Assembly: GCA_030680175.1 (NCBI GenBank)
Contig: JAUXWO010000050.1
Coordinates: 124,001-188,000 of the forward strand
From: Vicinamibacterales bacterium
GTDB taxonomy: Bacteria; Acidobacteriota; Vicinamibacteria; Vicinamibacterales; UBA2999
Direction of reading: 5' to 3'
Length of the DNA stretch: 64,000 nucleotides
The notes under the pieces are model-generated. The model saw only the letters and a program-made list of their open reading frames with translations, was not told where the DNA came from and ran no database searches. Made by a program: the position numbers and the translations under genes. This document shows positions 1 through 64,000 of the stretch, one piece after another. Position 1 is the stretch's first letter, and every line of letters starts with the position of its first letter.

Positions 1-1027
1 TGGACTCGGCCTGGCGGTCGGCCTTCACGTCGGCGGCCAGCGCCTCGATGCGCTCGCACACCGCAATCCGGTCGGCCTGCGCGAGCCGGCGCGCCTCGGC
101 GTCGCGGGCGGCCTCCGCGCGCGCGGCCTCGTCGGCGGCGAGCCGCTCCCGCACGACGTCGGACCGCTGTTCGACCTCGGCCACGAGGGCCGGCTCGACC
201 TCGGCGTCCGCCAGCAGTTCCACCCAGGCGACACGCGCCGCCGCAAACCCCTCACGCACCGCCGCGAGATCACCGTCGGAGGCCAGCGCGGTCAGCGTGA
301 CCGCGAGGTCGCGGGCCTGCTGCTGATCGGCGTCCTTGTACTCGATCGCCGCCACCTCCGGCGCCGGGGCGGCCTCCGCCTCGCGCGCCCGCAGGAGGGC
401 GCGCGCCTTCTTCACCGCGGCCTTGGACTTGGCGCGCTGCGCGATGCCCTGGAGGACGTCGGCCGGCGGCGCCTGGAGCCGCTCGACGGCGGCGACGGCC
501 GCGTCGGCGTGCTCCGCGCGGATGGCCACGTCCTCGAGCTCCGCCTGATCGGTCAGGGCCTCGAGCGCCAGCAGGCGCGTGCCCGCATCGGCCGCATGAC
601 GGGCGATGCCGCCCAGCACCTTCTCGTCGGTGACGAGCGACACGGCCGCGCGGCGCACGGGCTCGGCCGCCTGCGACCGGGCCACCGTGCCGAGTTCGCG
701 CCCACGCCCGAGCGTGGCGAGCGCCTGCACCGCGACGAGGTTGCCCACGCCCTCGGGGCCGCCCTTCGACGCCTCGCCCGCGAGGCTCGCGACGGCCGCG
801 TCACGCACCGCCGCATCCGAGTCGTTCCGGGCGATGGCGGAGAGCGTGGCCGGATCGGTCACGCGTGCCACGGCCCCGCGCCGGACGCGCGCGTCCGCGT
901 CATCCGAGGCCAGCAGCGCCAGCGTCTCCTGCGCCGTGTCGTCGAGTTCCTGGAGGCCTTCGAGACGGACGGTCGCGTCGGCGTGCTTCCACTTGGGCTG
1001 TAGGCGGAGCTTGTCGAGAATTCCCAT
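1..1027 (-). CDS. DUF349 domain protein with HEAT-like repeats (3' end cut by window edge)
   Basis: The frame is open from an ATG at 1027 to the left edge, giving the first 342 residues. The N-terminus reads MGILDKLRLQPKWKHADATV, a typical opening of DUF349 proteins. Residues 20 to about 180 are alanine-rich helical repeats (VRRGAVARVTDP, VRDAAVASLAGE, VRRAAVSLVTDE) that resemble HEAT repeats. The later part is highly charged and helical (RLAADEAARAEAARDAEARR) and fits the coiled-coil DUF349 segment, with a tryptophan-containing ARVAWVEL helix. No enzyme motif is visible and no function is established for this family; a structural or nucleic-acid-associated role would be a guess. No clear Shine-Dalgarno site precedes the ATG. 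It is divergent from the ArsR-type regulator at 1344. Confidence 0.75.
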   Translation of the reverse strand, partial: MGILDKLRLQPKWKHADATVRLEGLQELDDTAQETLALLASDDADARVRRGAVARVTDPATLSAIARNDSDAAVRDAAVASLAGEASKGGPEGVGNLVAVQALATLGRGRELGTVARSQAAEPVRRAAVSLVTDEKVLGGIARHAADAGTRLLALEALTDQAELEDVAIRAEHADAAVAAVERLQAPPADVLQGIAQRAKSKAAVKKARALLRAREAEAAPAPEVAAIEYKDADQQQARDLAVTLTALASDGDLAAVREGFAAARVAWVELLADAEVEPALVAEVEQRSDVVRERLAADEAARAEAARDAEARRLAQADRIAVCERIEALAADVKADRQAES

Positions 1028-1307
1028 GGCGTAGACGCCGCCGGCGCCCCCGGCGCCTTGCGGTGTCCCTTTCTTGAAGGGTGACGGGTCAGCGGTTCAC
1101 GTGCCGACAACTCGACGGAAGCCCGCCGGCGCGGCGCAGGTTACTGAAACGGGCGTCCCCCTCACGGAGGCCACCCGTAGCGAAAGAACTCCGATTATCC
1201 CCCCGGCCGCAGCCAGATGCAACGCCCGGCACCGGCCGGGAAGCCCCCGTCACCTCGCTGTCACACCGAGGCCCACGGCGGGTGCGGACCCGCGGGCGGC
1301 CTCCGCC

Positions 1308-1336
1308 TTGTTAATACGAATCCATTAATGTAGATT
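1308..1336 (+). promoter_or_regulatory. Putative promoter of ArsR-methyltransferase gene
   Basis: TTGTTA (1308-1313), a 17-bp spacer and TAGATT (1331-1336) resemble a sigma-70 promoter with optimal spacing. The -10 hexamer ends 7 nt before the GTG start at 1344 and no Shine-Dalgarno site is present, so the transcript may be leaderless. Confidence 0.45.
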
Positions 1337-1341
1337 TACAT
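1328..1341. promoter_or_regulatory. Inverted repeat, candidate ArsR-family operator
   Basis: ATGTA-GATT-TACAT is a perfect 5-bp inverted repeat with a 4-bp centre. It overlaps the putative -10 hexamer and ends 2 bp before the GTG start at 1344. ArsR-family repressors bind such short AT-rich dyads, so autoregulation is likely. The operator role is inferred from position and symmetry. Confidence 0.5.
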
Positions 1342-1343
1342 AT

Positions 1344-2309
1344 GTGATTCACGGCCCAGCCCTCTTCCGGCTGCTCGGCGACGACGCGCGGCTGCGCCTG
1401 CTTCGGGCGCTGGCGCGCGACCGCTTCAACGTCACGGAGCTGACCGGCATCCTCGGCCTGGCGCAGTCCGGCGTGTCGCGGCACCTCGGACTCCTGCGCG
1501 ACGCCGGCCTCGTCGTCGAGGAACGCGACGGGCTGTTTGCCTATTACCGCCTGTCGCCCGCCCTGGCGGCCGAGGCGCCGCTCTGGGCGATGTTGCAGGC
1601 GGAGTTCGAGAAGGCGGCCGGCACGCCTGCGGCGCGCGAGGACGAGGCGCGTCTGCAGGAGGTGTTGCGGCTGCGCCGCGAGAACTTCGCGCGGCACGCC
1701 GGTCCTGACACGCGCGACGGCCGGCAGCTCGTGCCCGGCCGCAGCTGGGCCGCATGGTCGCGCGCGCTCGGCCTGCTGCTCCCGCCCCTCGACGTCGCCG
1801 ACATCGGCTGCGGTGAGGGCTACCTGACGATCGAGACGGCCCGCTGGGCGCGCCGTGTCGTGGCCATCGACCGGTCGGCCGAGGTGCTGGCCCGCGCGAA
1901 GCAGCTGGCCGCGCGCCGGAAGCGCTCGAACATCACGTGGAAGAAGGGCACGCTCGAAAAGCTGCCCCTCCCCGACGCCAGCGTGGATGTGGCGCTCCTC
2001 TCGCAGGCCCTGCACCACGCGCCGGACCCGGCCAGGGCGCTGACCGAAGCGGCCCGCATCCTGCGCCCCGGAGGCCGCGTCCTGATCCTGGACCTGCGCG
2101 CCCACGACCAGCCGTGGGTGCGCGACAAACTCGGCGACCGCTGGCAGGGCTTCAGCGACGCCGAACTCCAGACCTTGCTGACGAGCGCGGGCCTCGAGCA
2201 GATCACGGTCGCCGTCGGCGCACGCCGCACGGGCGACCCCTTCACGGTGCTCGTCGCTGCGGCGACGAAACCCGCCGACGAAGCCGCGACAAGGGCCACC
2301 CCGAGATAG
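1344..2309 (+). CDS. ArsR-family regulator fused to a SAM-dependent methyltransferase domain
   Basis: The 321-residue protein has an N-terminal winged helix (residues 5-85; VTELTGILGLAQSGVSRHL is the recognition-helix region) and a C-terminal class I methyltransferase domain (about 145-300) with SAM motif I DIGCGEG at residues 153-159 and an acidic residue after the next strand (VAIDRS). No cysteine metal site of classical ArsR sensors is visible, so the ligand is probably SAM or S-adenosylhomocysteine rather than a metal. It stands directly before metH, about 90 bp upstream and co-directional. Regulators of this architecture (the SahR type) are known to control methionine-cycle genes in Proteobacteria; that this one does so is inference. 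The start is GTG at 1344; the overlapping ATG at 1342 runs into an immediate stop. Confidence 0.85.
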   Translation: MIHGPALFRLLGDDARLRLLRALARDRFNVTELTGILGLAQSGVSRHLGLLRDAGLVVEERDGLFAYYRLSPALAAEAPLWAMLQAEFEKAAGTPAAREDEARLQEVLRLRRENFARHAGPDTRDGRQLVPGRSWAAWSRALGLLLPPLDVADIGCGEGYLTIETARWARRVVAIDRSAEVLARAKQLAARRKRSNITWKKGTLEKLPLPDASVDVALLSQALHHAPDPARALTEAARILRPGGRVLILDLRAHDQPWVRDKLGDRWQGFSDAELQTLLTSAGLEQITVAVGARRTGDPFTVLVAAATKPADEAATRATPR

Positions 2310-2399
2310 ATCACAAGATCAAGAGATCACGAGCAAGATCACGAGATCGAGCGATCTCACATTCAAGATCACCACATCACCACATCACGAGATCACCAG
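2310..2399. repeat. Low-complexity ATCACNAGATCA-type repeat before metH
   Basis: Imperfect repetition of ATCACGAGATCA and ATCACCACATCACC fills the whole gap between the regulator and metH. The last unit, ATCACCAGATG, supplies the metH start codon. The same family occupies 37695-37900, where it forms two inverted arms. Any transcript from the regulator would read through it. Confidence 0.7.
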
Positions 2400-6152
<3,753 letters not shown>

Positions 6153-6154
6153 AG

Positions 6155-6310
6155 GGTGGGTGGTGGGTCGTGGGTAGTGGGTAGTGGGTCGTGGGTCGTG
6201 GGTCGTGGGTCGTGGGTGGTGGGTGGTGGGTCGTGGGTCGTGGGCAGTAGGTCGTGGGTGGTGGCCGTGCCCCGTCACTACCTACGACCCACGACCCACT
6301 ACCTCCCGTT
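6155..6310. repeat. GTGGGTCG tandem repeat with inverted arm between convergent genes
   Basis: The left part (6158-6265) is some fifteen copies of GTGGGTCG/GTGGGTAG. The right part (6276-6303) carries the complementary CTACCTACGACCCACGACCC sequence, so a long hairpin can form. The G-rich strand also satisfies a G3-N4 quadruplex pattern. It separates metH from the convergent aldo/keto reductase gene and may act as a bidirectional terminator. Confidence 0.7.
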
Positions 6311-6325
6311 CACCGCCCTACCGCC

Positions 6326-7303
6326 CTACAGCCCTGCCACCCCCCTTGGCACGTAGCACTCTTCGAGCGACCGCGCCTCCTCGTCCGTCAACGTGACGTC
6401 GAGGCCGGCAACCAGTTGCTCGAGCTGGTCGAGCTTCGTGGCGCCGATGATCGGGGCCGACACGCCGGGCTGGCGGGCGACCCAGGCCAGTGCGATCTGG
6501 ATCGGCAGGACGCCCTTCTTCTCGGCACGCGCGACCACCCGGTCGGCGATCGTGTAGTCGGCGTCGGCGTAGTAGAGCCCGTGGCCGAAGGTGTCGTGCT
6601 CCTCGCGGCGCGTCGCGTCCTTGCGGCCGCGCTGCCGGTTGCCGGCGAGGAAGCCGCGCGCCAGCGGGCTCCACGGGATCAGCCCGATGCCCTCGGCGCG
6701 GCAGAACGGGTTCATCTCCCGCTCCTCCTCCCGATAGATCAGGTTGTAGTGGTTCTGCATCGAGACGAACTCGGTCCAGCCATGGCGGCGCTGCGTGTAG
6801 ACCATGCGGGCGAACTGCCAGGCGTACATGCTCGACGCTCCGAGGTACCGCGCCTTCCCCGCCTTGACGACATCGTGCAGCGCCTCGAGCGTTTCCTCGA
6901 TGGGGGTGTCAGGGTCGAAGCGATGGATCTGGTACAGGTCCACGTAGTCGAGCCCGAGCCGCGTCAGCGACCCGTCAATCGCCTCGAAGATATGCTTGCG
7001 TGACAGGCCGCGGCCGTTCGGGTCGTCGGTGATGGGATAGAACAGCTTCGTCGCCAGCACGTACTCGTGCCGCTTCGCCATGTCCCGCAGCGCGCGGCCC
7101 GTCACCTCTTCGCTGACGCCCCTCGAGTACATGTCGGCGGTGTCGAAGAAGTTGATGCCCAGATCGAGCGCGCGCCTGATGAACGGGCGGCTCGACGCCT
7201 CGTCGAGCACCCACGGCCGCCAGTGCGGCGTGCCGTAGCTCATCATGCCGAGGCAGAGACGGGAGACCTTCAGGCCGGTACGGCCGAGACGCACGTAATC
7301 CAT
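6326..7303 (-). CDS. Aldo/keto reductase
   Basis: The 325-residue protein is a complete (beta/alpha)8 aldo/keto reductase that reduces aldehydes or ketones with NADPH in the cytosol. Visible family residues are the strand-2 motif NFFDTADMYS (Asp54, Tyr59 of the catalytic tetrad), ATKLF for the catalytic Lys, and IHRFD for the catalytic His. A late cofactor-binding segment (IIGATKLDQLEQLVAGLDV) is present. The N-terminus (MDYVRLGRTGLKVSRLCLGMMSYG) matches the family opening, which supports the ATG at 7303. It has its own putative promoter, overlapping the end of the upstream MFS gene, with no Shine-Dalgarno site. The substrate cannot be told from sequence. Confidence 0.93.
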   Translation of the reverse strand: MDYVRLGRTGLKVSRLCLGMMSYGTPHWRPWVLDEASSRPFIRRALDLGINFFDTADMYSRGVSEEVTGRALRDMAKRHEYVLATKLFYPITDDPNGRGLSRKHIFEAIDGSLTRLGLDYVDLYQIHRFDPDTPIEETLEALHDVVKAGKARYLGASSMYAWQFARMVYTQRRHGWTEFVSMQNHYNLIYREEEREMNPFCRAEGIGLIPWSPLARGFLAGNRQRGRKDATRREEHDTFGHGLYYADADYTIADRVVARAEKKGVLPIQIALAWVARQPGVSAPIIGATKLDQLEQLVAGLDVTLTDEEARSLEECYVPRGVAGL

Positions 7304-7309
7304 GGACAG

Positions 7310-7338
7310 ACGCTAGCAGGTCGAAGTCGAAAGTTCAA
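7310..7338 (-). promoter_or_regulatory. Putative promoter of aldo/keto reductase gene
   Basis: On the minus strand TTGAAC (7338-7333) is followed after exactly 17 bp by TAGCGT (7315-7310), which ends 6 nt before the ATG at 7303. This would give a leaderless transcript. The hexamers are only moderate matches, so the optimal spacing and start-proximal position carry the evidence. Confidence 0.35.
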
Positions 7339-8501
7339 AGCGGGCGCTGCACCGGCGGGGCGAGCCAGCGGTCGGCGAGCAGGAAGTACGGGAGGGCCAG
7401 CGCCGCGAGTGCGGCCGCGGCGCCAAAGCCGACCTGGAACCCGTAGTGCTCCACCAGCCAGCCGACGCCGATCGAGCCCGTGCCGATCCCCGTGTCGAAG
7501 GCGGCCAGGATGCTGCCGAACGCCGCGCCGCGCTGGTCGTCGGCGACCCGGCGCATCACGTAGGCGGCAAACAGCGGGTACGCCGAGCCGAAGCCCGTAC
7601 CGAAGACCAGCGCCGAGACGACGAGTTGCGGGCGGGTGCCGCCGAGCGCCAGCAGCGCGAAGCCGATGACGATGAGCAGCAGGCAGGGGAGCAGGACGCG
7701 GCGGTAGCCCACCTGGTCGCCGAGCCGCGCGACGAACGGCCGCGTCACCAGAATCGCCGCCGAGAAGACCGCGAAGTAGAGGGCCCGCGGCGTCACGCCG
7801 TTGGCGTCGGCGTAGAGCGCGACGAAGCTGGTGATGCCCCCGTAGCCGAAGCTGTAGAGGAAGAGCGTCACCGACAGCGCCAGCACCTTCCAGTCCACGA
7901 GCCGGCCCCGCAGGGCCGCCAGGGTCGCACCGGCCGGCCGGCGCGATTCCTCGGGCAGCGACCATGCGATCCCCATCATGGCCAGATTGAGCGCCGCCGC
8001 GCCCAGGCACAGCAGGAACCAGCCGCCCCGTCCGTAGATCCAGAGTCCGAGGGTCGGCGCGATGGCAATCGCGAAGACCGTCGACAACCCCCAGTAGCTG
8101 ATGCCTTCGGCCCGGCGCGCGGCAGGCACGATGTCGGTGATGTAGGCGGCCGAGGCCGCCAGCAGCCCGGACCAGAAGCACCCGTGCAGGATGACGAGTG
8201 CGAGCATCACGCGGTAGTCGTCGATCACCGCGTAGCACAGCGAGAAGGCGGCAATGGCCGCGCTCGCGACGATCAGGATGCGGCGCTTGCCGATCCGGTC
8301 CGCCAGCGTGCCCGTCACCGGTGCCGTGAGCGCCGAGGCATAGGTGAGGAAGCCGAGGAACAACCCCGCCGTCGCCGCCGTCCCGCCCAGGGCCAGGATC
8401 CGGAACGGCGCCGTCGGCAGCAACTGGAACGCGGAGAGGAACACCGTGAAGGTGAACCCGCACATCAGGAAGAAGCGCGGTGTGAAGAGGCGTTCCGACA
8501 T
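7335..8501 (-). CDS. MFS transporter
   Basis: The 388-residue protein is a major facilitator with about twelve hydrophobic segments. It shows the MFS loop 2-3 signature region (GTLADRIGKRRILIV) and a related motif in the second half (FVARLGDQVGYRRVLLP). It would export or import a small solute across the inner membrane; the substrate is unknown. Its ATG at 8501 shares one base with the TGA stop of the upstream quinone oxidoreductase gene (TGATG), so the two are translationally coupled. A GTG immediately before is an alternative start. No Shine-Dalgarno site precedes it, consistent with coupling. Co-transcription suggests efflux of something related to the oxidoreductase substrate, but that is speculation. 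Confidence 0.9.
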   Translation of the reverse strand: MSERLFTPRFFLMCGFTFTVFLSAFQLLPTAPFRILALGGTAATAGLFLGFLTYASALTAPVTGTLADRIGKRRILIVASAAIAAFSLCYAVIDDYRVMLALVILHGCFWSGLLAASAAYITDIVPAARRAEGISYWGLSTVFAIAIAPTLGLWIYGRGGWFLLCLGAAALNLAMMGIAWSLPEESRRPAGATLAALRGRLVDWKVLALSVTLFLYSFGYGGITSFVALYADANGVTPRALYFAVFSAAILVTRPFVARLGDQVGYRRVLLPCLLLIVIGFALLALGGTRPQLVVSALVFGTGFGSAYPLFAAYVMRRVADDQRGAAFGSILAAFDTGIGTGSIGVGWLVEHYGFQVGFGAAAALAALALPYFLLADRWLAPPVQRPL

Positions 8502-9487
8502 CACTGGGCGGTCACGTCCAGGACGATCTTGCCGAGGTGTCCGCGCGATTCCATCAGACGGTGTGCATCGGCCGCCCGCGCCAGCGGGAACACGGCGTGG
8601 ACGCGCGGCTTCACCGTGCCGGCCTCGAGCAGCGGCCAGACCTCCGCGTGCAGCGCCCGCGCAATGGCGCCCTTCTCCTCCGGCGACCGGGCGCGGAGCG
8701 TCGACCCCGTGATGGTCAACCGCTGCCGCATCACCTGCATCAGGTCCACCTCGACACGCGACGCCTGCAGGAACGCGATCTGCACGAGGCGGCCCTCGAC
8801 CGCCAGCAGGTCGAGGTTCCGCTGCGTGTAGCCGCCCCCCACCATGTCCAGCACGACATCCACGGCGTGCGGACCGATCGCGGCGCGGATGGCGTCATCC
8901 CACGCGCCTTCCGCATGATTGACGGCGAGGTCGGCGCCCAGTGCCTCGCACGCGCGGCAGCGCTCGTCGGTGCCGGCCGTCACCACCACCCGCGCGCCGA
9001 GGGCCTTGCCCAGCTGGATGGCGGTGGTGCCAATGCCGCCCGATCCGCCGTGCACGAGCAGCGTCTCGCCGCGCGCGAGCCGTCCGCGCTCCACGACGTT
9101 GTGCCACACGGTGAAGAACGCCTCGGGCACCGCCGCGGCCTCGATGGCCGTGAGCGACGAGGGCCGCATCAGGCACTGCGGCGCGGGGACGAGGCAGTAC
9201 TCGGCGTAGCCGCCGCCGGCCACGAGCGCGCACACCTCGTCGCCCTCCCGCCAGCCGAACACGCCGGCCCCGAGCGCGACGATCGTGCCCGCGATCTCGA
9301 GGCCGGGGATGTCGGTGACGCCTGGCGGCGGCGGGTACTTCCCGAGCCGTTGCAGCACGTCCGGCCGGTTCACCCCGGCCGCGTCCACCTTGACGAGCAC
9401 CTCGAGCCGCCCCGGCTCCGGCGTCGGCCGCTTCGCCAGCTTCAGCACCTCCGGCGGCCCGAATTCGGTGATCTCAATGACTCGCAT
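8501..9487 (-). CDS. Zinc-type NAD(P)H:quinone oxidoreductase (MDR superfamily)
   Basis: The 328-residue protein begins MRVIEITEFGPPEVLKL, typical of QOR-type medium-chain reductases. It contains the GRLEVLVKVDAAGVNRPDVLQR substrate-side segment and the nucleotide-binding loop GGSGGIGTTAIQLGKALGA. The zinc ligands of alcohol dehydrogenases are absent, as in quinone oxidoreductases. It probably reduces a quinone or enone with NADPH in the cytosol. The open frame extends upstream to 9541, but that stretch is translated repeat DNA (repeating VSFVSFVFV), so the ATG at 9487 is the credible start. It forms a two-gene unit with the MFS transporter downstream. Confidence 0.92.
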   Translation of the reverse strand: MRVIEITEFGPPEVLKLAKRPTPEPGRLEVLVKVDAAGVNRPDVLQRLGKYPPPPGVTDIPGLEIAGTIVALGAGVFGWREGDEVCALVAGGGYAEYCLVPAPQCLMRPSSLTAIEAAAVPEAFFTVWHNVVERGRLARGETLLVHGGSGGIGTTAIQLGKALGARVVVTAGTDERCRACEALGADLAVNHAEGAWDDAIRAAIGPHAVDVVLDMVGGGYTQRNLDLLAVEGRLVQIAFLQASRVEVDLMQVMRQRLTITGSTLRARSPEEKGAIARALHAEVWPLLEAGTVKPRVHAVFPLARAADAHRLMESRGHLGKIVLDVTAQ

Positions 9488-9498
9488 CAGTCGACTGT

Positions 9499-9640
9499 CA
9501 CGTACAAACACGAAGGACACGAAGGACACGAAGACGTACAAAGAAATGGAACGAGTTCACGGGAGTATCCCGACAAGCGGACCTTCCTTGGGGTGAGAGC
9601 CTTCGTGGCCTTCGTGTCCTTCGTGTTTGTACGTCTCGTA
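9499..9640. repeat. CACGAAGGA repeat with perfect 25-bp inverted arms
   Basis: The arms at 9501-9525 and 9609-9633 are exact reverse complements (CGTACAAACACGAAGGACAC and onward) around an 83-bp loop. The same family appears at 44812-44942. It lies between the end of the DUF885 gene and the start of the quinone oxidoreductase gene, so it could terminate the first or shape the leader of the second. Confidence 0.85.
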
Positions 9641-9650
9641 CGTCTTCCGT

Positions 9651-10967
9651 TCACTGCAGCCCTGACGGAAGACGCGGCGAGCTGAGGAGCTCCGTGAAGG
9701 CCTGCCAGCGGCGCTCGCGGTCGGCCTCCGTGCCGCCCTGCCCTTCGATGTACTGGCGGACCATGTCCTTGCCGAGGTTGTAGTTGATGACGTAGCTGCG
9801 GTACTGGTCGAAGAACCTCACGCGCTGCGCCGCCTGCGCCGGCGTCGACATGGCATGGGCCACCAGCCAGGCCTCGGCGGCGGCGCGGTCGATCTGGCCG
9901 TCGAGGTAGCGGCGTGCCGCCTCGTTGCCCGCATAGCTCAGGCGCTCGGTCAGCGCGAGCACCTCGTAGTACTCCTCCACCCGCGCGGGGTCGAGGCCGG
10001 CCAGCGGGAACAGCACGTCGCGCTCGAACTGCAGGCGGTCCTCGCGCGAGAAGGCGACCTCGATCCCGAAGTTCGCCGTGCCCTCAGCGATCAGCGACTG
10101 CGGCGAGAACAGCGGATACACGGTGAACTCGCGCCAGCCACGATCCCGCACCAGCGCCTGCTCCAGCAGGACGTTGTAGACGTGGTGCCCCGGGTAGCCC
10201 TCGTGGCAGGCCAGGTCGATGGCGCGATCGATGTAGATCGGAAGGTCCGTGTTCACCTGAATGAGGCTGCGGAACTGCCCCTGGTACCAGTTGTAGCCGC
10301 TCCACGACTTGCCGGTGACGTACTCCACGGTGAAGCGCTCGCCCTCGGGCAGCGCGACGTGCGCGGCCGTGCGGTCACGGCACGCCGCGATCGCCGCCTG
10401 GAAGACGGCGTCGAGCCGTTCGGTCGGGATGACGAAGGCCTGGCGGAACGCGGCATAGCGCTCGTTGATGGCCCCCTCGCCCGGCAGGCGCGCGCCGAGC
10501 GTGTCGAGGACGCCCTGGAACTCGTCGTCCGTATGCCTCGGCGCCACGGCGTCGTACAGCTCGCGCGACTCCTGGTCGAACGTCAGCCGCGTGTCCCGCA
10601 GCATCGCCACGCGCGCCCGCAACGCCTGCAGCTGTCGCGCGAGGTACTGCCGGCGCAGTGTCCGCAGCTCCGCGTCGGTGGCGCCTGCCTCGATCGCAGG
10701 CAGGCGCCGCAGGTCGACCTCGAGCGCGGCGGCGCGCTTGTTCAGGTCCAGCAGCGACGGCGCGGCCGATTCGACCTCCGTGCGCCACTCCGGCGGCCCG
10801 TAGTACGCGTCCACGTAGTCGGCATCATGCGTCCCGACGCCCAGCACCAGCCGCACGTAGGCCTCGGCCGCCTCATCCTCGGTCCGGGCCGACTCGATCG
10901 ACGCCATGCATCCCCCCGCCATCAGCGCCGCCACGGCCACCGTGGCCAGCTTACGCGTCGGTGTCAT
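9651..10967 (-). CDS. DUF885 family lipoprotein (putative metallopeptidase)
   Basis: The 438-residue protein has a lipoprotein signal peptide (lipobox LMAGGC, Cys20) and so is probably anchored to a membrane facing the periplasm. The hallmark HEGYPGHH motif of the DUF885 family lies near residue 255; in this family it acts as an HExxH-like zinc site, and members are regarded as carboxypeptidase-like enzymes. Other conserved parts include GKSWSGYNWYQGQF and a glutamate-rich helix after it (AEGTANFGIEV). The ATG at 10967 has an AGGGAG site upstream. The gene is transcribed in the same direction as the epimerase-like gene 20 bp upstream, likely as one operon. Confidence 0.88.
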   Translation of the reverse strand: MTPTRKLATVAVAALMAGGCMASIESARTEDEAAEAYVRLVLGVGTHDADYVDAYYGPPEWRTEVESAAPSLLDLNKRAAALEVDLRRLPAIEAGATDAELRTLRRQYLARQLQALRARVAMLRDTRLTFDQESRELYDAVAPRHTDDEFQGVLDTLGARLPGEGAINERYAAFRQAFVIPTERLDAVFQAAIAACRDRTAAHVALPEGERFTVEYVTGKSWSGYNWYQGQFRSLIQVNTDLPIYIDRAIDLACHEGYPGHHVYNVLLEQALVRDRGWREFTVYPLFSPQSLIAEGTANFGIEVAFSREDRLQFERDVLFPLAGLDPARVEEYYEVLALTERLSYAGNEAARRYLDGQIDRAAAEAWLVAHAMSTPAQAAQRVRFFDQYRSYVINYNLGKDMVRQYIEGQGGTEADRERRWQAFTELLSSPRLPSGLQ

Positions 10968-10986
10968 CCTGCTGCTCCCTGCCGCG

Positions 10987-12006
10987 CTACCGGCCGTACC
11001 GTGCGCGAATGGTTGGAATCAGGTACTCGTGAAACGCCCGCTCGAAGTCGTACCGCGGGGCGAAGCCCCAGTCGCGGCGCGCGGCGGTGTCGTCGACATC
11101 CGCCGGCCACGAGTCCACGATCCCCTGGCGCTTCACGTCCGTCACCCACGTGATCGCCGCGTCGGGGAACGCGCGCAGCACCTCCGCCCGCACCTCGTCG
11201 GCCGACGGGTTGAAGGCCCCGAGATTGTAGGCCGATCGGGTCAGGCGCGCGCGGGGCGCCGCCGCCAGCGTGAGCAGCGCCTCGACGCCGTCCGGCATCG
11301 CCATGAACGGGATGCGCGTGTCGGGCCGGACGAAGCAGGCATACGGCTCGCCCTGGGCCGCCGCGTGGATCATCTCCGGCGCATAGTCGGACGTGCCGCC
11401 GGACGGCACCGTGAGGGCCGAGATCAGCCCCGGAAAGCGCACGCACCGGAAGTCCACCCGTCCGGCCTGCGGCTCGGCGGCCAGCTGCTTGTAGTGCTTC
11501 GCGTAGTACCGCCCCAGCTGCTCGCAGTACAGCTTGTTGCATCCATACATCGTCGTCGGCAGGTTGTAGTCGTCCTCGCGGACGCGGCCGGCGGCCGCCT
11601 TGGTCTCGAGGTCCGGCAGCCCGTAGGCGGCAATCGACGAGGGATACAGGAAGGTGACGGTGCGCCCGTGCGACTCGGCCTCGCGCTGCGAGAACTCGAG
11701 CAGCTGCAGCGTCCCCTCGACGTTGACCTGGTGCGCCGTCGTCGGGGTGAACTCGGAGCGCGTCGACAGGAGGGCGGCGAGATGGAACACGGTGTCGATC
11801 TCGAACTCGGCCAGGATGCGCTCGAGCAGGCCCGTGTCGAGGATGGACCCGGTGAACTCGCGCAGCACGTGACGGCTGATGTCCGGGTCCAGCGGGCTCA
11901 GGTCGAGCGTGATGATCGGCTTGTCGCCGGCCGCCGCGAGGCGTGCGATGAGCCCGTGTCCGATCTCGCCTCCGGCGCCCGTAATGAGCACCACCGGTTT
12001 CCGCAT
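10987..12006 (-). CDS. SDR-type NAD-dependent L-threonine 3-dehydrogenase-like epimerase/dehydratase
   Basis: The 339-residue extended SDR protein has the Rossmann loop TGAGGEIG (residues 9-16), the active-site serine region PSSIAAYG and the catalytic YxxxK as MYGCNK. The downstream signature RFPGLISALTVPSGGTSDYA closely resembles the SDR-type L-threonine 3-dehydrogenases, which oxidise threonine to 2-amino-3-ketobutyrate, rather than sugar epimerases. No kbl (glycine C-acetyltransferase) gene is adjacent, so the assignment rests on the motif alone; a nucleotide-sugar epimerase role remains possible. The start ATG at 12006 is preceded by GGAGGAGA. It probably shares a transcript with the DUF885 gene. 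Confidence 0.8.
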   Translation of the reverse strand: MRKPVVLITGAGGEIGHGLIARLAAAGDKPIITLDLSPLDPDISRHVLREFTGSILDTGLLERILAEFEIDTVFHLAALLSTRSEFTPTTAHQVNVEGTLQLLEFSQREAESHGRTVTFLYPSSIAAYGLPDLETKAAAGRVREDDYNLPTTMYGCNKLYCEQLGRYYAKHYKQLAAEPQAGRVDFRCVRFPGLISALTVPSGGTSDYAPEMIHAAAQGEPYACFVRPDTRIPFMAMPDGVEALLTLAAAPRARLTRSAYNLGAFNPSADEVRAEVLRAFPDAAITWVTDVKRQGIVDSWPADVDDTAARRDWGFAPRYDFERAFHEYLIPTIRARYGR

Positions 12007-12058
12007 GCGTTGTCTCCTCCGCGGTCGTCGCCGCGCGTACGTGTGTCGTCAGCGCCCG

Positions 12059-13588
12059 TCAGGCGCCAGGATCAGGGTCGCGGGCCGCATCGACGGCCGG
12101 CAGGTAGAGCTTGAACGTCGTGCCGCGTCCGGGCCGGCTCGACACCGTGATCGCCCCGCCCATCTGCCGCACGAGGCCGTAGACGGTGGCCAGGCCCAGG
12201 CCTGTCCCCCGTCCTGGTTCCTTGGTCGTGAAGAACGGCTCGAAGATCCGCGCCTGGGTGGCGGCGTCCATGCCTTCTCCCGTGTCGGCCACATCGAGGC
12301 AGAGGTAGCTGCCCGGCGGCAGCCCCGTGCGCGACGTCTCAGCGCGCCCGGCCACCAGCACCACGTTCACGGTGCTGAGCGAAATGCGCCCGCCGCCCGA
12401 CACGGCGTCGCGGGCGTTGCTGACGAGGTTGAGCAGCATTTGCTCCACCTGAGCGCGGTCGGCCATCACGTGCGGGAGCGACGGGGCCAGGGCCAGCACC
12501 AGTTCCACGTTGGCGCCCGCCAGGCGCCGCATCATCGGCTCCGCCCGTGTCACCACGCCGTTCAAATCGATCGCCACCGGCTCCACGACCTGCTTGCGGC
12601 TGAAGGCGAGGAGCTGGCGGGTGAGCGAGGCCGCGCGGTCGGCGGACCGGACGATCTCCTCGAGTTCGGCCATGACGGCCGGATCCCGGGAGGTGAGATG
12701 CAGCAGCAGTTCCGCGTTGCCGCGAATCGCCGCGAGCAGGTTGTTGAAGTCGTGCGCGATGCCCCCCGCGAGCCGGCCCACGGCCTCCATCTTCTGCGCC
12801 TGCAGGAGCTGCTCCTCGAGGCGCATCCGGTCGGTGATGTCGCGGGCCACCGCCTGGAAGCCGCGGTAGCGGCCGTCCTCGAACGTCAGCCACGCATTCT
12901 GCCCGAGCCACAGATCGCGGCCGTCGGCCGCGACGACCGGGATCTCGATGTACGACGAGGGCTCGCGCCGTTCGATCTGGCGGATGTAGTGGTTGAAGAT
13001 GGCGGGACGGTAGTCCTCGCGGATGAACTCGGTAAAGCGCCGGTTGATGACCTGATCCGCCGTGAACCCCATCACCCGCAGCCCGGCGGGGTTGACCCAC
13101 TGGAGGTAGCCCTCCTCGTCGGTCTCCATGATGATGTCGTGGGCCTCGGTGACCAGCCGCCGGTAGCGCGCGTCGCGATTACGCTGGTCGGCCTCGGCCG
13201 TCTCGCGGTCGGTGATGTCGTGGAAGGTGATGAGGATCGCGCCGACGCGCGGCTCGTCGAGGAGGTTGCGCACGACGCCCTCGACCGAGCGCCACGACCC
13301 GTCCTCGTGACGGCAGCGGTACTTCCCGACCATCGGGACACCCGGCGCGTTGCGGACGCGCTCGACGAGCGCCTGCCAGTCGGCCAGATCTTCCGACGAC
13401 AGCAGATCGCGCACACGCGAGCCGAGCAGCGCCTCGGCCTGATAGCCCAGCACCTCGCGCGTGGAGGGGCTCGTCCACTGCACGAGGCCTGCGCCATCGA
13501 CGAGCACGACGGCATCCGTGCTGTACTCGGCCAGCGCCGCCAGGCGCGCCTCGTGCGCGCGCTCAGCCACGCGCCTGCTCCACGGCAA
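12059..13588 (-). CDS. PAS-PAS sensor histidine kinase
   Basis: The protein of up to 509 residues has no transmembrane segment and begins with two PAS domains (about 18-130 and 140-265; the second contains [15 protein letters not shown]). A HisKA dimerisation helix follows with the phospho-acceptor in [19 protein letters not shown], then a HATPase_c domain with N box ([14 protein letters not shown]), DTGEGMD, the F box [18 protein letters not shown] and a final [11 protein letters not shown] strand. There is no receiver domain and no adjacent response regulator, so it is an orphan cytosolic kinase. The start is uncertain: TTG at 13588 or GTG at 13570 are both in frame, and no ATG lies nearby. 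Confidence 0.9.
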
Positions 13589-13689
13589 TTCCCATCGGCC
13601 TGCCTATTCTAATGGAGTGCACGCACCACGCCAGCGTGGCGCCGCGTCTCGACTCGGATGCGTTCCCCTGATAGGCTCCATGAGCCGCC

Positions 13690-14463
13690 GTGCCACATCT
13701 CGTCACCAGCCAGGGCCACCGTCTCGAGTACGCATCGTGGCCACCGCCCGCCTCCTCGACCGCCACACCGATCCTGCTCCTGCACGAAGGGCTGGGCTGC
13801 GTCTCGATGTGGCGGGACTTCCCCGCCGCGCTGGCGGCACGCACGGGACGCCGGGTCGCCGCGTACAGCCGGCTCGGTCACGGTCAGTCGGGACCACGGC
13901 CGGCCCCCCACGGCGTCGGCTTCATGCACGACGAAGCCCGGCAGGTGCTGCCCGAGGTGCTCGACCAGCTGGGCCTCGAACAGGCCGTCCTGCTCGGCCA
14001 CAGCGACGGCGGGTCGATCGCGCTGCTCTTCGCCGCCCTGTACCCCACCCGGGCCACGGCCCTCGTGCTCGAAGCGCCGCACGTCTTCGTCGAGCCGATC
14101 TCGATTGCCAGCATCACGCGGATGAAGGCCGCCTACGCGGCCACGGACCTTCCGGCGCGCCTCGCCAAGTACCACGGGGCGAATACCGAGGGCGCGTTCC
14201 GCGGCTGGAACGACATCTGGCTGCTGCCGGCGTTCGCGGCCTGGAACATCGAGGACGTCCTGCCGGATGTCACCTGCCCCACGCTGGTGCTCCAGGGGAC
14301 AGACGACGAGTACGGGACGGCGCAGCAGGTGGAGGCGATCGCGCGGCAGGCGGGGGGGCGGGTCGAGACCGCGTGGCTCGACGCGTGCGGGCACAGCCCG
14401 CATCGCGATCAACCCGAGGCCGTCCTCACGTCGATCGCGGCGTTCCTCGGCGCCCAAGGATGA
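13690..14463 (+). CDS. Alpha/beta hydrolase
   Basis: The 257-residue protein has a full alpha/beta hydrolase fold. The oxyanion region LLLHEGLGCVSMW, the nucleophile elbow GHSDGGS, the acidic residue in LQGTDDEYG and the catalytic His in DACGHSPH are all visible in order, so an active serine hydrolase is likely. It has no signal peptide and the substrate is unknown. The start is GTG at 13690, chosen because PHLVTSQGHRLEYASW gives a normal first strand; no strong Shine-Dalgarno site is present. An overlapping ATG at 13680 belongs to another frame. A small hypothetical gene follows in the same direction 53 bp downstream. Confidence 0.88.
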   Translation: MPHLVTSQGHRLEYASWPPPASSTATPILLLHEGLGCVSMWRDFPAALAARTGRRVAAYSRLGHGQSGPRPAPHGVGFMHDEARQVLPEVLDQLGLEQAVLLGHSDGGSIALLFAALYPTRATALVLEAPHVFVEPISIASITRMKAAYAATDLPARLAKYHGANTEGAFRGWNDIWLLPAFAAWNIEDVLPDVTCPTLVLQGTDDEYGTAQQVEAIARQAGGRVETAWLDACGHSPHRDQPEAVLTSIAAFLGAQG

Positions 14464-14502
14464 CGCGCCGCCACCGGCTGCCGGCCGGAGCGCGAGTCGG
14501 GG

Positions 14503-14508
14503 TATTCT
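14503..14508 (+). promoter_or_regulatory. -10-like TATTCT eight nt before a start codon
   Basis: TATTCT ends 8 nt upstream of the ATG at 14517, which has no Shine-Dalgarno site. It belongs to the group of possible leaderless starts in this window and is one of the weaker members. Confidence 0.3.
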
Positions 14509-14516
14509 GACCGGGC

Positions 14517-14750
14517 ATGACCGACGCCGAGCGCCAGGAAGTGATGCGCATCATCGACGCCCATGAGCACACGCTCGTCACCTGCCGCGCCTGTGCCGAG
14601 ACCGCCCGCGACCTCGCGTGGGAGGTCAAGCGCGGCGCCGCCCCGTCGCCCGACGCGCTCCGCCAGACCATCGAGGAGGCCGAACGGGTGTTACGCGACC
14701 TCGGCCAGATCGAAGTGGCCATCGCCCAGATGCGCGCCGCGCTCTGGTAG
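14517..14750 (+). CDS. Small hypothetical helical protein
   Basis: The 77-residue, mostly helical protein has two cysteines as CRAC in the first third and a heptad-like C-terminal helix (TIEEAERVLRDLGQIEVAIAQMRAALW). I do not recognise a family. Codon use matches the neighbours and the frame is bounded tightly between two genes: it ends 3 bp before the convergent DUF1028 gene stop. It could be a small cytosolic adaptor; nothing more can be said. Confidence 0.55.
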   Translation: MTDAERQEVMRIIDAHEHTLVTCRACAETARDLAWEVKRGAAPSPDALRQTIEEAERVLRDLGQIEVAIAQMRAALW

Positions 14751-14753
14751 GCG

Positions 14754-15647
14754 TCAGTCCGGCGCGGCCTCGCGCCACCCGCTCGACGCGCGCCACTGGT
14801 CGTAGCGAATCCGCAGCGTCTTGACGGGGTTGGCGTTCTCGTGGCCCTGGATGTCGGCGTTGCTGGCCGTGACGTACATCGTGTAGCGGCCGTTGTTGTA
14901 CGAGTCGCCGACGGTGTTGCTCGACTCCGCCATCAGGATGTAGGCCACGTGCGACGTCTTGCCGTCGCACGCGACGGCCGCGGATCGCGGCTCGGACTCG
15001 CAGCTGCACCGGCTGTCGCCGCCGCGGGCATCGGCCACCTCCATCGCCGCCATCACGCGATCGGGCAGCGCCCCCTCCGCGGCGATGAACGCCTCCACGG
15101 CCTCGGTGACCACGGCCTCGCTCGCGAGGATGTTGCCCTGCACGGAGAAGTAGATGCCGGTCCCGGGCACGTGCCCCTGCCGGTCGAGCGACGCCTGCCC
15201 GTTCTTCGCCCCGGAGAACCCGGCGCTGCGGCCCTGGAGGTCCACGATGGCGAACTGCCGGACCTCGAGGTTCGGATCGGACCGGAGCATCTGGATGATG
15301 ACGGCCGGCTCCGTGCCCTTCCGCAGCTCCTCGTAGATGAGCATCTGGTTCTGGCGGGTGAGGTCCACACCGGCCTGCGCGGCCGCGACCGCCTTGCCGG
15401 GCGCCACGATCGCCTGGATGTCCATCAGGTCGCGTGCCGGAAACGTCGCGAAGCGCTCCTGCGCCACGCACGTCGCCGACGAGATCACGACGATCCCGGT
15501 GCGCTGATCGACGGCGATGACCGACCATGTGGCCCACGCCGGCGCGACCCCGGCCAGCAGGAACGCCGCGACCAGCACCGCGCGCAGGCCGGACACCACG
15601 CGTCCCGCCCCCTGCTCCACCATCTCCATACGTCGTCCCGTCTGCAT
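14754..15647 (-). CDS. Secreted DUF1028 family protein
   Basis: The protein of up to 297 residues has an N-terminal signal peptide (VVSGLRAVLVAAFLLAGVAPAWA, cleaved near residue 39). The mature start, TWSVIAVDQRTGIVVISSATC, is the characteristic beginning of DUF1028, a family predicted to have an Ntn-hydrolase-like fold, where the mature N-terminal Thr could be the nucleophile. GKAVAAAQAGVDLTRQNQM and GAKNGQASLDRQGHVPGTG are further conserved blocks. The biochemical role is not known. An internal ATG at 15629 is a plausible alternative start. It sits 5 bp after the DUF6526 gene and is probably co-transcribed with it. Confidence 0.85.
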   Translation of the reverse strand: MQTGRRMEMVEQGAGRVVSGLRAVLVAAFLLAGVAPAWATWSVIAVDQRTGIVVISSATCVAQERFATFPARDLMDIQAIVAPGKAVAAAQAGVDLTRQNQMLIYEELRKGTEPAVIIQMLRSDPNLEVRQFAIVDLQGRSAGFSGAKNGQASLDRQGHVPGTGIYFSVQGNILASEAVVTEAVEAFIAAEGALPDRVMAAMEVADARGGDSRCSCESEPRSAAVACDGKTSHVAYILMAESSNTVGDSYNNGRYTMYVTASNADIQGHENANPVKTLRIRYDQWRASSGWREAAPD

Positions 15648-15652
15648 CGTCG

Positions 15653-16069
15653 CTACGTCCTCAGGTAGTCCGGCTGCCAGTTGGTGATCGCCTTCTTGAT
15701 GTCGGCCGGCTTCAGGTTCTCGGCGGATGTCCGCTCGACAAGTGCCGGCAGCTCCTCGTCGCCCGCGAACCGGAGCGCGGCCACCTGCTTCGGGCGCAGC
15801 CGGGCCAGCAACGCCTGCTGGGGCGCCGCCAGGATCTTCTCGCCCCGGATCTGCATCTCGAGCCTGATGATCCGGTCCTGCAGCGTCGTCGTGTAGAGCC
15901 GGCTGATCGAGGTGAGCGTCACCACCGACAGCGTGAGCGCCAGCAGGCCGATGTCCCGGGCGCTGCCCGTCCCCCCCCCGACGAAGATGCCGAGCGCCAG
16001 CAGGCAGAGCGCCGACGCAATGTAGGTGGGCACCGGGTGGTGCATGTGGTTCGAGTAGTCCTGGGTCAT
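15653..16069 (-). CDS. DUF6526 family membrane protein
   Basis: The 138-residue protein starts MTQDYSNHMHHPVPTYIA, typical of the DUF6526 family, followed by two hydrophobic segments (about 16-36 and 42-58) and a charged cytosolic C-terminal half (RIIRLEMQIRGEKILAA). A family role is not established. Its upstream region is a short CTATCGGCTATCAGCGATC repeat and lacks an obvious Shine-Dalgarno site. The DUF1028 gene follows 5 bp downstream. Confidence 0.75.
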   Translation of the reverse strand: MTQDYSNHMHHPVPTYIASALCLLALGIFVGGGTGSARDIGLLALTLSVVTLTSISRLYTTTLQDRIIRLEMQIRGEKILAAPQQALLARLRPKQVAALRFAGDEELPALVERTSAENLKPADIKKAITNWQPDYLRT

Positions 16070-16076
16070 ACGGTGG

Positions 16077-16112
16077 GCTTTCGGCTATCGGCTATCAGCG
16101 ATCAGCTCCCGG
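16077..16112. repeat. CGGCTATCAGCGATCAGC-type intergenic repeat
   Basis: A short copy of the CTATCGGCTATCAGC family fills the gap between the MBL-fold gene and the DUF6526 gene. Other copies lie at 18206-18255, 27440-27545, 28015-28065 and 29900-29980. Confidence 0.65.
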
Positions 16113-16114
16113 CG

Positions 16115-17050
16115 CTACTGCAGCTTGCCGTCGAGTTCGTCGTACACCTTGCGAATCGCGATGATGTCCTGCGAGTCGGCCAGGAACCACTCCGCGTACG
16201 GACCCCAGTTGGCCTTCGCGCGCGCCTCGTCCGGCGGGAGGCCCGCCTTGTGGAGACGCGTGGCCTCGGCGATCACCGCGCGAAGGGCCTGCTGGAACTC
16301 GACGAGCTCCTCGCGCGACGCCTTCGCCTCCTCGATGAAGCCGTGCCCCGGGACGAAGCGGTCGACCGGCAGCGCCAGCGCCTTGTCGAGCATCGCCACC
16401 CACTCGCTCGGGTAGGCGGACCGCATCGCCGGAAACACCCGGTTCAGGAACGCCTCGCTCATGAACAGGATGCGCTCCTTCGGCAGCAGCACGTGCAGGT
16501 CGCCGGCCGTGTGCCCGCGGCCGAGGAACAGCACCTGGACCTCGATGCCCCCCACGTTGAGGACTTCGCGGTCGCCCGTCATCGCCGTCGGTGGTATGAC
16601 GACCGGCGGCGCGTTCGGGTTGCGGTTGGGGTTGGCGGCATCCCGCTCCATCTGCGCCTTGGACACGGGATGGACGATGTAGGTGATGTCTTTGGGAAGG
16701 ACGGAGTTGCCGGCCGTGTGGTCGCCGTGATCGGACCCCACGACGTACCACTTCACGGGCAGCGGCGTGATCTTCCGGATATGGTCCAGCATCGTCTGGG
16801 TCGCCGCGGGACTGCCCTGCCCGTCGGCGATCAGGACGCCGTCGGTGCCCACCACGAACAGGCTCACGGTCGTGAAGCCGGGGTTGCGGATCTCCTCGTA
16901 GCCGTAGACGTTCTCGGCGAGCTTGATGACACGGGGGAAGTCGCTCAGCTGGTGCCCGCGCTTCTCGGGAAACGCGGTGCGGGGCTGCGCGGCGGCGGGC
17001 AGGGCGGCCACCAGCACGGCGGCGGCGATCAGGGCGGTCAGGCGGTACAT
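16115..17050 (-). CDS. Secreted MBL-fold protein with altered metal site
   Basis: The 311-residue protein has a signal peptide (LTALIAAAVLVAALPAAAQP) and a metallo-beta-lactamase fold. The canonical HxHxDH motif reads GSDHGDHTAGN: the first His is replaced by Ser while the second His, Asp and third His remain. The next His (FLGRGHTAGDL) and the last one (VPGHGF) are present, but the bridging Asp position reads MSEAFLN, so Glu may substitute. It is closest to periplasmic quinoprotein-relay or SoxH-like MBL proteins. With part of site 1 missing, it may bind one metal or have other ligands. The ATG at 17050 has GGAGG 8 nt upstream; a GTG at 17056 is less likely. Confidence 0.85.
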   Translation of the reverse strand: MYRLTALIAAAVLVAALPAAAQPRTAFPEKRGHQLSDFPRVIKLAENVYGYEEIRNPGFTTVSLFVVGTDGVLIADGQGSPAATQTMLDHIRKITPLPVKWYVVGSDHGDHTAGNSVLPKDITYIVHPVSKAQMERDAANPNRNPNAPPVVIPPTAMTGDREVLNVGGIEVQVLFLGRGHTAGDLHVLLPKERILFMSEAFLNRVFPAMRSAYPSEWVAMLDKALALPVDRFVPGHGFIEEAKASREELVEFQQALRAVIAEATRLHKAGLPPDEARAKANWGPYAEWFLADSQDIIAIRKVYDELDGKLQ

Positions 17051-17144
17051 ACGCACGTCCTCCAGGCCGCCGATGGTAGCACGGGGGGCGCGGACGTACG
17101 GACGGGGTGGCGGCGGGCGCGTGTGCCCGCCGCCGCCGCGGCGT

Positions 17145-18176
17145 CTAGCGGCCGTCGATGATCTTGCCGATGCCGAACGCCTTGTCGAGGATGGACCCTT
17201 CGCCCTGGCGGTTGCCGCCGGTCTGGGGCGCGGCCTTGTAGATGCGATCCGCGAGCCGGCTGAACGGCAGCGACTGCAGCCACACCTTGCCGGGGCCCGT
17301 CAGCGTGGCGTAGAAGATGCCCTCGCCGCCGAAGAGGGCCGTCTTGATGCTGCCGACGAACTGGATGTCGTAGTTCACGCTCGGCTGGAGCGCCACGAGG
17401 CAGCCCGTGTCGACGCGCAGGGTCTGCCCCTGGCCAAGTTCGAGGCTGTGGATGGAGCCACCGGCGTGGACGAAGCAGAGGCCGTCGCCCTCGAGCTTCT
17501 GCATGATGAAGCCCTCGCCGCCGAACAGGCCCACGCCGATCTTCCGCTGGAACGCGATGCCCACCGACACCCCGCGGGCCGCGCACAGGAACGAGTCCTT
17601 CTGGCAGATGAGCGTGCCGCCCATGGCCTTCAGGTCCATGGGGATGATCTTGCCAGCGAAGGGCGCGGCAAACGCGACGCGCTCCTTGCCCGTGCTGCGG
17701 TTCTGGAAGGCCGTCATGAACAGGCTCTCCCGCGTCAGCACGCGCTTGCCCGCCGACACGATCGCGTCGAGCACGCCGGTGCCCTGCTGCTCGCTGCCAT
17801 CGCCGAAGATGGTCTCCATCTGAATGCCGGGCGTCATGTACATGAAGACGCCGGCTTCCGCGACGGCGCTCTCCCCGGGATCGAGCTCGACCTCGACGAA
17901 CTGCATCTCGTTGCCGTGGATGGTGAAGTCGATGTCGTGCGCGCGGCGGCCCGGCACGGCCGGCGGCGTCTGGGTGCCGGACGCGGCGGCCCCGCCCAGG
18001 AACGGGGCGAACGCCGGCACGTCCTTGATCGCCTGCCAGTTGGCCATGCCCGCGGTGAAGACGAGCGTCGACTGGTCGATGCTGCCGTTGCGCAGGTTCG
18101 CGATGATCTCGTCCTGCGTGACGGGTCCGACCTGGTGCCCGCCGATGGCCATGTACCACTGCTGTGCGCCGTACAT
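17145..18176 (-). CDS. GYF-domain / AIM24 (TIGR00266) family protein
   Basis: The 343-residue protein has an N-terminal GYF_2-type domain (residues 5-60; WYMAIGGHQVGPVTQDEI and WQAIKDVPAF), a short Pro-rich linker, and an AIM24/TIGR00266 beta-rich domain (80-330) with repeated GGEG blocks (LFGGEGFIMQKLEGDG, LFGGEGIFYATLTGPG). There is no signal peptide. GYF-like domains are protein-interaction modules and AIM24 proteins are widespread without a firm function; a role in membrane or stress-linked assemblies is only suggested by the neighbouring TerB-like gene. The ATG at 18176 is preceded by GAGGAACC. Confidence 0.88.
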   Translation of the reverse strand: MYGAQQWYMAIGGHQVGPVTQDEIIANLRNGSIDQSTLVFTAGMANWQAIKDVPAFAPFLGGAAASGTQTPPAVPGRRAHDIDFTIHGNEMQFVEVELDPGESAVAEAGVFMYMTPGIQMETIFGDGSEQQGTGVLDAIVSAGKRVLTRESLFMTAFQNRSTGKERVAFAAPFAGKIIPMDLKAMGGTLICQKDSFLCAARGVSVGIAFQRKIGVGLFGGEGFIMQKLEGDGLCFVHAGGSIHSLELGQGQTLRVDTGCLVALQPSVNYDIQFVGSIKTALFGGEGIFYATLTGPGKVWLQSLPFSRLADRIYKAAPQTGGNRQGEGSILDKAFGIGKIIDGR

Positions 18177-18205
18177 TGTTGGTTCCTCGCTGGTGGTTCG
18201 GACTC

Positions 18206-18255
18206 GGATCGAAGCGATCAGCTATCGGCTGTCAGCTATCAGCTCTCGGCTTCCG
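18206..18255. repeat. CTATCGGCTGTCAGC repeat touching the TerB-like gene end
   Basis: ATCAGCTATCGGCTGTCAGCTATCAGCTCTCGGC repetition fills the gap between the AIM24 and TerB-like genes and covers the stop codon of the latter, so its final residues are repeat-encoded. Confidence 0.65.
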
Positions 18256-18976
18256 GCGTTCCGCTTGTGGCGGCGTCAATATCAGCGGCTGTTTCTGATT
18301 CCAGCCGCGCGACGGTGGCGGGGTCGAGGCCGAGCTGGTGCGCGAGCTGCGCCAGGTAGATGCGCTCGGCGCCCGTCACGCTTTCGTCGGCGCGCACGAT
18401 CGTGAACGCCAGGATGTAGAGGTCGTGCTTGCGCACCTCCTCGTCCACCCCGGCGACGATGGCGGCGAGCGGCTGCGGGGCGGCGAGTTCGACCTCGACG
18501 AGGGACTCGAAGCCCGCGTCGCGGGCATGGCCGAGGATCAGCGCGCGTTCAGCGGCGCTCAGCGTGCCATCCGCCCGCGCCGCGGACACGGCGAGCCGGA
18601 TGATGCGGAGCAGGTCTGCAGGCACTCCGTGCGGCGTCAGCGCCGACAGGTCCGCCGCGGCCCCGGGAATCGGCGGCACCGTGGCCGCCTGTGGCGCGGC
18701 ACCCGCCTTCGCCGAGGCTTCGGCGGGCAAGCCCGCGGCACCCACGGCACCCGCAACACCCGCAGCACCCCAGGGACCCGCGGCACCGGCGTTTTGCCCC
18801 TTCACCGAATCGTAGATGCCCCAGGCGAGGCCCACGCCGGCCAGGAGCGTGCTGGCGGTGAGGAAGCCCTTCTGCCCGCCCAGGAAGTTGGCGGCCTTGC
18901 TGGCGCGCTTCCGTCCGGTGTGTCCCAGCACGCTGCGCATGAACACGCCGATCAGTTCGTCCGCATCCACCTTCAC
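18239..18976 (-). CDS. TerB-like (DUF533/YebE-type) protein
   Basis: The 245-residue protein has an N-terminal charged segment with a glycine-rich hydrophobic stretch (FLTASTLLAGVGLAWGIYDSV), a low-complexity Ala/Gly/Pro linker (about 60-100), and a C-terminal TerB-like all-helical domain (about 120-235; LAVSAARADGTLSAAERALIL and AFTIVRADESVTGAERIYL hold the two acidic metal-binding-like segments). The family is linked to tellurite and stress responses, but members serve many roles. The linker is encoded by repeat DNA (18710-18800). The start is GTG at 18976 with GGGAGGA 5 nt upstream. It is probably in an operon with the GYF-AIM24 gene downstream. Confidence 0.8.
   Translation of the reverse strand: MKVDADELIGVFMRSVLGHTGRKRASKAANFLGGQKGFLTASTLLAGVGLAWGIYDSVKGQNAGAAGPWGAAGVAGAVGAAGLPAEASAKAGAAPQAATVPPIPGAAADLSALTPHGVPADLLRIIRLAVSAARADGTLSAAERALILGHARDAGFESLVEVELAAPQPLAAIVAGVDEEVRKHDLYILAFTIVRADESVTGAERIYLAQLAHQLGLDPATVARLESETAADIDAATSGTPEAES
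18710..18800. repeat. Intragenic palindromic and GGCACCCGC tandem repeat in the TerB-like gene
   Basis: Two short palindromes (CGCCGAGGCTTCGGCG and GCGGGCAAGCCCGC) are followed by about five 9-bp units of the form GGCACCCGC. They encode the Ala/Gly/Pro linker between the hydrophobic segment and the TerB domain. Confidence 0.6.
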
Positions 18977-19052
18977 GCCGTTCCTCCCACGAGAGAATAC
19001 TGTGTTCGGGCGCCGCGGGTTCCGTCAAGCGGGCTGAACGGCCCGTCAGGAA

Positions 19053-19071
19053 GAATTCAGGTGTCCTGAAT
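19053..19071. promoter_or_regulatory. Candidate response-regulator site upstream of the two-component operon
   Basis: ATTCAGG-TGT-CCTGAAT is a perfect 7-bp inverted repeat, 44 bp before the regulator start at 19116. Its left half extends to the 9-mer GAATTCAGG, which recurs at 21234 before the cytochrome operon. Autoregulation by the response regulator is inferred. Confidence 0.5.
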
Positions 19072-19115
19072 CCGGGCGGCGCGGTATCGTGCAGGGACAG
19101 CGCCCCGATCGGCGC

Positions 19116-19826
19116 ATGACGGTCAGTGTGATGTCCAGCGCTCGCGTCCTGATCATCGAAGACGACATCAAGGTCGCCGGGGCCGTGCGCAGCGGCCTGG
19201 CGGCGGAAGGCTACGACGCCGTGGTGTCGCGGACAGGCGAGGACGGCTACTTCCGCGCCACGACCGAGCCGTTCGACGCGATCCTGCTGGACGTGGGATT
19301 GCCGGAACGGGACGGCCTCTCCATCCTGTCCGGCCTGCGATCGCAGGGCTTCACCACGCCCGTCCTGATTCTCACGGCCCGGGACGCGGTGGAGGATCGG
19401 GTGACCGGCCTCGACGCGGGCGCGGACGACTACCTCGTCAAGCCATTTGCCTTCGCCGAGCTGCTGGCGCGCCTGCGGGTCCTGCTGCGACGCGGGCGCC
19501 CGGAAGAGGCCCTCAGGGTGCGCATCGCCGATCTCGAAGTCGACCCGGTCGCGCACAGCGTGCAGCGGGCCGGCCGGCCGGTGGAGCTCACGGCGCGCGA
19601 GTTCGATCTCCTCGCCTACCTCGTGCGCCATCAGGGGCATGTGGTGTCGCGGGAGATGCTGGCCCAGGACGTCTGGCACGAGCCGTCGCGCGGCACGCCG
19701 CTCGACAACGTGATCGACGTGCACCTCGCGCGCCTGCGCAAGAAGGTGGACCAGGACCACGGTGTGCGGCTGATCCACACCATCCGGGGCGTCGGCTTCG
19801 TCGTCCGGGAGGGCGAGCCCGGGTGA
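19116..19826 (+). CDS. OmpR/PhoB-family response regulator
   Basis: The protein of about 236 residues has a receiver domain (acidic pocket IIEDD, phospho-acceptor Asp59 in LLDVGLPE, conserved Thr in LILTARD and Lys in YLVKPF) and a C-terminal winged-helix DNA-binding domain (LTAREFDLLAYLVRHQGHVVSREML, ending NVIDVHLARLRKKVDQ). It controls transcription when phosphorylated by the kinase encoded immediately downstream, whose GTG start overlaps this stop by 4 bp. The frame is open from 19089; ATG at 19116 or 19131 are the likely starts. Its neighbours suggest that it governs the decaheme cytochrome and porin genes. Confidence 0.95.
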   Translation: MTVSVMSSARVLIIEDDIKVAGAVRSGLAAEGYDAVVSRTGEDGYFRATTEPFDAILLDVGLPERDGLSILSGLRSQGFTTPVLILTARDAVEDRVTGLDAGADDYLVKPFAFAELLARLRVLLRRGRPEEALRVRIADLEVDPVAHSVQRAGRPVELTAREFDLLAYLVRHQGHVVSREMLAQDVWHEPSRGTPLDNVIDVHLARLRKKVDQDHGVRLIHTIRGVGFVVREGEPG

Positions 19827-21229
19827 GGGTGCCGCTCAGCCTGCGCACGCGGCTGGCCATCTGGTTTGCCGCGTCGGTGCTGCTCATCCTCGCGCCGTAT
19901 CTGGCCGGCATGCTGGCGCTCCAGTGGCGCGCGATGCGCGCCAGCCTGGATCACCACCTCGAAGAGGACATGGAAGTCGTCCTCGAGATGCTCGTGGTGC
20001 GCGATGGCGCGTTCGTGTGGCGCACCGACGCCGTCCGGGATCTGGGCTATGACCACGGCGAACGGCGATGGGTCGAGGTCTACGGCGACGCGGGACAGCC
20101 GTACTTCTTCCGGGGCCGCCCCGAGGATGCGGCGGTGCGCGCGGCCCTGCCGGCGCCGTCTGCGCTCGCGGACGGCATCACCAGCACGAGCACGCCGGCC
20201 GGCGCGGGCGTCCGCGTACTGCAGGTGCGCCGCGAGATCGGCGAACGCGACGTCCATGTGCGGGTGGCCCGCAGTGAGGACGGCCTCTACGAGTCGCTTC
20301 GCTGGATCGTCGTGCTGCTCGTCATCAGCGTGCCGCTCGCGGTGCTCTTCGCCGCGATGGCCGGCTACGTGATTTCCGGGTACGCCCTGTCGCCCCTGGC
20401 GCGCATGGCCGCACGCGCCAGGACCATCAGCGCGGATCGGCTCTCCGAGCGCCTGCCGGTCGAGGCGCCCGCCGACGAGCTCGGCCAGCTGGCCGTCGTC
20501 TTCAACGAGACGTTCACGCGCCTGGAGCAGTCGTTCGAGCGCTTGAAGCGCTTCACGGCCGACGCCTCACACGAGCTCCGCACGCCGCTGACGGCCCTTC
20601 GCAGCGTCGGGGAAGTCGTCTTGCGTGACCCGCAGCCGGCCCCGGCGTACCGCGAAGCCATCGGGAGCATGCTCGAGGAGACCGATCGGCTCTCGCAACT
20701 GCTGGATGCGCTGCTCACGCTGTCACGCTGGGAAAGCGGGCGCGTGCCGCTGGTGGCCTCCCGCGTGGACCTCGGAGCCGTCGCGACCGAGGTGGCCTCG
20801 CAGCTCGCCGTACTGGCCGAGGAGCGCGAAGTCGCGGTGACGGTCGCGATCGAGGCGCCTCTGCCGGTCAGTGGTGACGAGACCATGCTCCGGCAGGCCC
20901 TGATGAATGTCGTCGACAACGCCATCAAGTTCGCGCCCGTCGGCGGGCGCGTCCGCCTCACCGGCTGGAGCGACGACGTGGCGTGCCACGTCGCTGTTGA
21001 CGACGACGGGCCCGGCATTCCGTCGGCGCAGCGTGCCTTCGTGCGCGAGCGGTTCTACCGGATCGACGACGAACGGACGCGGACCACGCGAGGCGCGGGG
21101 CTTGGCCTCGCCATCGTGGAGTGGGCCCTGACCGCGCACGACGGCCGCCTGGACATCCTGGACAGCCCGCTCGGAGGCGCCCGCCTCGTGCTCACCCTGC
21201 CTCGCGCCGGCGTCCAGGCCGCTTCCTGA
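19823..21229 (+). CDS. HAMP sensor histidine kinase partner of the OmpR-type regulator
   Basis: The 468-residue inner-membrane kinase has two transmembrane segments (about 10-33 and 158-182) that bracket a periplasmic sensor region of about 120 residues, then HAMP, HisKA (phospho-acceptor His250 in DASHELRTPL) and HATPase_c with N box (NVVDNAIKFAP), DDDGPGIP and RGAGLGLAIVEW. It overlaps the regulator gene by 4 bp (GTGA), so translation is coupled. The periplasmic sensor has no recognised domain and no heme motif; it could sense redox state, metal or envelope conditions. It is transcribed toward the cytochrome gene with a 135-bp gap holding a shared motif. Confidence 0.95.
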   Translation: MRVPLSLRTRLAIWFAASVLLILAPYLAGMLALQWRAMRASLDHHLEEDMEVVLEMLVVRDGAFVWRTDAVRDLGYDHGERRWVEVYGDAGQPYFFRGRPEDAAVRAALPAPSALADGITSTSTPAGAGVRVLQVRREIGERDVHVRVARSEDGLYESLRWIVVLLVISVPLAVLFAAMAGYVISGYALSPLARMAARARTISADRLSERLPVEAPADELGQLAVVFNETFTRLEQSFERLKRFTADASHELRTPLTALRSVGEVVLRDPQPAPAYREAIGSMLEETDRLSQLLDALLTLSRWESGRVPLVASRVDLGAVATEVASQLAVLAEEREVAVTVAIEAPLPVSGDETMLRQALMNVVDNAIKFAPVGGRVRLTGWSDDVACHVAVDDDGPGIPSAQRAFVRERFYRIDDERTRTTRGAGLGLAIVEWALTAHDGRLDILDSPLGGARLVLTLPRAGVQAAS

Positions 21230-21233
21230 CGGC

Positions 21234-21252
21234 GAATTCAGGATCACTTCAG
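21234..21252. promoter_or_regulatory. Candidate response-regulator site upstream of the cytochrome operon
   Basis: GAATTCAGG (21234-21242), identical to the motif before the regulator gene, is followed by a second TTCAG at 21248. The two TTCAG blocks (21237 and 21248) are 11 bp apart, the direct-repeat period used by OmpR/PhoB-type regulators. It lies 113 bp before the cytochrome ATG. The function is inferred. Confidence 0.5.
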
Positions 21253-21364
21253 ATACACGCGCCGCCAGGAGTTCTAGACTCCGAGCATGGGCGCCACGTC
21301 TGGGTCTCAACGGCGCGGGCCGGCGAGGCAGGCGCTCAGCGCTCAGCGAAGGGGTGGTGTACTC

Positions 21365-22288
21365 ATGTCGACACGTCATTGGAGAGGCCTTGCCGGCGCC
21401 CTCGCCGTTCTGGCGATGGTGGTCGGGTGGGCGGTGGCGTCCGCGCAGCCACGGGTGCAGCAGACCGTTGACTGGACGGCGGTGAGTCCGGAGTTCGAGG
21501 GCGCCACCTACGTCAACGATCCAGCCACCTGCCAGACCTGCCACGAAGAGGTCATGGAGACTTACGCACACACGACGCACGCCAGGGCGTTCGACCTCGC
21601 GAGCGACCCGGCGGGGCAATGCGAGAGCTGCCACGGCCCCCGGAGCAAACACATCGAGGACCCGACGGACGTGCTCGCGTTTGCCACCTTGCCGGCGCGG
21701 ACGCAGTCCGCGGTCTGCCTGCAGTGCCACGAAGGCGGATCGCGCATGGGGTTCAAGGCCGGCGCGCACCAGTCGAATGACGTGAGCTGCGCGTCCTGCC
21801 ACCAGGTGATGGAACAACGCAGCGACAGCGCCCTGCTCATCACGGCCTCGACCACAGAGACCTGCTACACCTGTCACGCAGACGTCCGGGGCGACCTGAA
21901 CAAGATGTCCCACCACCCCGTGCGCGAGGGGAAGATGGACTGCGCGAGCTGCCACAACACGCACGGCGCCACGCCGGGGCTGCTCGTCAAGGCGACGCTG
22001 AACGACACCTGCTACACCTGTCACGCCGACAAGCGCGGGCCGTTCCTGTGGGAGCACGCGCCCGTGCGCGAGAGCTGCGCGAATTGCCATACGCCGCACG
22101 GGTCCAATCATCGGACGCTGCTGACGAGCAAGGACCCGTTCCAGTGCCTCACCTGCCACTCCTACGGCGGGCACATCAACCTGCCTCGCTACAACCGCGT
22201 CAGCAATCCCTACGGCCAGGGATGCTCGAACTGCCACATCACGCCTCACGGGTCGAACCATCCGTCCGGCGCGAAGCTCACCCGTTAA
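21365..22288 (+). CDS. Decaheme c-type cytochrome (DmsE/MtrA type)
   Basis: The 307-residue protein has a signal peptide (GLAGALAVLAMVVGWAVASAQP) and exactly ten CxxCH heme-binding motifs (CQTCH, CESCH, CLQCH, CASCH, CYTCH, CASCH, CYTCH, CANCH, CLTCH, CSNCH), the count and spacing of the DmsE/MtrA periplasmic decaheme family. In known systems such a protein is plugged into an MtrB-like porin and carries electrons through the outer membrane. The next gene encodes such a porin 11 bp downstream, which strongly supports this role. The ATG at 21365 follows a purine-rich GAAGGGGTGGTG region; an in-frame ATG at 21287 would put an uncleavable extension before the signal peptide. Confidence 0.95.
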   Translation: MSTRHWRGLAGALAVLAMVVGWAVASAQPRVQQTVDWTAVSPEFEGATYVNDPATCQTCHEEVMETYAHTTHARAFDLASDPAGQCESCHGPRSKHIEDPTDVLAFATLPARTQSAVCLQCHEGGSRMGFKAGAHQSNDVSCASCHQVMEQRSDSALLITASTTETCYTCHADVRGDLNKMSHHPVREGKMDCASCHNTHGATPGLLVKATLNDTCYTCHADKRGPFLWEHAPVRESCANCHTPHGSNHRTLLTSKDPFQCLTCHSYGGHINLPRYNRVSNPYGQGCSNCHITPHGSNHPSGAKLTR

Positions 22289-22299
22289 AGGAGATGGCC

Positions 22300-24759
22300 A
22301 TGACGAGACGACTGATGATTCCAGCGCTGCTGGCAGTCCTTGCGGCCGCTCCCGCGTCCGCGCAGCCGGCGCCGTCCGAGCCGCGTCCGGTCCAGGTGAC
22401 CGGCGCGGTCACGACAGGCGTCGAGCAGGTCGACAACGACACGAATTCGAGCAAGCTGACGGAGTACCGTGACTTCCGCAGCGACTTCTTCCTGTCCGGC
22501 GTTCGCTTTGCGCTGGCCGCGCCCGCCAATGGGGTCTGGGCCGACTTCCGGAGCGTGAACCTCGGCCGCCGGGATCAGGGGATCGACGCGCTGGTGCGAC
22601 GCCCCGGGGCGTGGTCACTGCACGCCGCATGGAGCGCCTTGCCACACAACTTCAGCAACAAGGCACAGACCCCGTTCATCGACCGGGGCGCGGGACTCCT
22701 GACCCTGCCCGGCACGGTGCCCATCACGTTCAAGCGGCTGGCGACCGTCGCCGCCGACGCCCCGGGGGTCGTGGCGAGTGACAACCTGGTTGCGGCCTAC
22801 CAGTCGACCTCACTGCGGGCGACACCGCTCGCCACCGACAGGACCACAGGCCGCTTCGGCGCGTCGTGGTCTGGCACGGGACCCTTCACGTTCGGCCTCG
22901 TCTGGGATCGGCGTGCCGTCTCCGGTACGCGGTCGTCGTTCGGACCGATCGGCGACCGCCCGCCGCGCACGTTGAACGTTCAGATCGCCGAGCCGGTGGA
23001 CCACGCCACCAACGACGTCACCCTCTCGGTGGAGCATGCGGGCCGCCAGACACAGGCGCGCCTGGAGTACCTGTTTTCCGACTTCAGCAACGGGATCGAC
23101 ACGCTGACCTGGCAGAACGTGTTCGCGTCGCCGGCGCCGGGCGCCACGTCGGACCTCTGGGATCGGGCCGTGTCGGTGTACGGACGCCGCCCGCTCTCGC
23201 CGGACAACCAGTACCACAACGTCACGGGCACGGTGGGCCGCAACCTGCCCGCCGACAGCCGGATCACGGCGACGATCGCCGTGGGACGGCTCGAGCAGAA
23301 CCAGGCCCTGCTGCCCTACAGCTTCAACAACGACATCCTCGCCGTCCAGGCGTTACCCCGCGCCTCGGCCAATACGGAGATGGTCACGCGCCACCTCGCT
23401 GCCGACTACGTCATCAACCCGGCGCCGCGGCTGAACATGCGGGTCTGGGCGCGTCATTACGGGCTCACGAACAACACGCCCGAGAGCCAGTGGCAGTACG
23501 TGACCTCCGACACGGCAAACCTGAACGGGACCACGTCCTACAAGAACCGCCGGGTGAACCTGGCGTATGGGTACGACCGGACCACCGCAGGCGCCGACGC
23601 CACCTACCGGCTGCCGTCGCGGTCGGCCCTCACGATCGGCTACGAGCGGGAGGACATCGGCCGTGACTATCGCGAAGCGGACACGCTCGAGCAGCGGCTC
23701 ACCGCGTCCTTCCGGGCGCGACCCGTGCGATGGATGAACGTGCGTGCGCGGTACGTCTTCGGCGTGCGCGACGGAGACGGCTACAACGGGACCGTCACAC
23801 AGCAGAGCTACTGGTACGCACGGGCGGACGCCGGCACCGACAACGACAACCCCGGCTACACCTTCAGCAATCACCCCGACATGCGCCGCTACGACGTCTC
23901 CGATCGGAGGCGGCACCAGGGAGAGTTCAAGGTCGACCTGTCGCCAGGCGACCTCGTCGCCCTCTCGGGTTTCGCGCGATACCGGCGGGACGACTTCGAT
24001 TCGAGCGTGGTGTCGTCGCAGCCGCTCCTGGGATCGAGCCTCGCGGATCAGGCGGCCAGCACCCCCGGAGATCAACTCGGCTGGCTGGAGGACACGCGCC
24101 TGCGGTACGGCGTGGACCTCTTCGTCATGCCACGAGACGGCGTGACGCTGAACGCGTTTGTCGCCTACGACCTCGGCACGAGCGCCCAGCGGTCGCTCGA
24201 GTACAACGAGAACAACAAGCAGAACCCGTCGGCCGTGGCGCTCGCGGAACTGGGGCCGTGGACCCGCGCCGGGAGTCAGTGGACGGCCGACTTCGACGAC
24301 CGCACCTGGAGCGGAGGGCTGGGGGGGGCGCTGGCGCTGGTCCCCGACCGCGCGACGCTCACCCTCGACTACACCCTGTCACTCGCGGCCGTGGACATCG
24401 ACTACGGCGGCTTCGGCGTCACCAACTGGGACGGCACGCCGTTTCCGCCCAATCACCAGTTCGCGTTCTCTACGCCGCCGACGATTCGCGAGGACCTGCA
24501 CGCGTTGGGCGCCCGCGTCGAAGTGCGGCTCACGCGGGCCGTCGTCGTGCTCGCCAGCTACCGCTACGAGCGGTACGTGCTGGAGGACTGGCAGCAAGGA
24601 TCGAACTTCCCCTGGGTGGAGGAAGTCGGCAGCGAGTTCCAGCTGCGGGACACCTCACGGTCGCATCAGTGGGGCAACCGGCTCTTCAATCTCGGGACCT
24701 ACCTCGCCCCCACCTACCGCGCGCACATCGCATTCGTGGGTGTGACGACGCGGTTCTGA
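22300..24759 (+). CDS. MtrB/PioB-family outer-membrane beta-barrel
   Basis: The 819-residue protein has a signal peptide (MTRRLMIPALLAVLAAAPASAQP) and then alternating amphipathic beta-strands rich in Tyr, Arg and Asp (RLNMRVWARHYGL, RTTAGADATYRLPSRSALTI), ending in a strand with terminal Phe (AHIAFVGVTTRF), the usual barrel-assembly signal. Length and layout fit the 26- to 28-strand MtrB/PioB porins that sheath a decaheme cytochrome. The N-terminal CxxC of Shewanella MtrB is absent, as in PioB. The ATG at 22300 has AAAGGAG at 22287-22293; an ATG at 22294 directly abuts that site and is less likely. No MtrC-like surface cytochrome follows. Confidence 0.9.
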   Translation: MTRRLMIPALLAVLAAAPASAQPAPSEPRPVQVTGAVTTGVEQVDNDTNSSKLTEYRDFRSDFFLSGVRFALAAPANGVWADFRSVNLGRRDQGIDALVRRPGAWSLHAAWSALPHNFSNKAQTPFIDRGAGLLTLPGTVPITFKRLATVAADAPGVVASDNLVAAYQSTSLRATPLATDRTTGRFGASWSGTGPFTFGLVWDRRAVSGTRSSFGPIGDRPPRTLNVQIAEPVDHATNDVTLSVEHAGRQTQARLEYLFSDFSNGIDTLTWQNVFASPAPGATSDLWDRAVSVYGRRPLSPDNQYHNVTGTVGRNLPADSRITATIAVGRLEQNQALLPYSFNNDILAVQALPRASANTEMVTRHLAADYVINPAPRLNMRVWARHYGLTNNTPESQWQYVTSDTANLNGTTSYKNRRVNLAYGYDRTTAGADATYRLPSRSALTIGYEREDIGRDYREADTLEQRLTASFRARPVRWMNVRARYVFGVRDGDGYNGTVTQQSYWYARADAGTDNDNPGYTFSNHPDMRRYDVSDRRRHQGEFKVDLSPGDLVALSGFARYRRDDFDSSVVSSQPLLGSSLADQAASTPGDQLGWLEDTRLRYGVDLFVMPRDGVTLNAFVAYDLGTSAQRSLEYNENNKQNPSAVALAELGPWTRAGSQWTADFDDRTWSGGLGGALALVPDRATLTLDYTLSLAAVDIDYGGFGVTNWDGTPFPPNHQFAFSTPPTIREDLHALGARVEVRLTRAVVVLASYRYERYVLEDWQQGSNFPWVEEVGSEFQLRDTSRSHQWGNRLFNLGTYLAPTYRAHIAFVGVTTRF

Positions 24760-24915
24760 CGGGTCCGACGGGTCCGACGGGTCCGGCGGGTCCGGCGGGT
24801 CCGATGGGTCCGGCGGGTCCGCCGGGTCCGGCGGGTCCGCTTGCCCTGAGCGCCGTCGAAGGGCCTGCCCTGAGCGCAGTCGAGGGGCTTGCCCTGGGCG
24901 AAAGTCGAGGGGCGG
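24757..24915. repeat. GGGTCCGGC tandem repeat and CCCTGAGCGCAGTCGAAGGG palindromes
   Basis: Ten 9-bp GGGTCCGRC units (24760-24845) start at the stop codon of the porin gene. Three copies of an interrupted palindrome, CCCTGAGCGCAGTCGAGGGG or variants, follow (24843-24912). The second type is a common dispersed palindrome in environmental bacteria. One frame would encode collagen-like Gly-Pro-X, but there is no start signal or gene context. The block fills the gap between convergent genes. Confidence 0.75.
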
Positions 24916-24917
24916 CG

Positions 24918-25472
24918 TTACTCGATCCGCGCGAACTCCTGGCGGCTCGGCGGGAACCACGTCTTGCCCTCGTCCGGGCTGAAGGCGCTCTCGATGGTCA
25001 ACGGCGTGCCCGGGGTGATCACCAGGCGGCTATGGAAACGCTGGCCGCTGGACTGGTCCGTCACGAACGTGCCGGCCCGGAGGTTGGTCATCACCAGCCG
25101 GTCGCCGTCCCAGTTGCCCTCGAAGATGTCGAGCTGACCGGTCATCGCGTCCGCCGCCGACAGCCGGTAGACGCCGTTGAAGCGGTCGTAGGCCAGGATC
25201 ACGAGCACGTCGATGGGGGCGGGGGTGAAGGGGTGCGGCCCTTCGATGAGCAGCGCCGCGCCGCCGAGAATCCGGGAGATCGTCACCCGCGTCGTGGTGT
25301 CGAGGGGGGCCGTCCGCCCTGGCAGGAAGAGCCGCACGTCGTACTCGCCCGGCAGCGAGTCCAGACGCGCCATCTCCGCGGGCGCGCCGGACCGCCAGAG
25401 CGGCTGCTCGGCCGGCTGCGCGAACGCCGGCGACCCGACGGCAAGCAGGGCGGCGACGAGGAACCAGGCCAT
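24918..25472 (-). CDS. Secreted hypothetical protein (DUF1579-like)
   Basis: The 184-residue protein has a signal peptide (MAWFLVAALLAVGSPAFAQP) and a beta-rich mature part (LLIEGPHPFTPAPIDVLVILAYD, GQLDIFEGNWDGDRLVMTNLR, ESAFSPDEGKTWFPPSRQEF). The pattern resembles DUF1579-type lipocalin-like proteins found in Acidobacteriota, but the match is loose. No catalytic motif is visible. The ATG at 25472 is preceded by AGGAGGAG at ideal distance, better than an in-frame upstream ATG at 25496. It is the last gene of a minus-strand run after the ABC exporter, 31 bp downstream of it. Confidence 0.7.
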   Translation of the reverse strand: MAWFLVAALLAVGSPAFAQPAEQPLWRSGAPAEMARLDSLPGEYDVRLFLPGRTAPLDTTTRVTISRILGGAALLIEGPHPFTPAPIDVLVILAYDRFNGVYRLSAADAMTGQLDIFEGNWDGDRLVMTNLRAGTFVTDQSSGQRFHSRLVITPGTPLTIESAFSPDEGKTWFPPSRQEFARIE

Positions 25473-25503
25473 CAACGTCTCCTCCTGACGCGCCACGCCG
25501 CTG

Positions 25504-27435
25504 CTAGGGCTTCGCGGCCACGCGCGCGCGCGCCCGCGCCGCCTCGCTCTCGCTCCAGTCCTCGCCCGGATTGATGAAGCGGTTCATCTCCAGCTTGTAC
25601 TGCTTGTCGTAGAGCTGCCGGTAGCGCCCATGGGCCTCGAGCAGCTCATCGTGCGATCCGCACTCGACGATCTCGCCGCCCTCGAGCACCAGAATCTGAT
25701 CCGCGCTGCGAATCGTCGAGAGGCGGTGCGCGATGACGAACGTCGTGCGGCCCGCGCGCAGGTGCCGCAGGCCATCCTGGATCATCTCCTCGCTCTCGCT
25801 GTCGAGCGACGAGGTCGCCTCGTCGAGGAACAGCACCCGCGGGTTCGCCAGGATCGCGCGCGCGATCGACACACGCTGCCGCTGCCCGCCCGACAACTTG
25901 ATCCCGCGCTCCCCGACGATCGTCTCGTAGCCCTCGGGGAAGCGCTCGATGAACTCCTCGCAGTGGGCGATGCGGCACGCGGCCTTGATCTCGTCGAGCG
26001 TCGCGCCGGGGCGCGAGTAGCCGATGTTCTCGGCGATGGTGCCGTCGAACAGGAAGTTCTCCTGCAGCACCGACGCCGTCTGCGCGCGGTAGTCGTGCAG
26101 GCGAATGGAACCCAGGTCGCGGCCGTCCACGAGGATGCGCCCCTTCAGCGGGCGGTTGAACGCCATCACCAGGCTGATAAGCGTGCTCTTCCCCGACCCG
26201 CTCGATCCCACCAGCGCCGTCGTCGTGCCCGCGTGCGCCTCGAAGCTCACGCCCTTCAGCACGGGCTGGCCCTCGTGGTACTCGAACCACACGTCCTCGA
26301 ACGCGATCTCGCCCTGCAGGCGGCCCATGTCCGCCTTGCCCTCATCCTCATCGTCCTCGGTGGCCATGTCGAGGATCTCGCGGATGCGCTCGAGCCCGGC
26401 AAACGCCTCCGTCATCTGGGTCCCGATGGAGGCGATGCCGACAAGCGGCGCCGCCACGAGCCCGATAAAGAAGATGTACATGATGAAGTCGCCGAGCGTC
26501 ATCTGGCCGGCGAGGATGGCGTTGCCGCCCATCCAGATCATGATGACGCCGACGACGCCGATGATGACGGTGCTGCCGGCGGTCGTGGCGGACACGCCGG
26601 TCATCGACGTGGCGATGTTGCGGAAGAGCCGGTGCGCGCCCTTCGCGAACACGATCTCCTCGCGCTTCTCGGCCGTGTAGCTCTTCACCACGCGGATGCC
26701 GCCGAGCGATTCTGTGAGCCGCCCCGTGACCTCGGCGTTGATCCTTCCGCGCTCGCGGAAGAGCGGGCGCAGCGTCTTGAACGCGTACGCCATGCCGCCG
26801 CCGAAGATGCCCAGCACGATGAAGGTGACGATGGTCAGCTTCCAGTTCAGGTACAGGAGCACCCCGAGGCCGAGGACCGCCGTGACGAGGCCGCCGATGA
26901 GCTGCACGAGGCCGGTCCCGACGAGGTTCCTGATGCCCTCGGCGTCCGACATGATGCGCGCCACCAGCACGCCGCTCTGCGTCGAGTCGAAGTAACGCAC
27001 CGGCAGGCGCACGACCTGCGCCTGCACCCGCTTCCGCATGTCCGTGATCGCGCGCTGCGCGGCCACGCCCAGGATCTGCGAGAGGCCGAAGGAGGTGATG
27101 GCCTGGATGATGGTGGCGACGCCGCCGGCGATGGCAATCGGCAGCAGCAGGTCATGGCGCTGGTTGCCGATCACCTCGTCGATCACGTACTTCGACGAGG
27201 CCGGGAGCACCAGCCCGGCCAGCCGGCTGACGAGCATCAGCGTCAGGCCGATGCCCAGGCGCCGGCGGTGCGCCCAGAGCAGCGCGCGCGCCTCGGCCCA
27301 CGCGGCCTTCATCGACACGGGCTTCTTGGGCGTGCCCGCGGGACCGGCGGCCTGCGCGTGCGCCGCGGCAGACCGCCCCCCACTCGACCGCTCGGCGCGT
27401 TTCATGCTGGGCGTGGGAGGACGGAGGAGGGACAT
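25504..27435 (-). CDS. ABC transporter, fused permease and ATPase (MsbA/exporter type)
   Basis: The 643-residue half-transporter has a disordered N-terminal extension (about 1-40), six transmembrane segments (about 55-340) and a C-terminal ATPase with Walker A GSSGSGKST, Q-loop (LQENFLFDGT), signature LSGGQRQR, Walker B VLFLDEATS and H-loop IAHRLST. It would act as a homodimeric exporter of lipids, peptides or drugs at the inner membrane; the substrate is unknown. The transmembrane part ends in an acidic tract (TEDDEDEGKAD). The ATG at 27435 lies in repeat sequence; an internal Met at residue 11 is an alternative start. Confidence 0.95.
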   Translation of the reverse strand: MSLLRPPTPSMKRAERSSGGRSAAAHAQAAGPAGTPKKPVSMKAAWAEARALLWAHRRRLGIGLTLMLVSRLAGLVLPASSKYVIDEVIGNQRHDLLLPIAIAGGVATIIQAITSFGLSQILGVAAQRAITDMRKRVQAQVVRLPVRYFDSTQSGVLVARIMSDAEGIRNLVGTGLVQLIGGLVTAVLGLGVLLYLNWKLTIVTFIVLGIFGGGMAYAFKTLRPLFRERGRINAEVTGRLTESLGGIRVVKSYTAEKREEIVFAKGAHRLFRNIATSMTGVSATTAGSTVIIGVVGVIMIWMGGNAILAGQMTLGDFIMYIFFIGLVAAPLVGIASIGTQMTEAFAGLERIREILDMATEDDEDEGKADMGRLQGEIAFEDVWFEYHEGQPVLKGVSFEAHAGTTTALVGSSGSGKSTLISLVMAFNRPLKGRILVDGRDLGSIRLHDYRAQTASVLQENFLFDGTIAENIGYSRPGATLDEIKAACRIAHCEEFIERFPEGYETIVGERGIKLSGGQRQRVSIARAILANPRVLFLDEATSSLDSESEEMIQDGLRHLRAGRTTFVIAHRLSTIRSADQILVLEGGEIVECGSHDELLEAHGRYRQLYDKQYKLEMNRFINPGEDWSESEAARARARVAAKP

Positions 27436-27439
27436 GGGG

Positions 27440-27545
27440 ACTATCGGGTGTCGGCCATCGGCGATCAGCTATCGGCGATCAGCAATCTACTATCAGCTGT
27501 ACAGCTTACCGGACGCCGGGAGCCGAGAGCTGACAGCCGAAAGCC
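27440..27545. repeat. TATCGGCGATCAGC repeat with opposing arms
   Basis: The ATCAGCTATCGGCGATCAGCAATC segment is followed by AGCTGTACAGCTTACC and GAGAGCTGACAGCCGAAAGCC, so the two halves are partly complementary. The repeat fills the ApaG-to-ABC-transporter gap. Confidence 0.65.
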
Positions 27546-27557
27546 ATCAACCCTTCC

Positions 27558-27941
27558 TCAATTGAGGGCATGCGGCACGGCCAGCGTGAAGGGCGCGATG
27601 GCCGCCTCGAACGTGGCGCCGTCGGGGGTGACCATGGTGTAGCTGCCGTGCATCGTGCCCACGGCGGTCGTGAGCGGACAGAAGCTCGTGTACTCGAACG
27701 TGTCGCCGGGCTTCAGCACGGGCTGCTCCCCCACGACGCCTGGCCCGCGCACTTCCTGTTCCTCGCCGTCGGCGTTCGTGATGATCCAGTGCCGGCTCAC
27801 GAGCTGCGCCGTTCCGTCCCCTTCGTTCGAGATCTTCACCCGGTACGCAAAGAAGTACTGCTGCTCCTGCGTCGAGCTGCGCTCCGGAATGAACCGGCTC
27901 TCGACTTCCACCTTGATGCCGTTGGTCACGCTGGTACCCAC
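27558..27941 (-). CDS. apaG: ApaG family protein
   Basis: The 127-residue protein is a single Fn3-like ApaG domain. Characteristic parts are YFFAYRVKISNEG, VSRHWIITNADG, VRGPGVVGEQPVLKPGDTFEYTSFCPL and GTMHGSYTMV. ApaG is linked to Co2+/Mg2+ resistance and Ap4A levels in enterobacteria; its molecular task is unclear. The frame is open to 27998, but the GTG at 27941 gives the normal family length and lies 6 nt after a perfect TATAAT, so a leaderless transcript is likely. A longer form starting at 27998 would carry that hexamer inside the coding region. Confidence 0.9.
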   Translation of the reverse strand: MGTSVTNGIKVEVESRFIPERSSTQEQQYFFAYRVKISNEGDGTAQLVSRHWIITNADGEEQEVRGPGVVGEQPVLKPGDTFEYTSFCPLTTAVGTMHGSYTMVTPDGATFEAAIAPFTLAVPHALN

Positions 27942-27947
27942 CCAGTC

Positions 27948-27953
27948 ATTATA
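27948..27953 (-). promoter_or_regulatory. Perfect TATAAT six nt before the apaG GTG
   Basis: TATAAT on the minus strand ends 6 nt before GTG 27941, where transcription would be expected to begin. No Shine-Dalgarno site lies between them. The -35 region is poor. Confidence 0.5.
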
Positions 27954-28014
27954 GGGTGCCTCAGGCGCCCCGGTTGCCACGCGTTCATCTGGGGCCATGC
28001 GTCAGCGGCCGCCG

Positions 28015-28065
28015 GATGCGAGCCGAGCGCCGAGAGCCGAAAGCGGATCGCTGATCGCCGACCAC
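28015..28065. repeat. GCCGAGAGCCGAAAGCGG repeat
   Basis: A short copy of the AGCTGACAGCCGAAAGCC / TATCGGCGATCAGC family lies in the gap between the UbiD gene and apaG. Confidence 0.5.
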
Positions 28066-28073
28066 CCTCCCGT

Positions 28074-29879
28074 CTAGTCGAGGTGTCCGCGCTCGGCGTC
28101 GCCCATCTCGACCTTTCCGTAGGGAAAGTACTCCCGCCAGCGGTCGGTGACGCGGGCGGCGATGTCCTCGCGGCAGGTCACTTCCTTCGGATACCAGGGC
28201 TTCATCCGCGCGTCGATCACGATGGGAGGCTCGAACGACACGTGGTTGCGCACCAGCGTGCGCCCGGCGGCGTGGATGTCGGCCGCCGGCTCGAACCGCG
28301 TGAACGTCGTCCAGAGGAAGTTCATGGCGCTGCGCGTCGCGCGCGCCGGCTCGTCGCTCAGCACCACGAGCGGCCAGCCGGCAAAGGCGGGATGGCCGGC
28401 GAGGCGCGCCGGCGCCCCGGGATCCTCCGCATACGGGCGCGCGCCCACAACGAGGCAGCCGCCGCAGAAGACCCGCACGTCCGTGACATCCGACGGGGGC
28501 GGCGTAGACGGCGCGAACTGGCGCGGCAGATCGCGGACCGGGTCGCCAAGCCCGAGCCACACGCCCTTGGACCCTTCGTTCACCTGCGGTCCCGTGTAGT
28601 CGAGCGTGTCCATCGACAGGTTCGAGAACACGTAGAGATCCGTCTGCGGGTTCGTTCGTGCCAGCACGTGCTCGAGCGTCGCGCGGAAGTCCGACAGGTC
28701 CACGGGCTGGTCGGTCATCAGCAGGAACTTCTGCAGCGAGAGCTGGCCCTCGCCGAGGATGCGGAACGCGCTGGCCATCGCCTCGCGCCGGTAGCGCTGC
28801 TTGACGATGGCGCCGGCGAGCGAGTGGTAGCCGGTCTCGCCGTACGACCAGAGTCGCTCGACGGCCGGCATGACCAGCGGAAAAAGCGGCGACAGCAGCT
28901 CCTGCAGCAGATCACCAATGAAGAAGTCTTCCTGCCGCGGCTTCCCGACGACCGTCGCGGGGTAGATCGCGTCGTGCCGGTGCGCCATCGCCGTCACGTC
29001 GAACACCGGGTAGTCGTGGCGCAACGAGTAGTAGCCGTAGTGGTCGCCGAACGGCCCCTCGGGCTTCCGCACGTGCGGCCGCACCGCGCCCATCAATGCG
29101 AACTCCGCGTTGGCGACCAGCGGATGCGGGTGGCCGTACGACCCGGGCACCTGCGCGAGCCGCTCGCCAGCGATGAGCGAGGCCAGCATCATCTCGGGGA
29201 TGTTCTCGGGCAGCGGGGCGATCGCCGAGAGGATCAGCGCGGGCGGGCCGCCGAGGAACACGGTGGCTGGCAGCGCTTCGTTGCGCGCCTCGGCGACGGC
29301 ATAGTGAAACCCGCCACCCTTGCCGATCTGCCAGTGCATGCCGGTGCTCGCCTGGTCGTGCACGTGCAGCCGGTACATGCCGAGGTTCGGTCCCTTGCCG
29401 TCGGGATGCGTCGTGTAGACGAGCGGCAGCGTGATGAACGGCCCGCCGTCCTCGGGCCACGTCGTGAGCGCGGGCAGCCGGTCCAGCCGCACGTCGCGTG
29501 TGACGACCTCCGTCACCGGCCCCATGCCCTGGCGCCGCATGCCGATCCGCAGCGCCTCGCCGGCGAGATCCCGCGCGCCCCAGAGCTTCGCGGGCGTCGG
29601 CGGCATGATCGTCTCGGCCAGATGCACCAGCCGCTTGATCAGGCGGAGCGGGCGCTCGCCGAACGCCAGCTCCGCGCGACGCGCCGTGCCGAAGAGGTTC
29701 GTCGCGAGTGGGAAGTCACTGCCCTTCACGTTGGTGAAGAGCAGCGCGGGTCCGCCCGCCGCGATCACACGCCGGTGGATCTCCGCGGCTTCGAGGTACG
29801 GATCGACGGGCGCATCGACCACGACGAGGTCGTTGTCGACGCGCAGGCGGGCGAGGAACGTTCGCAGGTCGGGAAACAT
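28074..29879 (-). CDS. UbiD family decarboxylase
   Basis: The 601-residue cytosolic enzyme belongs to the UbiD family, which reversibly decarboxylates aromatic or unsaturated acids with prenylated FMN. The N-terminal ALLFTNVKGSDFPLATNLFG and the active-site block KPEGPFGDHYGYYSL, holding the conserved Glu and Asp, are clear. DIKVDAPIDPKLE-type family openings match its DNDLVVVDAPVDPYLEA. No ubiX (prenyl-FMN synthase) is in the window, and the length exceeds E. coli UbiD, so the substrate is open: polyprenyl-hydroxybenzoate, menaquinone precursors or others. The start at 29879 has a GAGGG-like site. It lies about 100 bp after ettA, separated by repeats. Confidence 0.92.
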   Translation of the reverse strand: MFPDLRTFLARLRVDNDLVVVDAPVDPYLEAAEIHRRVIAAGGPALLFTNVKGSDFPLATNLFGTARRAELAFGERPLRLIKRLVHLAETIMPPTPAKLWGARDLAGEALRIGMRRQGMGPVTEVVTRDVRLDRLPALTTWPEDGGPFITLPLVYTTHPDGKGPNLGMYRLHVHDQASTGMHWQIGKGGGFHYAVAEARNEALPATVFLGGPPALILSAIAPLPENIPEMMLASLIAGERLAQVPGSYGHPHPLVANAEFALMGAVRPHVRKPEGPFGDHYGYYSLRHDYPVFDVTAMAHRHDAIYPATVVGKPRQEDFFIGDLLQELLSPLFPLVMPAVERLWSYGETGYHSLAGAIVKQRYRREAMASAFRILGEGQLSLQKFLLMTDQPVDLSDFRATLEHVLARTNPQTDLYVFSNLSMDTLDYTGPQVNEGSKGVWLGLGDPVRDLPRQFAPSTPPPSDVTDVRVFCGGCLVVGARPYAEDPGAPARLAGHPAFAGWPLVVLSDEPARATRSAMNFLWTTFTRFEPAADIHAAGRTLVRNHVSFEPPIVIDARMKPWYPKEVTCREDIAARVTDRWREYFPYGKVEMGDAERGHLD

Positions 29880-29899
29880 CTCTCGTTGGCCCTCGACGA

Positions 29900-29980
29900 A
29901 CAGCTTTCGGCTATCAGCGATCGGCTTTCAGCTCACACGTTGTCAGCGCCGGAAGCCGGAAGCCGACAGCTGACAGCTCT
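29900..29980. repeat. GGCTATCAGCGATCGGC / GCCGACAGCTGACAGC opposing repeat
   Basis: The first half (TTTCGGCTATCAGCGATCGG) and the second half (AAGCCGACAGCTGACAGC) are partly complementary and could fold. It fills the ettA-to-ubiD gap. Confidence 0.6.
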
Positions 29981-29982
29981 GG

Positions 29983-31662
29983 CTAGGACCGCGTGAGCTT
30001 GCGGTACTTGATGCGGTGCGGGGTGTCGGCGTCGGTGCCGAGCCGCCGTTTGCGATCCGCCTCGTAGTCCTGGTAGTTCCCCTCGAACCACACCACCTGG
30101 CTGTCGCCTTCGAAGGCGAGGATGTGCGTCGCGATACGGTCGAGGAACCAGCGATCATGGCTGATCACCACGGCGCAGCCGGGAAAATCGAGCAGCGCCT
30201 CTTCGAGTGCGCGCAGCGTGTCGACGTCGAGGTCGTTTGTGGGCTCGTCGAGCAGCAGGAGGTTGCAGCCCCGGCGCAGCAGCTTCGCCAGGTGCACGCG
30301 GTTCCGCTCGCCGCCCGAGAGGACGCCCACCTTGCGCTGCTGGGTGCCCCCCTTGAAGTTGAACCACGACACGTAGGCGCGCGAGGCCACCTTGCGTTTG
30401 CCCAGCTCGAGTTCCTCCTCGCCGCCGGAGATCTCCTCCCAGACCGACTTCTTCGGGTCCAGCGCGTCGCGCGACTGGTCCACGTAGCCGATCTGCACCG
30501 TCTCGCCCAGCCGCATCGTCCCGCCGTCGGGCTGCTCCTGCCCCGTCATCAGCCGGAACGTCGTCGTCTTGCCGGCGCCGTTCGGGCCGATCACGCCGAC
30601 GATGCCGCCGCGCGGGAGGGTGAAGTTGAGATCGTCGAAGAGCACGGTGTCGCCGTAGGCCTTCTTCACGCCGCGGGCTTCGACGACGATGTCGCCGAGG
30701 CGCGGGCCGGGCGGGATGTAGATCTCGACGCGGTCGAGCTTGTCGGGCGTGTCCTCGGCGAGCAGCTGCTCGTAGGCGCTGAGGCGGGCCTTGCCCTTCG
30801 CCTGGCGGGCGCGCGGCGACATGCGGATCCAGTCGAGCTCCCGCTGCAGCGAGCGCTGCCGCTTGCTCTCGGCCTTCTCCTCCTGCGCCAGCCGTGCCTG
30901 CTTCTGCTCGAGCCAGCCCGTGTAGTTGCCCTCGTACGGGATGCCCGTGCCGCGGTCGAGTTCGAGGATCCAGCCCGCGACGTTGTCGAGGAAGTAGCGG
31001 TCGTGGGTGACGGCCACCACGGTGCCCGGATAGTCCTTCAGGAAGCGCTCGAGCCACGCGACCGACTCGGCGTCGAGGTGGTTCGTGGGCTCGTCGAGCA
31101 GGAGCAGGTCCGGGGACTGGAGCAGGAGCCGGCACAGGGCGACGCGCCGCTTCTCGCCCCCCGACAGCGTCGAGACGTTGGCGTCGGGCGGCGGCAGCCG
31201 GAGCGACTCCATCGCCAGGTCGAGCCGCGAGTCGAGGTCCCACGCGTTGGTCGCGTCGATGCGGTCCTGCAGCTTCGCCTGCTCGTCGAGGACCTTGTCC
31301 ATCTCCTCGGGCGACATCTCCTCGCCGAGCTTCATGTTGATGGCGTCGTAGCGATCGAGCAGCGCGCGAATCTCGGCGACGCCCTCCTCGACGTTGCCGC
31401 GGACGTCCTTCGACGGGTCGAGCTGCGGCTCCTGCGGGAGGAAGCCGATCGTCACCCCCTCGCCGGGGAACGCCTCGCCGCGGAAGTCCTGGTCGAGCCC
31501 GGCCATGATGCGGAGCAGCGTGGACTTGCCGGACCCGTTCAGGCCGAGCACGCCGATTTTGGCGCCGGGCAGGAACGAGAGCCAGATGTCGCGGAGAACC
31601 TGGTGGTCGGGCTCGTGGACTTTCCCGAGCCCCTTCATCGTGAAGACGTATTGCGGTGCCAT
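29983..31662 (-). CDS. ettA: Energy-dependent translational throttle protein EttA (ABC-F)
   Basis: The 559-residue soluble ABC-F ATPase has two ATPase domains: Walker [10 protein letters not shown] and signature [11 protein letters not shown] in the first, and GPNGAGKTT and [11 protein letters not shown] in the second. A linker carries the arm-like helical and charged P-site tether ([36 protein letters not shown]). Length and order match EttA of E. coli (555 residues). EttA binds the ribosomal E site and gates the first translation steps according to the ATP/ADP ratio. The ATG at 31662 is preceded by a TATAGT-like hexamer 12 nt upstream. The repeat CAATCTGCAGTCTGCAATC lies further upstream. 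Confidence 0.96.
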
Positions 31663-31704
31663 ATGGAGCTATCGACTATAGCAGACGAAGAATCAGTCGC
31701 CCGC

Positions 31705-31760
31705 CTTCAGCCTCCTGCAATCTGCAATCTGCAGTCTGCAATCTGCAATCTGCATTTCCG
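31705..31760. repeat. GCAATCTGCAATCTGCA tandem repeat
   Basis: Five or six 8-bp CAATCTGC/CAGTCTGC units lie between the M16 peptidase stop and the ettA start region. No inverted arm is visible. Confidence 0.7.
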
Positions 31761-31762
31761 CT

Positions 31763-34612
31763 CTACCTCCCCTGCCCCTCGCCCTCCGGCAGCAGCGTGA
31801 CGCGCGTGTAACGGTCGAGCGGCAGGTACGCGCGGATCGCGTCGTGGAGCAGCGCGGGGGTCAGCGCCTCGATGCGCGCGCCGCGGCGGGCGATGCCGGC
31901 CGGATCCCAGCCCAGCAGGTGGACCGTCTGGAGCGAGTTCAGCCAGTACTGATTCTGCCGCAGCGACGTCTCGAGCTCGCGGCGCTCCAGCTCCTGCAGC
32001 CGCGCCACATCGTCGGGCGAGGGGCCTTCCTTGCGGAGGCGTTCGATCTCGGCGAGGACGGCGCTCGTCAGCGTCGCGACGTTCTCCGGCGCGCTGCCGA
32101 ATGAGACGGTGATCGAACCGTAGCCAGGCTGCGGGAGCAGGTTGTTGTAGTTCACGCTGACGCCGTAGGTGCCGCCGAGTTCCTCGCGCAGGATGTCGCG
32201 GAGGCGGATGGTCAGCAGCGACGCCACCGTGCGGGCGCGGTGCATCTCGAGCTCGTCGAGCTTCGCATCGGCGAAGAACGACATCACGGTCTGGCTCGCG
32301 GGCTCACGGCCCTTGCGCACCTCTTCGGTCACGATCCCGTCAGGGAAGCGGATGTCGAGCGGCGCATGCGCACTCGGCGCGGCGTCGGTGGACGGCAGGC
32401 CGCCGATCCACCGCGCGACGAGCGGCGTCACGTCCGCCACGGAGAACGCCCCGACGAGGAAGTAGGTGAAGTCGCCGGCGTTGCTGAAGCGCGCGCGGTA
32501 GAACCGCTGCATCACGTCGAGATCGAGCGCGGCGATGGCCTCCACCGTCGGCGCCCGCCCCGTGTAGTGCCCCGAGCTGTTGACGAGCTGCACGCGTTCC
32601 GTGAAGACGAATCGCGGGTTCTCGCGCTGGTTCTCGAGCAGGCCGGTGAAGCGGCGCTGAAGCAGGTCGAGGGCCTCCGGCGTCAGGTTCGGCGCGGTGA
32701 AGGCGAGGTAGTGCAGCTGGAGCGCCGTCTCGAGATCACGCGGCGTGCTGGAGCCGGAGATGCCGTGCGTGAAGGTGCTGACCGATGGTGAGGCCTGCGC
32801 GATCTGGCCCGAGAGCATCTTGGTGAGGTCCACCGGCGTGAAGCCGCCGAGGCCACCCGTGCCGACGAGCGCCGTCACGAGCGACGCCTCCATGAAGCCG
32901 GCCTCGCCAACCAGCGAATGCCCGCCGCGCGCGTAGGAGGTGAAGAGCACCTGGTCGGTCTTGAAGTCGGTCGGCTTCAGCCACACCTCGACGCCGTTCG
33001 ACAGCGTCAGCACCGTCACGCCGATGTCGGCGATCTCGCGCCGGGCCGTCACCGTGCCAGGCGCAGGCGGCGCCGGGACCAGGGCGCGGCCGGCCGCGCG
33101 GTCCGTGTAGGCCTCGAGGGGCGCAGCCGTGGCACGCGCCACCGCCGCGCGCATCGCCTCGTCGGTCGGGGCGGGCACGCCGGCCTTCTCCGGCGCCACG
33201 GCCACGACGACGCGGTTGTCGTCGCGCACGAGCGCGCGCGCCGCCGTGGCGACCTCCTCGAGGGTCACCTGCGGCAGATAGGTCGACGCCACGCGGTATT
33301 CGAACGCGATCCCGGGCACGGGCTCCCCCTCGAGGAAGTGGCGGACCAGCTCCATCGCGAGCCCCGGGCTCTCCTGGGTCTCGCGCTCGTTGAACGCGCG
33401 CTCGTAGAAGGCCAGCACGGCGCGCCGCGCGCGGTCGAGTTCGCCCTCGGTGAAGCCGAACTGGGCCATGCGCCGCGCCTCGCGCACGAGCGTCTCGAGT
33501 CCGGGGCCGAGCTGGCCCTCCGGCACGGCCGCGCCGACCTGGAAGAGGCTGACCTCGCGTCCCAGCGCATCGGCGCCGGCCTCGGCGCCGAGGAACGTCG
33601 CGCCGGGCTGCGCCGCCATGTCGCGCAGACGGAGGTTCAGCATCTGGAAGACGAGCTGGCGCACCAGGCTGCGGCGGTAGTCGCCCACCGTGCGCTGGGC
33701 CTCGACCGGGTGCTTGTAGACCATCGACACGGTCCACCCCTGCGCCTCGGGATCCGTGGCGACGCTGTAGAGCGTCTCCGCGTGGGGGGGCACGGCGCGG
33801 TTCGGGGTCTCGATCGGGCGGTCGGGGCGCACCAGGTCCGACAGCCGCGTCCGGATCAGGGCTTCGACCTCGTCGACCGTCACGTCACCGACAACGGTGA
33901 GCGCCATCTGGTCGGGCCGGTACCACCGCTCGTAGAAGTCGCGCAGCCGCTGATGCGGAAAGCCCTTGAGGACCTCCGGCGTGCCGATCGGCAGGCGCTC
34001 GGCGTAGCGCGAGCCCTTGAGCAGGACGGGCAGCTGCTGATCGGTGAGCCGCGACCCTGCGCCCAGTCGTCCGCGCCATTCCTCGAGCACGACGCCCCGC
34101 TCCTTGTCGATCTCCTCGGGGTCGAGCAGCATCCCGCCGGCGAAGTCGTGCAGGACGAGCAGCGCACGGTCGAGGAGGCCGGCGCGATCCGTCGGCACAT
34201 CGAGCATGTAGACCGTCTCGTCGAACGACGTGTAGGCGTTCACGTGCGGCCCGAAGCGCGCGCCCGTGGATTCGAGAAAGGTGATGAGCTCGCCCGGCTT
34301 GAAGTTACGGGTGCCGTTGAAGGCCATGTGCTCGAGGAAGTGCGCGAGCCCGCGCTGGTCCTCGTCTTCATGCATCGAGCCCACGTTCACGGCCAGCCGC
34401 AGCGAGACACGGCGCTCGGGCCGCCCGTTGGCCTTGATGAAGTAGCGCAGCCCGTTCGACAGCGTGCCCGTCCGGATCGCCGGGTCGAGCGGCAGCGGGT
34501 CGGTCAGCGCGGGGGCCGTCACGGCCGGGGCCGGTTGCGCCCCCGCCGCGGCCGCTCCCACCGCCAGCATCATGACCACGAACGCCGCGCCGAATCGTAT
34601 CTGCCGCATCAT
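31763..34612 (-). CDS. Secreted M16 (pitrilysin/insulinase) family metallopeptidase
   Basis: The 949-residue protein has a signal peptide (FVVMMLAVGAAAAGAQP) and two tandem M16 units. The first carries the inverted zinc motif HFLEH (GLAHFLEHMAFNGTRNF) and the distal Glu region (EEIDKERGVVLEEWRGR), so it is probably catalytic. The second (about 500-940) lacks HxxEH and would be the structural half of the clamp. It likely degrades peptides in the periplasm. The RLAVNVGSMHEDEDQRG strand before the motif is typical. The start at 34612 follows GGGGAGAGCAGGGG. It is divergent from dut, with only 61 bp between. Confidence 0.94.
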   Translation of the reverse strand: MMRQIRFGAAFVVMMLAVGAAAAGAQPAPAVTAPALTDPLPLDPAIRTGTLSNGLRYFIKANGRPERRVSLRLAVNVGSMHEDEDQRGLAHFLEHMAFNGTRNFKPGELITFLESTGARFGPHVNAYTSFDETVYMLDVPTDRAGLLDRALLVLHDFAGGMLLDPEEIDKERGVVLEEWRGRLGAGSRLTDQQLPVLLKGSRYAERLPIGTPEVLKGFPHQRLRDFYERWYRPDQMALTVVGDVTVDEVEALIRTRLSDLVRPDRPIETPNRAVPPHAETLYSVATDPEAQGWTVSMVYKHPVEAQRTVGDYRRSLVRQLVFQMLNLRLRDMAAQPGATFLGAEAGADALGREVSLFQVGAAVPEGQLGPGLETLVREARRMAQFGFTEGELDRARRAVLAFYERAFNERETQESPGLAMELVRHFLEGEPVPGIAFEYRVASTYLPQVTLEEVATAARALVRDDNRVVVAVAPEKAGVPAPTDEAMRAAVARATAAPLEAYTDRAAGRALVPAPPAPGTVTARREIADIGVTVLTLSNGVEVWLKPTDFKTDQVLFTSYARGGHSLVGEAGFMEASLVTALVGTGGLGGFTPVDLTKMLSGQIAQASPSVSTFTHGISGSSTPRDLETALQLHYLAFTAPNLTPEALDLLQRRFTGLLENQRENPRFVFTERVQLVNSSGHYTGRAPTVEAIAALDLDVMQRFYRARFSNAGDFTYFLVGAFSVADVTPLVARWIGGLPSTDAAPSAHAPLDIRFPDGIVTEEVRKGREPASQTVMSFFADAKLDELEMHRARTVASLLTIRLRDILREELGGTYGVSVNYNNLLPQPGYGSITVSFGSAPENVATLTSAVLAEIERLRKEGPSPDDVARLQELERRELETSLRQNQYWLNSLQTVHLLGWDPAGIARRGARIEALTPALLHDAIRAYLPLDRYTRVTLLPEGEGQGR

Positions 34613-34673
34613 CCCCTGCTCTCCCCTGCTGATCCGCCGGTACCGACTCCGCTATGCTAGTGCACCAGTCATT

Positions 34674-35105
34674 ATGAAGCTTCGCATCACGCGTCTGGAT
34701 CCCACCCTCGAGCTGCCGGCGTACGGGACCGACGGCGCCGCCGGCTTTGACCTGGCCGCCGCCGTGGCCCTCGAGGTGCCGCCGCACGAGATCCGGCTCG
34801 TGCCGACGGGCCTCGTCATCGAGGTGCCGCCCGGGCACTTCCTGGCGATTGTCGCCCGCAGCAGCACGCCCCTCAAGCGCGGCCTGATGGTCGCCAACGG
34901 CGTCGGGGTCATCGATGCCGACTATTGCGGCCCGGCCGACGAGATCAAGGTGCAGGTGCTGAACATCACGGACCAGCCGGTCGCGATCGCCCGCGGCGAC
35001 CGCCTGGCCCAGGGCCTCGTCCTCGCCGCGCCCCGCATCGAGTGGGACGAGTCCGCCGCCGCCACCGGCGCATCGCGCGGCGGCTTCGGCTCAACCGGCC
35101 GGTAG
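34674..35105 (+). CDS. dut: dUTP diphosphatase
   Basis: The 143-residue protein hydrolyses dUTP to dUMP and pyrophosphate as a homotrimer. All conserved blocks are seen: LPAYGTDGAAGFDL (motif 1), ARSSTPLKRGL (motif 2), NGVGVIDADYCGPADEIKV (motif 3 with the catalytic Asp), GDRLAQGLVL (motif 4) and the C-terminal Gly-rich RGGFGSTGR (motif 5). The ATG at 34674 gives the standard length; the frame is open further upstream but without family sequence. A TATGCT hexamer lies about 15 nt before the start. The stop codon shares its last base with a 122-bp palindromic element. Confidence 0.95.
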   Translation: MKLRITRLDPTLELPAYGTDGAAGFDLAAAVALEVPPHEIRLVPTGLVIEVPPGHFLAIVARSSTPLKRGLMVANGVGVIDADYCGPADEIKVQVLNITDQPVAIARGDRLAQGLVLAAPRIEWDESAAATGASRGGFGSTGR

Positions 35106-35226
35106 GGGTCTGGCACCGTGACACGCAAATTGACGCAGGATGTGCCACGCGCCCTGTGGACGGCCTGTGGAAAACGTTGAGCGTGGCAGAAACTGCGTCA
35201 ATTTGCGTGTCACGGTGCCAGACCCC
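35105..35226. repeat. 122-bp palindromic element with perfect 34-bp terminal inverted repeats
   Basis: The arms at 35105-35138 (starting GGGGTCTGGCACCGTGACAC) and 35193-35226 are exact reverse complements. Inside the 54-bp loop, TGCCACGC (from 35142) and GCGTGGCA form a second stem. There is no coding capacity. It resembles a REP/BIME- or MITE-type non-autonomous element and sits between dut and dinB, covering the possible dinB start. Confidence 0.9.
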
Positions 35227-36343
35227 TCCCCGCCCAGACCCCTCCCCGCCCTCCCCGCGTCGCATCCTTCACATCGACATGGACGCGTTCTATGCGTCCG
35301 TCGAACAGCGGGACAACCCGGCGCTCCGCGGGGTGCCGGTGGTCGTCGGCGGCGATCCCACCAAGCGCGGCGTCGTCGCCGCGGCCAGCTACGAAGCGCG
35401 ACGCTACGGCGTCCGCTCCGCCCTCTCGATGGCGCAGGCCGTCCGCCTCTGCCCCGCCCTCGTCATCGTCCGGCCCGACTTCCAGAAATACCGCTCCGTC
35501 TCGCAGCAGGTCTTCGCCCTCTACCGCGAGGTCACGCCGCTCGTCGAGCCCCTGTCGCTCGACGAGGCGTACCTCGACGTGACCGAGAACGCGTGGGGCG
35601 AGCCGCTCGGCGTCACCGTTGCGAAACGCCTGAAGCAGGCCATTCGCGACACGACAGGCCTCACCGCGTCGGCGGGCGTGGCGCCGAACAAGTTCCTCGC
35701 GAAGATCGCCTCCGGGTGGAAGAAGCCCGACGGGCTGACGGTGGTGGCCCCCGGACGGGTCGAGTCGTTCCTGCAGGGGTTGTCGGTGGACGCGCTGTGG
35801 GGGGTCGGCCCGCGCACCGCCGACAAGTTGCGGGCGCACGGCATCACGATGCTCCCGCACGTGCGAACCATACCCGTCGAGGACCTGCGCGGCATCGTCG
35901 GCAGCCTCGCCGACTGGCTGAAGGCGCTGGCCGACGGACGCGACGACCGGACCGTCGAGCCCAACCGGCCGGCGAAGTCGTCGGGGTCCGAATGCACCTA
36001 CGAGTCAGACCTGACGGATATGGCGCGCATCCGCACCGAGATCCAGGAGATGGCGGGCGAGGCCGCCGAGTGGCTGGCCCGGAAGGACCTCGTCGCCCGC
36101 ACCGTCGTCATCAAGGTGCGGTACAGCGACTTCACGACGGTCACGCGGAGCCACAGCGAGTCCCCGCCCACCCGGGACGTCGAGCGCCTCGCCGGCCGCG
36201 CGCTCGCGCTGCTCGAGAAGACGGAGGCCGGACGCCGGCCGGTGCGGCTGCTCGGCGTCAGCGTCCACAACCTGCAGAACACGGACGCGCCCGTCGTGCG
36301 GACGCGAGACGACGCCCCGCGCCTGCCGTTCGATGGAGACTAG
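35207..36343 (+). CDS. dinB: DNA polymerase IV (Y-family)
   Basis: The protein is an error-prone translesion polymerase. The palm has LHIDMDAFYASVEQ (metal-binding Asp), steric gate region GVPVVVGGDPTKRGVVAAASYEARRYGV and the second catalytic block SLDEAYLDV; HhH fingers (LWGVGPRTADKLRAHGI) and the little finger (about 250-370) are complete. The C-terminus DDAPRLPFDGD resembles but does not match a full beta-clamp motif. The start is unclear: family proteins begin a few residues before HIDMDAFY, but the only in-frame starts are GTG 35207, inside the right arm of the palindromic element, or ATG 35279 (MDAFYASV), which would lose the first strand. The GTG would add about 20 unusual residues. 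Confidence 0.9.
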   Translation: MSRCQTPPRPDPSPPSPRRILHIDMDAFYASVEQRDNPALRGVPVVVGGDPTKRGVVAAASYEARRYGVRSALSMAQAVRLCPALVIVRPDFQKYRSVSQQVFALYREVTPLVEPLSLDEAYLDVTENAWGEPLGVTVAKRLKQAIRDTTGLTASAGVAPNKFLAKIASGWKKPDGLTVVAPGRVESFLQGLSVDALWGVGPRTADKLRAHGITMLPHVRTIPVEDLRGIVGSLADWLKALADGRDDRTVEPNRPAKSSGSECTYESDLTDMARIRTEIQEMAGEAAEWLARKDLVARTVVIKVRYSDFTTVTRSHSESPPTRDVERLAGRALALLEKTEAGRRPVRLLGVSVHNLQNTDAPVVRTRDDAPRLPFDGD

Positions 36344-36398
36344 TGGAGTGTATCGACTGAAGAGGTACTACCAGCGCCTCTGCTCAGCCACGATTCCG

Positions 36399-36421
36399 CG
36401 GGCCGCCCAACGGGCGGCCCG
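36399..36421 (+). terminator. Strong GC hairpin after dinB
   Basis: CGGGCCGCCC-AAC-GGGCGGCCCG is a perfect 10-bp stem with a 3-nt loop, 56 bp after the dinB stop. No T-run follows, so intrinsic termination would be atypical. Confidence 0.5.
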
Positions 36422-36465
36422 GTAGTAGATCGTCAACGACACCCCACCAGGAGGCCGGCCGCGAC

Positions 36466-36687
36466 ATGCTCAAAGGGACGCTCAACGCCATCATTCAACA
36501 GGTCACGCCCGTGAGCATTCATGGGCAGCGGTCGTGGGACCTCGTGTATGTGCCCACGGCGCAACCGTGCGCGCCACCGGCCAGCGCGCGGGTCGGCGTG
36601 GAGGCGGCGCCGCCGGACCTGGCCCCCGGCGACCAGGTGCGGCTCGACATCCTGCTCGGACAGGTCGTCGAAGTGCACCGCGCCTGA
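36466..36687 (+). CDS. Small hypothetical protein
   Basis: The 73-residue protein begins MLKGTLNAIIQQVTPVSIHG and has a Cys-Ala-Pro-Pro turn in the middle and a beta-like C-terminus (PGDQVRLDILLGQVVEVHRA). CAGGAGG lies 10 nt before the ATG, a clear ribosome site that supports expression. I recognise no family. It stands between the dinB hairpin and the exported aldolase-like gene. Confidence 0.6.
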   Translation: MLKGTLNAIIQQVTPVSIHGQRSWDLVYVPTAQPCAPPASARVGVEAAPPDLAPGDQVRLDILLGQVVEVHRA

Positions 36688-36748
36688 TCTACGATACCGG
36701 CTTCACATACGCGCGCGCCGGCCCGGCCCGGCGCGGCAGAGGTAGACC

Positions 36749-37693
36749 ATGCGACACCGACTGCTGACCCCGCTCGCCGTGCTGGCGTGCGCCGCCCTCC
36801 TCTCGTCGACCCTGGTCAGTGGCCAGGCCGTCGGCGCCCCGCAGTTCCCCGCCGACGGCCGCGTGGACGGCACGCACTGGAGCCGGCTCGTAAACGTCGC
36901 GGCCGCGGGCAAGGTGATCTTCGGATCCTTCACGCCCGACAAGTCGCCTGACAGCGCCATCGCCGCCTCGCGCAACACGCTGCCCGACTTCTGGTTCTAC
37001 GACATGGAGCACACGCCGTTCGGGATCGAGACGTTCCGGACCTGGCTGCAGTTCACGATCGATCCCGCGCAGGTGCTCCGCAACGGCCGCACGCACTTCA
37101 CGCCCGTACTGGTGCGCCTCCCCACCAATGGCCGCGAGATGAACCAGTGGATGATCAAGCAGGTGCTCGATCAGGGCGCGATGGGCGTCATCATCCCGCA
37201 CGTCGAGAACGCCGCGCAGGCTCGAAACATCGTCCAGGCTTCGCGCTATCCCCACCGGACCGATGACCCGACGTACGAACCGGCGGGCCAGCGCGGCTCG
37301 GGCGCCGCGAACGCCATGCGGTTCCTCGGCGTCCCGCCGCAGGACTACATGCGCAAGGCCGACGTCTACCCACTCGACCCCGACGGCGAGATCTTCAACA
37401 TCCTGCTCATCGAGAACCAAGAAGGCGTGAAGAACGTGCGCGAGATCGCACAGGTCCCGGGCGTGAGCGCCATTGCCGCGGCTCCCGGCGACCTGAACAC
37501 GTCCTACGTCGGCGACCGTGACGCCGTCGAGGCCGCCATCCAGACGATCCTGGCCGCCTGTAAGGAGTTCACGATGATCTGCGCCATCACGGCCGGGCCG
37601 AATGACGTGGAGCGCCGCATCAAGGAGGGCTTCAACCTGATCATCGGCGGCGACGACATGATTCGCGCCGGACACAAGGTTGCCGCAAGATAG
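36749..37693 (+). CDS. HpcH/HpaI-type aldolase with a signal peptide
   Basis: The 314-residue protein has the HpcH/HpaI aldolase/citrate-lyase beta-barrel: FDFEHTPF-like WFYDMEHTPFGIETF, the Arg region PVLVRLPTNG, the metal-binding Glu in NILLIENQEGVKN and the Asp in AAAPGDLNTSYVG. Normally these enzymes are cytosolic and cleave or form hydroxy-keto acids with a divalent metal. Here a clear N-terminal signal (LTPLAVLACAALLSSTLVSGQAV) precedes the barrel, which implies export to the periplasm, unusual for the family. The pocket also has an extended insertion (about 160-200). It ends 17 bp before a repeat hairpin shared with the convergent cyclophilin gene. Confidence 0.88.
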   Translation: MRHRLLTPLAVLACAALLSSTLVSGQAVGAPQFPADGRVDGTHWSRLVNVAAAGKVIFGSFTPDKSPDSAIAASRNTLPDFWFYDMEHTPFGIETFRTWLQFTIDPAQVLRNGRTHFTPVLVRLPTNGREMNQWMIKQVLDQGAMGVIIPHVENAAQARNIVQASRYPHRTDDPTYEPAGQRGSGAANAMRFLGVPPQDYMRKADVYPLDPDGEIFNILLIENQEGVKNVREIAQVPGVSAIAAAPGDLNTSYVGDRDAVEAAIQTILAACKEFTMICAITAGPNDVERRIKEGFNLIIGGDDMIRAGHKVAAR

Positions 37694-37694
37694 A

Positions 37695-37900
37695 TTCACT
37701 GATGACGGTATCTGGTGATCTCGTGATGTGGTGATGTGATGATCGGATGTCGGGATGTGGTGATGTCGGATCGCCGCACCTCACCAGATAGATCGCGACA
37801 TCCCTACACCGGACATCCCATCGCCACATCACCACGTCACGACATCACCAGATGAATCTATCTGGTGATCTGCCTATCTATCTGTGGATCCATCTGTTTG
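37695..37900. repeat. ATCTGGTGATCTCGTGATG repeat with inverted arms
   Basis: The left arm from 37710 (ATCTGGTGATCTCGTGATGT) and the right arm ending at 37853 (CACGTCACGACATCACCAGAT) are near-perfect complements around about 90 bp of related GATGTGGTGATG repeats. A further partial copy follows (37857-37900). It is the same family as 2310-2399 and lies between the convergent aldolase and cyclophilin genes. Confidence 0.8.
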
Positions 37901-37902
37901 AA

Positions 37903-39027
37903 CTATCTTTGGATCCTGACCCGGCGCAGCTCAATTCGGTCGACAGGCGCCTCTCCATCGAGGGGCGCCTGTTCGATCGCCCGCACGACCTCCATCCCCT
38001 CCACCACGCGGCCGAAGATGGTGTACTGACCATCAAGCGCCTCGCTCCGCGCCGTGACGATGAAGAACGATGTCGTGGCCGAGTCCGGATCGGCGAGCCG
38101 CGCCATCGACAGCGTGCCCGCGTCGTGGATCTGATCGTTGAACTCCGCCGTCAAGGTCCGCACGTGCCGCTGTTGCGCCTCCTCGAGCGGCGCGCGCCGC
38201 GTCGGCAGATGTCCGGTCTGCACCACGAACCCCGGCACCACACGGTGCCAGCTCATGCCGTCGTAGACGCCGAGTGACGCCAGCCGCAGGAAGTTGCGCA
38301 CGTGTTCCGGCGCCTGCGCCGGTGTCAGCGCGACGGTGATCGACCCGAGCGACGTCTCGAGCACGGCACGATACGCGGCGAGTTCCGCGACGGTCTCGGT
38401 GGAGAAGGGATCCGGTTCCGGCGCCGGCCGCGGCCGGATCGTCACGCGTGTGATGGCCACGCGCTCCTCTGGCGCGCCGCGCGCATCCGCCGCCACCTCC
38501 GAGATCCTCTGCGCCGCCAGCAGCCCCTCCACCACGCGCCCGAACACCGTGAACTGCCCGTCGAGCGACGGCTGATCCACGATGCAGATGAAGAACTGGG
38601 TGCCGGCGCTGTCCGGGCGGTTCGGGATGAGGACGGCGGAGACCGCCCCGCGCGTGTGCCTCTCGGCGTTCGGCTCGGCCGCGATCAGGTTCAGTCCACC
38701 CGTCCCGTAGCGATCGGCCGCGGCCGGATCCTTCGACAGCGGATCCCCGCCCTGGATGATGCCCTGGAAGACGACGCGGTGGAACGTCGTGCCGTCGTAG
38801 CCGCCCTCGCGCGCCGTCTTGATGAAGTGGCCCACGTGGTTCGGCGCCTGCTCAGGGAGCAGATCGATCACGATGGCACCGAACGGCGTCTCGACAACCG
38901 CCTGCTGGTCGCGCATCTCGTCAAGGCTGAGCGGGGTCACGAACGGCGCCGCGGGCAGCGGCGCGGGCCGTTGGGCCGCCACGACAGGCGCGGCCAGCAG
39001 CACGACGAACACGAGGCTTCGCAGCAT
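37903..39027 (-). CDS. Secreted protein with two tandem cyclophilin-type prolyl isomerase domains
   Basis: The 374-residue protein has a signal peptide (MLRSLVFVVLLAAPVVAAQRP) followed by two cyclophilin-like domains in tandem: the first about 40-205 (GTTFHRVVFQGIIQGGDP, GTQFFICIVDQPSLDGQFTVFGRVVEG) and the second about 220-370 (GMSWHRVVPGFVVQTGHL, TTSFFIVTARSEALDGQYTIFGRVVEG). Each holds the FHRV/WHRV catalytic Arg and the Phe of the active site, so both may catalyse cis-trans prolyl isomerisation in the periplasm. Fusion of two complete domains is less common than a single one. The ATG at 39027 has GGGAG 7 nt upstream; a TAATAT hexamer lies at 39049. Confidence 0.92.
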   Translation of the reverse strand: MLRSLVFVVLLAAPVVAAQRPAPLPAAPFVTPLSLDEMRDQQAVVETPFGAIVIDLLPEQAPNHVGHFIKTAREGGYDGTTFHRVVFQGIIQGGDPLSKDPAAADRYGTGGLNLIAAEPNAERHTRGAVSAVLIPNRPDSAGTQFFICIVDQPSLDGQFTVFGRVVEGLLAAQRISEVAADARGAPEERVAITRVTIRPRPAPEPDPFSTETVAELAAYRAVLETSLGSITVALTPAQAPEHVRNFLRLASLGVYDGMSWHRVVPGFVVQTGHLPTRRAPLEEAQQRHVRTLTAEFNDQIHDAGTLSMARLADPDSATTSFFIVTARSEALDGQYTIFGRVVEGMEVVRAIEQAPLDGEAPVDRIELRRVRIQR

Positions 39028-39327
39028 CACAGCACTCCCTGACGAGAAATATTACCTGCGTCCGCCCATCGACGCCGAACCACCACTCACCGCACCCGCC
39101 ATGCCCTTCATCACCGGACAGCCCCCGCTCGCCCGTCCCCGGTGTTCGCGCCTGGGACCAACCGCCTGAACTGCCCGGCAGAAGGCCCCGTCTACGCTCA
39201 CCAAGTGGACGCGCTCCACGCGCGTGTACGGCGAGGGACATGCCACTCGCCATTGCCGGCGGCCCCCGCAGACGCGGAGGACGACGTGTTCGTGCCCGGG
39301 GAGAATGGATGAGAGCCAGGAGGCGTC
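39028..39327. other. 300-bp divergent intergenic region
   Basis: It separates the cyclophilin gene from the HExxH protein. Apart from a TAATAT hexamer on the minus strand (39049-39054) I see no credible small gene or repeat; open frames here lack ribosome sites and family sequence. Confidence 0.4.
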
Positions 39328-39954
39328 ATGCACTGGCTGCGTGTGTTGTTCGTGGTGATCCTGCTCCCCCACCCGTCGCTTGCCGGCGCGCTCGACGACG
39401 ACCCGACGCGCGCGCCGCGTCTGCGTCCGCGCGACGCGGCCGTGGCCCGGCTCCTCCATGACGGCCTCGATCGCTCCGAGGCCATGCGCACGCTCGTCAG
39501 GCGCATCGAGGCCAGCGACGTCATCGTCTACATCGAATCGGAACCGCGGCTCAGCGGGCACGTGGTGGGCGGGATCACCTGGGTAGCCCAGGCTGGCCCT
39601 GTCCGGTACCTGCGCGTCTCAATCAGCCCGCGGCTCCGGGGTGACGCGGCGGTCGCCACGCTCGGACACGAGTTGCAGCATGTCGTCGAGGTCATCGACG
39701 CCCCGCACGTCGACTCGTCGCTGGCGATGCTCACCCACTTCCGCGAGATTGGCCACTCGCGGTCGCGCGAGGGACACACGTGGGATACGACGGCGGCCCA
39801 GGCGATGGGGCAGACCGTGCGCCGTGACCTGGGGCGCACCGCGGCCTCAACCTGGGCCACGTCCGGCGCGGGGCAGTTCCGGGACTGGAAGGCCTGGTAC
39901 CGGCACCAGCTCGGTCGGGGGGCGGACGGCCCCAGGGACGGGAAAGAACGATGA
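39328..39954 (+). CDS. Secreted hypothetical protein with an HExxH motif
   Basis: The 208-residue protein has a signal peptide (LRVLFVVILLPHPSLAGA) and a domain with GHELQHVVEVIDAPHVDSS, an HExxH zinc-like motif on a helix preceded by a strand (VRYLRVSISPRL). A single metallopeptidase-like motif with a downstream Asp fits a minimal gluzincin or a related zinc protein, but I recognise no established family. AGGAGG precedes the ATG at 39328. The next gene, the ExeA-type ATPase, starts 75 bp downstream in the same direction. Confidence 0.65.
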   Translation: MHWLRVLFVVILLPHPSLAGALDDDPTRAPRLRPRDAAVARLLHDGLDRSEAMRTLVRRIEASDVIVYIESEPRLSGHVVGGITWVAQAGPVRYLRVSISPRLRGDAAVATLGHELQHVVEVIDAPHVDSSLAMLTHFREIGHSRSREGHTWDTTAAQAMGQTVRRDLGRTAASTWATSGAGQFRDWKAWYRHQLGRGADGPRDGKER

Positions 39955-40029
39955 CGTTCATGTCCCTTCCTGATATCCTGTGTCCGGTTGCCCGCCCTTC
40001 GGGCTCCGTGAATCGCCCGAACCTTCCGG

Positions 40030-41379
40030 ATGTACGAAGAATATTACGGCTTCGTTCAGCCGCCGTTCAGTCTGACGCCGGACCCTCGCTTCCTCTACCG
40101 GAGCGAATCGCACGACGTCGCGCTGCAGCAGGTCTGGCAAGCCATCAGGCGCAAAGAGGGCTTCATCGTCCTCACCGGCGACATCGGCACGGGCAAGACG
40201 ACCCTGTGTCGGACGCTGCTCGAGCAATTCGACGCCACCACCTTCACCGCGCTCATCCTCAACCCGTTTCTCTCCGTCGAGGAACTGCTCCGCGAGGTGC
40301 TGCTGAACTTCGGCGTGACCTCGCGCGAAGCGCTCCACACCGGGCGCCTGGCCACGGCGAGCAAGCATGAGCTGGTCCGCACGCTGCAGGACTTCCTGCT
40401 GTCGCTGATTCCCCTGCACGGCAGCGCCGTGCTCATCATCGACGAAGCCCAGCACCTCTCCGCGGACGTCCTCGAGGAGATCCGCATCCTCTCGAATCTG
40501 GAGACGACGGACCAGAAGCTGTTGCAGATCGTGCTGGCCGGCCAGCTGAACCTGCTCGACGTGCTGCACCAGCAGAACATGCGGCAGCTCGATCAACGCA
40601 TCTCGATCCGCTGCACCCTGAAGCCGCTGAACCGCGAAGAGGTGGAGGCGTACATCACCCACCGTCTCTGGGTGGCGCGCGGCTCCACGTCGGTGATGTT
40701 CACGGCGCAGGGCCTCGACATGGTGCACCAGATCACGGGCGGCGTGCCGCGCATGACCAACCTGGTCTGCGACCGGGCCCTGATGGCCGGCCGCGAAGCC
40801 GAGACCGACAAGATCACTGACGCGGAGGTCGTGGCGGGCGCCGCCGCGCTCGGTCTGGCAGTGCCGAAGGGCGCGCAGCGCCGCGAGCAGTGGCGCCGTG
40901 CCGGCGCACGCGCCGGACGCGCCAGCCTCTTCGCAGCGCTGGCGGCCGTCCTCGCCTTGAGCGCGGCCGCCCTGTACGTCCTCGGCAATCCCCTCGAGTG
41001 GCTCACACCAGACCCCCTGGCTCCGCCGGCGTCTCCGGCGCCGTGGGCACGCGCCGTGCCGCTGCCGGTGGCCACGGTGCCGGATGCCCTGCCGGGCGTG
41101 ACGCCGCCGCCCGGCGTCCGCACCAGCCTGTCGATTCTCGTCGGGCAGTATGCGGATGCCGCCGCGGCGGCCGAGACCAGCGCGCGACTGCTCGCGCTCG
41201 GGCTGCCGGTCTACGTGGTGGATGTGCGGGTGAGCCCAGACGCGATCGAGCGCCGCGTGCTCGTCGGCCGGTTCACGGCGCGTACCGAGGCGACGTCCAC
41301 GCAGTCCCGCCTGGCGGCGGACTTCGAGAACCTGCGTCTCGTGTTCGCGTGGCAGGAAGCCCTGCCGGACCTGCCTTGA
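40030..41379 (+). CDS. ExeA-type AAA ATPase with transmembrane segment and C-terminal SPOR domain
   Basis: The 449-residue protein begins MYEEYYGFVQPPFSLTPDPRFLY, the typical ExeA/XrtA-associated ATPase opening. The AAA domain (about 35-285) has Walker A GDIGTGKTT, Walker B LIIDEAQHLS and a sensor-like QRISIR. A single transmembrane segment (about 304-324) places the C-terminal part in the periplasm, where residues about 365-445 form a SPOR-like repeat (SILVGQYADAAAAAETSARL, RVLVGRFTARTEA). Related proteins handle envelope passage of large complexes such as type II secretion or exopolysaccharide export; SPOR domains bind denuded peptidoglycan. No secretion genes are nearby, so the partner system is elsewhere. 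Confidence 0.88.
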   Translation: MYEEYYGFVQPPFSLTPDPRFLYRSESHDVALQQVWQAIRRKEGFIVLTGDIGTGKTTLCRTLLEQFDATTFTALILNPFLSVEELLREVLLNFGVTSREALHTGRLATASKHELVRTLQDFLLSLIPLHGSAVLIIDEAQHLSADVLEEIRILSNLETTDQKLLQIVLAGQLNLLDVLHQQNMRQLDQRISIRCTLKPLNREEVEAYITHRLWVARGSTSVMFTAQGLDMVHQITGGVPRMTNLVCDRALMAGREAETDKITDAEVVAGAAALGLAVPKGAQRREQWRRAGARAGRASLFAALAAVLALSAAALYVLGNPLEWLTPDPLAPPASPAPWARAVPLPVATVPDALPGVTPPPGVRTSLSILVGQYADAAAAAETSARLLALGLPVYVVDVRVSPDAIERRVLVGRFTARTEATSTQSRLAADFENLRLVFAWQEALPDLP

Positions 41380-41386
41380 CCGTGAG

Positions 41387-42064
41387 TCAGGGGATGAAGG
41401 TCGCGATCTGGTCGAGCGGCTTGCGCGAGATGTCCGGCACCTCGGCCCCCTCGGCGGGGTAGCCCACCACAAGCAGCAGGAACGGGCGTTCGTGTGAAGG
41501 GCGCTCGAGCAGCGTGTTGAGGAACCCCATCGGGCTTGGCGTGTGCGTGAGCGTGGCGAGCCCGGCACGATGGAGCGCCGCGATCAGCAGGCCCGTGGCC
41601 AGCCCGACCGATTCCACCGCGTAGTAGTGCTTCACGACGGATCCGTTCCCGCGCACGCCGTGCGCCTCCACGAAGACGGCAATCAGCCATGGCGCGACCT
41701 CGAGGAACGGCTTCGCGGCATCGGTGCCGAGCGGCGCCAGCGCCTCGAGCCACTCCTTGGGCGCGCGGTTCGCGTAGAACTCGCGCTCCTCGGCCTCCGC
41801 CGCTTCACGCAGCCGGCGCCGCAGTTCGGGGTCCCGTCCAATCGCGACGAAGTGCCATGGCTGCAGATTGGCGCCACTCGGGGCGGTGCCGGCCGTGCGG
41901 ATGGCGTCCTCGATGATCGCCCGCGGCACGTCGCGGTCCGCATAGTCGCGCACGGTACGCCGGCGCGCCATCTCTGCGGCGAACGCCGCGGCGCGCGTCC
42001 GCATCTCCGCTTCAGGGACGACGGTGAACTCGAGGGAACGGGTTTTCACTTCGCTGTTCGCCAT
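41387..42064 (-). CDS. Nitroreductase family protein
   Basis: The 225-residue protein belongs to the FMN-dependent nitroreductase fold ([34 protein letters not shown], then [23 protein letters not shown] and a C-terminal [11 protein letters not shown]). It is close to the iodotyrosine-deiodinase/BluB-like branch, and an oxidoreductase with an unknown substrate is the safe call. The ATG at 42064 lies in the TTCGCTATTCGCCATTCGC repeat, which encodes the first residues (MANSEV); a GTG at 42049 is an alternative. It converges on the ExeA-type gene with only 7 bp between the stops. Confidence 0.88.
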
Positions 42065-42125
42065 TCGCTATTCGCAATTCGCTGTTCGCTGTTCGCCATT
42101 CGCTATTCGCCATTCGCTGTTCGCT
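42053..42125. repeat. CATTCGCTATTCGC tandem repeat
   Basis: About nine 9-bp units (GCCATTCGC, TATTCGCAA, TGTTCGCTG) run from inside the nitroreductase start to the rsgA stop. No inverted arm is visible. The repeat fixes the first codons of the nitroreductase. Confidence 0.75.
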
Positions 42126-43200
42126 AGCGGCCGCGGTCCTTCTGCATCTGCTTCAGCGCCTTGCCCATGACGCGCCCGCGCCGCTTCTCTTCGATGCGGG
42201 CGCGGACGTCCTTGCGCGCTTCGAGGCCTTCCCGCTCATCCTGCAGTTTGCGGTAGCTGTCGAGGCGCTCGGCGGCCAGGCGGCCGTCCGCGACGGCCGC
42301 CCTCACCGCGCAGCGCGGCTCGGCGCGGTGTTGACAGTTGGTGAAGTGACACTCCGGCGCCAGCGCCTCGATCTCGTCGAACGTGTCCCGCATCGTCCGG
42401 GCGACGTCCCAGAGCTGAAGTTCGCGCATGCCCGGGGTGTCGATGATCAGCCCGAGGCCGGGCAGCACGATCAGCTGGCGATGGCGCGTCGTGTGGCGGC
42501 CGCGAGAATCCGAGGCGCGCACCTCCTGCGTCTTCATCATCTCGGCACCGGCCAGCGCGTTGATGATGGTGGACTTGCCCGCGCCTGACGATCCCAGGAG
42601 CGCCGCCGTGCGGCCGGGACCGAGCAGGGCGGCGACCGGCGCCAAGCCGAGGCCCGAGGGCGCGGCCAGAGGCAGCACCGTCACGCCCGGCGCCGCCGCC
42701 GACGCTTCGGCCACCCGCTCCGGCACGTCGGTGGCCAGATCCGCCTTGGTCAGGAGCACGACCGGCGTGGCGCCGCTCTCGTAGGCCAGGAGCAGGTAGC
42801 GCTCGAGACGGCGCACGTTGAAGTCGTGGTCCAGGCCCATCACCAGGAACACGACGTCGACGTTCGCGGCCACGATCTGCTCTTCGGTGACTTCGCCGGC
42901 CGCCTTGCGCGAGAACCACGAGCGACGCGGCAGCACGGCCTCGATCGTCGCGGCGCGCTCGTCGCGACGCAGTTCCACGGCCACCCAGTCACCGACGGCC
43001 GCGAGCATGCTGCGCCCGGTGGCCTCGTGCCGGAGTCGTCCCGAGTGCTGCCCCTTGAACTCGCCCTCGGCGGTGGCGAGGCGGAACAGGTGGTTGAACT
43101 CGATCGTCACGCGCGCGGGCTGAAGTCCCGCGGCGGCGTGGGGCGCAAACACCTCCGCCCACCGGGCATCCCATCCGAGCGTCTCGAGGTCGACCTCCAC
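42124..43200 (-). CDS. rsgA: Ribosome small-subunit-dependent GTPase A
   Basis: The 358-residue circularly permuted GTPase helps 30S subunit maturation. Order of motifs: an OB-fold N-terminus (about 25-110), G4 VVLLTKADL, G1 GSSGAGKST, G2/G3 RHTTRH and DTPGMRELQL, then the C-terminal zinc region CHFTNCQHRAEPRCAV with the Cys-His ligands. A C-terminal basic tail (EEKRRGRVMGKALKQMQK) is typical. The start is GTG at 43200; TATACT ends 6 nt before it and no Shine-Dalgarno site is present, so it may be translated from a leaderless mRNA. Repeats flank it on both sides. Confidence 0.95.
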   Translation of the reverse strand: MEVDLETLGWDARWAEVFAPHAAAGLQPARVTIEFNHLFRLATAEGEFKGQHSGRLRHEATGRSMLAAVGDWVAVELRRDERAATIEAVLPRRSWFSRKAAGEVTEEQIVAANVDVVFLVMGLDHDFNVRRLERYLLLAYESGATPVVLLTKADLATDVPERVAEASAAAPGVTVLPLAAPSGLGLAPVAALLGPGRTAALLGSSGAGKSTIINALAGAEMMKTQEVRASDSRGRHTTRHRQLIVLPGLGLIIDTPGMRELQLWDVARTMRDTFDEIEALAPECHFTNCQHRAEPRCAVRAAVADGRLAAERLDSYRKLQDEREGLEARKDVRARIEEKRRGRVMGKALKQMQKDRGR

Positions 43201-43206
43201 CGCCCT

Positions 43207-43212
43207 AGTATA
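43207..43212 (-). promoter_or_regulatory. TATACT six nt before the rsgA GTG
   Basis: On the minus strand TATACT ends 6 nt upstream of GTG 43200. The intervening AGGGCG is too close to the start to be a useful ribosome site. A leaderless transcript is inferred. Confidence 0.45.
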
Positions 43213-43330
43213 TGGGGGTCAGATCTTGATTCTTGCGGCGGTGGCAGGAACGGCCATACGGTGGCGTAGAAACGGACAGGCCCGCACGATTCATGACCTG
43301 CCCCCGACTCCCCCCCATTCACGATTCATC
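43213..43330. repeat. Direct repeat ACGATTCATSACCTGMCCCC with GGGGTCAG end
   Basis: CACGATTCATGACCTGCCCCCGACTC and a nearby second copy with CACGATTCATCACCTGACCCC lie about 37 bp apart. GGGGGTCAG near 43214 faces CTGACCCC near 43335, forming the two ends of an imperfect palindrome. The right copy encodes the C-terminal tail of the following hydrolase. Confidence 0.6.
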
Positions 43331-43989
43331 ACCTGACCCCGACTCCAGCCTCCGGCTCCAGCCAGCCAGCGGCGGCCTGCCTGCAGCATGTCGTCGTGCC
43401 AGACGTGGCCGGCGTCGAACTCGCACACCTCCACGCGGACGCCCGCCGCGCGCAGGATCGCGAGGTCGGCAGCCAGCTTCTCCGGCACGTACCAGAGGTC
43501 ATGCACGCCACGCCCGATGAGCGTCGGCGGCAACCCGGCGGCGTGCGGCGCGACGTCGGGGGGCACATCGCCCGCCAGGACGAGGAGGGCGTCCGGCCGG
43601 AGCGCCACGGCCGCGCGGTAGGCCATCGCCACCCCCTGCGAGAACCCGGTGATCACCAGCGGCGCCCCCACCGGCAGGTCGCGCCGCACCGCCGCGGCGA
43701 CGGCCGCGACATACGCGACGTTGTCGACGATCGCCAGGCTGCGGTCCTCACTCGTCATCCACGACGCGACCACCTCTTCCTTGCGCGTGTAGAACCGGTG
43801 CAACCCCTGCACGCTGACCTTGCCCCAGCGGCCCTCGGGATCCAATGACTCCAGCACCGCCATGTGGTGCTCGGCGCGTTCGCCGTAGCCGTGAAATCCA
43901 AGGATCCAGGGATGCGGGCCCGGTCCGGGCGGCATCGAGATCAGGTACCGGCCATGCGTGGGCGTTTCGATGGTGTGCGCAAGGGTCAT
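43291..43989 (-). CDS. Alpha/beta hydrolase (phospholipase/carboxylesterase type)
   Basis: The 232-residue protein has HPWILGFHGYGERAEHH (oxyanion region), the nucleophile elbow GFSQGVA, the Asp/Glu region GVHDLWYVPEK and the catalytic His in DAGHVWHDDM, matching the small carboxylesterase/phospholipase type. The C-terminal tail after the His (GGWSRGQVMNREWGGVGGRS) is encoded by repeat DNA and probably disordered. Two ATGs are in frame; the second, at 43989, lies 7 nt after TATAAT and opens the fold, while the first (43998) lies inside that hexamer. No signal peptide is visible. Confidence 0.88.
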   Translation of the reverse strand: MTLAHTIETPTHGRYLISMPPGPGPHPWILGFHGYGERAEHHMAVLESLDPEGRWGKVSVQGLHRFYTRKEEVVASWMTSEDRSLAIVDNVAYVAAVAAAVRRDLPVGAPLVITGFSQGVAMAYRAAVALRPDALLVLAGDVPPDVAPHAAGLPPTLIGRGVHDLWYVPEKLAADLAILRAAGVRVEVCEFDAGHVWHDDMLQAGRRWLAGAGGWSRGQVMNREWGGVGGRS

Positions 43990-43996
43990 TGCAGGC

Positions 43997-44002
43997 ATTA
44001 TA
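43997..44002 (-). promoter_or_regulatory. TATAAT seven nt before the hydrolase ATG
   Basis: The perfect -10 hexamer ends 7 nt before ATG 43989 without a Shine-Dalgarno site between. Its last two bases are part of an upstream in-frame ATG that would therefore not be transcribed. Confidence 0.5.
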
Positions 44003-44062
44003 GGGACCGCGTGGCCGGTCCGGTCTTCCGCCGGGTGATGAGGGCGCGCTCGAGGGGGTTAC

Positions 44063-44800
44063 ATGTCGGAACGAGCGAAGTGGGCGGGGATCGCGTATCT
44101 GGCGTTGCTGGTCTCGATCACCGGGGCGGCCCTGGTGGGGCTCGCAGGCCCCGGCTATCGGATGGGATGGTGGCCCCTTGGCACCGGCCTCCAGCAGATG
44201 CTGCGCTGGGGCGCGTACGCCGGGATCGCGGGCGCCTCCCTCGGTTTCCTCATGCTGCTCGTCAATCGACGCCACATCGCGTCGAAGGCGTTCCTGTCCG
44301 CGCTGCTCGCGATGGTTGTCGGCATCATCATCGTCGCCATTCCGTTCCAGTGGCAGCGCCAGGCGCAGCAGGTCCCGCGCATCCACGACATCACGACCGA
44401 CACGGTGACGCCGCCCACCTTTGACGCGGTCGTCGCGCTCCGCGTGGACGCGAACCCGCTCACCTACACCGAGGCCAAGGCCGAGGCACAGCGCGAGGGC
44501 TACCCCGACCTCGGGCCGCTCATGCTCGATGCCGCGCCGGCCGACGCCTACGCCCGCGCACTCGCGCTCGTCGGCGCCCGCGGCTGGGCGCTCGTGTCGG
44601 ACAGCGCGGAGGCCCGCGTGATCGAGGCGACCGCCACCACGCGCTGGTTCGGGTTCAAGGACGACGTGGTGATCCGGGTGTCGGCGATGCCCGACGGCGG
44701 GAGCCGCGTGGACATGCGATCGGTCTCCCGCGTGGGCCGCAGCGACGTCGGCACCAACGCGCGCCGCATCCAGGAATTTCTGGCCGAACTGGCGCAGTAA
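44063..44800 (+). CDS. DUF1499 family membrane protein
   Basis: The 245-residue protein has three hydrophobic segments (about 7-30, 48-66 and 75-95) and a C-terminal DUF1499 domain (about 115-243) recognised by the DVVALRVDANPLTY and RWFGFKDDVVIRV segments and the ending RVGRSDVGTNARRIQEFLAEL. The family has no assigned function. GAGGGGG precedes the ATG. It converges on the DUF5916 gene across a 154-bp CACGAAGG repeat hairpin. Confidence 0.88.
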   Translation: MSERAKWAGIAYLALLVSITGAALVGLAGPGYRMGWWPLGTGLQQMLRWGAYAGIAGASLGFLMLLVNRRHIASKAFLSALLAMVVGIIIVAIPFQWQRQAQQVPRIHDITTDTVTPPTFDAVVALRVDANPLTYTEAKAEAQREGYPDLGPLMLDAAPADAYARALALVGARGWALVSDSAEARVIEATATTRWFGFKDDVVIRVSAMPDGGSRVDMRSVSRVGRSDVGTNARRIQEFLAELAQ

Positions 44801-44811
44801 CGATCACCGAT

Positions 44812-44942
44812 CACGTACAAACACGAAGGTCACGAAGGCCACGAAGACACACGCAAGCAGGCTGTTCAACGCTCCGGTGGCCGTTACCGGATCGGAAAAG
44901 AGGCTGCTTCGTGCGTCTTCGTGACCTTCGTGTCTGTCCGTG
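44812..44942. repeat. CACGAAGG repeat with 17-bp perfect inverted arms
   Basis: Arms ACACGAAGGTCACGAAG (44821-44837) and CTTCGTGACCTTCGTGT (44917-44933) are exact complements around an 80-bp loop. It is the second copy of the family at 9499-9640 and lies between the convergent DUF1499 and DUF5916 genes. Confidence 0.85.
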
Positions 44943-44954
44943 ATCCGCCCGCGA

Positions 44955-47201
44955 TCAGCGCATGATGTCGAACATGCGGCTGAACTTGATGATCAGGCTG
45001 CGGTCCGTGCGTTCGGGCCGTTCGACCAGGTCGTAGAGCCCGCGCGTGTCGTTGTAGACAATGAAGAGGCCGGTGTTGGCGGCCTGGAGCCAGCCGAAGC
45101 GGAGGTTCATCGACCACACGTCGGCACGGTCGTTGTACTGCACGAGCGCCTGCACGAACGTGTTGGGATTGAACGAGTAGCTGCTGCGCACGCGGAGCAG
45201 GTTCGTCACGAAATCCCCATACGGCAGCCGGACGTCGTTCCGGCTGTAGGTCACCTGCGTCGTCAGCGCCTCACCCACGCGGAAGCGCAGGGTCGGGTTC
45301 AGCGTGACGCGCGATCCCCCGAAGAAGCCGCCGATGAAGGTCTGCAGGTTGACGCTCACCGGCGCGCCCTGGTTCGACATCGCCACGAGCTGCGCCTCGG
45401 CGTGCTCGTAGGTGCCGGGGGGCACGATCACGCCCGGGAAGATCTCGAAGGGCGTCCGCACGCCTTCGAGCGTGAGGTTCATGCCGGTGTGGAACTCGTA
45501 GGCATTGCGCAGTTCCCAGTGGCTGTCGATGTGCCAGAAGCCGGTCTCCTGGAACCCGTCCTGCCCCCAGAAGCCCCGGAACGTCACATGCGGACGAATC
45601 TCCTGCATGTTGAGGAAGTTGGCGGGGCGGAAGCGTGAGAAGAGCGAGGCATCCGGCTTGCGGTAGCCGCGCCGCGACAGGAACCCGACCTCGGGATTGA
45701 ACTGCTCGCCGACTTCCTGGTAGCCGACGTTGATGTCGAGCCGCTGCAGGTTCGTGCGCGAACGAATGTTGTACGCGTAGTCGTCGCCGCTGACCCCGGG
45801 CGTATCCGTCCGGGCCAGGAACCCTGACAGCACCGTGTTCTGGCCGACGCCCCAGCGCCCGTCCACCGCGTACGTGCGGTTGTGATCGTCATCGCCCGCC
45901 AGATCACCCGTGCCCTGCCGGTTGACGAAGAGGCCGCCGATGCTCGACCGGTTCGGCAGGTCGCGGCTCACGCGGATCGCGCCGAAGTTGTTGCTCGCGG
46001 CCGTGTCCGTGCTCGCGGTCTGCATATTGAGCAGGCCGATGTTGTACTGGCCGGCCTTGCCCGAGACGCGCGCGCCGCCGAGGATGGGAATCGCCTCGCC
46101 CGACCGTCCAATGCCGACGCGGCGGCTGAAGAACAGGTCCACTTCGCCGGGGTTGCCCACCGAGAAGAAGCCCGCGTTCTCGAGGAAGAACGGCCGCTTC
46201 TCCGGGAAGAACAAGCTGAACCGATCGAGGTTCACCTGCTCGTCGTCGACCTCCACCTGCGCGAAGTCGGTGTTGACGGTCGCGTCAAGCGTGAGGCTCG
46301 GCGTCAGGTTGTACTTGAAGTCGCCGCCGACATCACCGAGGAAGACGTTATCCACGGGCCGGACCCCTGACGTCAGGGCCTGGCCGAGCGCGTACGGCGT
46401 GAAGCGGAAGTTGCGGTACGCGGGCGTCTGCACCCCCGACACCGTCCCCGCGAGCGAGAGGCGATAGAGGTTGTACTGGCGCGGGATGGGCGCCCAGAAC
46501 GCGCGCTCGTTGCGACGGCGGATGTTGCGCTGGAAGTTGATGCCCCAGGTCTGCTCGGCGGTGGCCGGGTAGCGCAGCGTCTTGAAGGGGATCGCGAACT
46601 CGGCCGTCCAGCCGATCTCGGAGATGCGCGTCCGCACCTGCCACGCGCCGTCCCAGTTCAGGTTGAACCCGCCCCCCGAGCCGCCCATCTGCGACCGGCC
46701 GCCGCCCATGCCGCCGCCGCCCTGGCCTTCATTGGTCACCTGGCCGTCGTACTCGATGGCCGCGGGGTTGGTGCCGAACACGAAACCGTTCTGGCCGTCG
46801 CGGTACGTGTCGATGATCACCTGGAAGCTGTCGGTCTCCCCGAGCGAGGAGTCGCGGCGCGAATCCGACACGATGATGCCCGACGGATCGCTGTCGTACA
46901 TCACGACGCCGAGATACAGCGTGTCGTTCGTGAACACCATGCGGACCTCGGTGCGCTCCGAGGCGGCCTGGCCTTCGTTCGGCTGCTGCTGCCAGAAGCC
47001 GCTCAGGACGGGCGCCTGCGCGTACGCCGGATCGTTGAGGACGTCGCCGTCGAGCGTGGGCGCCTCGGGGACATGCACCGCGGCCCCCTGGGGCGGCGCC
47101 ACCGGGGGCGTCTGGGCCAGGGCCGCGGCCCCCATCCCAACCATCACCGCCGCCATCACCACCACACGCCGCACCGCTTCCATCATGCTCGGACCACGCA
47201 T
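44955..47201 (-). CDS. DUF5916 / CBM9-like outer-membrane protein
   Basis: The 748-residue protein has a signal peptide (VVVMAAVMVGMGAAALAQT), then an N-terminal carbohydrate-binding-family-9-like domain (about 35-230; EAPTLDGDVLNDPAY, YLGVVMYDSDPSGI, DSFQVIIDTYRDGQNGFVF) with a Gly/Met-rich loop (EGQGGGGMGGGRSQMGG), and a beta-barrel-like DUF5916 region to the C-terminus (VDDEQVNLDRFSLFFPEKRPFFLENAG). The family is common in Acidobacteriota and Bacteroidetes and is thought to sit in the outer membrane; a role in polysaccharide or metal contact is suggested only by the CBM9-like part. The ATG at 47201 has GGGAGCG upstream, better than the long in-frame extension. Confidence 0.9.
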   Translation of the reverse strand: MRGPSMMEAVRRVVVMAAVMVGMGAAALAQTPPVAPPQGAAVHVPEAPTLDGDVLNDPAYAQAPVLSGFWQQQPNEGQAASERTEVRMVFTNDTLYLGVVMYDSDPSGIIVSDSRRDSSLGETDSFQVIIDTYRDGQNGFVFGTNPAAIEYDGQVTNEGQGGGGMGGGRSQMGGSGGGFNLNWDGAWQVRTRISEIGWTAEFAIPFKTLRYPATAEQTWGINFQRNIRRRNERAFWAPIPRQYNLYRLSLAGTVSGVQTPAYRNFRFTPYALGQALTSGVRPVDNVFLGDVGGDFKYNLTPSLTLDATVNTDFAQVEVDDEQVNLDRFSLFFPEKRPFFLENAGFFSVGNPGEVDLFFSRRVGIGRSGEAIPILGGARVSGKAGQYNIGLLNMQTASTDTAASNNFGAIRVSRDLPNRSSIGGLFVNRQGTGDLAGDDDHNRTYAVDGRWGVGQNTVLSGFLARTDTPGVSGDDYAYNIRSRTNLQRLDINVGYQEVGEQFNPEVGFLSRRGYRKPDASLFSRFRPANFLNMQEIRPHVTFRGFWGQDGFQETGFWHIDSHWELRNAYEFHTGMNLTLEGVRTPFEIFPGVIVPPGTYEHAEAQLVAMSNQGAPVSVNLQTFIGGFFGGSRVTLNPTLRFRVGEALTTQVTYSRNDVRLPYGDFVTNLLRVRSSYSFNPNTFVQALVQYNDRADVWSMNLRFGWLQAANTGLFIVYNDTRGLYDLVERPERTDRSLIIKFSRMFDIMR

Positions 47202-47265
47202 CACTGCACGTCGCTCCCTTCGAACAAAGCGGTTTATGCTACTACACCGCGCGCGCTTCCCCGAT

Positions 47266-47979
47266 ATGCCCACGCCCTTTTCCGTCCCCCTGCGACCGAA
47301 TGCCGCAGCATCTGCGGTGCGCTACCCCGCGCCCGGTTCCGTCGCCTCGGGCGACCTGCTCATCCTCGCGCACGGCGCCGGCGCCGGGCAGCACAGCCCG
47401 TTCATGACGCGATATGCGCAGGAACTCGCGGCGCGCGGCCCCGATGTCGTCACCTTCAACTTTCCGTACATGGACGCCGGCCGCAAGGCGCCCGACCGCG
47501 CGCCGCTCCTGCAAGAGACATTCAGAGACATCATCGCCACGGTCGCGGCCCGCGACGACGCGGCGGCGACGCGCGTGTTCATCGGCGGCAAGTCGATGGG
47601 CGGACGCATGGCCACGCACCTCGCCGCCACCCCGGACCAGTGGCCCCTCGCGACGCCGCTCGCCGGCGTCGTCGTCTTCGGCTACCCGCTGCTCCCCCCA
47701 GGCGGACGCCCCGCGCGCGCCGCGCACCTGCCCCACCTCGCCGCGCCGACGCTCTTCGTCCAGGGCACGCGCGACAGCTTCGGCGATCCCGATGCGATCC
47801 GCGCCGCCACACCGGGGGTATCGGTGCTCGACATCTTGTCGGTGGAGGGGGGCGACCACTCGTTCGCCGTGCTGAAGCGCTCAGGCCGCGATCAGGACGC
47901 GGTGCATCGAGCGATCTGGGACGGCGTGGTCAGCTGGATGACTCGCCTGAAAGACCGAACGGCGGCGGCGGGGACCTAG
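47266..47979 (+). CDS. Alpha/beta hydrolase (KANL3/Tex30-type dienelactone hydrolase-like)
   Basis: The 237-residue protein has LLILAHGAGAGQHSP (oxyanion region), the nucleophile elbow GGKSMGGRMA, FVQGTRDSFGDP (acidic residue) and a final GGDHSFAVLK for the catalytic His. This GGKSMGG form is typical of the KANL3/Tex30-like family, whose substrate is unknown. No signal peptide is present. The ATG at 47266 lies in a GC-rich leader about 25 nt after TATGCT; the frame is open far upstream through the opposite gene but without family sequence. Its stop overlaps the stop of the convergent ferredoxin gene by 4 bp. Confidence 0.88.
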   Translation: MPTPFSVPLRPNAAASAVRYPAPGSVASGDLLILAHGAGAGQHSPFMTRYAQELAARGPDVVTFNFPYMDAGRKAPDRAPLLQETFRDIIATVAARDDAAATRVFIGGKSMGGRMATHLAATPDQWPLATPLAGVVVFGYPLLPPGGRPARAAHLPHLAAPTLFVQGTRDSFGDPDAIRAATPGVSVLDILSVEGGDHSFAVLKRSGRDQDAVHRAIWDGVVSWMTRLKDRTAAAGT

Positions 47980-48383
47980 CCTTCGTCAGCCTTGCGGATC
48001 TGCTGGCGCCGCTCTTCGAACCGCGATCGTGCGATCTGCCTGTGTTCGCAGTCCGCCGTGTTGACGCAGCCCTCGGCGAGCCGCAGGCGTGCGACGGGAC
48101 GGCCGGCCACGAGATGCTCGTCCACGATCTCGGCCACATCCGCGGCCGTCACCCCACCGTACCAGACGGCCTCCGGATAGACGACGACGGTGGGCCCGTG
48201 CTCGCACTGGTCGAGACATCCGGCGCGGTTGGCGCGCACGCGCCGCTGGAGGCCGCGTTCGGCCAACGCCTTCTTGAACGCCTTCTGCAGCCCATCGCCG
48301 GCAGCCGGATCACAACACCCCCGCGGGTGCCCCGGCTCCCGCTGGTTGCCGCAGACGAAGACGTGACGTTCGAAGGGGGCCAT
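47976..48383 (-). CDS. Thioredoxin-like [2Fe-2S] ferredoxin
   Basis: The 135-residue protein begins MAPFERHVFVCGNQREPGHPRGCC and continues with RANRAGCLDQCEHGPTVVVYPEAVWYGGV. The four cluster ligands (Cys11, one of the paired Cys near 23-24, and the CLDQC pair near 55-59) match the thioredoxin-like 2Fe-2S ferredoxin family. It would carry single electrons in the cytosol or regulate. The C-terminal tail (NTADCEHRQIARSRFEERRQQIRK) is charged and less typical. It is preceded by a G-rich repeat array and starts 19 bp from it. Confidence 0.9.
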   Translation of the reverse strand: MAPFERHVFVCGNQREPGHPRGCCDPAAGDGLQKAFKKALAERGLQRRVRANRAGCLDQCEHGPTVVVYPEAVWYGGVTAADVAEIVDEHLVAGRPVARLRLAEGCVNTADCEHRQIARSRFEERRQQIRKADEG

Positions 48384-48393
48384 GTCGGTGTTC

Positions 48394-48500
48394 CAGGGGA
48401 TCGGGGATCGGGGATCGGGGATTCGCTACTCGACTTCACCTGGGATTCGGAATCGAAGATCCCTGATCCCCGATCCCTGGTCCCTGAATCCCTGATCCCC
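48394..48500. repeat. GGGGATC array (four perfect G4 runs) with C-rich complementary arm
   Basis: Four GGGG runs separated by ATC (48396-48420) give a perfect 4-tetrad quadruplex motif. Beyond 48460 the opposite strand carries GATCCCCGATCCCTGGTCCC and GATCCCCC, so hairpin and quadruplex are alternatives. It separates the ferredoxin gene from the hypothetical gene upstream. Confidence 0.85.
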
Positions 48501-48509
48501 CGTCCGTCC

Positions 48510-49004
48510 TTATTCGACCGCCAGCTCCGGACGGCCCTCGAGCCCGCCCCACGTCTCCGGATCCTGCCAGAGCAGCGTCCAGAAGTACCGCGCCACATCC
48601 CCTTTCGGATAGGCTGCCGCGAGTGTCACCACGGCCGCATCGAGCATCGCCGGCTCCGGCTTCGACGGTTCCTCGGCGGTGATGAGTCCCTGCTCGTGCG
48701 GCACGCCGAGCGCGTCGAGAAACGCCCCCATCATCGGCCGCTGATGCTCGAGGTGGTACGCGACGAGCAGCCGCGCGGCCAGCAGGTCGGACACCTGGCC
48801 CAGCCCGGCCAGGTGGCGGGCCTTGCGCTCCACCGGCAGCGACATGACGCTCTTCGGACGGAACCTGATCTGGCGGGCAATCAGGGCGACGGCTTCGGCC
48901 TGCTCGAGCGCCGCCTGCTCGTCGCGCCAGAACGCGGCCGCCGCACTGGTGCGCACTTCTAAAGGCATGAGCCGCCACATACGGGCGGGACGATGGTCGG
49001 ACAT
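48510..49004 (-). CDS. Hypothetical protein, all-helical
   Basis: The 164-residue protein begins MSDHRPARMWRLMPLEVRTS and is rich in helices (RDEQAALEQAEAVALIARQIRF, VAYHLEHQRPMMGAFLDALG). I do not recognise the family and see no catalytic motif. The ATG at 49004 is chosen because TACACT ends 6 nt before it; an in-frame ATG at 49043 would add 13 residues. A 366-bp gap to gltB lies upstream on the other side. Confidence 0.6.
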   Translation of the reverse strand: MSDHRPARMWRLMPLEVRTSAAAAFWRDEQAALEQAEAVALIARQIRFRPKSVMSLPVERKARHLAGLGQVSDLLAARLLVAYHLEHQRPMMGAFLDALGVPHEQGLITAEEPSKPEPAMLDAAVVTLAAAYPKGDVARYFWTLLWQDPETWGGLEGRPELAVE

Positions 49005-49010
49005 CACACG

Positions 49011-49016
49011 AGTGTA
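49011..49016 (-). promoter_or_regulatory. TACACT six nt before a start codon
   Basis: TACACT on the minus strand ends 6 nt before ATG 49004 with no Shine-Dalgarno site between them, in the same arrangement as apaG, rsgA and typA. Confidence 0.4.
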
Positions 49017-49138
49017 GTGCAAAGTGAGCCGTTCGAATATCAACGTCCGCCGTGCGCCCTGCCCCTCTCCTTCCGCGGTGTGCGTTTTGCCTTCTGCCCT
49101 CTGCCTTCACAGATGAGTTTCCCGTGACGCTCGCGCAA

Positions 49139-49163
49139 CAAGCATGCGCGTTGGGAATGCTTG
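49139..49163. promoter_or_regulatory. 7-bp inverted repeat in the gltB leader
   Basis: CAAGCAT (49139-49145) and ATGCTTG (49157-49163) are exact complements with an 11-bp spacer, in an AT-richer stretch 208 bp before the gltB ATG. A repressor or activator site is possible; nothing identifies the protein. Confidence 0.35.
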
Positions 49164-49312
49164 ATATGTGAAGGTTCTATTTCCCTTCTGGCTCGTACGC
49201 TGGCATAAATACGCATCGGGCGTTACCACGCTCGCGAGTTCCGACAATCGACAGGAGCGGTGCCTCCCGCTTCTGCCACCTTTCCGACCGGCAGACACCA
49301 CGTCGGCACAGC

Positions 49313-49328
49313 ACACGCGCGCGCGTGT
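49313..49328. promoter_or_regulatory. 16-bp perfect palindrome in the gltB leader
   Basis: ACACGCGCGCGCGTGT is a perfect palindrome 42 bp before the gltB ATG. It could be an operator or an RNA hairpin close to the ribosome site; in GC-rich DNA such alternating purine-pyrimidine runs also arise by chance. Confidence 0.3.
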
Positions 49329-49370
49329 CTCCGCCGGAGGTGTCTGCGACCTGACGAGGAGACATACGCC

Positions 49371-52300
49371 ATGGGGGATCCCGACCAGCCGCTGACGCCC
49401 ACGACCGAGCCGGTCTATGCCGATCACGACGCCTGTGGTGTCGGATTCGTGGCCGATCTCGGCGGGCGCGCCGATCATGAATGGCTGCAGCGGGCCCTCG
49501 ACGCGCTCCGCCGGCTCACCCATCGCGGCGCCCCCAGCGACGGGCGGGGGTCGGCGGATGGCGCCGGCGTCCTCACCGCCATTCCGTGGACCCTGCTCGC
49601 GCGCGATCTGCCCAGCGCCTTCGGCGCGGCCGAAGGCGGCCGCATGGCCGGCATGTGCTTCATTCCGCCAGCCGCCGTGGCCGCCGCCCAGGCGACCATC
49701 GACGCCGCGCTGGAACAGGAGGGCTGGCGCTTCCTCACGTGGCGGCACGTGCCGGTGGACCGCACCTGCCTCGGCGAAGCCGAAGCCGCATCCGAACCGG
49801 CCATCTACCAGGTGCTCGGCCTGCACGGCGCGTCCCCGGCGCTCGACGAGGCGGCGCTCGATGCCAGCCTGTACCGCGCGCGCCTCCGCGCAGAGGCGCG
49901 ACTGCTCGCACAGGGCCTCGGCGCCGTAGCGATCACGTCGCTCTCGCTGCGCACCATCGTCTACAAGGCGCTCGTGACGCCGGCCGATCTGCCGCGCTAC
50001 TACCCCGACCTGGACGACCCGGCGTACGAGACCGCGTTCGCCGTGTTCCACCAGCGCTTCAGCACGAACACGTTTCCGCAGTGGCGTCTCGCTCAGCCCT
50101 TCCGCGTGCTGGCCCACAACGGCGAGATCAACACGGTGCTCGGCAACCGCCTCGGCGCGGCGCGCCGCCAGGCGGATCGCGCGTGCCTGCCCGATCTGCC
50201 GGACGGCATCGGCCCGCTGGTTCGTGCGAGCGGCAGCGACTCGGAGAGCCTCGACGATGCGGTGGACGCGATGCGGCAGGCGGGCTTCAGCCTCGCGCAT
50301 GCGTTTGCCCGGCTGATTCCGCGCGCGTGGGAACACGACCCGGACGTGCCGGCCGCCGAACAGGCGTTCGAACGCTACCAGGCCTGCTTCACCGAACCCT
50401 GGGAAGGCCCCGGCGGCCTGGCGTTCGCCGATGGCCGCCAGGTGGGCGCGATGCTCGACCGCAACGGCTTCCGGCCCGCGCGCGTGATCGTCACGACGAC
50501 CGGGCAAGTCTGCGTCGGGTCGGAGACGGGCATCTTCGACGTGACCGAATCCGAGGTGCGCCAGCGCAGCCGCCTCGGCCCCGGCGAGATGGCCATCGTC
50601 GACTTCGCCAGCGGCGAACTGCGCGACAACCGTGGCGTGCGCCAGGCGCTCGCGGCGGCGCAGCCGTACCGCACGTGGGTCGATCTCGCCGTGGCGCCCG
50701 TGCAGCCGTCGCCCGAGACCGCGCCGACCGTGCGTGACGAGGCGGATCTGCGCCGCCAGCAGCGGATCTTCGGCTACACCGCCGAGGAACTGGAGCTCAT
50801 CCTCCGGCCGATGGTCGATGAAGGCAAGGAGGCCGTGGGATCGATGGGCGACGACACGCCGCTCGCGATCTTCACGCCGCGCCGGCGCGTGCTGACCGAC
50901 TTCTTCCGCCAGCGCTTCGCGCAGGTGACCAACCCGCCGCTCGACCCGCTGCGCGAGTCGGTCGTGATGTCACTCGAGACGTGCTTCGGACGCCAGGGCC
51001 GCCTGCTCGCCGAATCGCCGGTCGAGGCGCGGATGGTGCTGGCGCCGACCCCCATTCTGACGGAGGCGCTCCGTGACGGGCTGCGGCAGCTGCCGCAGCG
51101 GCCGGTCGCGATTGTCAGCACGACGTACGCGATCGGCGGCGGCGAGGACGGATTCCGCGAGGGCCTCGCGCGCGTGGCCCGCGAGGCCGTCGACGCCGTC
51201 CGCGACGGGGCGGTGGTCGTGATGTTGTCGGATCGACAGGCCTCGTCGACCGAGGCGCCTCTGCCCTCGCTGCTGGCCGTGACCGCCGCGGGGCGCGCGC
51301 TCACGGAGGCGGGGCTCGGCGGGCGCGCCGGACTCGTTGCGGATACGGGCGAGGTGCGCGATGCGCATCAGGCGGCGGCGCTCCTCGCCTTTGGTGCGGC
51401 GGCCGTCTGTCCCTGGCTCGCGATCGAGACGGCGCGGGCGCTGGCCGTCAAGACCGGCATGGCGCCGGACGAGGCGGAACGCCAGTGGCGTGAGGCGGTC
51501 GAGCAGGGCCTGCTGAAGGTCCTGTCGAAGATGGGGGTCTGCACGATCGCGGGCTATCGCGGCGGGCAGCTCTTCGAAGCCGTCGGCCTGGCGCCGTCGC
51601 TCGTGGAGCGGTACTTCCCCGGCACACCCGTGGTCCCCGGCGCGCTGACGATCGACGCGCTGGCCGCGCAGGAAGTGGCGGCGCACCAGGCGGCCTGCGG
51701 CACTTCGGCGGCGCAGCTGCCGCATCCCGGCTTCCATGTGTTCCGCCGCGACGGCGACCATCACGCCTACAACCCGGCGCTCGTGCGCGAGTTCCACAAG
51801 GCGCTCGACGCCGGTCACGAGGACGCGTACCGGGGCTTCGCGGCGCTCGTGCACGGGCGGCCGGCCACGGCTGTCCGTGACCTGTTCGAGTTCCGGAGCG
51901 GTCCGGCGATCCCGATCGAGGAGGTCGAGCCGGCCGAGCGGATCGTGAGCCGCTTCTTCGCGTCGGCGATGTCGGTCGGCGCGCTCGGGCCCGAAGCCCA
52001 CGCCACGCTCGCCATGGCCATGAACCGCGTCGGCGGCCGCAGCAACAGCGGCGAGGGCGGCGAGGATCCCGCGCGCTTCGCGCGCCCGCTGACGGGCGAC
52101 TGGGCCAACAGCACGACCAAGCAGGTGGCCTCGGCGCGCTTCGGCGTGACGCCGCACTACCTGATCTCGGCGACCGAGCTGCAGATCAAGATGGCGCAGG
52201 GCTCGAAGCCCGGCGAGGGCGGCCAGCTGCCCGCGGCCAAGGTCGTCGATCACATCGCGCGGCTCCGCCATGCACAGCCGCACACGTCGCTCATCTCACC

Positions 52301-53822
52301 ACCGCCGCATCACGACATCTACAGCATCGAGGACCTCGCGCAGCTCATCTACGACCTCCGGTCGTTCAACCCGACCGCGCGGATGAACGTGAAGCTCGTC
52401 TCCACCTCGGGCGTGGGCGTGATCGCCGCCGGAGTGGTGAAGGCGGGCGCCGACGCGATCCAGATCAGCGGACACGACGGGGGCACGGGGGCCTCGCCGC
52501 GCGGCTCGATCAAGCACGCGGGCCTCCCCTGGGAGATCGGCCTGCTCGACGCCCACCGCGTGCTGACGGCGCGCGGGGCGCGGCACCGCGTGATCCTGCA
52601 GACCGACGGCGGCCTGAAGACCGGGCACGACGTCGCCATGGCCGCCGCCTTCGGCGCGCAGGAGTACGGCTTCGGCACGGCGCTGCTCGTGGCGCTCGGC
52701 TGTGTGATGGCGCGGCAGTGCCACCAGAACACCTGCCCCGTCGGCATCGCCACGCAGCGGCCCGACCTTCGCGCGAAGTACGCCGGGACGGTGGATCACG
52801 TCGTGCACTACCTGCACCTGATGGCCGGGGAGGTACGCGGCATCCTGGCGTCGCTTGGACTCCGATCGCTCGACGCGCTCGTGGGGCGGGTCGACCTGCT
52901 CGAGCCGCGCAACCGCGCCGAGGCCGGCCGGCTGACCCTTGACGGCATGGCCGCGCCGATGACCTCGGGCGAACTCCATGAAGTGGCCGAGGACCCGGCG
53001 CTGATGCCGGCCGGGGCCTTCACGATGAACGGCCGCATCGCCGCGCGCGTGCGCCGGGGGCTCGGCCAGCACGCCATCGAGATCGAGGAGGCGATCCGGA
53101 ACACCGACCGGACGGTGGGGGCCACGCTGAGCGGGCTGATCGCCGCGCGCTTCGGCAACCTCGGGGTCCCGCATGCGCCCGTCCGCCTGTCGCTCACCGG
53201 GACCGCCGGCCAGTCGCTCGGCGCCTTCAACGTGCCCGGTGTCGAAATCCACCTGACCGGCGACGCCAACGACGGCGTCGGCAAGGGCATGCACGGCGGC
53301 ACGATCGCCATCGCCCCGCCGCCGCGCCCGACGCGGCTCGACAGCCAGGTGCTCATCGGCAATGCCGCGCTCTACGGCGCCACGGGGGGCCGCCTGTTCG
53401 TCGCCGGACAGGCCGGCGAACGCTTCGCGGTCCGCAACAGCGGCGCCGTCGCCGTCATCGAGGGCGTCGGGCACCACGGGTGCGAGTACATGACGGGCGG
53501 GCTGGTGGTTGTGCTCGGGTCGACGGGCCTCAACTTCGGGGCGGGCATGACGGGCGGGCTGGCCTACGTGCTCGATCGGGATGCGCGGCTCGCCGGGCGC
53601 CTCAACCACGAACTCGTCACGCTCGGCGCGCTCGATGCGGCCGATGAAGAGGCGCTGCTCTCGTGGATCGTCGAGCACCGGGCAGAAACCGGGAGCGCCG
53701 TGGCGGCGCACCTACTCCACCACTGGGCCACCGAGCGCCGGGCGTTCCGCAAGGTCGCCCCCACGGGCCTGTCAATCGCGGCCCCGGTGGCGCCAGAGCG
53801 GCGCGAGCAAATGCGCGCGTAG
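49371..53822 (+). CDS. gltB: Glutamate synthase large subunit (GOGAT)
   Basis: The 1483-residue cytosolic enzyme makes glutamate from glutamine and 2-oxoglutarate. It has an N-terminal class II glutaminase domain whose nucleophile is Cys22 in HDACGVGFVADL after a short propeptide, the central domain, the FMN-binding synthase domain (AMSVGALGPEAHATLAMAMN, KPGEGGQLPAAKV, SGHDGGTGASPRGSIKHAG) and the 3Fe-4S motif CVMARQCHQNTCPVG, then the C-terminal GXGXG beta-helix (GLVVVLGSTGLNFGAGMTGG). Length is normal. The NADPH subunit gltD is not adjacent, so electrons may come from a ferredoxin or from a distant gltD. GAGGAGA precedes the ATG at 49371. Confidence 0.97.
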   Translation: MGDPDQPLTPTTEPVYADHDACGVGFVADLGGRADHEWLQRALDALRRLTHRGAPSDGRGSADGAGVLTAIPWTLLARDLPSAFGAAEGGRMAGMCFIPPAAVAAAQATIDAALEQEGWRFLTWRHVPVDRTCLGEAEAASEPAIYQVLGLHGASPALDEAALDASLYRARLRAEARLLAQGLGAVAITSLSLRTIVYKALVTPADLPRYYPDLDDPAYETAFAVFHQRFSTNTFPQWRLAQPFRVLAHNGEINTVLGNRLGAARRQADRACLPDLPDGIGPLVRASGSDSESLDDAVDAMRQAGFSLAHAFARLIPRAWEHDPDVPAAEQAFERYQACFTEPWEGPGGLAFADGRQVGAMLDRNGFRPARVIVTTTGQVCVGSETGIFDVTESEVRQRSRLGPGEMAIVDFASGELRDNRGVRQALAAAQPYRTWVDLAVAPVQPSPETAPTVRDEADLRRQQRIFGYTAEELELILRPMVDEGKEAVGSMGDDTPLAIFTPRRRVLTDFFRQRFAQVTNPPLDPLRESVVMSLETCFGRQGRLLAESPVEARMVLAPTPILTEALRDGLRQLPQRPVAIVSTTYAIGGGEDGFREGLARVAREAVDAVRDGAVVVMLSDRQASSTEAPLPSLLAVTAAGRALTEAGLGGRAGLVADTGEVRDAHQAAALLAFGAAAVCPWLAIETARALAVKTGMAPDEAERQWREAVEQGLLKVLSKMGVCTIAGYRGGQLFEAVGLAPSLVERYFPGTPVVPGALTIDALAAQEVAAHQAACGTSAAQLPHPGFHVFRRDGDHHAYNPALVREFHKALDAGHEDAYRGFAALVHGRPATAVRDLFEFRSGPAIPIEEVEPAERIVSRFFASAMSVGALGPEAHATLAMAMNRVGGRSNSGEGGEDPARFARPLTGDWANSTTKQVASARFGVTPHYLISATELQIKMAQGSKPGEGGQLPAAKVVDHIARLRHAQPHTSLISPPPHHDIYSIEDLAQLIYDLRSFNPTARMNVKLVSTSGVGVIAAGVVKAGADAIQISGHDGGTGASPRGSIKHAGLPWEIGLLDAHRVLTARGARHRVILQTDGGLKTGHDVAMAAAFGAQEYGFGTALLVALGCVMARQCHQNTCPVGIATQRPDLRAKYAGTVDHVVHYLHLMAGEVRGILASLGLRSLDALVGRVDLLEPRNRAEAGRLTLDGMAAPMTSGELHEVAEDPALMPAGAFTMNGRIAARVRRGLGQHAIEIEEAIRNTDRTVGATLSGLIAARFGNLGVPHAPVRLSLTGTAGQSLGAFNVPGVEIHLTGDANDGVGKGMHGGTIAIAPPPRPTRLDSQVLIGNAALYGATGGRLFVAGQAGERFAVRNSGAVAVIEGVGHHGCEYMTGGLVVVLGSTGLNFGAGMTGGLAYVLDRDARLAGRLNHELVTLGALDAADEEALLSWIVEHRAETGSAVAAHLLHHWATERRAFRKVAPTGLSIAAPVAPERREQMRA

Positions 53823-53843
53823 GGTGCCTTGGCCGCGGCCGCG

Positions 53844-54869
53844 TCAGGCGGCCATGGCCACGCGACGGAGCAGGCGCATGTCGGCCAGCATCCGGCCCGC
53901 GCCCACGACCACGGAGGTGAGCGGCAGATCGGCGACGGTCACCGGCACCCCCGTTTCGCGGCACAGCCGTTCGTCGATGCCGCGAATGAGCGCGCCGCCG
54001 CCCGTCAGCACGAGGCCCCGATCGGCGATGTCGGCCGCGATCTCCGGCGGGACGGCGTCGAGCGTCGTGCGGATGGCGGCCACGATCACGCGGAGCGGCT
54101 CGGCCATCGCGTCGCGGACCTCCGCGTCGCTCACCGTGACCGTCCGCGGCCGGCCCTCGCGCAAGCAGCGCCCCCGCACCTCCATCTCCTCAGGCGCCGG
54201 CAGCGGACAGGCGGACCCGAGGGCGACCTTCACCTGTTCGGCCGTGCGCTCGCCGATGAGCAAGCCATGGCGCCGCCGCATCAACAGCGTGATGGCCTCG
54301 TCGAAGTGGTGGCCCGCCACGCGGACGGATGTGTCGTAGACCATCCCGCCGAGCGAGATCACCGCGATGTCGGTCGTGCCGCCCCCGATGTCCACCACCA
54401 TGCTGCCGGACGCGTCGGTCACCGGCAGCCCGGCGCCAATCGCCGCCGCCATGGCCTCTTCGACCAGATGCACCTCGCTCGCGTGCGCGCGCCGCGCCGA
54501 GTCGATGACCGCGCGCCGCTCGACCTGGGTGATGCCCGACGGCACGCCGATCACGACCCGCGTGCGCCGCCACGACGTCGTCCCCTGAGCCTGCCGGATG
54601 AAGCTGGCCAGCATGCGCTCCGCGGCATCGAAGTCGGCAATCACCCCGTCGCGCATCGGCCGGATCGTGGCGATGCTCCCCGGGGCCCGTCCGAGCATCG
54701 CGTAGGCCGCGCGGCCCACGGCCACGGTCTTCTCCGTCTCGCGATTGACGGCCACGACGGAGGGCTCGTCGAGCACGATGCCGCGCCCGGGCTCATAGAC
54801 CACCGTGTTGGCGGTCCCGAGATCGATGGCCAGGTCGCGGGACCACATGGGCAGCACGTTCAGCAGCAC
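53844..54869 (-). CDS. mreB: MreB-like rod-shape actin homologue
   Basis: The 341-residue protein is a bacterial actin. The phosphate loops AIDLGTANTVVY and VVDIGGGTTDIAVIS, the MreB signature region VIGVPSGITQVERRAVIDSA and the adenosine loop VLTGGGALIRGIDERL are all there. It polymerises along the inner membrane and guides cell-wall synthesis. The start is GTG at 54869, with GGAGG 4 nt upstream; the open frame beyond it lacks family sequence. mreC, mreD and the penicillin-binding protein genes are not adjacent, so it may be a second, stand-alone copy. Its stop lies 21 bp from the convergent gltB stop. Confidence 0.93.
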   Translation of the reverse strand: MLLNVLPMWSRDLAIDLGTANTVVYEPGRGIVLDEPSVVAVNRETEKTVAVGRAAYAMLGRAPGSIATIRPMRDGVIADFDAAERMLASFIRQAQGTTSWRRTRVVIGVPSGITQVERRAVIDSARRAHASEVHLVEEAMAAAIGAGLPVTDASGSMVVDIGGGTTDIAVISLGGMVYDTSVRVAGHHFDEAITLLMRRRHGLLIGERTAEQVKVALGSACPLPAPEEMEVRGRCLREGRPRTVTVSDAEVRDAMAEPLRVIVAAIRTTLDAVPPEIAADIADRGLVLTGGGALIRGIDERLCRETGVPVTVADLPLTSVVVGAGRMLADMRLLRRVAMAA

Positions 54870-55171
54870 GGTTCCTCCAACAGCGTGACCTCCGAACGCG
54901 GGGGTCTCACGGTCGCTGTCGCAAGGCCCGTGCCGTCTCCGGCGCCCGCGTGACTGAGTGGCGGGATCCAGCAGAATCGGCCCGAGGACGAACTCGAGCG
55001 GACGGGACTGCGCCCTGCGGAAGCCCGGGGCGATGCCGCGCGTTGGTGACGGTGTACCGGGGCGGTACAGCCACGGGTCGATTCTTGTCATCGGGATGTC
55101 GGTGGGTCGACAGAACCGAATCGCTTGCCCGGTTCCTCTGGTGTCGCCTATGTTGAGGACGGAGGCGAGAC
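54870..55171. other. 302-bp divergent intergenic region
   Basis: It separates mreB from the glutamate dehydrogenase gene. The right end carries the dehydrogenase promoter (55125-55154). The rest is GC-rich, with a GTCGATTC to GGGTCGAC pair near 55076-55110. No gene is visible. Confidence 0.5.
55125..55154 (+). promoter_or_regulatory. Putative promoter of the glutamate dehydrogenase gene
   Basis: TTGCCC (55125-55130), an 18-bp spacer and TATGTT (55149-55154) form a reasonable sigma-70 promoter, followed by GGAGG 7 nt before the ATG at 55172. Confidence 0.45.
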
Positions 55172-56587
55172 ATGACGGCCCATCAGGACGACTTCTTTGA
55201 GCAGGTGAACCGCTACTTCGATGAGGCGGCGTCCCTGACCGACTACCCGGCGGGCCTGCTCGCTCAGATCCGGTGCTGCAACAGCGTCTACCGGTTCGAC
55301 TTCCCGCTGCGGCGCACCGACGGCCGGATCGAGGTGATCCACGGCTGGCGCGTGGAGCACAGCCATCACAAGACCCCGGTCAAGGGCGGCATCCGCTACG
55401 CCCCGGACGTCAACGAGTCCGAGGTGATGGCGCTGGCGGCCCTCATGACCTACAAGTGCGCCATCGTCGACGTCCCGTACGGGGGCGGCAAAGGCGGCAT
55501 CAAGATCGACGCGAACCTGTACACGGTCGATGAACTCGAGCGCATCACGCGACGCTACACCCACGAACTGCACAAGAAGAGCTTCATTGGCCCCGGCATC
55601 GACGTGCCGGCGCCCGACTACGGCACGGGCGAGCGCGAGATGGCGTGGATCGCGGACACGTACGCCGCGCTCAACCCGGGCCAGCTCGAGGCGCTGGCCT
55701 GCGTCACCGGCAAGCCCGTGACCCAGGGCGGCGTGAGCGGCCGCAAGGAGGCCACGGGGCGCGGCCTGTTCTTCGCGCTCCGGGAGGCCTGCCAGCAGGC
55801 GGACGACATGATGGCGCTCGGGCTGCCCGTGGGCATCGACGGCAAGCGCATCGTCGTGCAGGGGCTCGGCAACGTGGGCTACCACGCGGCGAAGTTCTGC
55901 CGCGAGGGCGGCGCCGTGCTCATCGCGATCGCCGAGCGCGAGGGCGCGATCATGAACCCGAAGGGCCTCGACGAGGACGCCGTGTGGCGGCATCGCCGCG
56001 ACACCGGGTCCATCCAGAACTTCCCCGGCGCCACCAACCTCGACACGCGCGCGGCGCTGGAACTCGACTGCGACGTGCTGATCCCCGCCGCCCTCGAGGG
56101 CGTGTTCACGGAGGAGAACGCCGCGCGCATCAAGGCGAAGATCCTGCTGGAGGGCGCCAACGGCCCCACGACGCCCGAAGCGGATCCGATCTTCCGCCAG
56201 AAGGGCATGCTGGTGATCCCCGACATCTACGCCAACGCCGGCGGCGTCACGGTGTCGTACTTCGAGTGGCTGAAGAACCTCTCGCACGTGCGCTTCGGCC
56301 GCATGTCGAAGCGGCACGAGGAGACCAACGAGCGCTCGATGCTGCGCGCCATCGAGCTGGCCACGGGCCGCTCCTTCTCCGAGGAGGAACGCAACCAGTT
56401 CGCCAAGGGCCCGGACGAGGGCGACCTGATCGCCTCGGGGCTCGAAGAGACGATGGTCAACGCGTACCATGAGATCCGCAACATGAAGTTGAAGACGCCG
56501 CAGTGCCCGGACCTGCGGATCGCCGCCTTCCTGGCCGCGATCCACAAGGTCGCGCGCAGCTATGCGGAGCTGGGGATATTCCCGTAG
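55172..56587 (+). CDS. Glu/Leu/Phe/Val dehydrogenase (glutamate dehydrogenase)
   Basis: The 471-residue enzyme interconverts glutamate and 2-oxoglutarate plus ammonia with NAD(P). Diagnostic parts are the substrate-binding [42 protein letters not shown] with the catalytic Lys, the [21 protein letters not shown] segment, the nucleotide loop [15 protein letters not shown] and [18 protein letters not shown] lies 7 nt before the ATG. It is longer than the 410- to 450-residue hexameric enzymes because of inserted loops in the C-terminal half ([28 protein letters not shown]). With gltB on the same strand just upstream it makes a local nitrogen-assimilation pair, with mreB between them. Confidence 0.95.
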
Positions 56588-56732
56588 GGGGTGCCGGGGT
56601 GCCGAGGGTGCCCGAAGTGCACAAGTGCCCGAGGTGCCCGAAGTGCCCAAGTGCACAAGTGCCCGGGTGCCCAGCCGCACGAGTATCCGGGTGCCGAGCC
56701 GAGGGCTGGAGTGCCGTAGGTGCCGGGGTGCT
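56586..56732. repeat. GTGCCCGAAGTGCCCAAG tandem repeat
   Basis: About sixteen 8- to 9-bp units (GTGCCCGAA, GTGCACAAG, GTGCCGGGG) begin at the dehydrogenase stop and run to the DinB-like gene stop. The 19-mer at 56633-56651 (GGTGCCCGAAGTGCCCAAG) is found exactly, in reverse complement, inside metH at 5519-5537. Arms are not obviously inverted. Confidence 0.8.
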
Positions 56733-57217
56733 CAGCTAGATGGGGGCCAGAGGCCCAGTTGGTGGCGTAGCAGGACGATCTGGCCGACGTGGTACGCGGC
56801 GTGGTCGGCGACGAGCAGGAGTTCGCGCAGGTAGGTCTGCCCCGTCCCGTGGGGAATGCGGGCGAAGAGGTCCACGGCGGGATCCATCGCCATCCGCTGC
56901 AGGACCACCAGATCCTTGCGGTAGCCCTGCAGGGCCTCCTCCCAGGCCTCGGCTGAGGCCGGCGCCGGCAGGACGGGCCAGTAGTCGTCAGGCCACAGGC
57001 GCTCGGCGTACGCCGGGTTCACACAGAAGTCGAGGATGTCGGCCTGCGCAAGGCGCAGATGCTCGACCAGCTGCCAGATCGAATGCGGGCCGCCCTCCGG
57101 CCTGACGCCCACCACCTCGATCGACACCCCCGCCACCGCCCGTTCGAACCCGACGTGCGCGTCCTCCGAGGACAGCAGCTTCCGCAGATGCTCGCGCAGC
57201 GCCCCCTCGTCCACCAT
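56732..57217 (-). CDS. DinB-superfamily protein
   Basis: The 161-residue protein is a four-helix-bundle DinB/YfiT-type protein. The metal-binding histidines lie in SIWQLVEHLRLAQAD and ADHAAYHVGQIVLLRHQLG, the usual positions. Members act as thiol or stress-related metal enzymes, and the exact task is unknown. It is unrelated to DNA polymerase IV despite the name. The ATG at 57217 is preceded by TATAAG 8 nt upstream. Repeats bound the gene on both sides. Confidence 0.85.
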   Translation of the reverse strand: MVDEGALREHLRKLLSSEDAHVGFERAVAGVSIEVVGVRPEGGPHSIWQLVEHLRLAQADILDFCVNPAYAERLWPDDYWPVLPAPASAEAWEEALQGYRKDLVVLQRMAMDPAVDLFARIPHGTGQTYLRELLLVADHAAYHVGQIVLLRHQLGLWPPSS

Positions 57218-57225
57218 CGAGTCCG

Positions 57226-57231
57226 CTTATA
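57226..57231 (-). promoter_or_regulatory. TATAAG eight nt before the DinB-like start
   Basis: TATAAG on the minus strand ends 8 nt before ATG 57217, with no Shine-Dalgarno site between. It is a weaker member of the start-proximal -10 group. Confidence 0.35.
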
Positions 57232-57249
57232 CCACGCCCCTCGCCCGAA

Positions 57250-57465
57250 CGACTGGGAGCCGCCCCCGGAGGTGGCGGGGCGTGGGTGGAGCGCGACGTT
57301 TGTCGTCGCGCGGAGGCCAGGCCCTGCCACCCACCAGCGGCGACGGCGGGGAGCCGCCCCCCGAGGGGGCGGGGCGTGGGTGGAGCGCGACGTTTGTCGT
57401 CGCGCGGAGGCCATGCCCTGCCGCCCGCCAGCGGCGACGGCGGGGAGCCGTCCGCCCGCGGCGAC
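57250..57465. repeat. 94-bp tandem repeat with an internal GCGCGAC hairpin
   Basis: Two and a partial third copies of a 94-bp unit (GGAGCCGCCCCC, GGGCGTGGGTGGAGCGCGAC, GCGGAGGCCATGCCCTGCC). Each unit carries GCGCGAC-GTTTGTC-GTCGCGC, a 7-bp stem with a 7-nt loop, at 57291-57311 and 57385-57405. It fills the gap between the TypA stop and the DinB-like start. Confidence 0.85.
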
Positions 57466-57470
57466 GAGCG

Positions 57471-59312
<1,842 letters not shown>

Positions 59313-59318
59313 CCTCCC

Positions 59319-59324
59319 AGTATA
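59319..59324 (-). promoter_or_regulatory. TATACT six nt before the typA ATG
   Basis: On the minus strand TATACT is followed by GGGAGG and then ATG 59312. The purine run touches the ATG directly, so a start at the first ATG base would give a leaderless mRNA. Confidence 0.45.
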
Positions 59325-59339
59325 CAGGGCCACCCGGCC

Positions 59340-60053
59340 TTAGTGTCTCCGGTCCGGGAACGGCACCACGGACCCGGTGGCGGCCACCGGTACGGCATCC
59401 CCCGCGGGCGCCGGCGGGGTGACGACGCGGTTCCGCCCTTCGCGCTTGGCCTGATACAGGGCGCGGTCGGCCTCGCCCACCAGTTCGTCCGGGTGCGAGT
59501 CCTGGGACGGAAACATCGTGGCCGTGCCGCAGCTGATCGTCACCCAGCGTCCGCAGAGCGACCGCGGATGCGGGATGCGCAGGGCTTCGATCTGGGCCCG
59601 CAGGCGGTCGGCCAGCGCCAGGGCGCCGTCGACGTCCGTCTCGCCGAGGACGGCCACGAACTCCTCGCCCCCGTAGCGGGCCATGAGGTCGCCGGCGCGG
59701 CCGACGCCGCGGTGCAGCGTCTCGGCGACGCGGCGCAGGCAGTCGTCGCCGGCCTGGTGGCCGAACGTGTCGTTGTAGGCCTTGAAGTAGTCGATGTCGA
59801 TCATGATGACCGACACGGGCGAGCGGTCGCGCAGGGCCCGGCGCCATTCGGCTTCGAGGAAGTCCCGGAAGTGGCGGTGGTTGGCGATGCCCGTCAGGCC
59901 GTCGATGGTCGCCATCTTCCGCAGCGCGCGGTTGGCTTCCTCGAGCTGATGGTTCCGCTCTTCGAGCATCGCCTCGAGTTCCCGCGCCCGGCCCTCGAGT
60001 TCCTGCACCCGATCGGCCCCGCCCACCCAGTTCGACAGATGATGAAATGCCAC
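59340..60053 (-). CDS. Diguanylate cyclase (GGDEF domain)
   Basis: The 237-residue cytosolic protein has an N-terminal coiled coil (about 10-50; [25 protein letters not shown]) and a GGDEF domain with the metal-binding [16 protein letters not shown] and active-site RYGGEEF. RAGD lies five residues before GGEEF and matches the RxxD inhibitory site, so product inhibition by c-di-GMP is likely. It would make c-di-GMP from two GTP. No sensor domain is attached beyond the coiled coil. The start is GTG at 60053 with CAGGAG 6 nt upstream. The C-terminal tail (about 205-237) is unstructured. Confidence 0.93.
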
Positions 60054-60108
60054 GGCTCGCTCCTGCGGGGATAATCGGCGAGCCGCAGGGGAACTTGAGC
60101 CGCCGGGA

Positions 60109-61209
60109 TCAGCGCCGGCGGGGATCGACGAGCGCCTTCGGCAGCCGCATGGCTTCGGCGTCGGCCAGCGCCTGGTTCAGCTCACCCAGGCCATACACAC
60201 GGGCGCCGATCCGGTGCCACGGCATCCGGGTCGCATGGCGCTCGAGGATGGTCAGGGCCCGCAGGAAGTGGCCGGCCTCGCTGCCCCAGCAGCCGCGGAT
60301 TTCGAGGTGCTTCCGGTTGATCTGGTGATGCGCGTTGATCTGGCTCGGGCCGGCGTCGGTGTAGTGCCCGGCGATGACGTAGCGGCCCCCGTCCCGGACG
60401 AGCGACAGCCCCTCCTCCACCGCCGCGGGCGCTCCCGACCCCTCGATGCCGATGTCCACGCCGCGTCCGCCGGTCGCGTCCATCACGAGCGCCAGGCGCT
60501 CCTCGGCCGTGGTGGTCCCCAGATCGAGGGCCAGGTCCGCGCCCATCTCGCGCGCCAGATCCAGGCGGCCGGCCGGCGCGCCGATGGCGATGATGGTCGA
60601 GGCCCCCGACAGCCGCGCCAGCGCGATCATGCTGAGCCCGACGGCGCCGGTCCCCTGCACGAGCACGCGATCCGCCAGCTTCACCTGCGCGCGATCGAGC
60701 GCATGAACGGCCGTGATGAGCCCGCAGCCGCCCCCGATGTAATCCTCGTCGCTCACCGCGTCCGGGAGGACGGCCGCCACGACGCCCGGCTCGAGGTAGA
60801 TCGCCTCGCTCCATCCGCCGAAGAGCCCGTCCGCGGCCGAGTCGGTAATCCCGTAGACCTTGCGCGACGGGCACTTGGTGGGCGTCCCGCTGACGCTGCA
60901 CGCGTAGCAGCGCCCGCACGTGCGGTGCACGTCGTAGAAGACGATGCGGTCGCCTTCGCGGAGGACGCGGCCGTCGGCGCCCGTCACGGGGCCACGCGCC
61001 TTGTCGAGCCGGCCAACCGAGACGTGCCCGGGGATGATCGGGTACGGCACGCCGCTCAGGCGCCCGTGCCAGAGATGCACGTCGGTTCCGCATACCTCCG
61101 AGAAGGTCGTGCGCAGCAGCATCCCGCCTGGGGCAAGGTCGGGCTCGGGAAATTCGCGCAGCTCAACGGGCTGCAGGGGGGCGGGCATGACGGCGGCGGT
61201 GATGCTCAT
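60109..61209 (-). CDS. Zinc-dependent alcohol dehydrogenase-like MDR protein
   Basis: The 366-residue protein has the structural-zinc lobe CGRCYACSVSGTPTKC, the catalytic-zinc Cys in SEVCGTDVHLWHG and the nucleotide-binding VLVQGTGAVGLSMIALARL. The usual GHE of the active site reads PGHVSVG, so the Glu after the zinc-binding His is replaced by Val, an unusual change that may alter zinc exchange or catalysis. It is closest to threonine/sorbitol-type zinc dehydrogenases, with unknown substrate. The ATG at 61209 abuts a GGTGGAC tandem repeat with no Shine-Dalgarno site. Confidence 0.9.
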   Translation of the reverse strand: MSITAAVMPAPLQPVELREFPEPDLAPGGMLLRTTFSEVCGTDVHLWHGRLSGVPYPIIPGHVSVGRLDKARGPVTGADGRVLREGDRIVFYDVHRTCGRCYACSVSGTPTKCPSRKVYGITDSAADGLFGGWSEAIYLEPGVVAAVLPDAVSDEDYIGGGCGLITAVHALDRAQVKLADRVLVQGTGAVGLSMIALARLSGASTIIAIGAPAGRLDLAREMGADLALDLGTTTAEERLALVMDATGGRGVDIGIEGSGAPAAVEEGLSLVRDGGRYVIAGHYTDAGPSQINAHHQINRKHLEIRGCWGSEAGHFLRALTILERHATRMPWHRIGARVYGLGELNQALADAEAMRLPKALVDPRRR

Positions 61210-61275
61210 CGGTGGACGGTGGACGGTGGACGGTGGACGGTGAACGGTGGACGGTGGACGGTGGACGGTGATGGA
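61205..61275. repeat. GGTGGAC 7-bp tandem repeat
   Basis: Eight 7-bp units, one with a substitution (GGTGAAC), run from 61211 to about 61266. They lie immediately before the zinc dehydrogenase ATG, which leaves no room for a normal leader. No inverted arm is present. Confidence 0.85.
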
Positions 61276-61292
61276 TCTGACGACGCTTCAGC

Positions 61293-63014
61293 CTACACCG
61301 AACGGCGTCCCAACCGGTCCCGTGTGAAGCGCGGGGCGACGACCAGGGCGGCGCCGAACGCGGCGAGTGCCACGAACAGCGTCGCGGGCTCCGACACGCG
61401 CAGGTCTTCGACGAGCAGCTTCACGCCCACCACCGCCAGCATCGGGTAGACGAAGATGCCGAATGTGCTCAGCCTTGGCTGCTGCGCCAGCCACGCCGCC
61501 ACCACGGCTCCACCAGCCAACGCGACCGTGCGCATCGTCGCCGACATCCCGTCCGGGACGGGAGCGAACCCGGCCGCCTGGACTGCCGCCACCGCCAGGA
61601 GCACCGTCCACCCGGTGCCGCCGGAGAGCACGACGAAGGCCGCCGCGAACTGGTGCAGGCGCCCAAGCCGCCGCGGGAGTCCCGCTTCGACGGCCGGCGG
61701 GAGGGTGCAGATGACGGCCGCGGCGGCGAGGACCACCACCTCGGGCCACAGCGCGACGCCGGCCATCGGCGCGCCGAACAGGCGGGCGAAGGCATGCGGC
61801 AGCAGTTGAGCGGCCAGCGCCGCGCCCGCCAGGTACGCGGCGCCGTGGAAGGCCAGCGCCGTTCGTCCGACGCGGCCCGCGGCGAACGCGGCGGCGACGG
61901 CGAGCGCCGACCAGACGAGCGCCCGCGGCCCGTGAGGCAGCAGGACGCCCGTGCCGGCCAGCGTGCAGACGAGCGCCAGCGAGCTGTAGAAGTAGAAGTT
62001 GATGCCACGGTCGTGCCGGCGCTCGAGAAAGGCGAAGGCCACACCGTAGGCCCCGGCCGCCAGCAGCAGCACCACCCCTCCCATCGCCATGCCCGCTGCC
62101 GACCCACGCCCGATCGACAGGCCACCACCCAGGCCGACGACGAGCACGGCGACGGTCTGCACGACCTCGAAGGGGATCACCTGGCGTCCGCGGACGAGTG
62201 TGCGCAGGGCAATCGACCCGAGATACGCGGCCATGAGCAGCGCCTGCACCGCCTGCACGTGCCCGGCGGGATCGAGCGGCGGATCCGTGGACACGCGCAG
62301 CAGCAGGCCGGCCACGACGACATCGGCGACCAGGGCGGCTGGCCATCGCAGGAGCACCCACTCACGGTCGTAGCCCAGCCACAACGTCGCGATGCCGATC
62401 GCGATGAACAGGGAGGCGTAGGGGAGCACGATGCCCGTGCGGGCCATCAGGACCAGCCCGGTGCCGAGCGCGGCCACCACGGTGAGCCACGCCAGCCCAT
62501 GGAGGTCCGACCGCCACGCCACGCCCAGGAAGAAGGCCGACAGCGCGGCGAGCGCCAGCGCCGCGAGTCCCGGCGGCACGATCGCGAAGCGCAGCGTCGC
62601 CTCGACGATCAAGGGGAAGGCCACCAGCACCGCGACCGCCCCCTGGAAGCCGGCATCGATCGGCGTGGCACGTCTCGCGCTCCGCGCGGTGGCCGCCAGC
62701 CAGGCGGCGGCGTACACCAGACCCGCGCCCACCCCAAGCGCCGGCGCCAGCACGCCGGTCTCGGTGACGGCCCGCAGCAAGTAGGCGCCGCCCAGCCCGA
62801 TGAGCGCGCGTCCGAGCGCGGGCACCACGGCTTGCGGGCGAGCCCCTCGCAGGGCTGATGCCGTGACCACGGGGCCTTCGATGTGGGAGGTGGGGGCCAG
62901 TGCGCCGGCGGTCCGGACGCCCGCCTCGAGCGAGGCGACACGGGCCTGCACGCCGGCGAGTTCGCCGGCGATCCTGCGAAGCTCGGCCTCAACCGCCTGC
63001 AGGCGCTCGTCCAC
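61293..63014 (-). CDS. Multipass membrane protein (DUF2339-like)
   Basis: The 573-residue protein begins with a short coiled coil (EAELRRIAGELAGVQARVASLEAGV) and then about seventeen hydrophobic segments, a pattern seen in DUF2339-type proteins. No catalytic residues stand out. The start is GTG at 63014, with AGGAGG 5 nt upstream. It lies 30 bp after the NrfD-type gene in the same direction, so both may be part of one operon continuing beyond the right edge. The function is unknown; a coupling or transport role with the NrfD complex would be a guess. Confidence 0.7.
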   Translation of the reverse strand: MDERLQAVEAELRRIAGELAGVQARVASLEAGVRTAGALAPTSHIEGPVVTASALRGARPQAVVPALGRALIGLGGAYLLRAVTETGVLAPALGVGAGLVYAAAWLAATARSARRATPIDAGFQGAVAVLVAFPLIVEATLRFAIVPPGLAALALAALSAFFLGVAWRSDLHGLAWLTVVAALGTGLVLMARTGIVLPYASLFIAIGIATLWLGYDREWVLLRWPAALVADVVVAGLLLRVSTDPPLDPAGHVQAVQALLMAAYLGSIALRTLVRGRQVIPFEVVQTVAVLVVGLGGGLSIGRGSAAGMAMGGVVLLLAAGAYGVAFAFLERRHDRGINFYFYSSLALVCTLAGTGVLLPHGPRALVWSALAVAAAFAAGRVGRTALAFHGAAYLAGAALAAQLLPHAFARLFGAPMAGVALWPEVVVLAAAAVICTLPPAVEAGLPRRLGRLHQFAAAFVVLSGGTGWTVLLAVAAVQAAGFAPVPDGMSATMRTVALAGGAVVAAWLAQQPRLSTFGIFVYPMLAVVGVKLLVEDLRVSEPATLFVALAAFGAALVVAPRFTRDRLGRRSV

Positions 63015-63044
63015 TTGGGCCTCCTGCGGTGCCCGGCGTTGCCA

Positions 63045-64000
63045 TCAGGCCGAGGGCGCCGCCGGCTCGTCCTCCCACGGCGGCAGCACGATCAGCAGCA
63101 CGGCCAGCACGGCGAACGGGAGCAGCATCACCAGAATGGCCGGCAGCAGTCCTTCGGCCGCGGCGAACTCCATCTTGTACGTCGTGTAGCCGAGGAAGCT
63201 CTTGGAGAACAGCTGGCCGCCGATCACCACGTTCCAGCGCATCGCCAGGATCCCGATGAGCGCGGCCGATGCCGCGGTGGCGTAGAGCCACCGGCGCGTC
63301 CGCTCACCGAAGGACCAGAGCTGCGTGAGGGCGAGCAGCGCAATCGGAAAGACCGTCCCGAACATGATCTGCAGGACGACCTGCGAGAAGTAGAGCCGCG
63401 TCTGGACCATGAAGTCGAGCGCCAGGAACGACTCGTCGGCCTCGTAGATCCGGTGCACCAGGTCGAGCAGTTCCAGCGCGAATGCCACGAGGAATGCGTA
63501 GAACAGGTACTTCGCGATGGTGTCGAGGCATGGCATGTCGATCGCCCGCCGGCGCATCCAGGAGGTGGCCATGAAGAGCAGCAGGACCAGGGCGATCCCC
63601 GACACCATGGCCGAGAACAGGAAGACCACGGGCATCAGCGGCGTCGACCACCAGGGATTCGCCTTCACCGATCCGAAGATGAAGCCGACGTACCCGTGCA
63701 GCAGGAACGCCGACGGAATGCCGATGATGGTCACGGCGCGCGCCACCCGGTCGTCGATACGCAGCGCCCGGGGGCCCACGTTGTCCACGCCCAGCGCCAG
63801 CGTGGCGTAGAGGGCCCGCTGCCAGCCCCGGCTCTCCTTCCACCACCGGACGATGTCGCGCCGGTAGTCGAGCCAGATCTCGATCACCAGTACGCCCATC
63901 AGGTACCACAGGTACACGAAGCCGAACATCGCCATCGCCGACTCGCGGTGCGGTGTGAGGTACATCTGCAGGGACCGCTCAGGGTGCCCGAGGTGCAGCT
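63045..64000 (-). CDS. NrfD/PsrC-type membrane subunit (5' end beyond the window)
   Basis: The frame stays open to the right edge; upstream of the Met at 63965 it reads LHLGHPERSLQ, the GxPxR family block, so the true start lies outside. The visible 317 residues have about eight transmembrane segments (LMGVLVIEIWLDYRRDI, IIGIPSAFLLHGYVGFIFG, VVFLFSAMVSGIALVLLLFM and others). NrfD-type subunits exchange electrons with quinone next to iron-sulphur or cytochrome partners in the inner membrane, as in polysulfide or nitrite reductases and alternative complex III. Partner genes must lie to the right of the window. Confidence 0.88.
   Translation of the reverse strand, partial: LHLGHPERSLQMYLTPHRESAMAMFGFVYLWYLMGVLVIEIWLDYRRDIVRWWKESRGWQRALYATLALGVDNVGPRALRIDDRVARAVTIIGIPSAFLLHGYVGFIFGSVKANPWWSTPLMPVVFLFSAMVSGIALVLLLFMATSWMRRRAIDMPCLDTIAKYLFYAFLVAFALELLDLVHRIYEADESFLALDFMVQTRLYFSQVVLQIMFGTVFPIALLALTQLWSFGERTRRWLYATAASAALIGILAMRWNVVIGGQLFSKSFLGYTTYKMEFAAAEGLLPAILVMLLPFAVLAVLLIVLPPWEDEPAAPSA

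Follow-up and report, generated by a model that had tools for sequence, protein, structure and literature searches.

A dispersed seven-base repeat, probably of the GGGNATC class, next to a ferredoxin gene in a Vicinamibacterales genome

The G-rich site between a 2Fe-2S ferredoxin gene and the gene upstream of it is, with a probability that we put at about 85%, a dispersed intergenic simple-sequence repeat of seven bases, GGGGATC accompanied by its degenerate reverse complement, which forms an imperfect palindrome and belongs to the class of GGGNATC quadruplex-forming repeats. The arrays have a period of seven bases and a defined unit, lie between genes, are paired in inverted orientation, recur across the genome, and are absent from the orthologous spacers seen. 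We regard the site as a real and well-formed member of a known repeat class, here assigned in acidobacterial relatives, and we set aside the tempting but unsupported idea of a switch for the ferredoxin gene, which is not demonstrated. Below, the window is the whole stretch of DNA that was analysed (64,000 nucleotides), G000 is its host genome, the other G labels designate genomes of relatives, and the L labels designate loci.

The element and its predicted folds

A sequence-only reading of the window had described an ideal four-tetrad quadruplex sequence, and this exact sequence is found on the plus strand at 48396-48420: GGGGATCGGGGATCGGGGATCGGGG, i.e., GGGG-ATC-GGGG-ATC-GGGG-ATC-GGGG. Tandem Repeats Finder reports a period-7 array of GGGGATC at 48396-48422 (3.9 copies, 100% match) and another one of GATCCCT at 48458-48499 (5.9 copies, 83%). 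The two arrays make an imperfect palindrome of ~106 nt in the 126-nt spacer between two genes of the minus strand, with the G array 12 nt away from the start codon of the ferredoxin gene and 87 nt away from the gene on the right. The features of the region are the following.

47976..48383, minus strand: gene of a thioredoxin-like 2Fe-2S ferredoxin (NCBIfam and PDB matches)
48396..48422, plus strand: array of GGGGATC heptamers with four GGGG tracts, 5' arm of the hairpin (sequence, repeat search, folds)
48423..48457, plus strand: loop or apical part of the hairpin, with a small GATTC/GAATC inverted repeat (sequence, folds)
48458..48501, plus strand: degenerate array of GATCCCT/GATCCCC heptamers, complementary to the G arm (sequence, repeat search, complementarity)
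48510..49043, minus strand: upstream gene in tandem, an ORF of 177 aa (found beside the ferredoxin gene in five relatives)

The identification of the neighbouring gene as a 2Fe-2S ferredoxin was borne out by matches of its product to the PDB entries 5abr (E 4.7e-23) and 1f37 (E 1.6e-22) and to the NCBIfam model NF041613 (E 3.1e-26, with 91.7 bits, below the model cut-off of 195), whereas Pfam gave a sub-threshold match only. Among the ferredoxin relatives listed, the nearest named ones are Acidobacteria MAGs. The 177-aa ORF had no match in Pfam or NCBIfam. The site does lie upstream of the ferredoxin gene, as had been noted, but its perfect GGGG run belongs to the strand complementary to the message. 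At this place the message thus has CCCC, and the G-rich arm that it does contain is degenerate, reading GGGGGATCAGGGATTCAGGG... on the minus strand, in the sense of the ferredoxin gene (48458..48501).

The spacer folds with -67.8 kcal/mol as RNA (z -3.7, 1/200 shuffles equally good) and with -32.9 kcal/mol as DNA (z -3.4, 2/200 shuffles equally good). We compared quadruplex and hairpin with ViennaRNA, allowing or disallowing quadruplexes. The G arm of the plus strand together with the loop is predicted to form a quadruplex (-39.2 versus -27.3 kcal/mol without quadruplexes), whereas the whole element is predicted to fold into a plain hairpin on both strands (-67.8 and -60.2 kcal/mol), with the same result when quadruplexes are allowed. 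The earlier suggestion that a complementary arm may capture the G arm is supported in these folds: the arm is present at 48458-48501 and is predicted in silico to exclude the quadruplex, which is favoured only for the G arm alone. Hence, in these models the two states can plausibly compete only as long as the second arm is absent. In RNA, the complete element would give a long hairpin in the message, and a quadruplex would be transient, arising ahead of the synthesis of the C arm or upon exposure of a single DNA strand.

The ferredoxin gene in relatives

A dedicated RNA switch that controls the ferredoxin gene by alternating between quadruplex and hairpin would fit with the position of the perfect motif so close to the start codon, with the stable hairpin in the spacer, and with the quadruplex predicted for the G arm on its own. 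The reading that raised this idea had proposed to compare the spacer among relatives. By tblastn, five distinct relatives were found to have the ferredoxin gene paired with that of the 177-aa ORF (two of the seven rows duplicate the records of G020 and G001), and the GGGGATC hairpin is between the two genes in none of these five orthologous pairs, whose spacers are as follows.

G020 and L160: the genes lie directly against each other
G021: short heptamers of another kind (AGAGTTC)
G024: free of heptamer arrays
G001: pieces resembling CACAGATT, with a GGGGATC array located instead beyond the far side of the 177-aa gene (read from sequence)

The analysis was extended to the 200 bp upstream of the best 80 of at least 573 confirmed ferredoxin relatives, one of which provided only 94 bp of upstream sequence. 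None of the 80 has a four-tetrad motif, and two (L185 and L215) have a period-7 array with a three-tetrad motif, which could be taken in favour of a switch. Only 3 of the 80 have the 177-aa neighbour, and most of these upstream regions are therefore not orthologous spacers. The genomes searched for a conserved hairpin upstream of the ferredoxin gene include no close congeners of the host. In G000 itself the site is not unique, since kindred repeats occur at about 15 places and GGGGATC-type repeats recur next to unrelated genes. A cis-regulatory RNA is expected to keep its structure upstream of orthologous genes, which is not what we observe, and no Rfam family matched the window at the gathering cut-offs. 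Considering also that the perfect motif does not lie on the message strand, we hold a dedicated ferredoxin switch to be highly improbable, and return to the dispersed repeat as the preferred reading.

Seven-base arrays across the genome

A search of G000 with the 18-mer GGGGATCGGGGATCGGGG gave 23 overlapping matches, spread over many contigs at the places mentioned above, and its reversed control gave 0. The 18-mer is present in 15 of the 59 genomes searched (G000 included), the reversed control in 2 of the 59. A stricter pattern, GGGNATCx3-GGG, was found in 8/297 genomes of the phylum (G000 included) and its reversed control in 7/297. The control, GGGCTAN, is again an array of G-rich heptamers, so that GGGNATC does not stand out among the units of the phylum. 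Hence, G-rich heptamer arrays in general, beyond GGGNATC alone, are spread over the phylum.

Within the window, a pattern of three GGGG tracts (loops of 1-7) has 7 matches against 1.59 expected (1/100 shuffles reaches 7), two of them at the ferredoxin spacer. One further locus of the window has a four-tetrad motif, near 35250 on the minus strand; it sits within a 16-base tandem repeat, CCAGACCCCTCCCCGC. A 781-kb sample of G000 contains 16 four-tetrad motif sites, 9 of which have GGGGATC.

A scan of 424 kb of G000 over all periods gave 41 arrays of period 7, 9 of period 8, 12 of period 9, and 0-1 arrays for each of the periods 4-6 and 10-13, while periods 14 and 21 correspond to harmonics. A first-order Markov resample gave 1 period-7 array. 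The excess of period 7 is likewise found in three relatives, with 32 arrays in 318 kb of G024, 28 in 200 kb of G026, and 17 in 200 kb of G038. Most of these arrays are intergenic (40/41 in G000, 21/32 in G024, 27/28 in G026, and 16/17 in G038), in G000 against ~14% of non-coding bases by the same gene calls. These gene calls were home-made, with approximate starts, and the ferredoxin gene, missed by the caller, was added by hand. In G024, 11 of the 32 arrays are inside called genes.

In the 781-kb sample of G000, 78 of the 425 spacers of at least 30 nt have a period-7 array, with several different units; the contigs of this sample were picked for holding the GGGGATC motif, so that the density of arrays may exceed the genome mean. 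The corresponding counts are 18/159 in G024, 18/94 in G026, and 18/87 in G038. The array threshold for the spacer counts, which use the 781-kb sample in G000, was slightly lower than in the 424-kb scan. The repeat units vary between genomes and within a single genome. In short loci from other records, leaving out one record without phylum, we found 1 period-7 array among 57 loci of other Acidobacteriota (327 kb), 4 among 19 loci of Planctomycetota (117 kb), and 1 among three loci regarded as those of close relatives (19 kb). The abundance of period-7 arrays thus depends on the lineage. Further intergenic heptamer arrays are found in the window at 6155-6244 (GTGGGTC), 31715-31754 (CTGCAAT), 42057-42117 (TTCGCTA), and 61210-61270 (CGGTGGA), the last one beginning right at a gene edge.

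In G000, a complementary arm in the same spacer, scoring above at least 38 of 40 shuffles, was detected for 32 of the 101 arrays tested, both arms of a pair being counted, with ~7 expected. One may ask whether such elements are generic hairpins that end or insulate transcription between genes and are selected as such across many spacers. Their long stems and their placement near gene ends fit with such a function, but a partner arm is detectable in only the 32 arrays just mentioned, and the site in the ferredoxin spacer has neither a T-tailed terminator-like sequence nor a T run after the stem on either strand. A scan of 47900-49400 for promoters and terminators gave 0 sites, the terminator scan being limited to loops of 3-8. 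Moreover, the two genes flanking the element share one strand and are directly adjacent in G020 and L160, a setting in which termination would be of no help. These results make a selected terminator or insulator an unlikely explanation.

The element is both palindromic and dispersed, as are REP or BIME elements, which raises the question of a mobilisation by a RAYT (Y1) transposase. Copies of such elements flank the gene of the RAYT transposase. G000 has 3 matches to Y1_Tnp above the Pfam cut-off, and the spacer at one of its own Y1 loci (L240) contains a short heptamer-like sequence below the threshold. However, none of the 20 Y1 loci that were examined, of 31 rows listed, has an over-threshold period-7 array in the 2.6-3.4 kb around it, and the units differ among spacers and species, unlike a single REP consensus. 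The absence of such arrays around the 20 loci mostly refutes RAYT mobilisation, which we now see as very unlikely.

Turnover, orientation, and known heptamer repeats

Turnover was followed at a few loci. G024 has an array of AAAAGTT directly after the stop codon of one gene, and the 260 nt that follow the orthologue of this gene are free of period-7 arrays in all four relatives (G001, G044, G048, and G020). G001 and G044 are congeners of G024 and have the same convergent neighbour by sequence; the two genes are almost contiguous in G001. The GGGGCTT array of G024 (L271, minus strand from 1429) is in frame within a gene, where it encodes a proline-rich linker, PKPQVPSPKPQAPSPKP, after a start resembling a signal peptide, and the orthologue in the congener G001 is without the array. 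This locus is informative in G001 only, the match in G048 being broken up and those in G044 and G020 weak and partial. At a second GATCCCC locus of G000 (C65:50955), a period-7 array was seen within 230 nt upstream for 0/9 best matches in relatives. The query is from a family with several copies (10 to 28 matches in each genome), and the count carries little weight, since a common gene order could not be assumed for these matches.

Judging from the period and from the degeneracy of the arrays, they would be gained and lost by period-7 slippage and by fold-back copying wherever spacers tolerate them, and this gain and loss would not be driven by selection on the ferredoxin gene. Slippage alone explains neither the polarity described below nor why many loci share the same units, and a copying or spreading step is needed.

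The class to which we assign the site was described by Rehm et al. 2015 (PMC4692102), who report quadruplex-forming GGGNATC heptamers in Xanthomonas (GGGAATC) and Nostoc (GGGGA(C/T)T). These are mainly intergenic, with a preference for four units, and lie on the antisense strand, at most 50 bp upstream of an ORF, the G-rich strand being nearer the 5' neighbouring ORF irrespective of the orientation of the ORF. Inverted pairs occur in Xanthomonas, in which stem-loop and quadruplex may compete. The quadruplexes were demonstrated by CD, potassium-dependent formation in vitro being characteristic of the class, and no regulatory role was identified. Our repeats resemble these in their tandem units (GGGGATC x3 + GGGG, 3.9 copies), in the inverted pairing and the antisense position close upstream of an ORF at the site, and in being dispersed and mainly intergenic (the 23 matches of the 18-mer, and 40/41 for arrays of any unit). 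They also follow the placement of the G-rich strand nearer the 5' neighbouring ORF, both at the site and in 14 of the 17 arrays of the GGGGATC family with an edge difference of at least 10 nt (19 arrays in total). They differ in that the quadruplex, observed in vitro in the published case, is here predicted by folding, in being found in acidobacterial relatives instead of gammaproteobacteria or cyanobacteria, and in that the same genome adds heptamer families without GGG tracts and with a similar positional polarity. One point counts against the assignment: in two species of Xanthomonas, the published repeats have mostly stayed in the spacers of the same gene pairs (PMC4692102), and the turnover that we observe, between more distant species, exceeds this stability.

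Other heptamer repeats are also comparable. Geobacter metallireducens has 49 copies of elements with four copies of a heptanucleotide, GGGACCG (PMC2700814), similarly dispersed, tandem, and G-rich, but with another unit, also within genes, and described by the authors as predicted regulatory RNA elements. The TAACTGA repeats of Beggiatoaceae and cyanobacteria (PMC4679880) are likewise intergenic direct repeats of heptamers dispersed through the genome, but have a single unit that is not G-rich and, in one genome, mostly lie upstream of start codons, within several nucleotides of them. Short tandem repeats are reported to be on average not enriched in bacterial genomes (PMC12699852); passages of this paper and of PMC4060949 contained nothing further on the GGGGATC unit. 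Among the matches listed in our literature searches, which mostly did not cover subscription journals, there was no report of heptamer arrays in Acidobacteriota, and we make no claim to a first report; these matches likewise included no experimental work on the host organism.

Within each family of units, one orientation towards the nearer gene edge tends to be preferred. Among the 95 informative arrays of G000 (111 arrays minus 3 that fit no family and 13 with an edge difference <10 nt, several of the remaining ones sharing a spacer), 75 follow the majority of their family, against a simulated mean of 56.9 (sd 2.9, 0/20,000 simulations as high). Since the reference orientation of each family was chosen after viewing the data, the majorities were summed over families and set against simulated coin flips. 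When one array per spacer was kept, using single-orientation spacers only, 55/69 follow the majority (0/20,000 simulations as high), and the families without GGG tracts (TCGGCTA, TTCGCTG, and ATTGCAG) do so in 35 of 45 arrays (18/20,000 simulations as high). The polarity is uneven by family, with 13/19 for TCGGCTA in G000, and with 9/9, 8/12, and 4/5 in the families of G026, 3/4, 5/6, and 2/2 in those of G024, and 3/7, 4/9, and 2/2 in those of G038, where the two larger families have no trend. Given this lack of trend, the home-made gene calls, and the post hoc orientations, we regard the polarity as only suggestive. The modest new point suggested by these data is that the period, and less firmly the polarity, are common to units that are unable to form four-tetrad quadruplexes.

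This leads to a tentative and rather doubtful proposal, namely that, in the present acidobacterial lineage, the process generating or spreading the arrays acts on a period and an orientation and not on one sequence, the quadruplex being a by-product of one unit. Unrelated units (GGGGATC, GTGGGTA, TTCGCTG, TCGGCTA, ATTGCAG, and others) would then fill intergenic spacers, each preferring one orientation relative to the closest gene edge and frequently accompanied by a reverse-complement arm. If so, the placement rule published for G-rich repeats would be explained by something other than quadruplex formation, e.g., a hairpin-primed copying inward from gene edges. A polarity that holds independently of the unit would bear on the question of placement left by the 2015 work, pointing to the way in which the arrays are produced, not to the quadruplex.

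Other and composite repeats were also noticed. At 57255-57458 of the window, a unit of 94 bp is present in 2.2 tandem copies (93% match) between called genes, and at 24758-24913 a nine-base GACGGGTCC array is beside a 24-base GCTTGCCCTGAGCGCAGTCGAGGG array. On the same contig before the window (G000 C62:121807-122054), we found a nested spacer in which nine-base arms of the CACGAAGG type surround a palindrome of the GGCGGAGGC type. A heptamer hairpin of GTGGGTA/TACCCAC also lies inside, as if elements had been inserted into one another.
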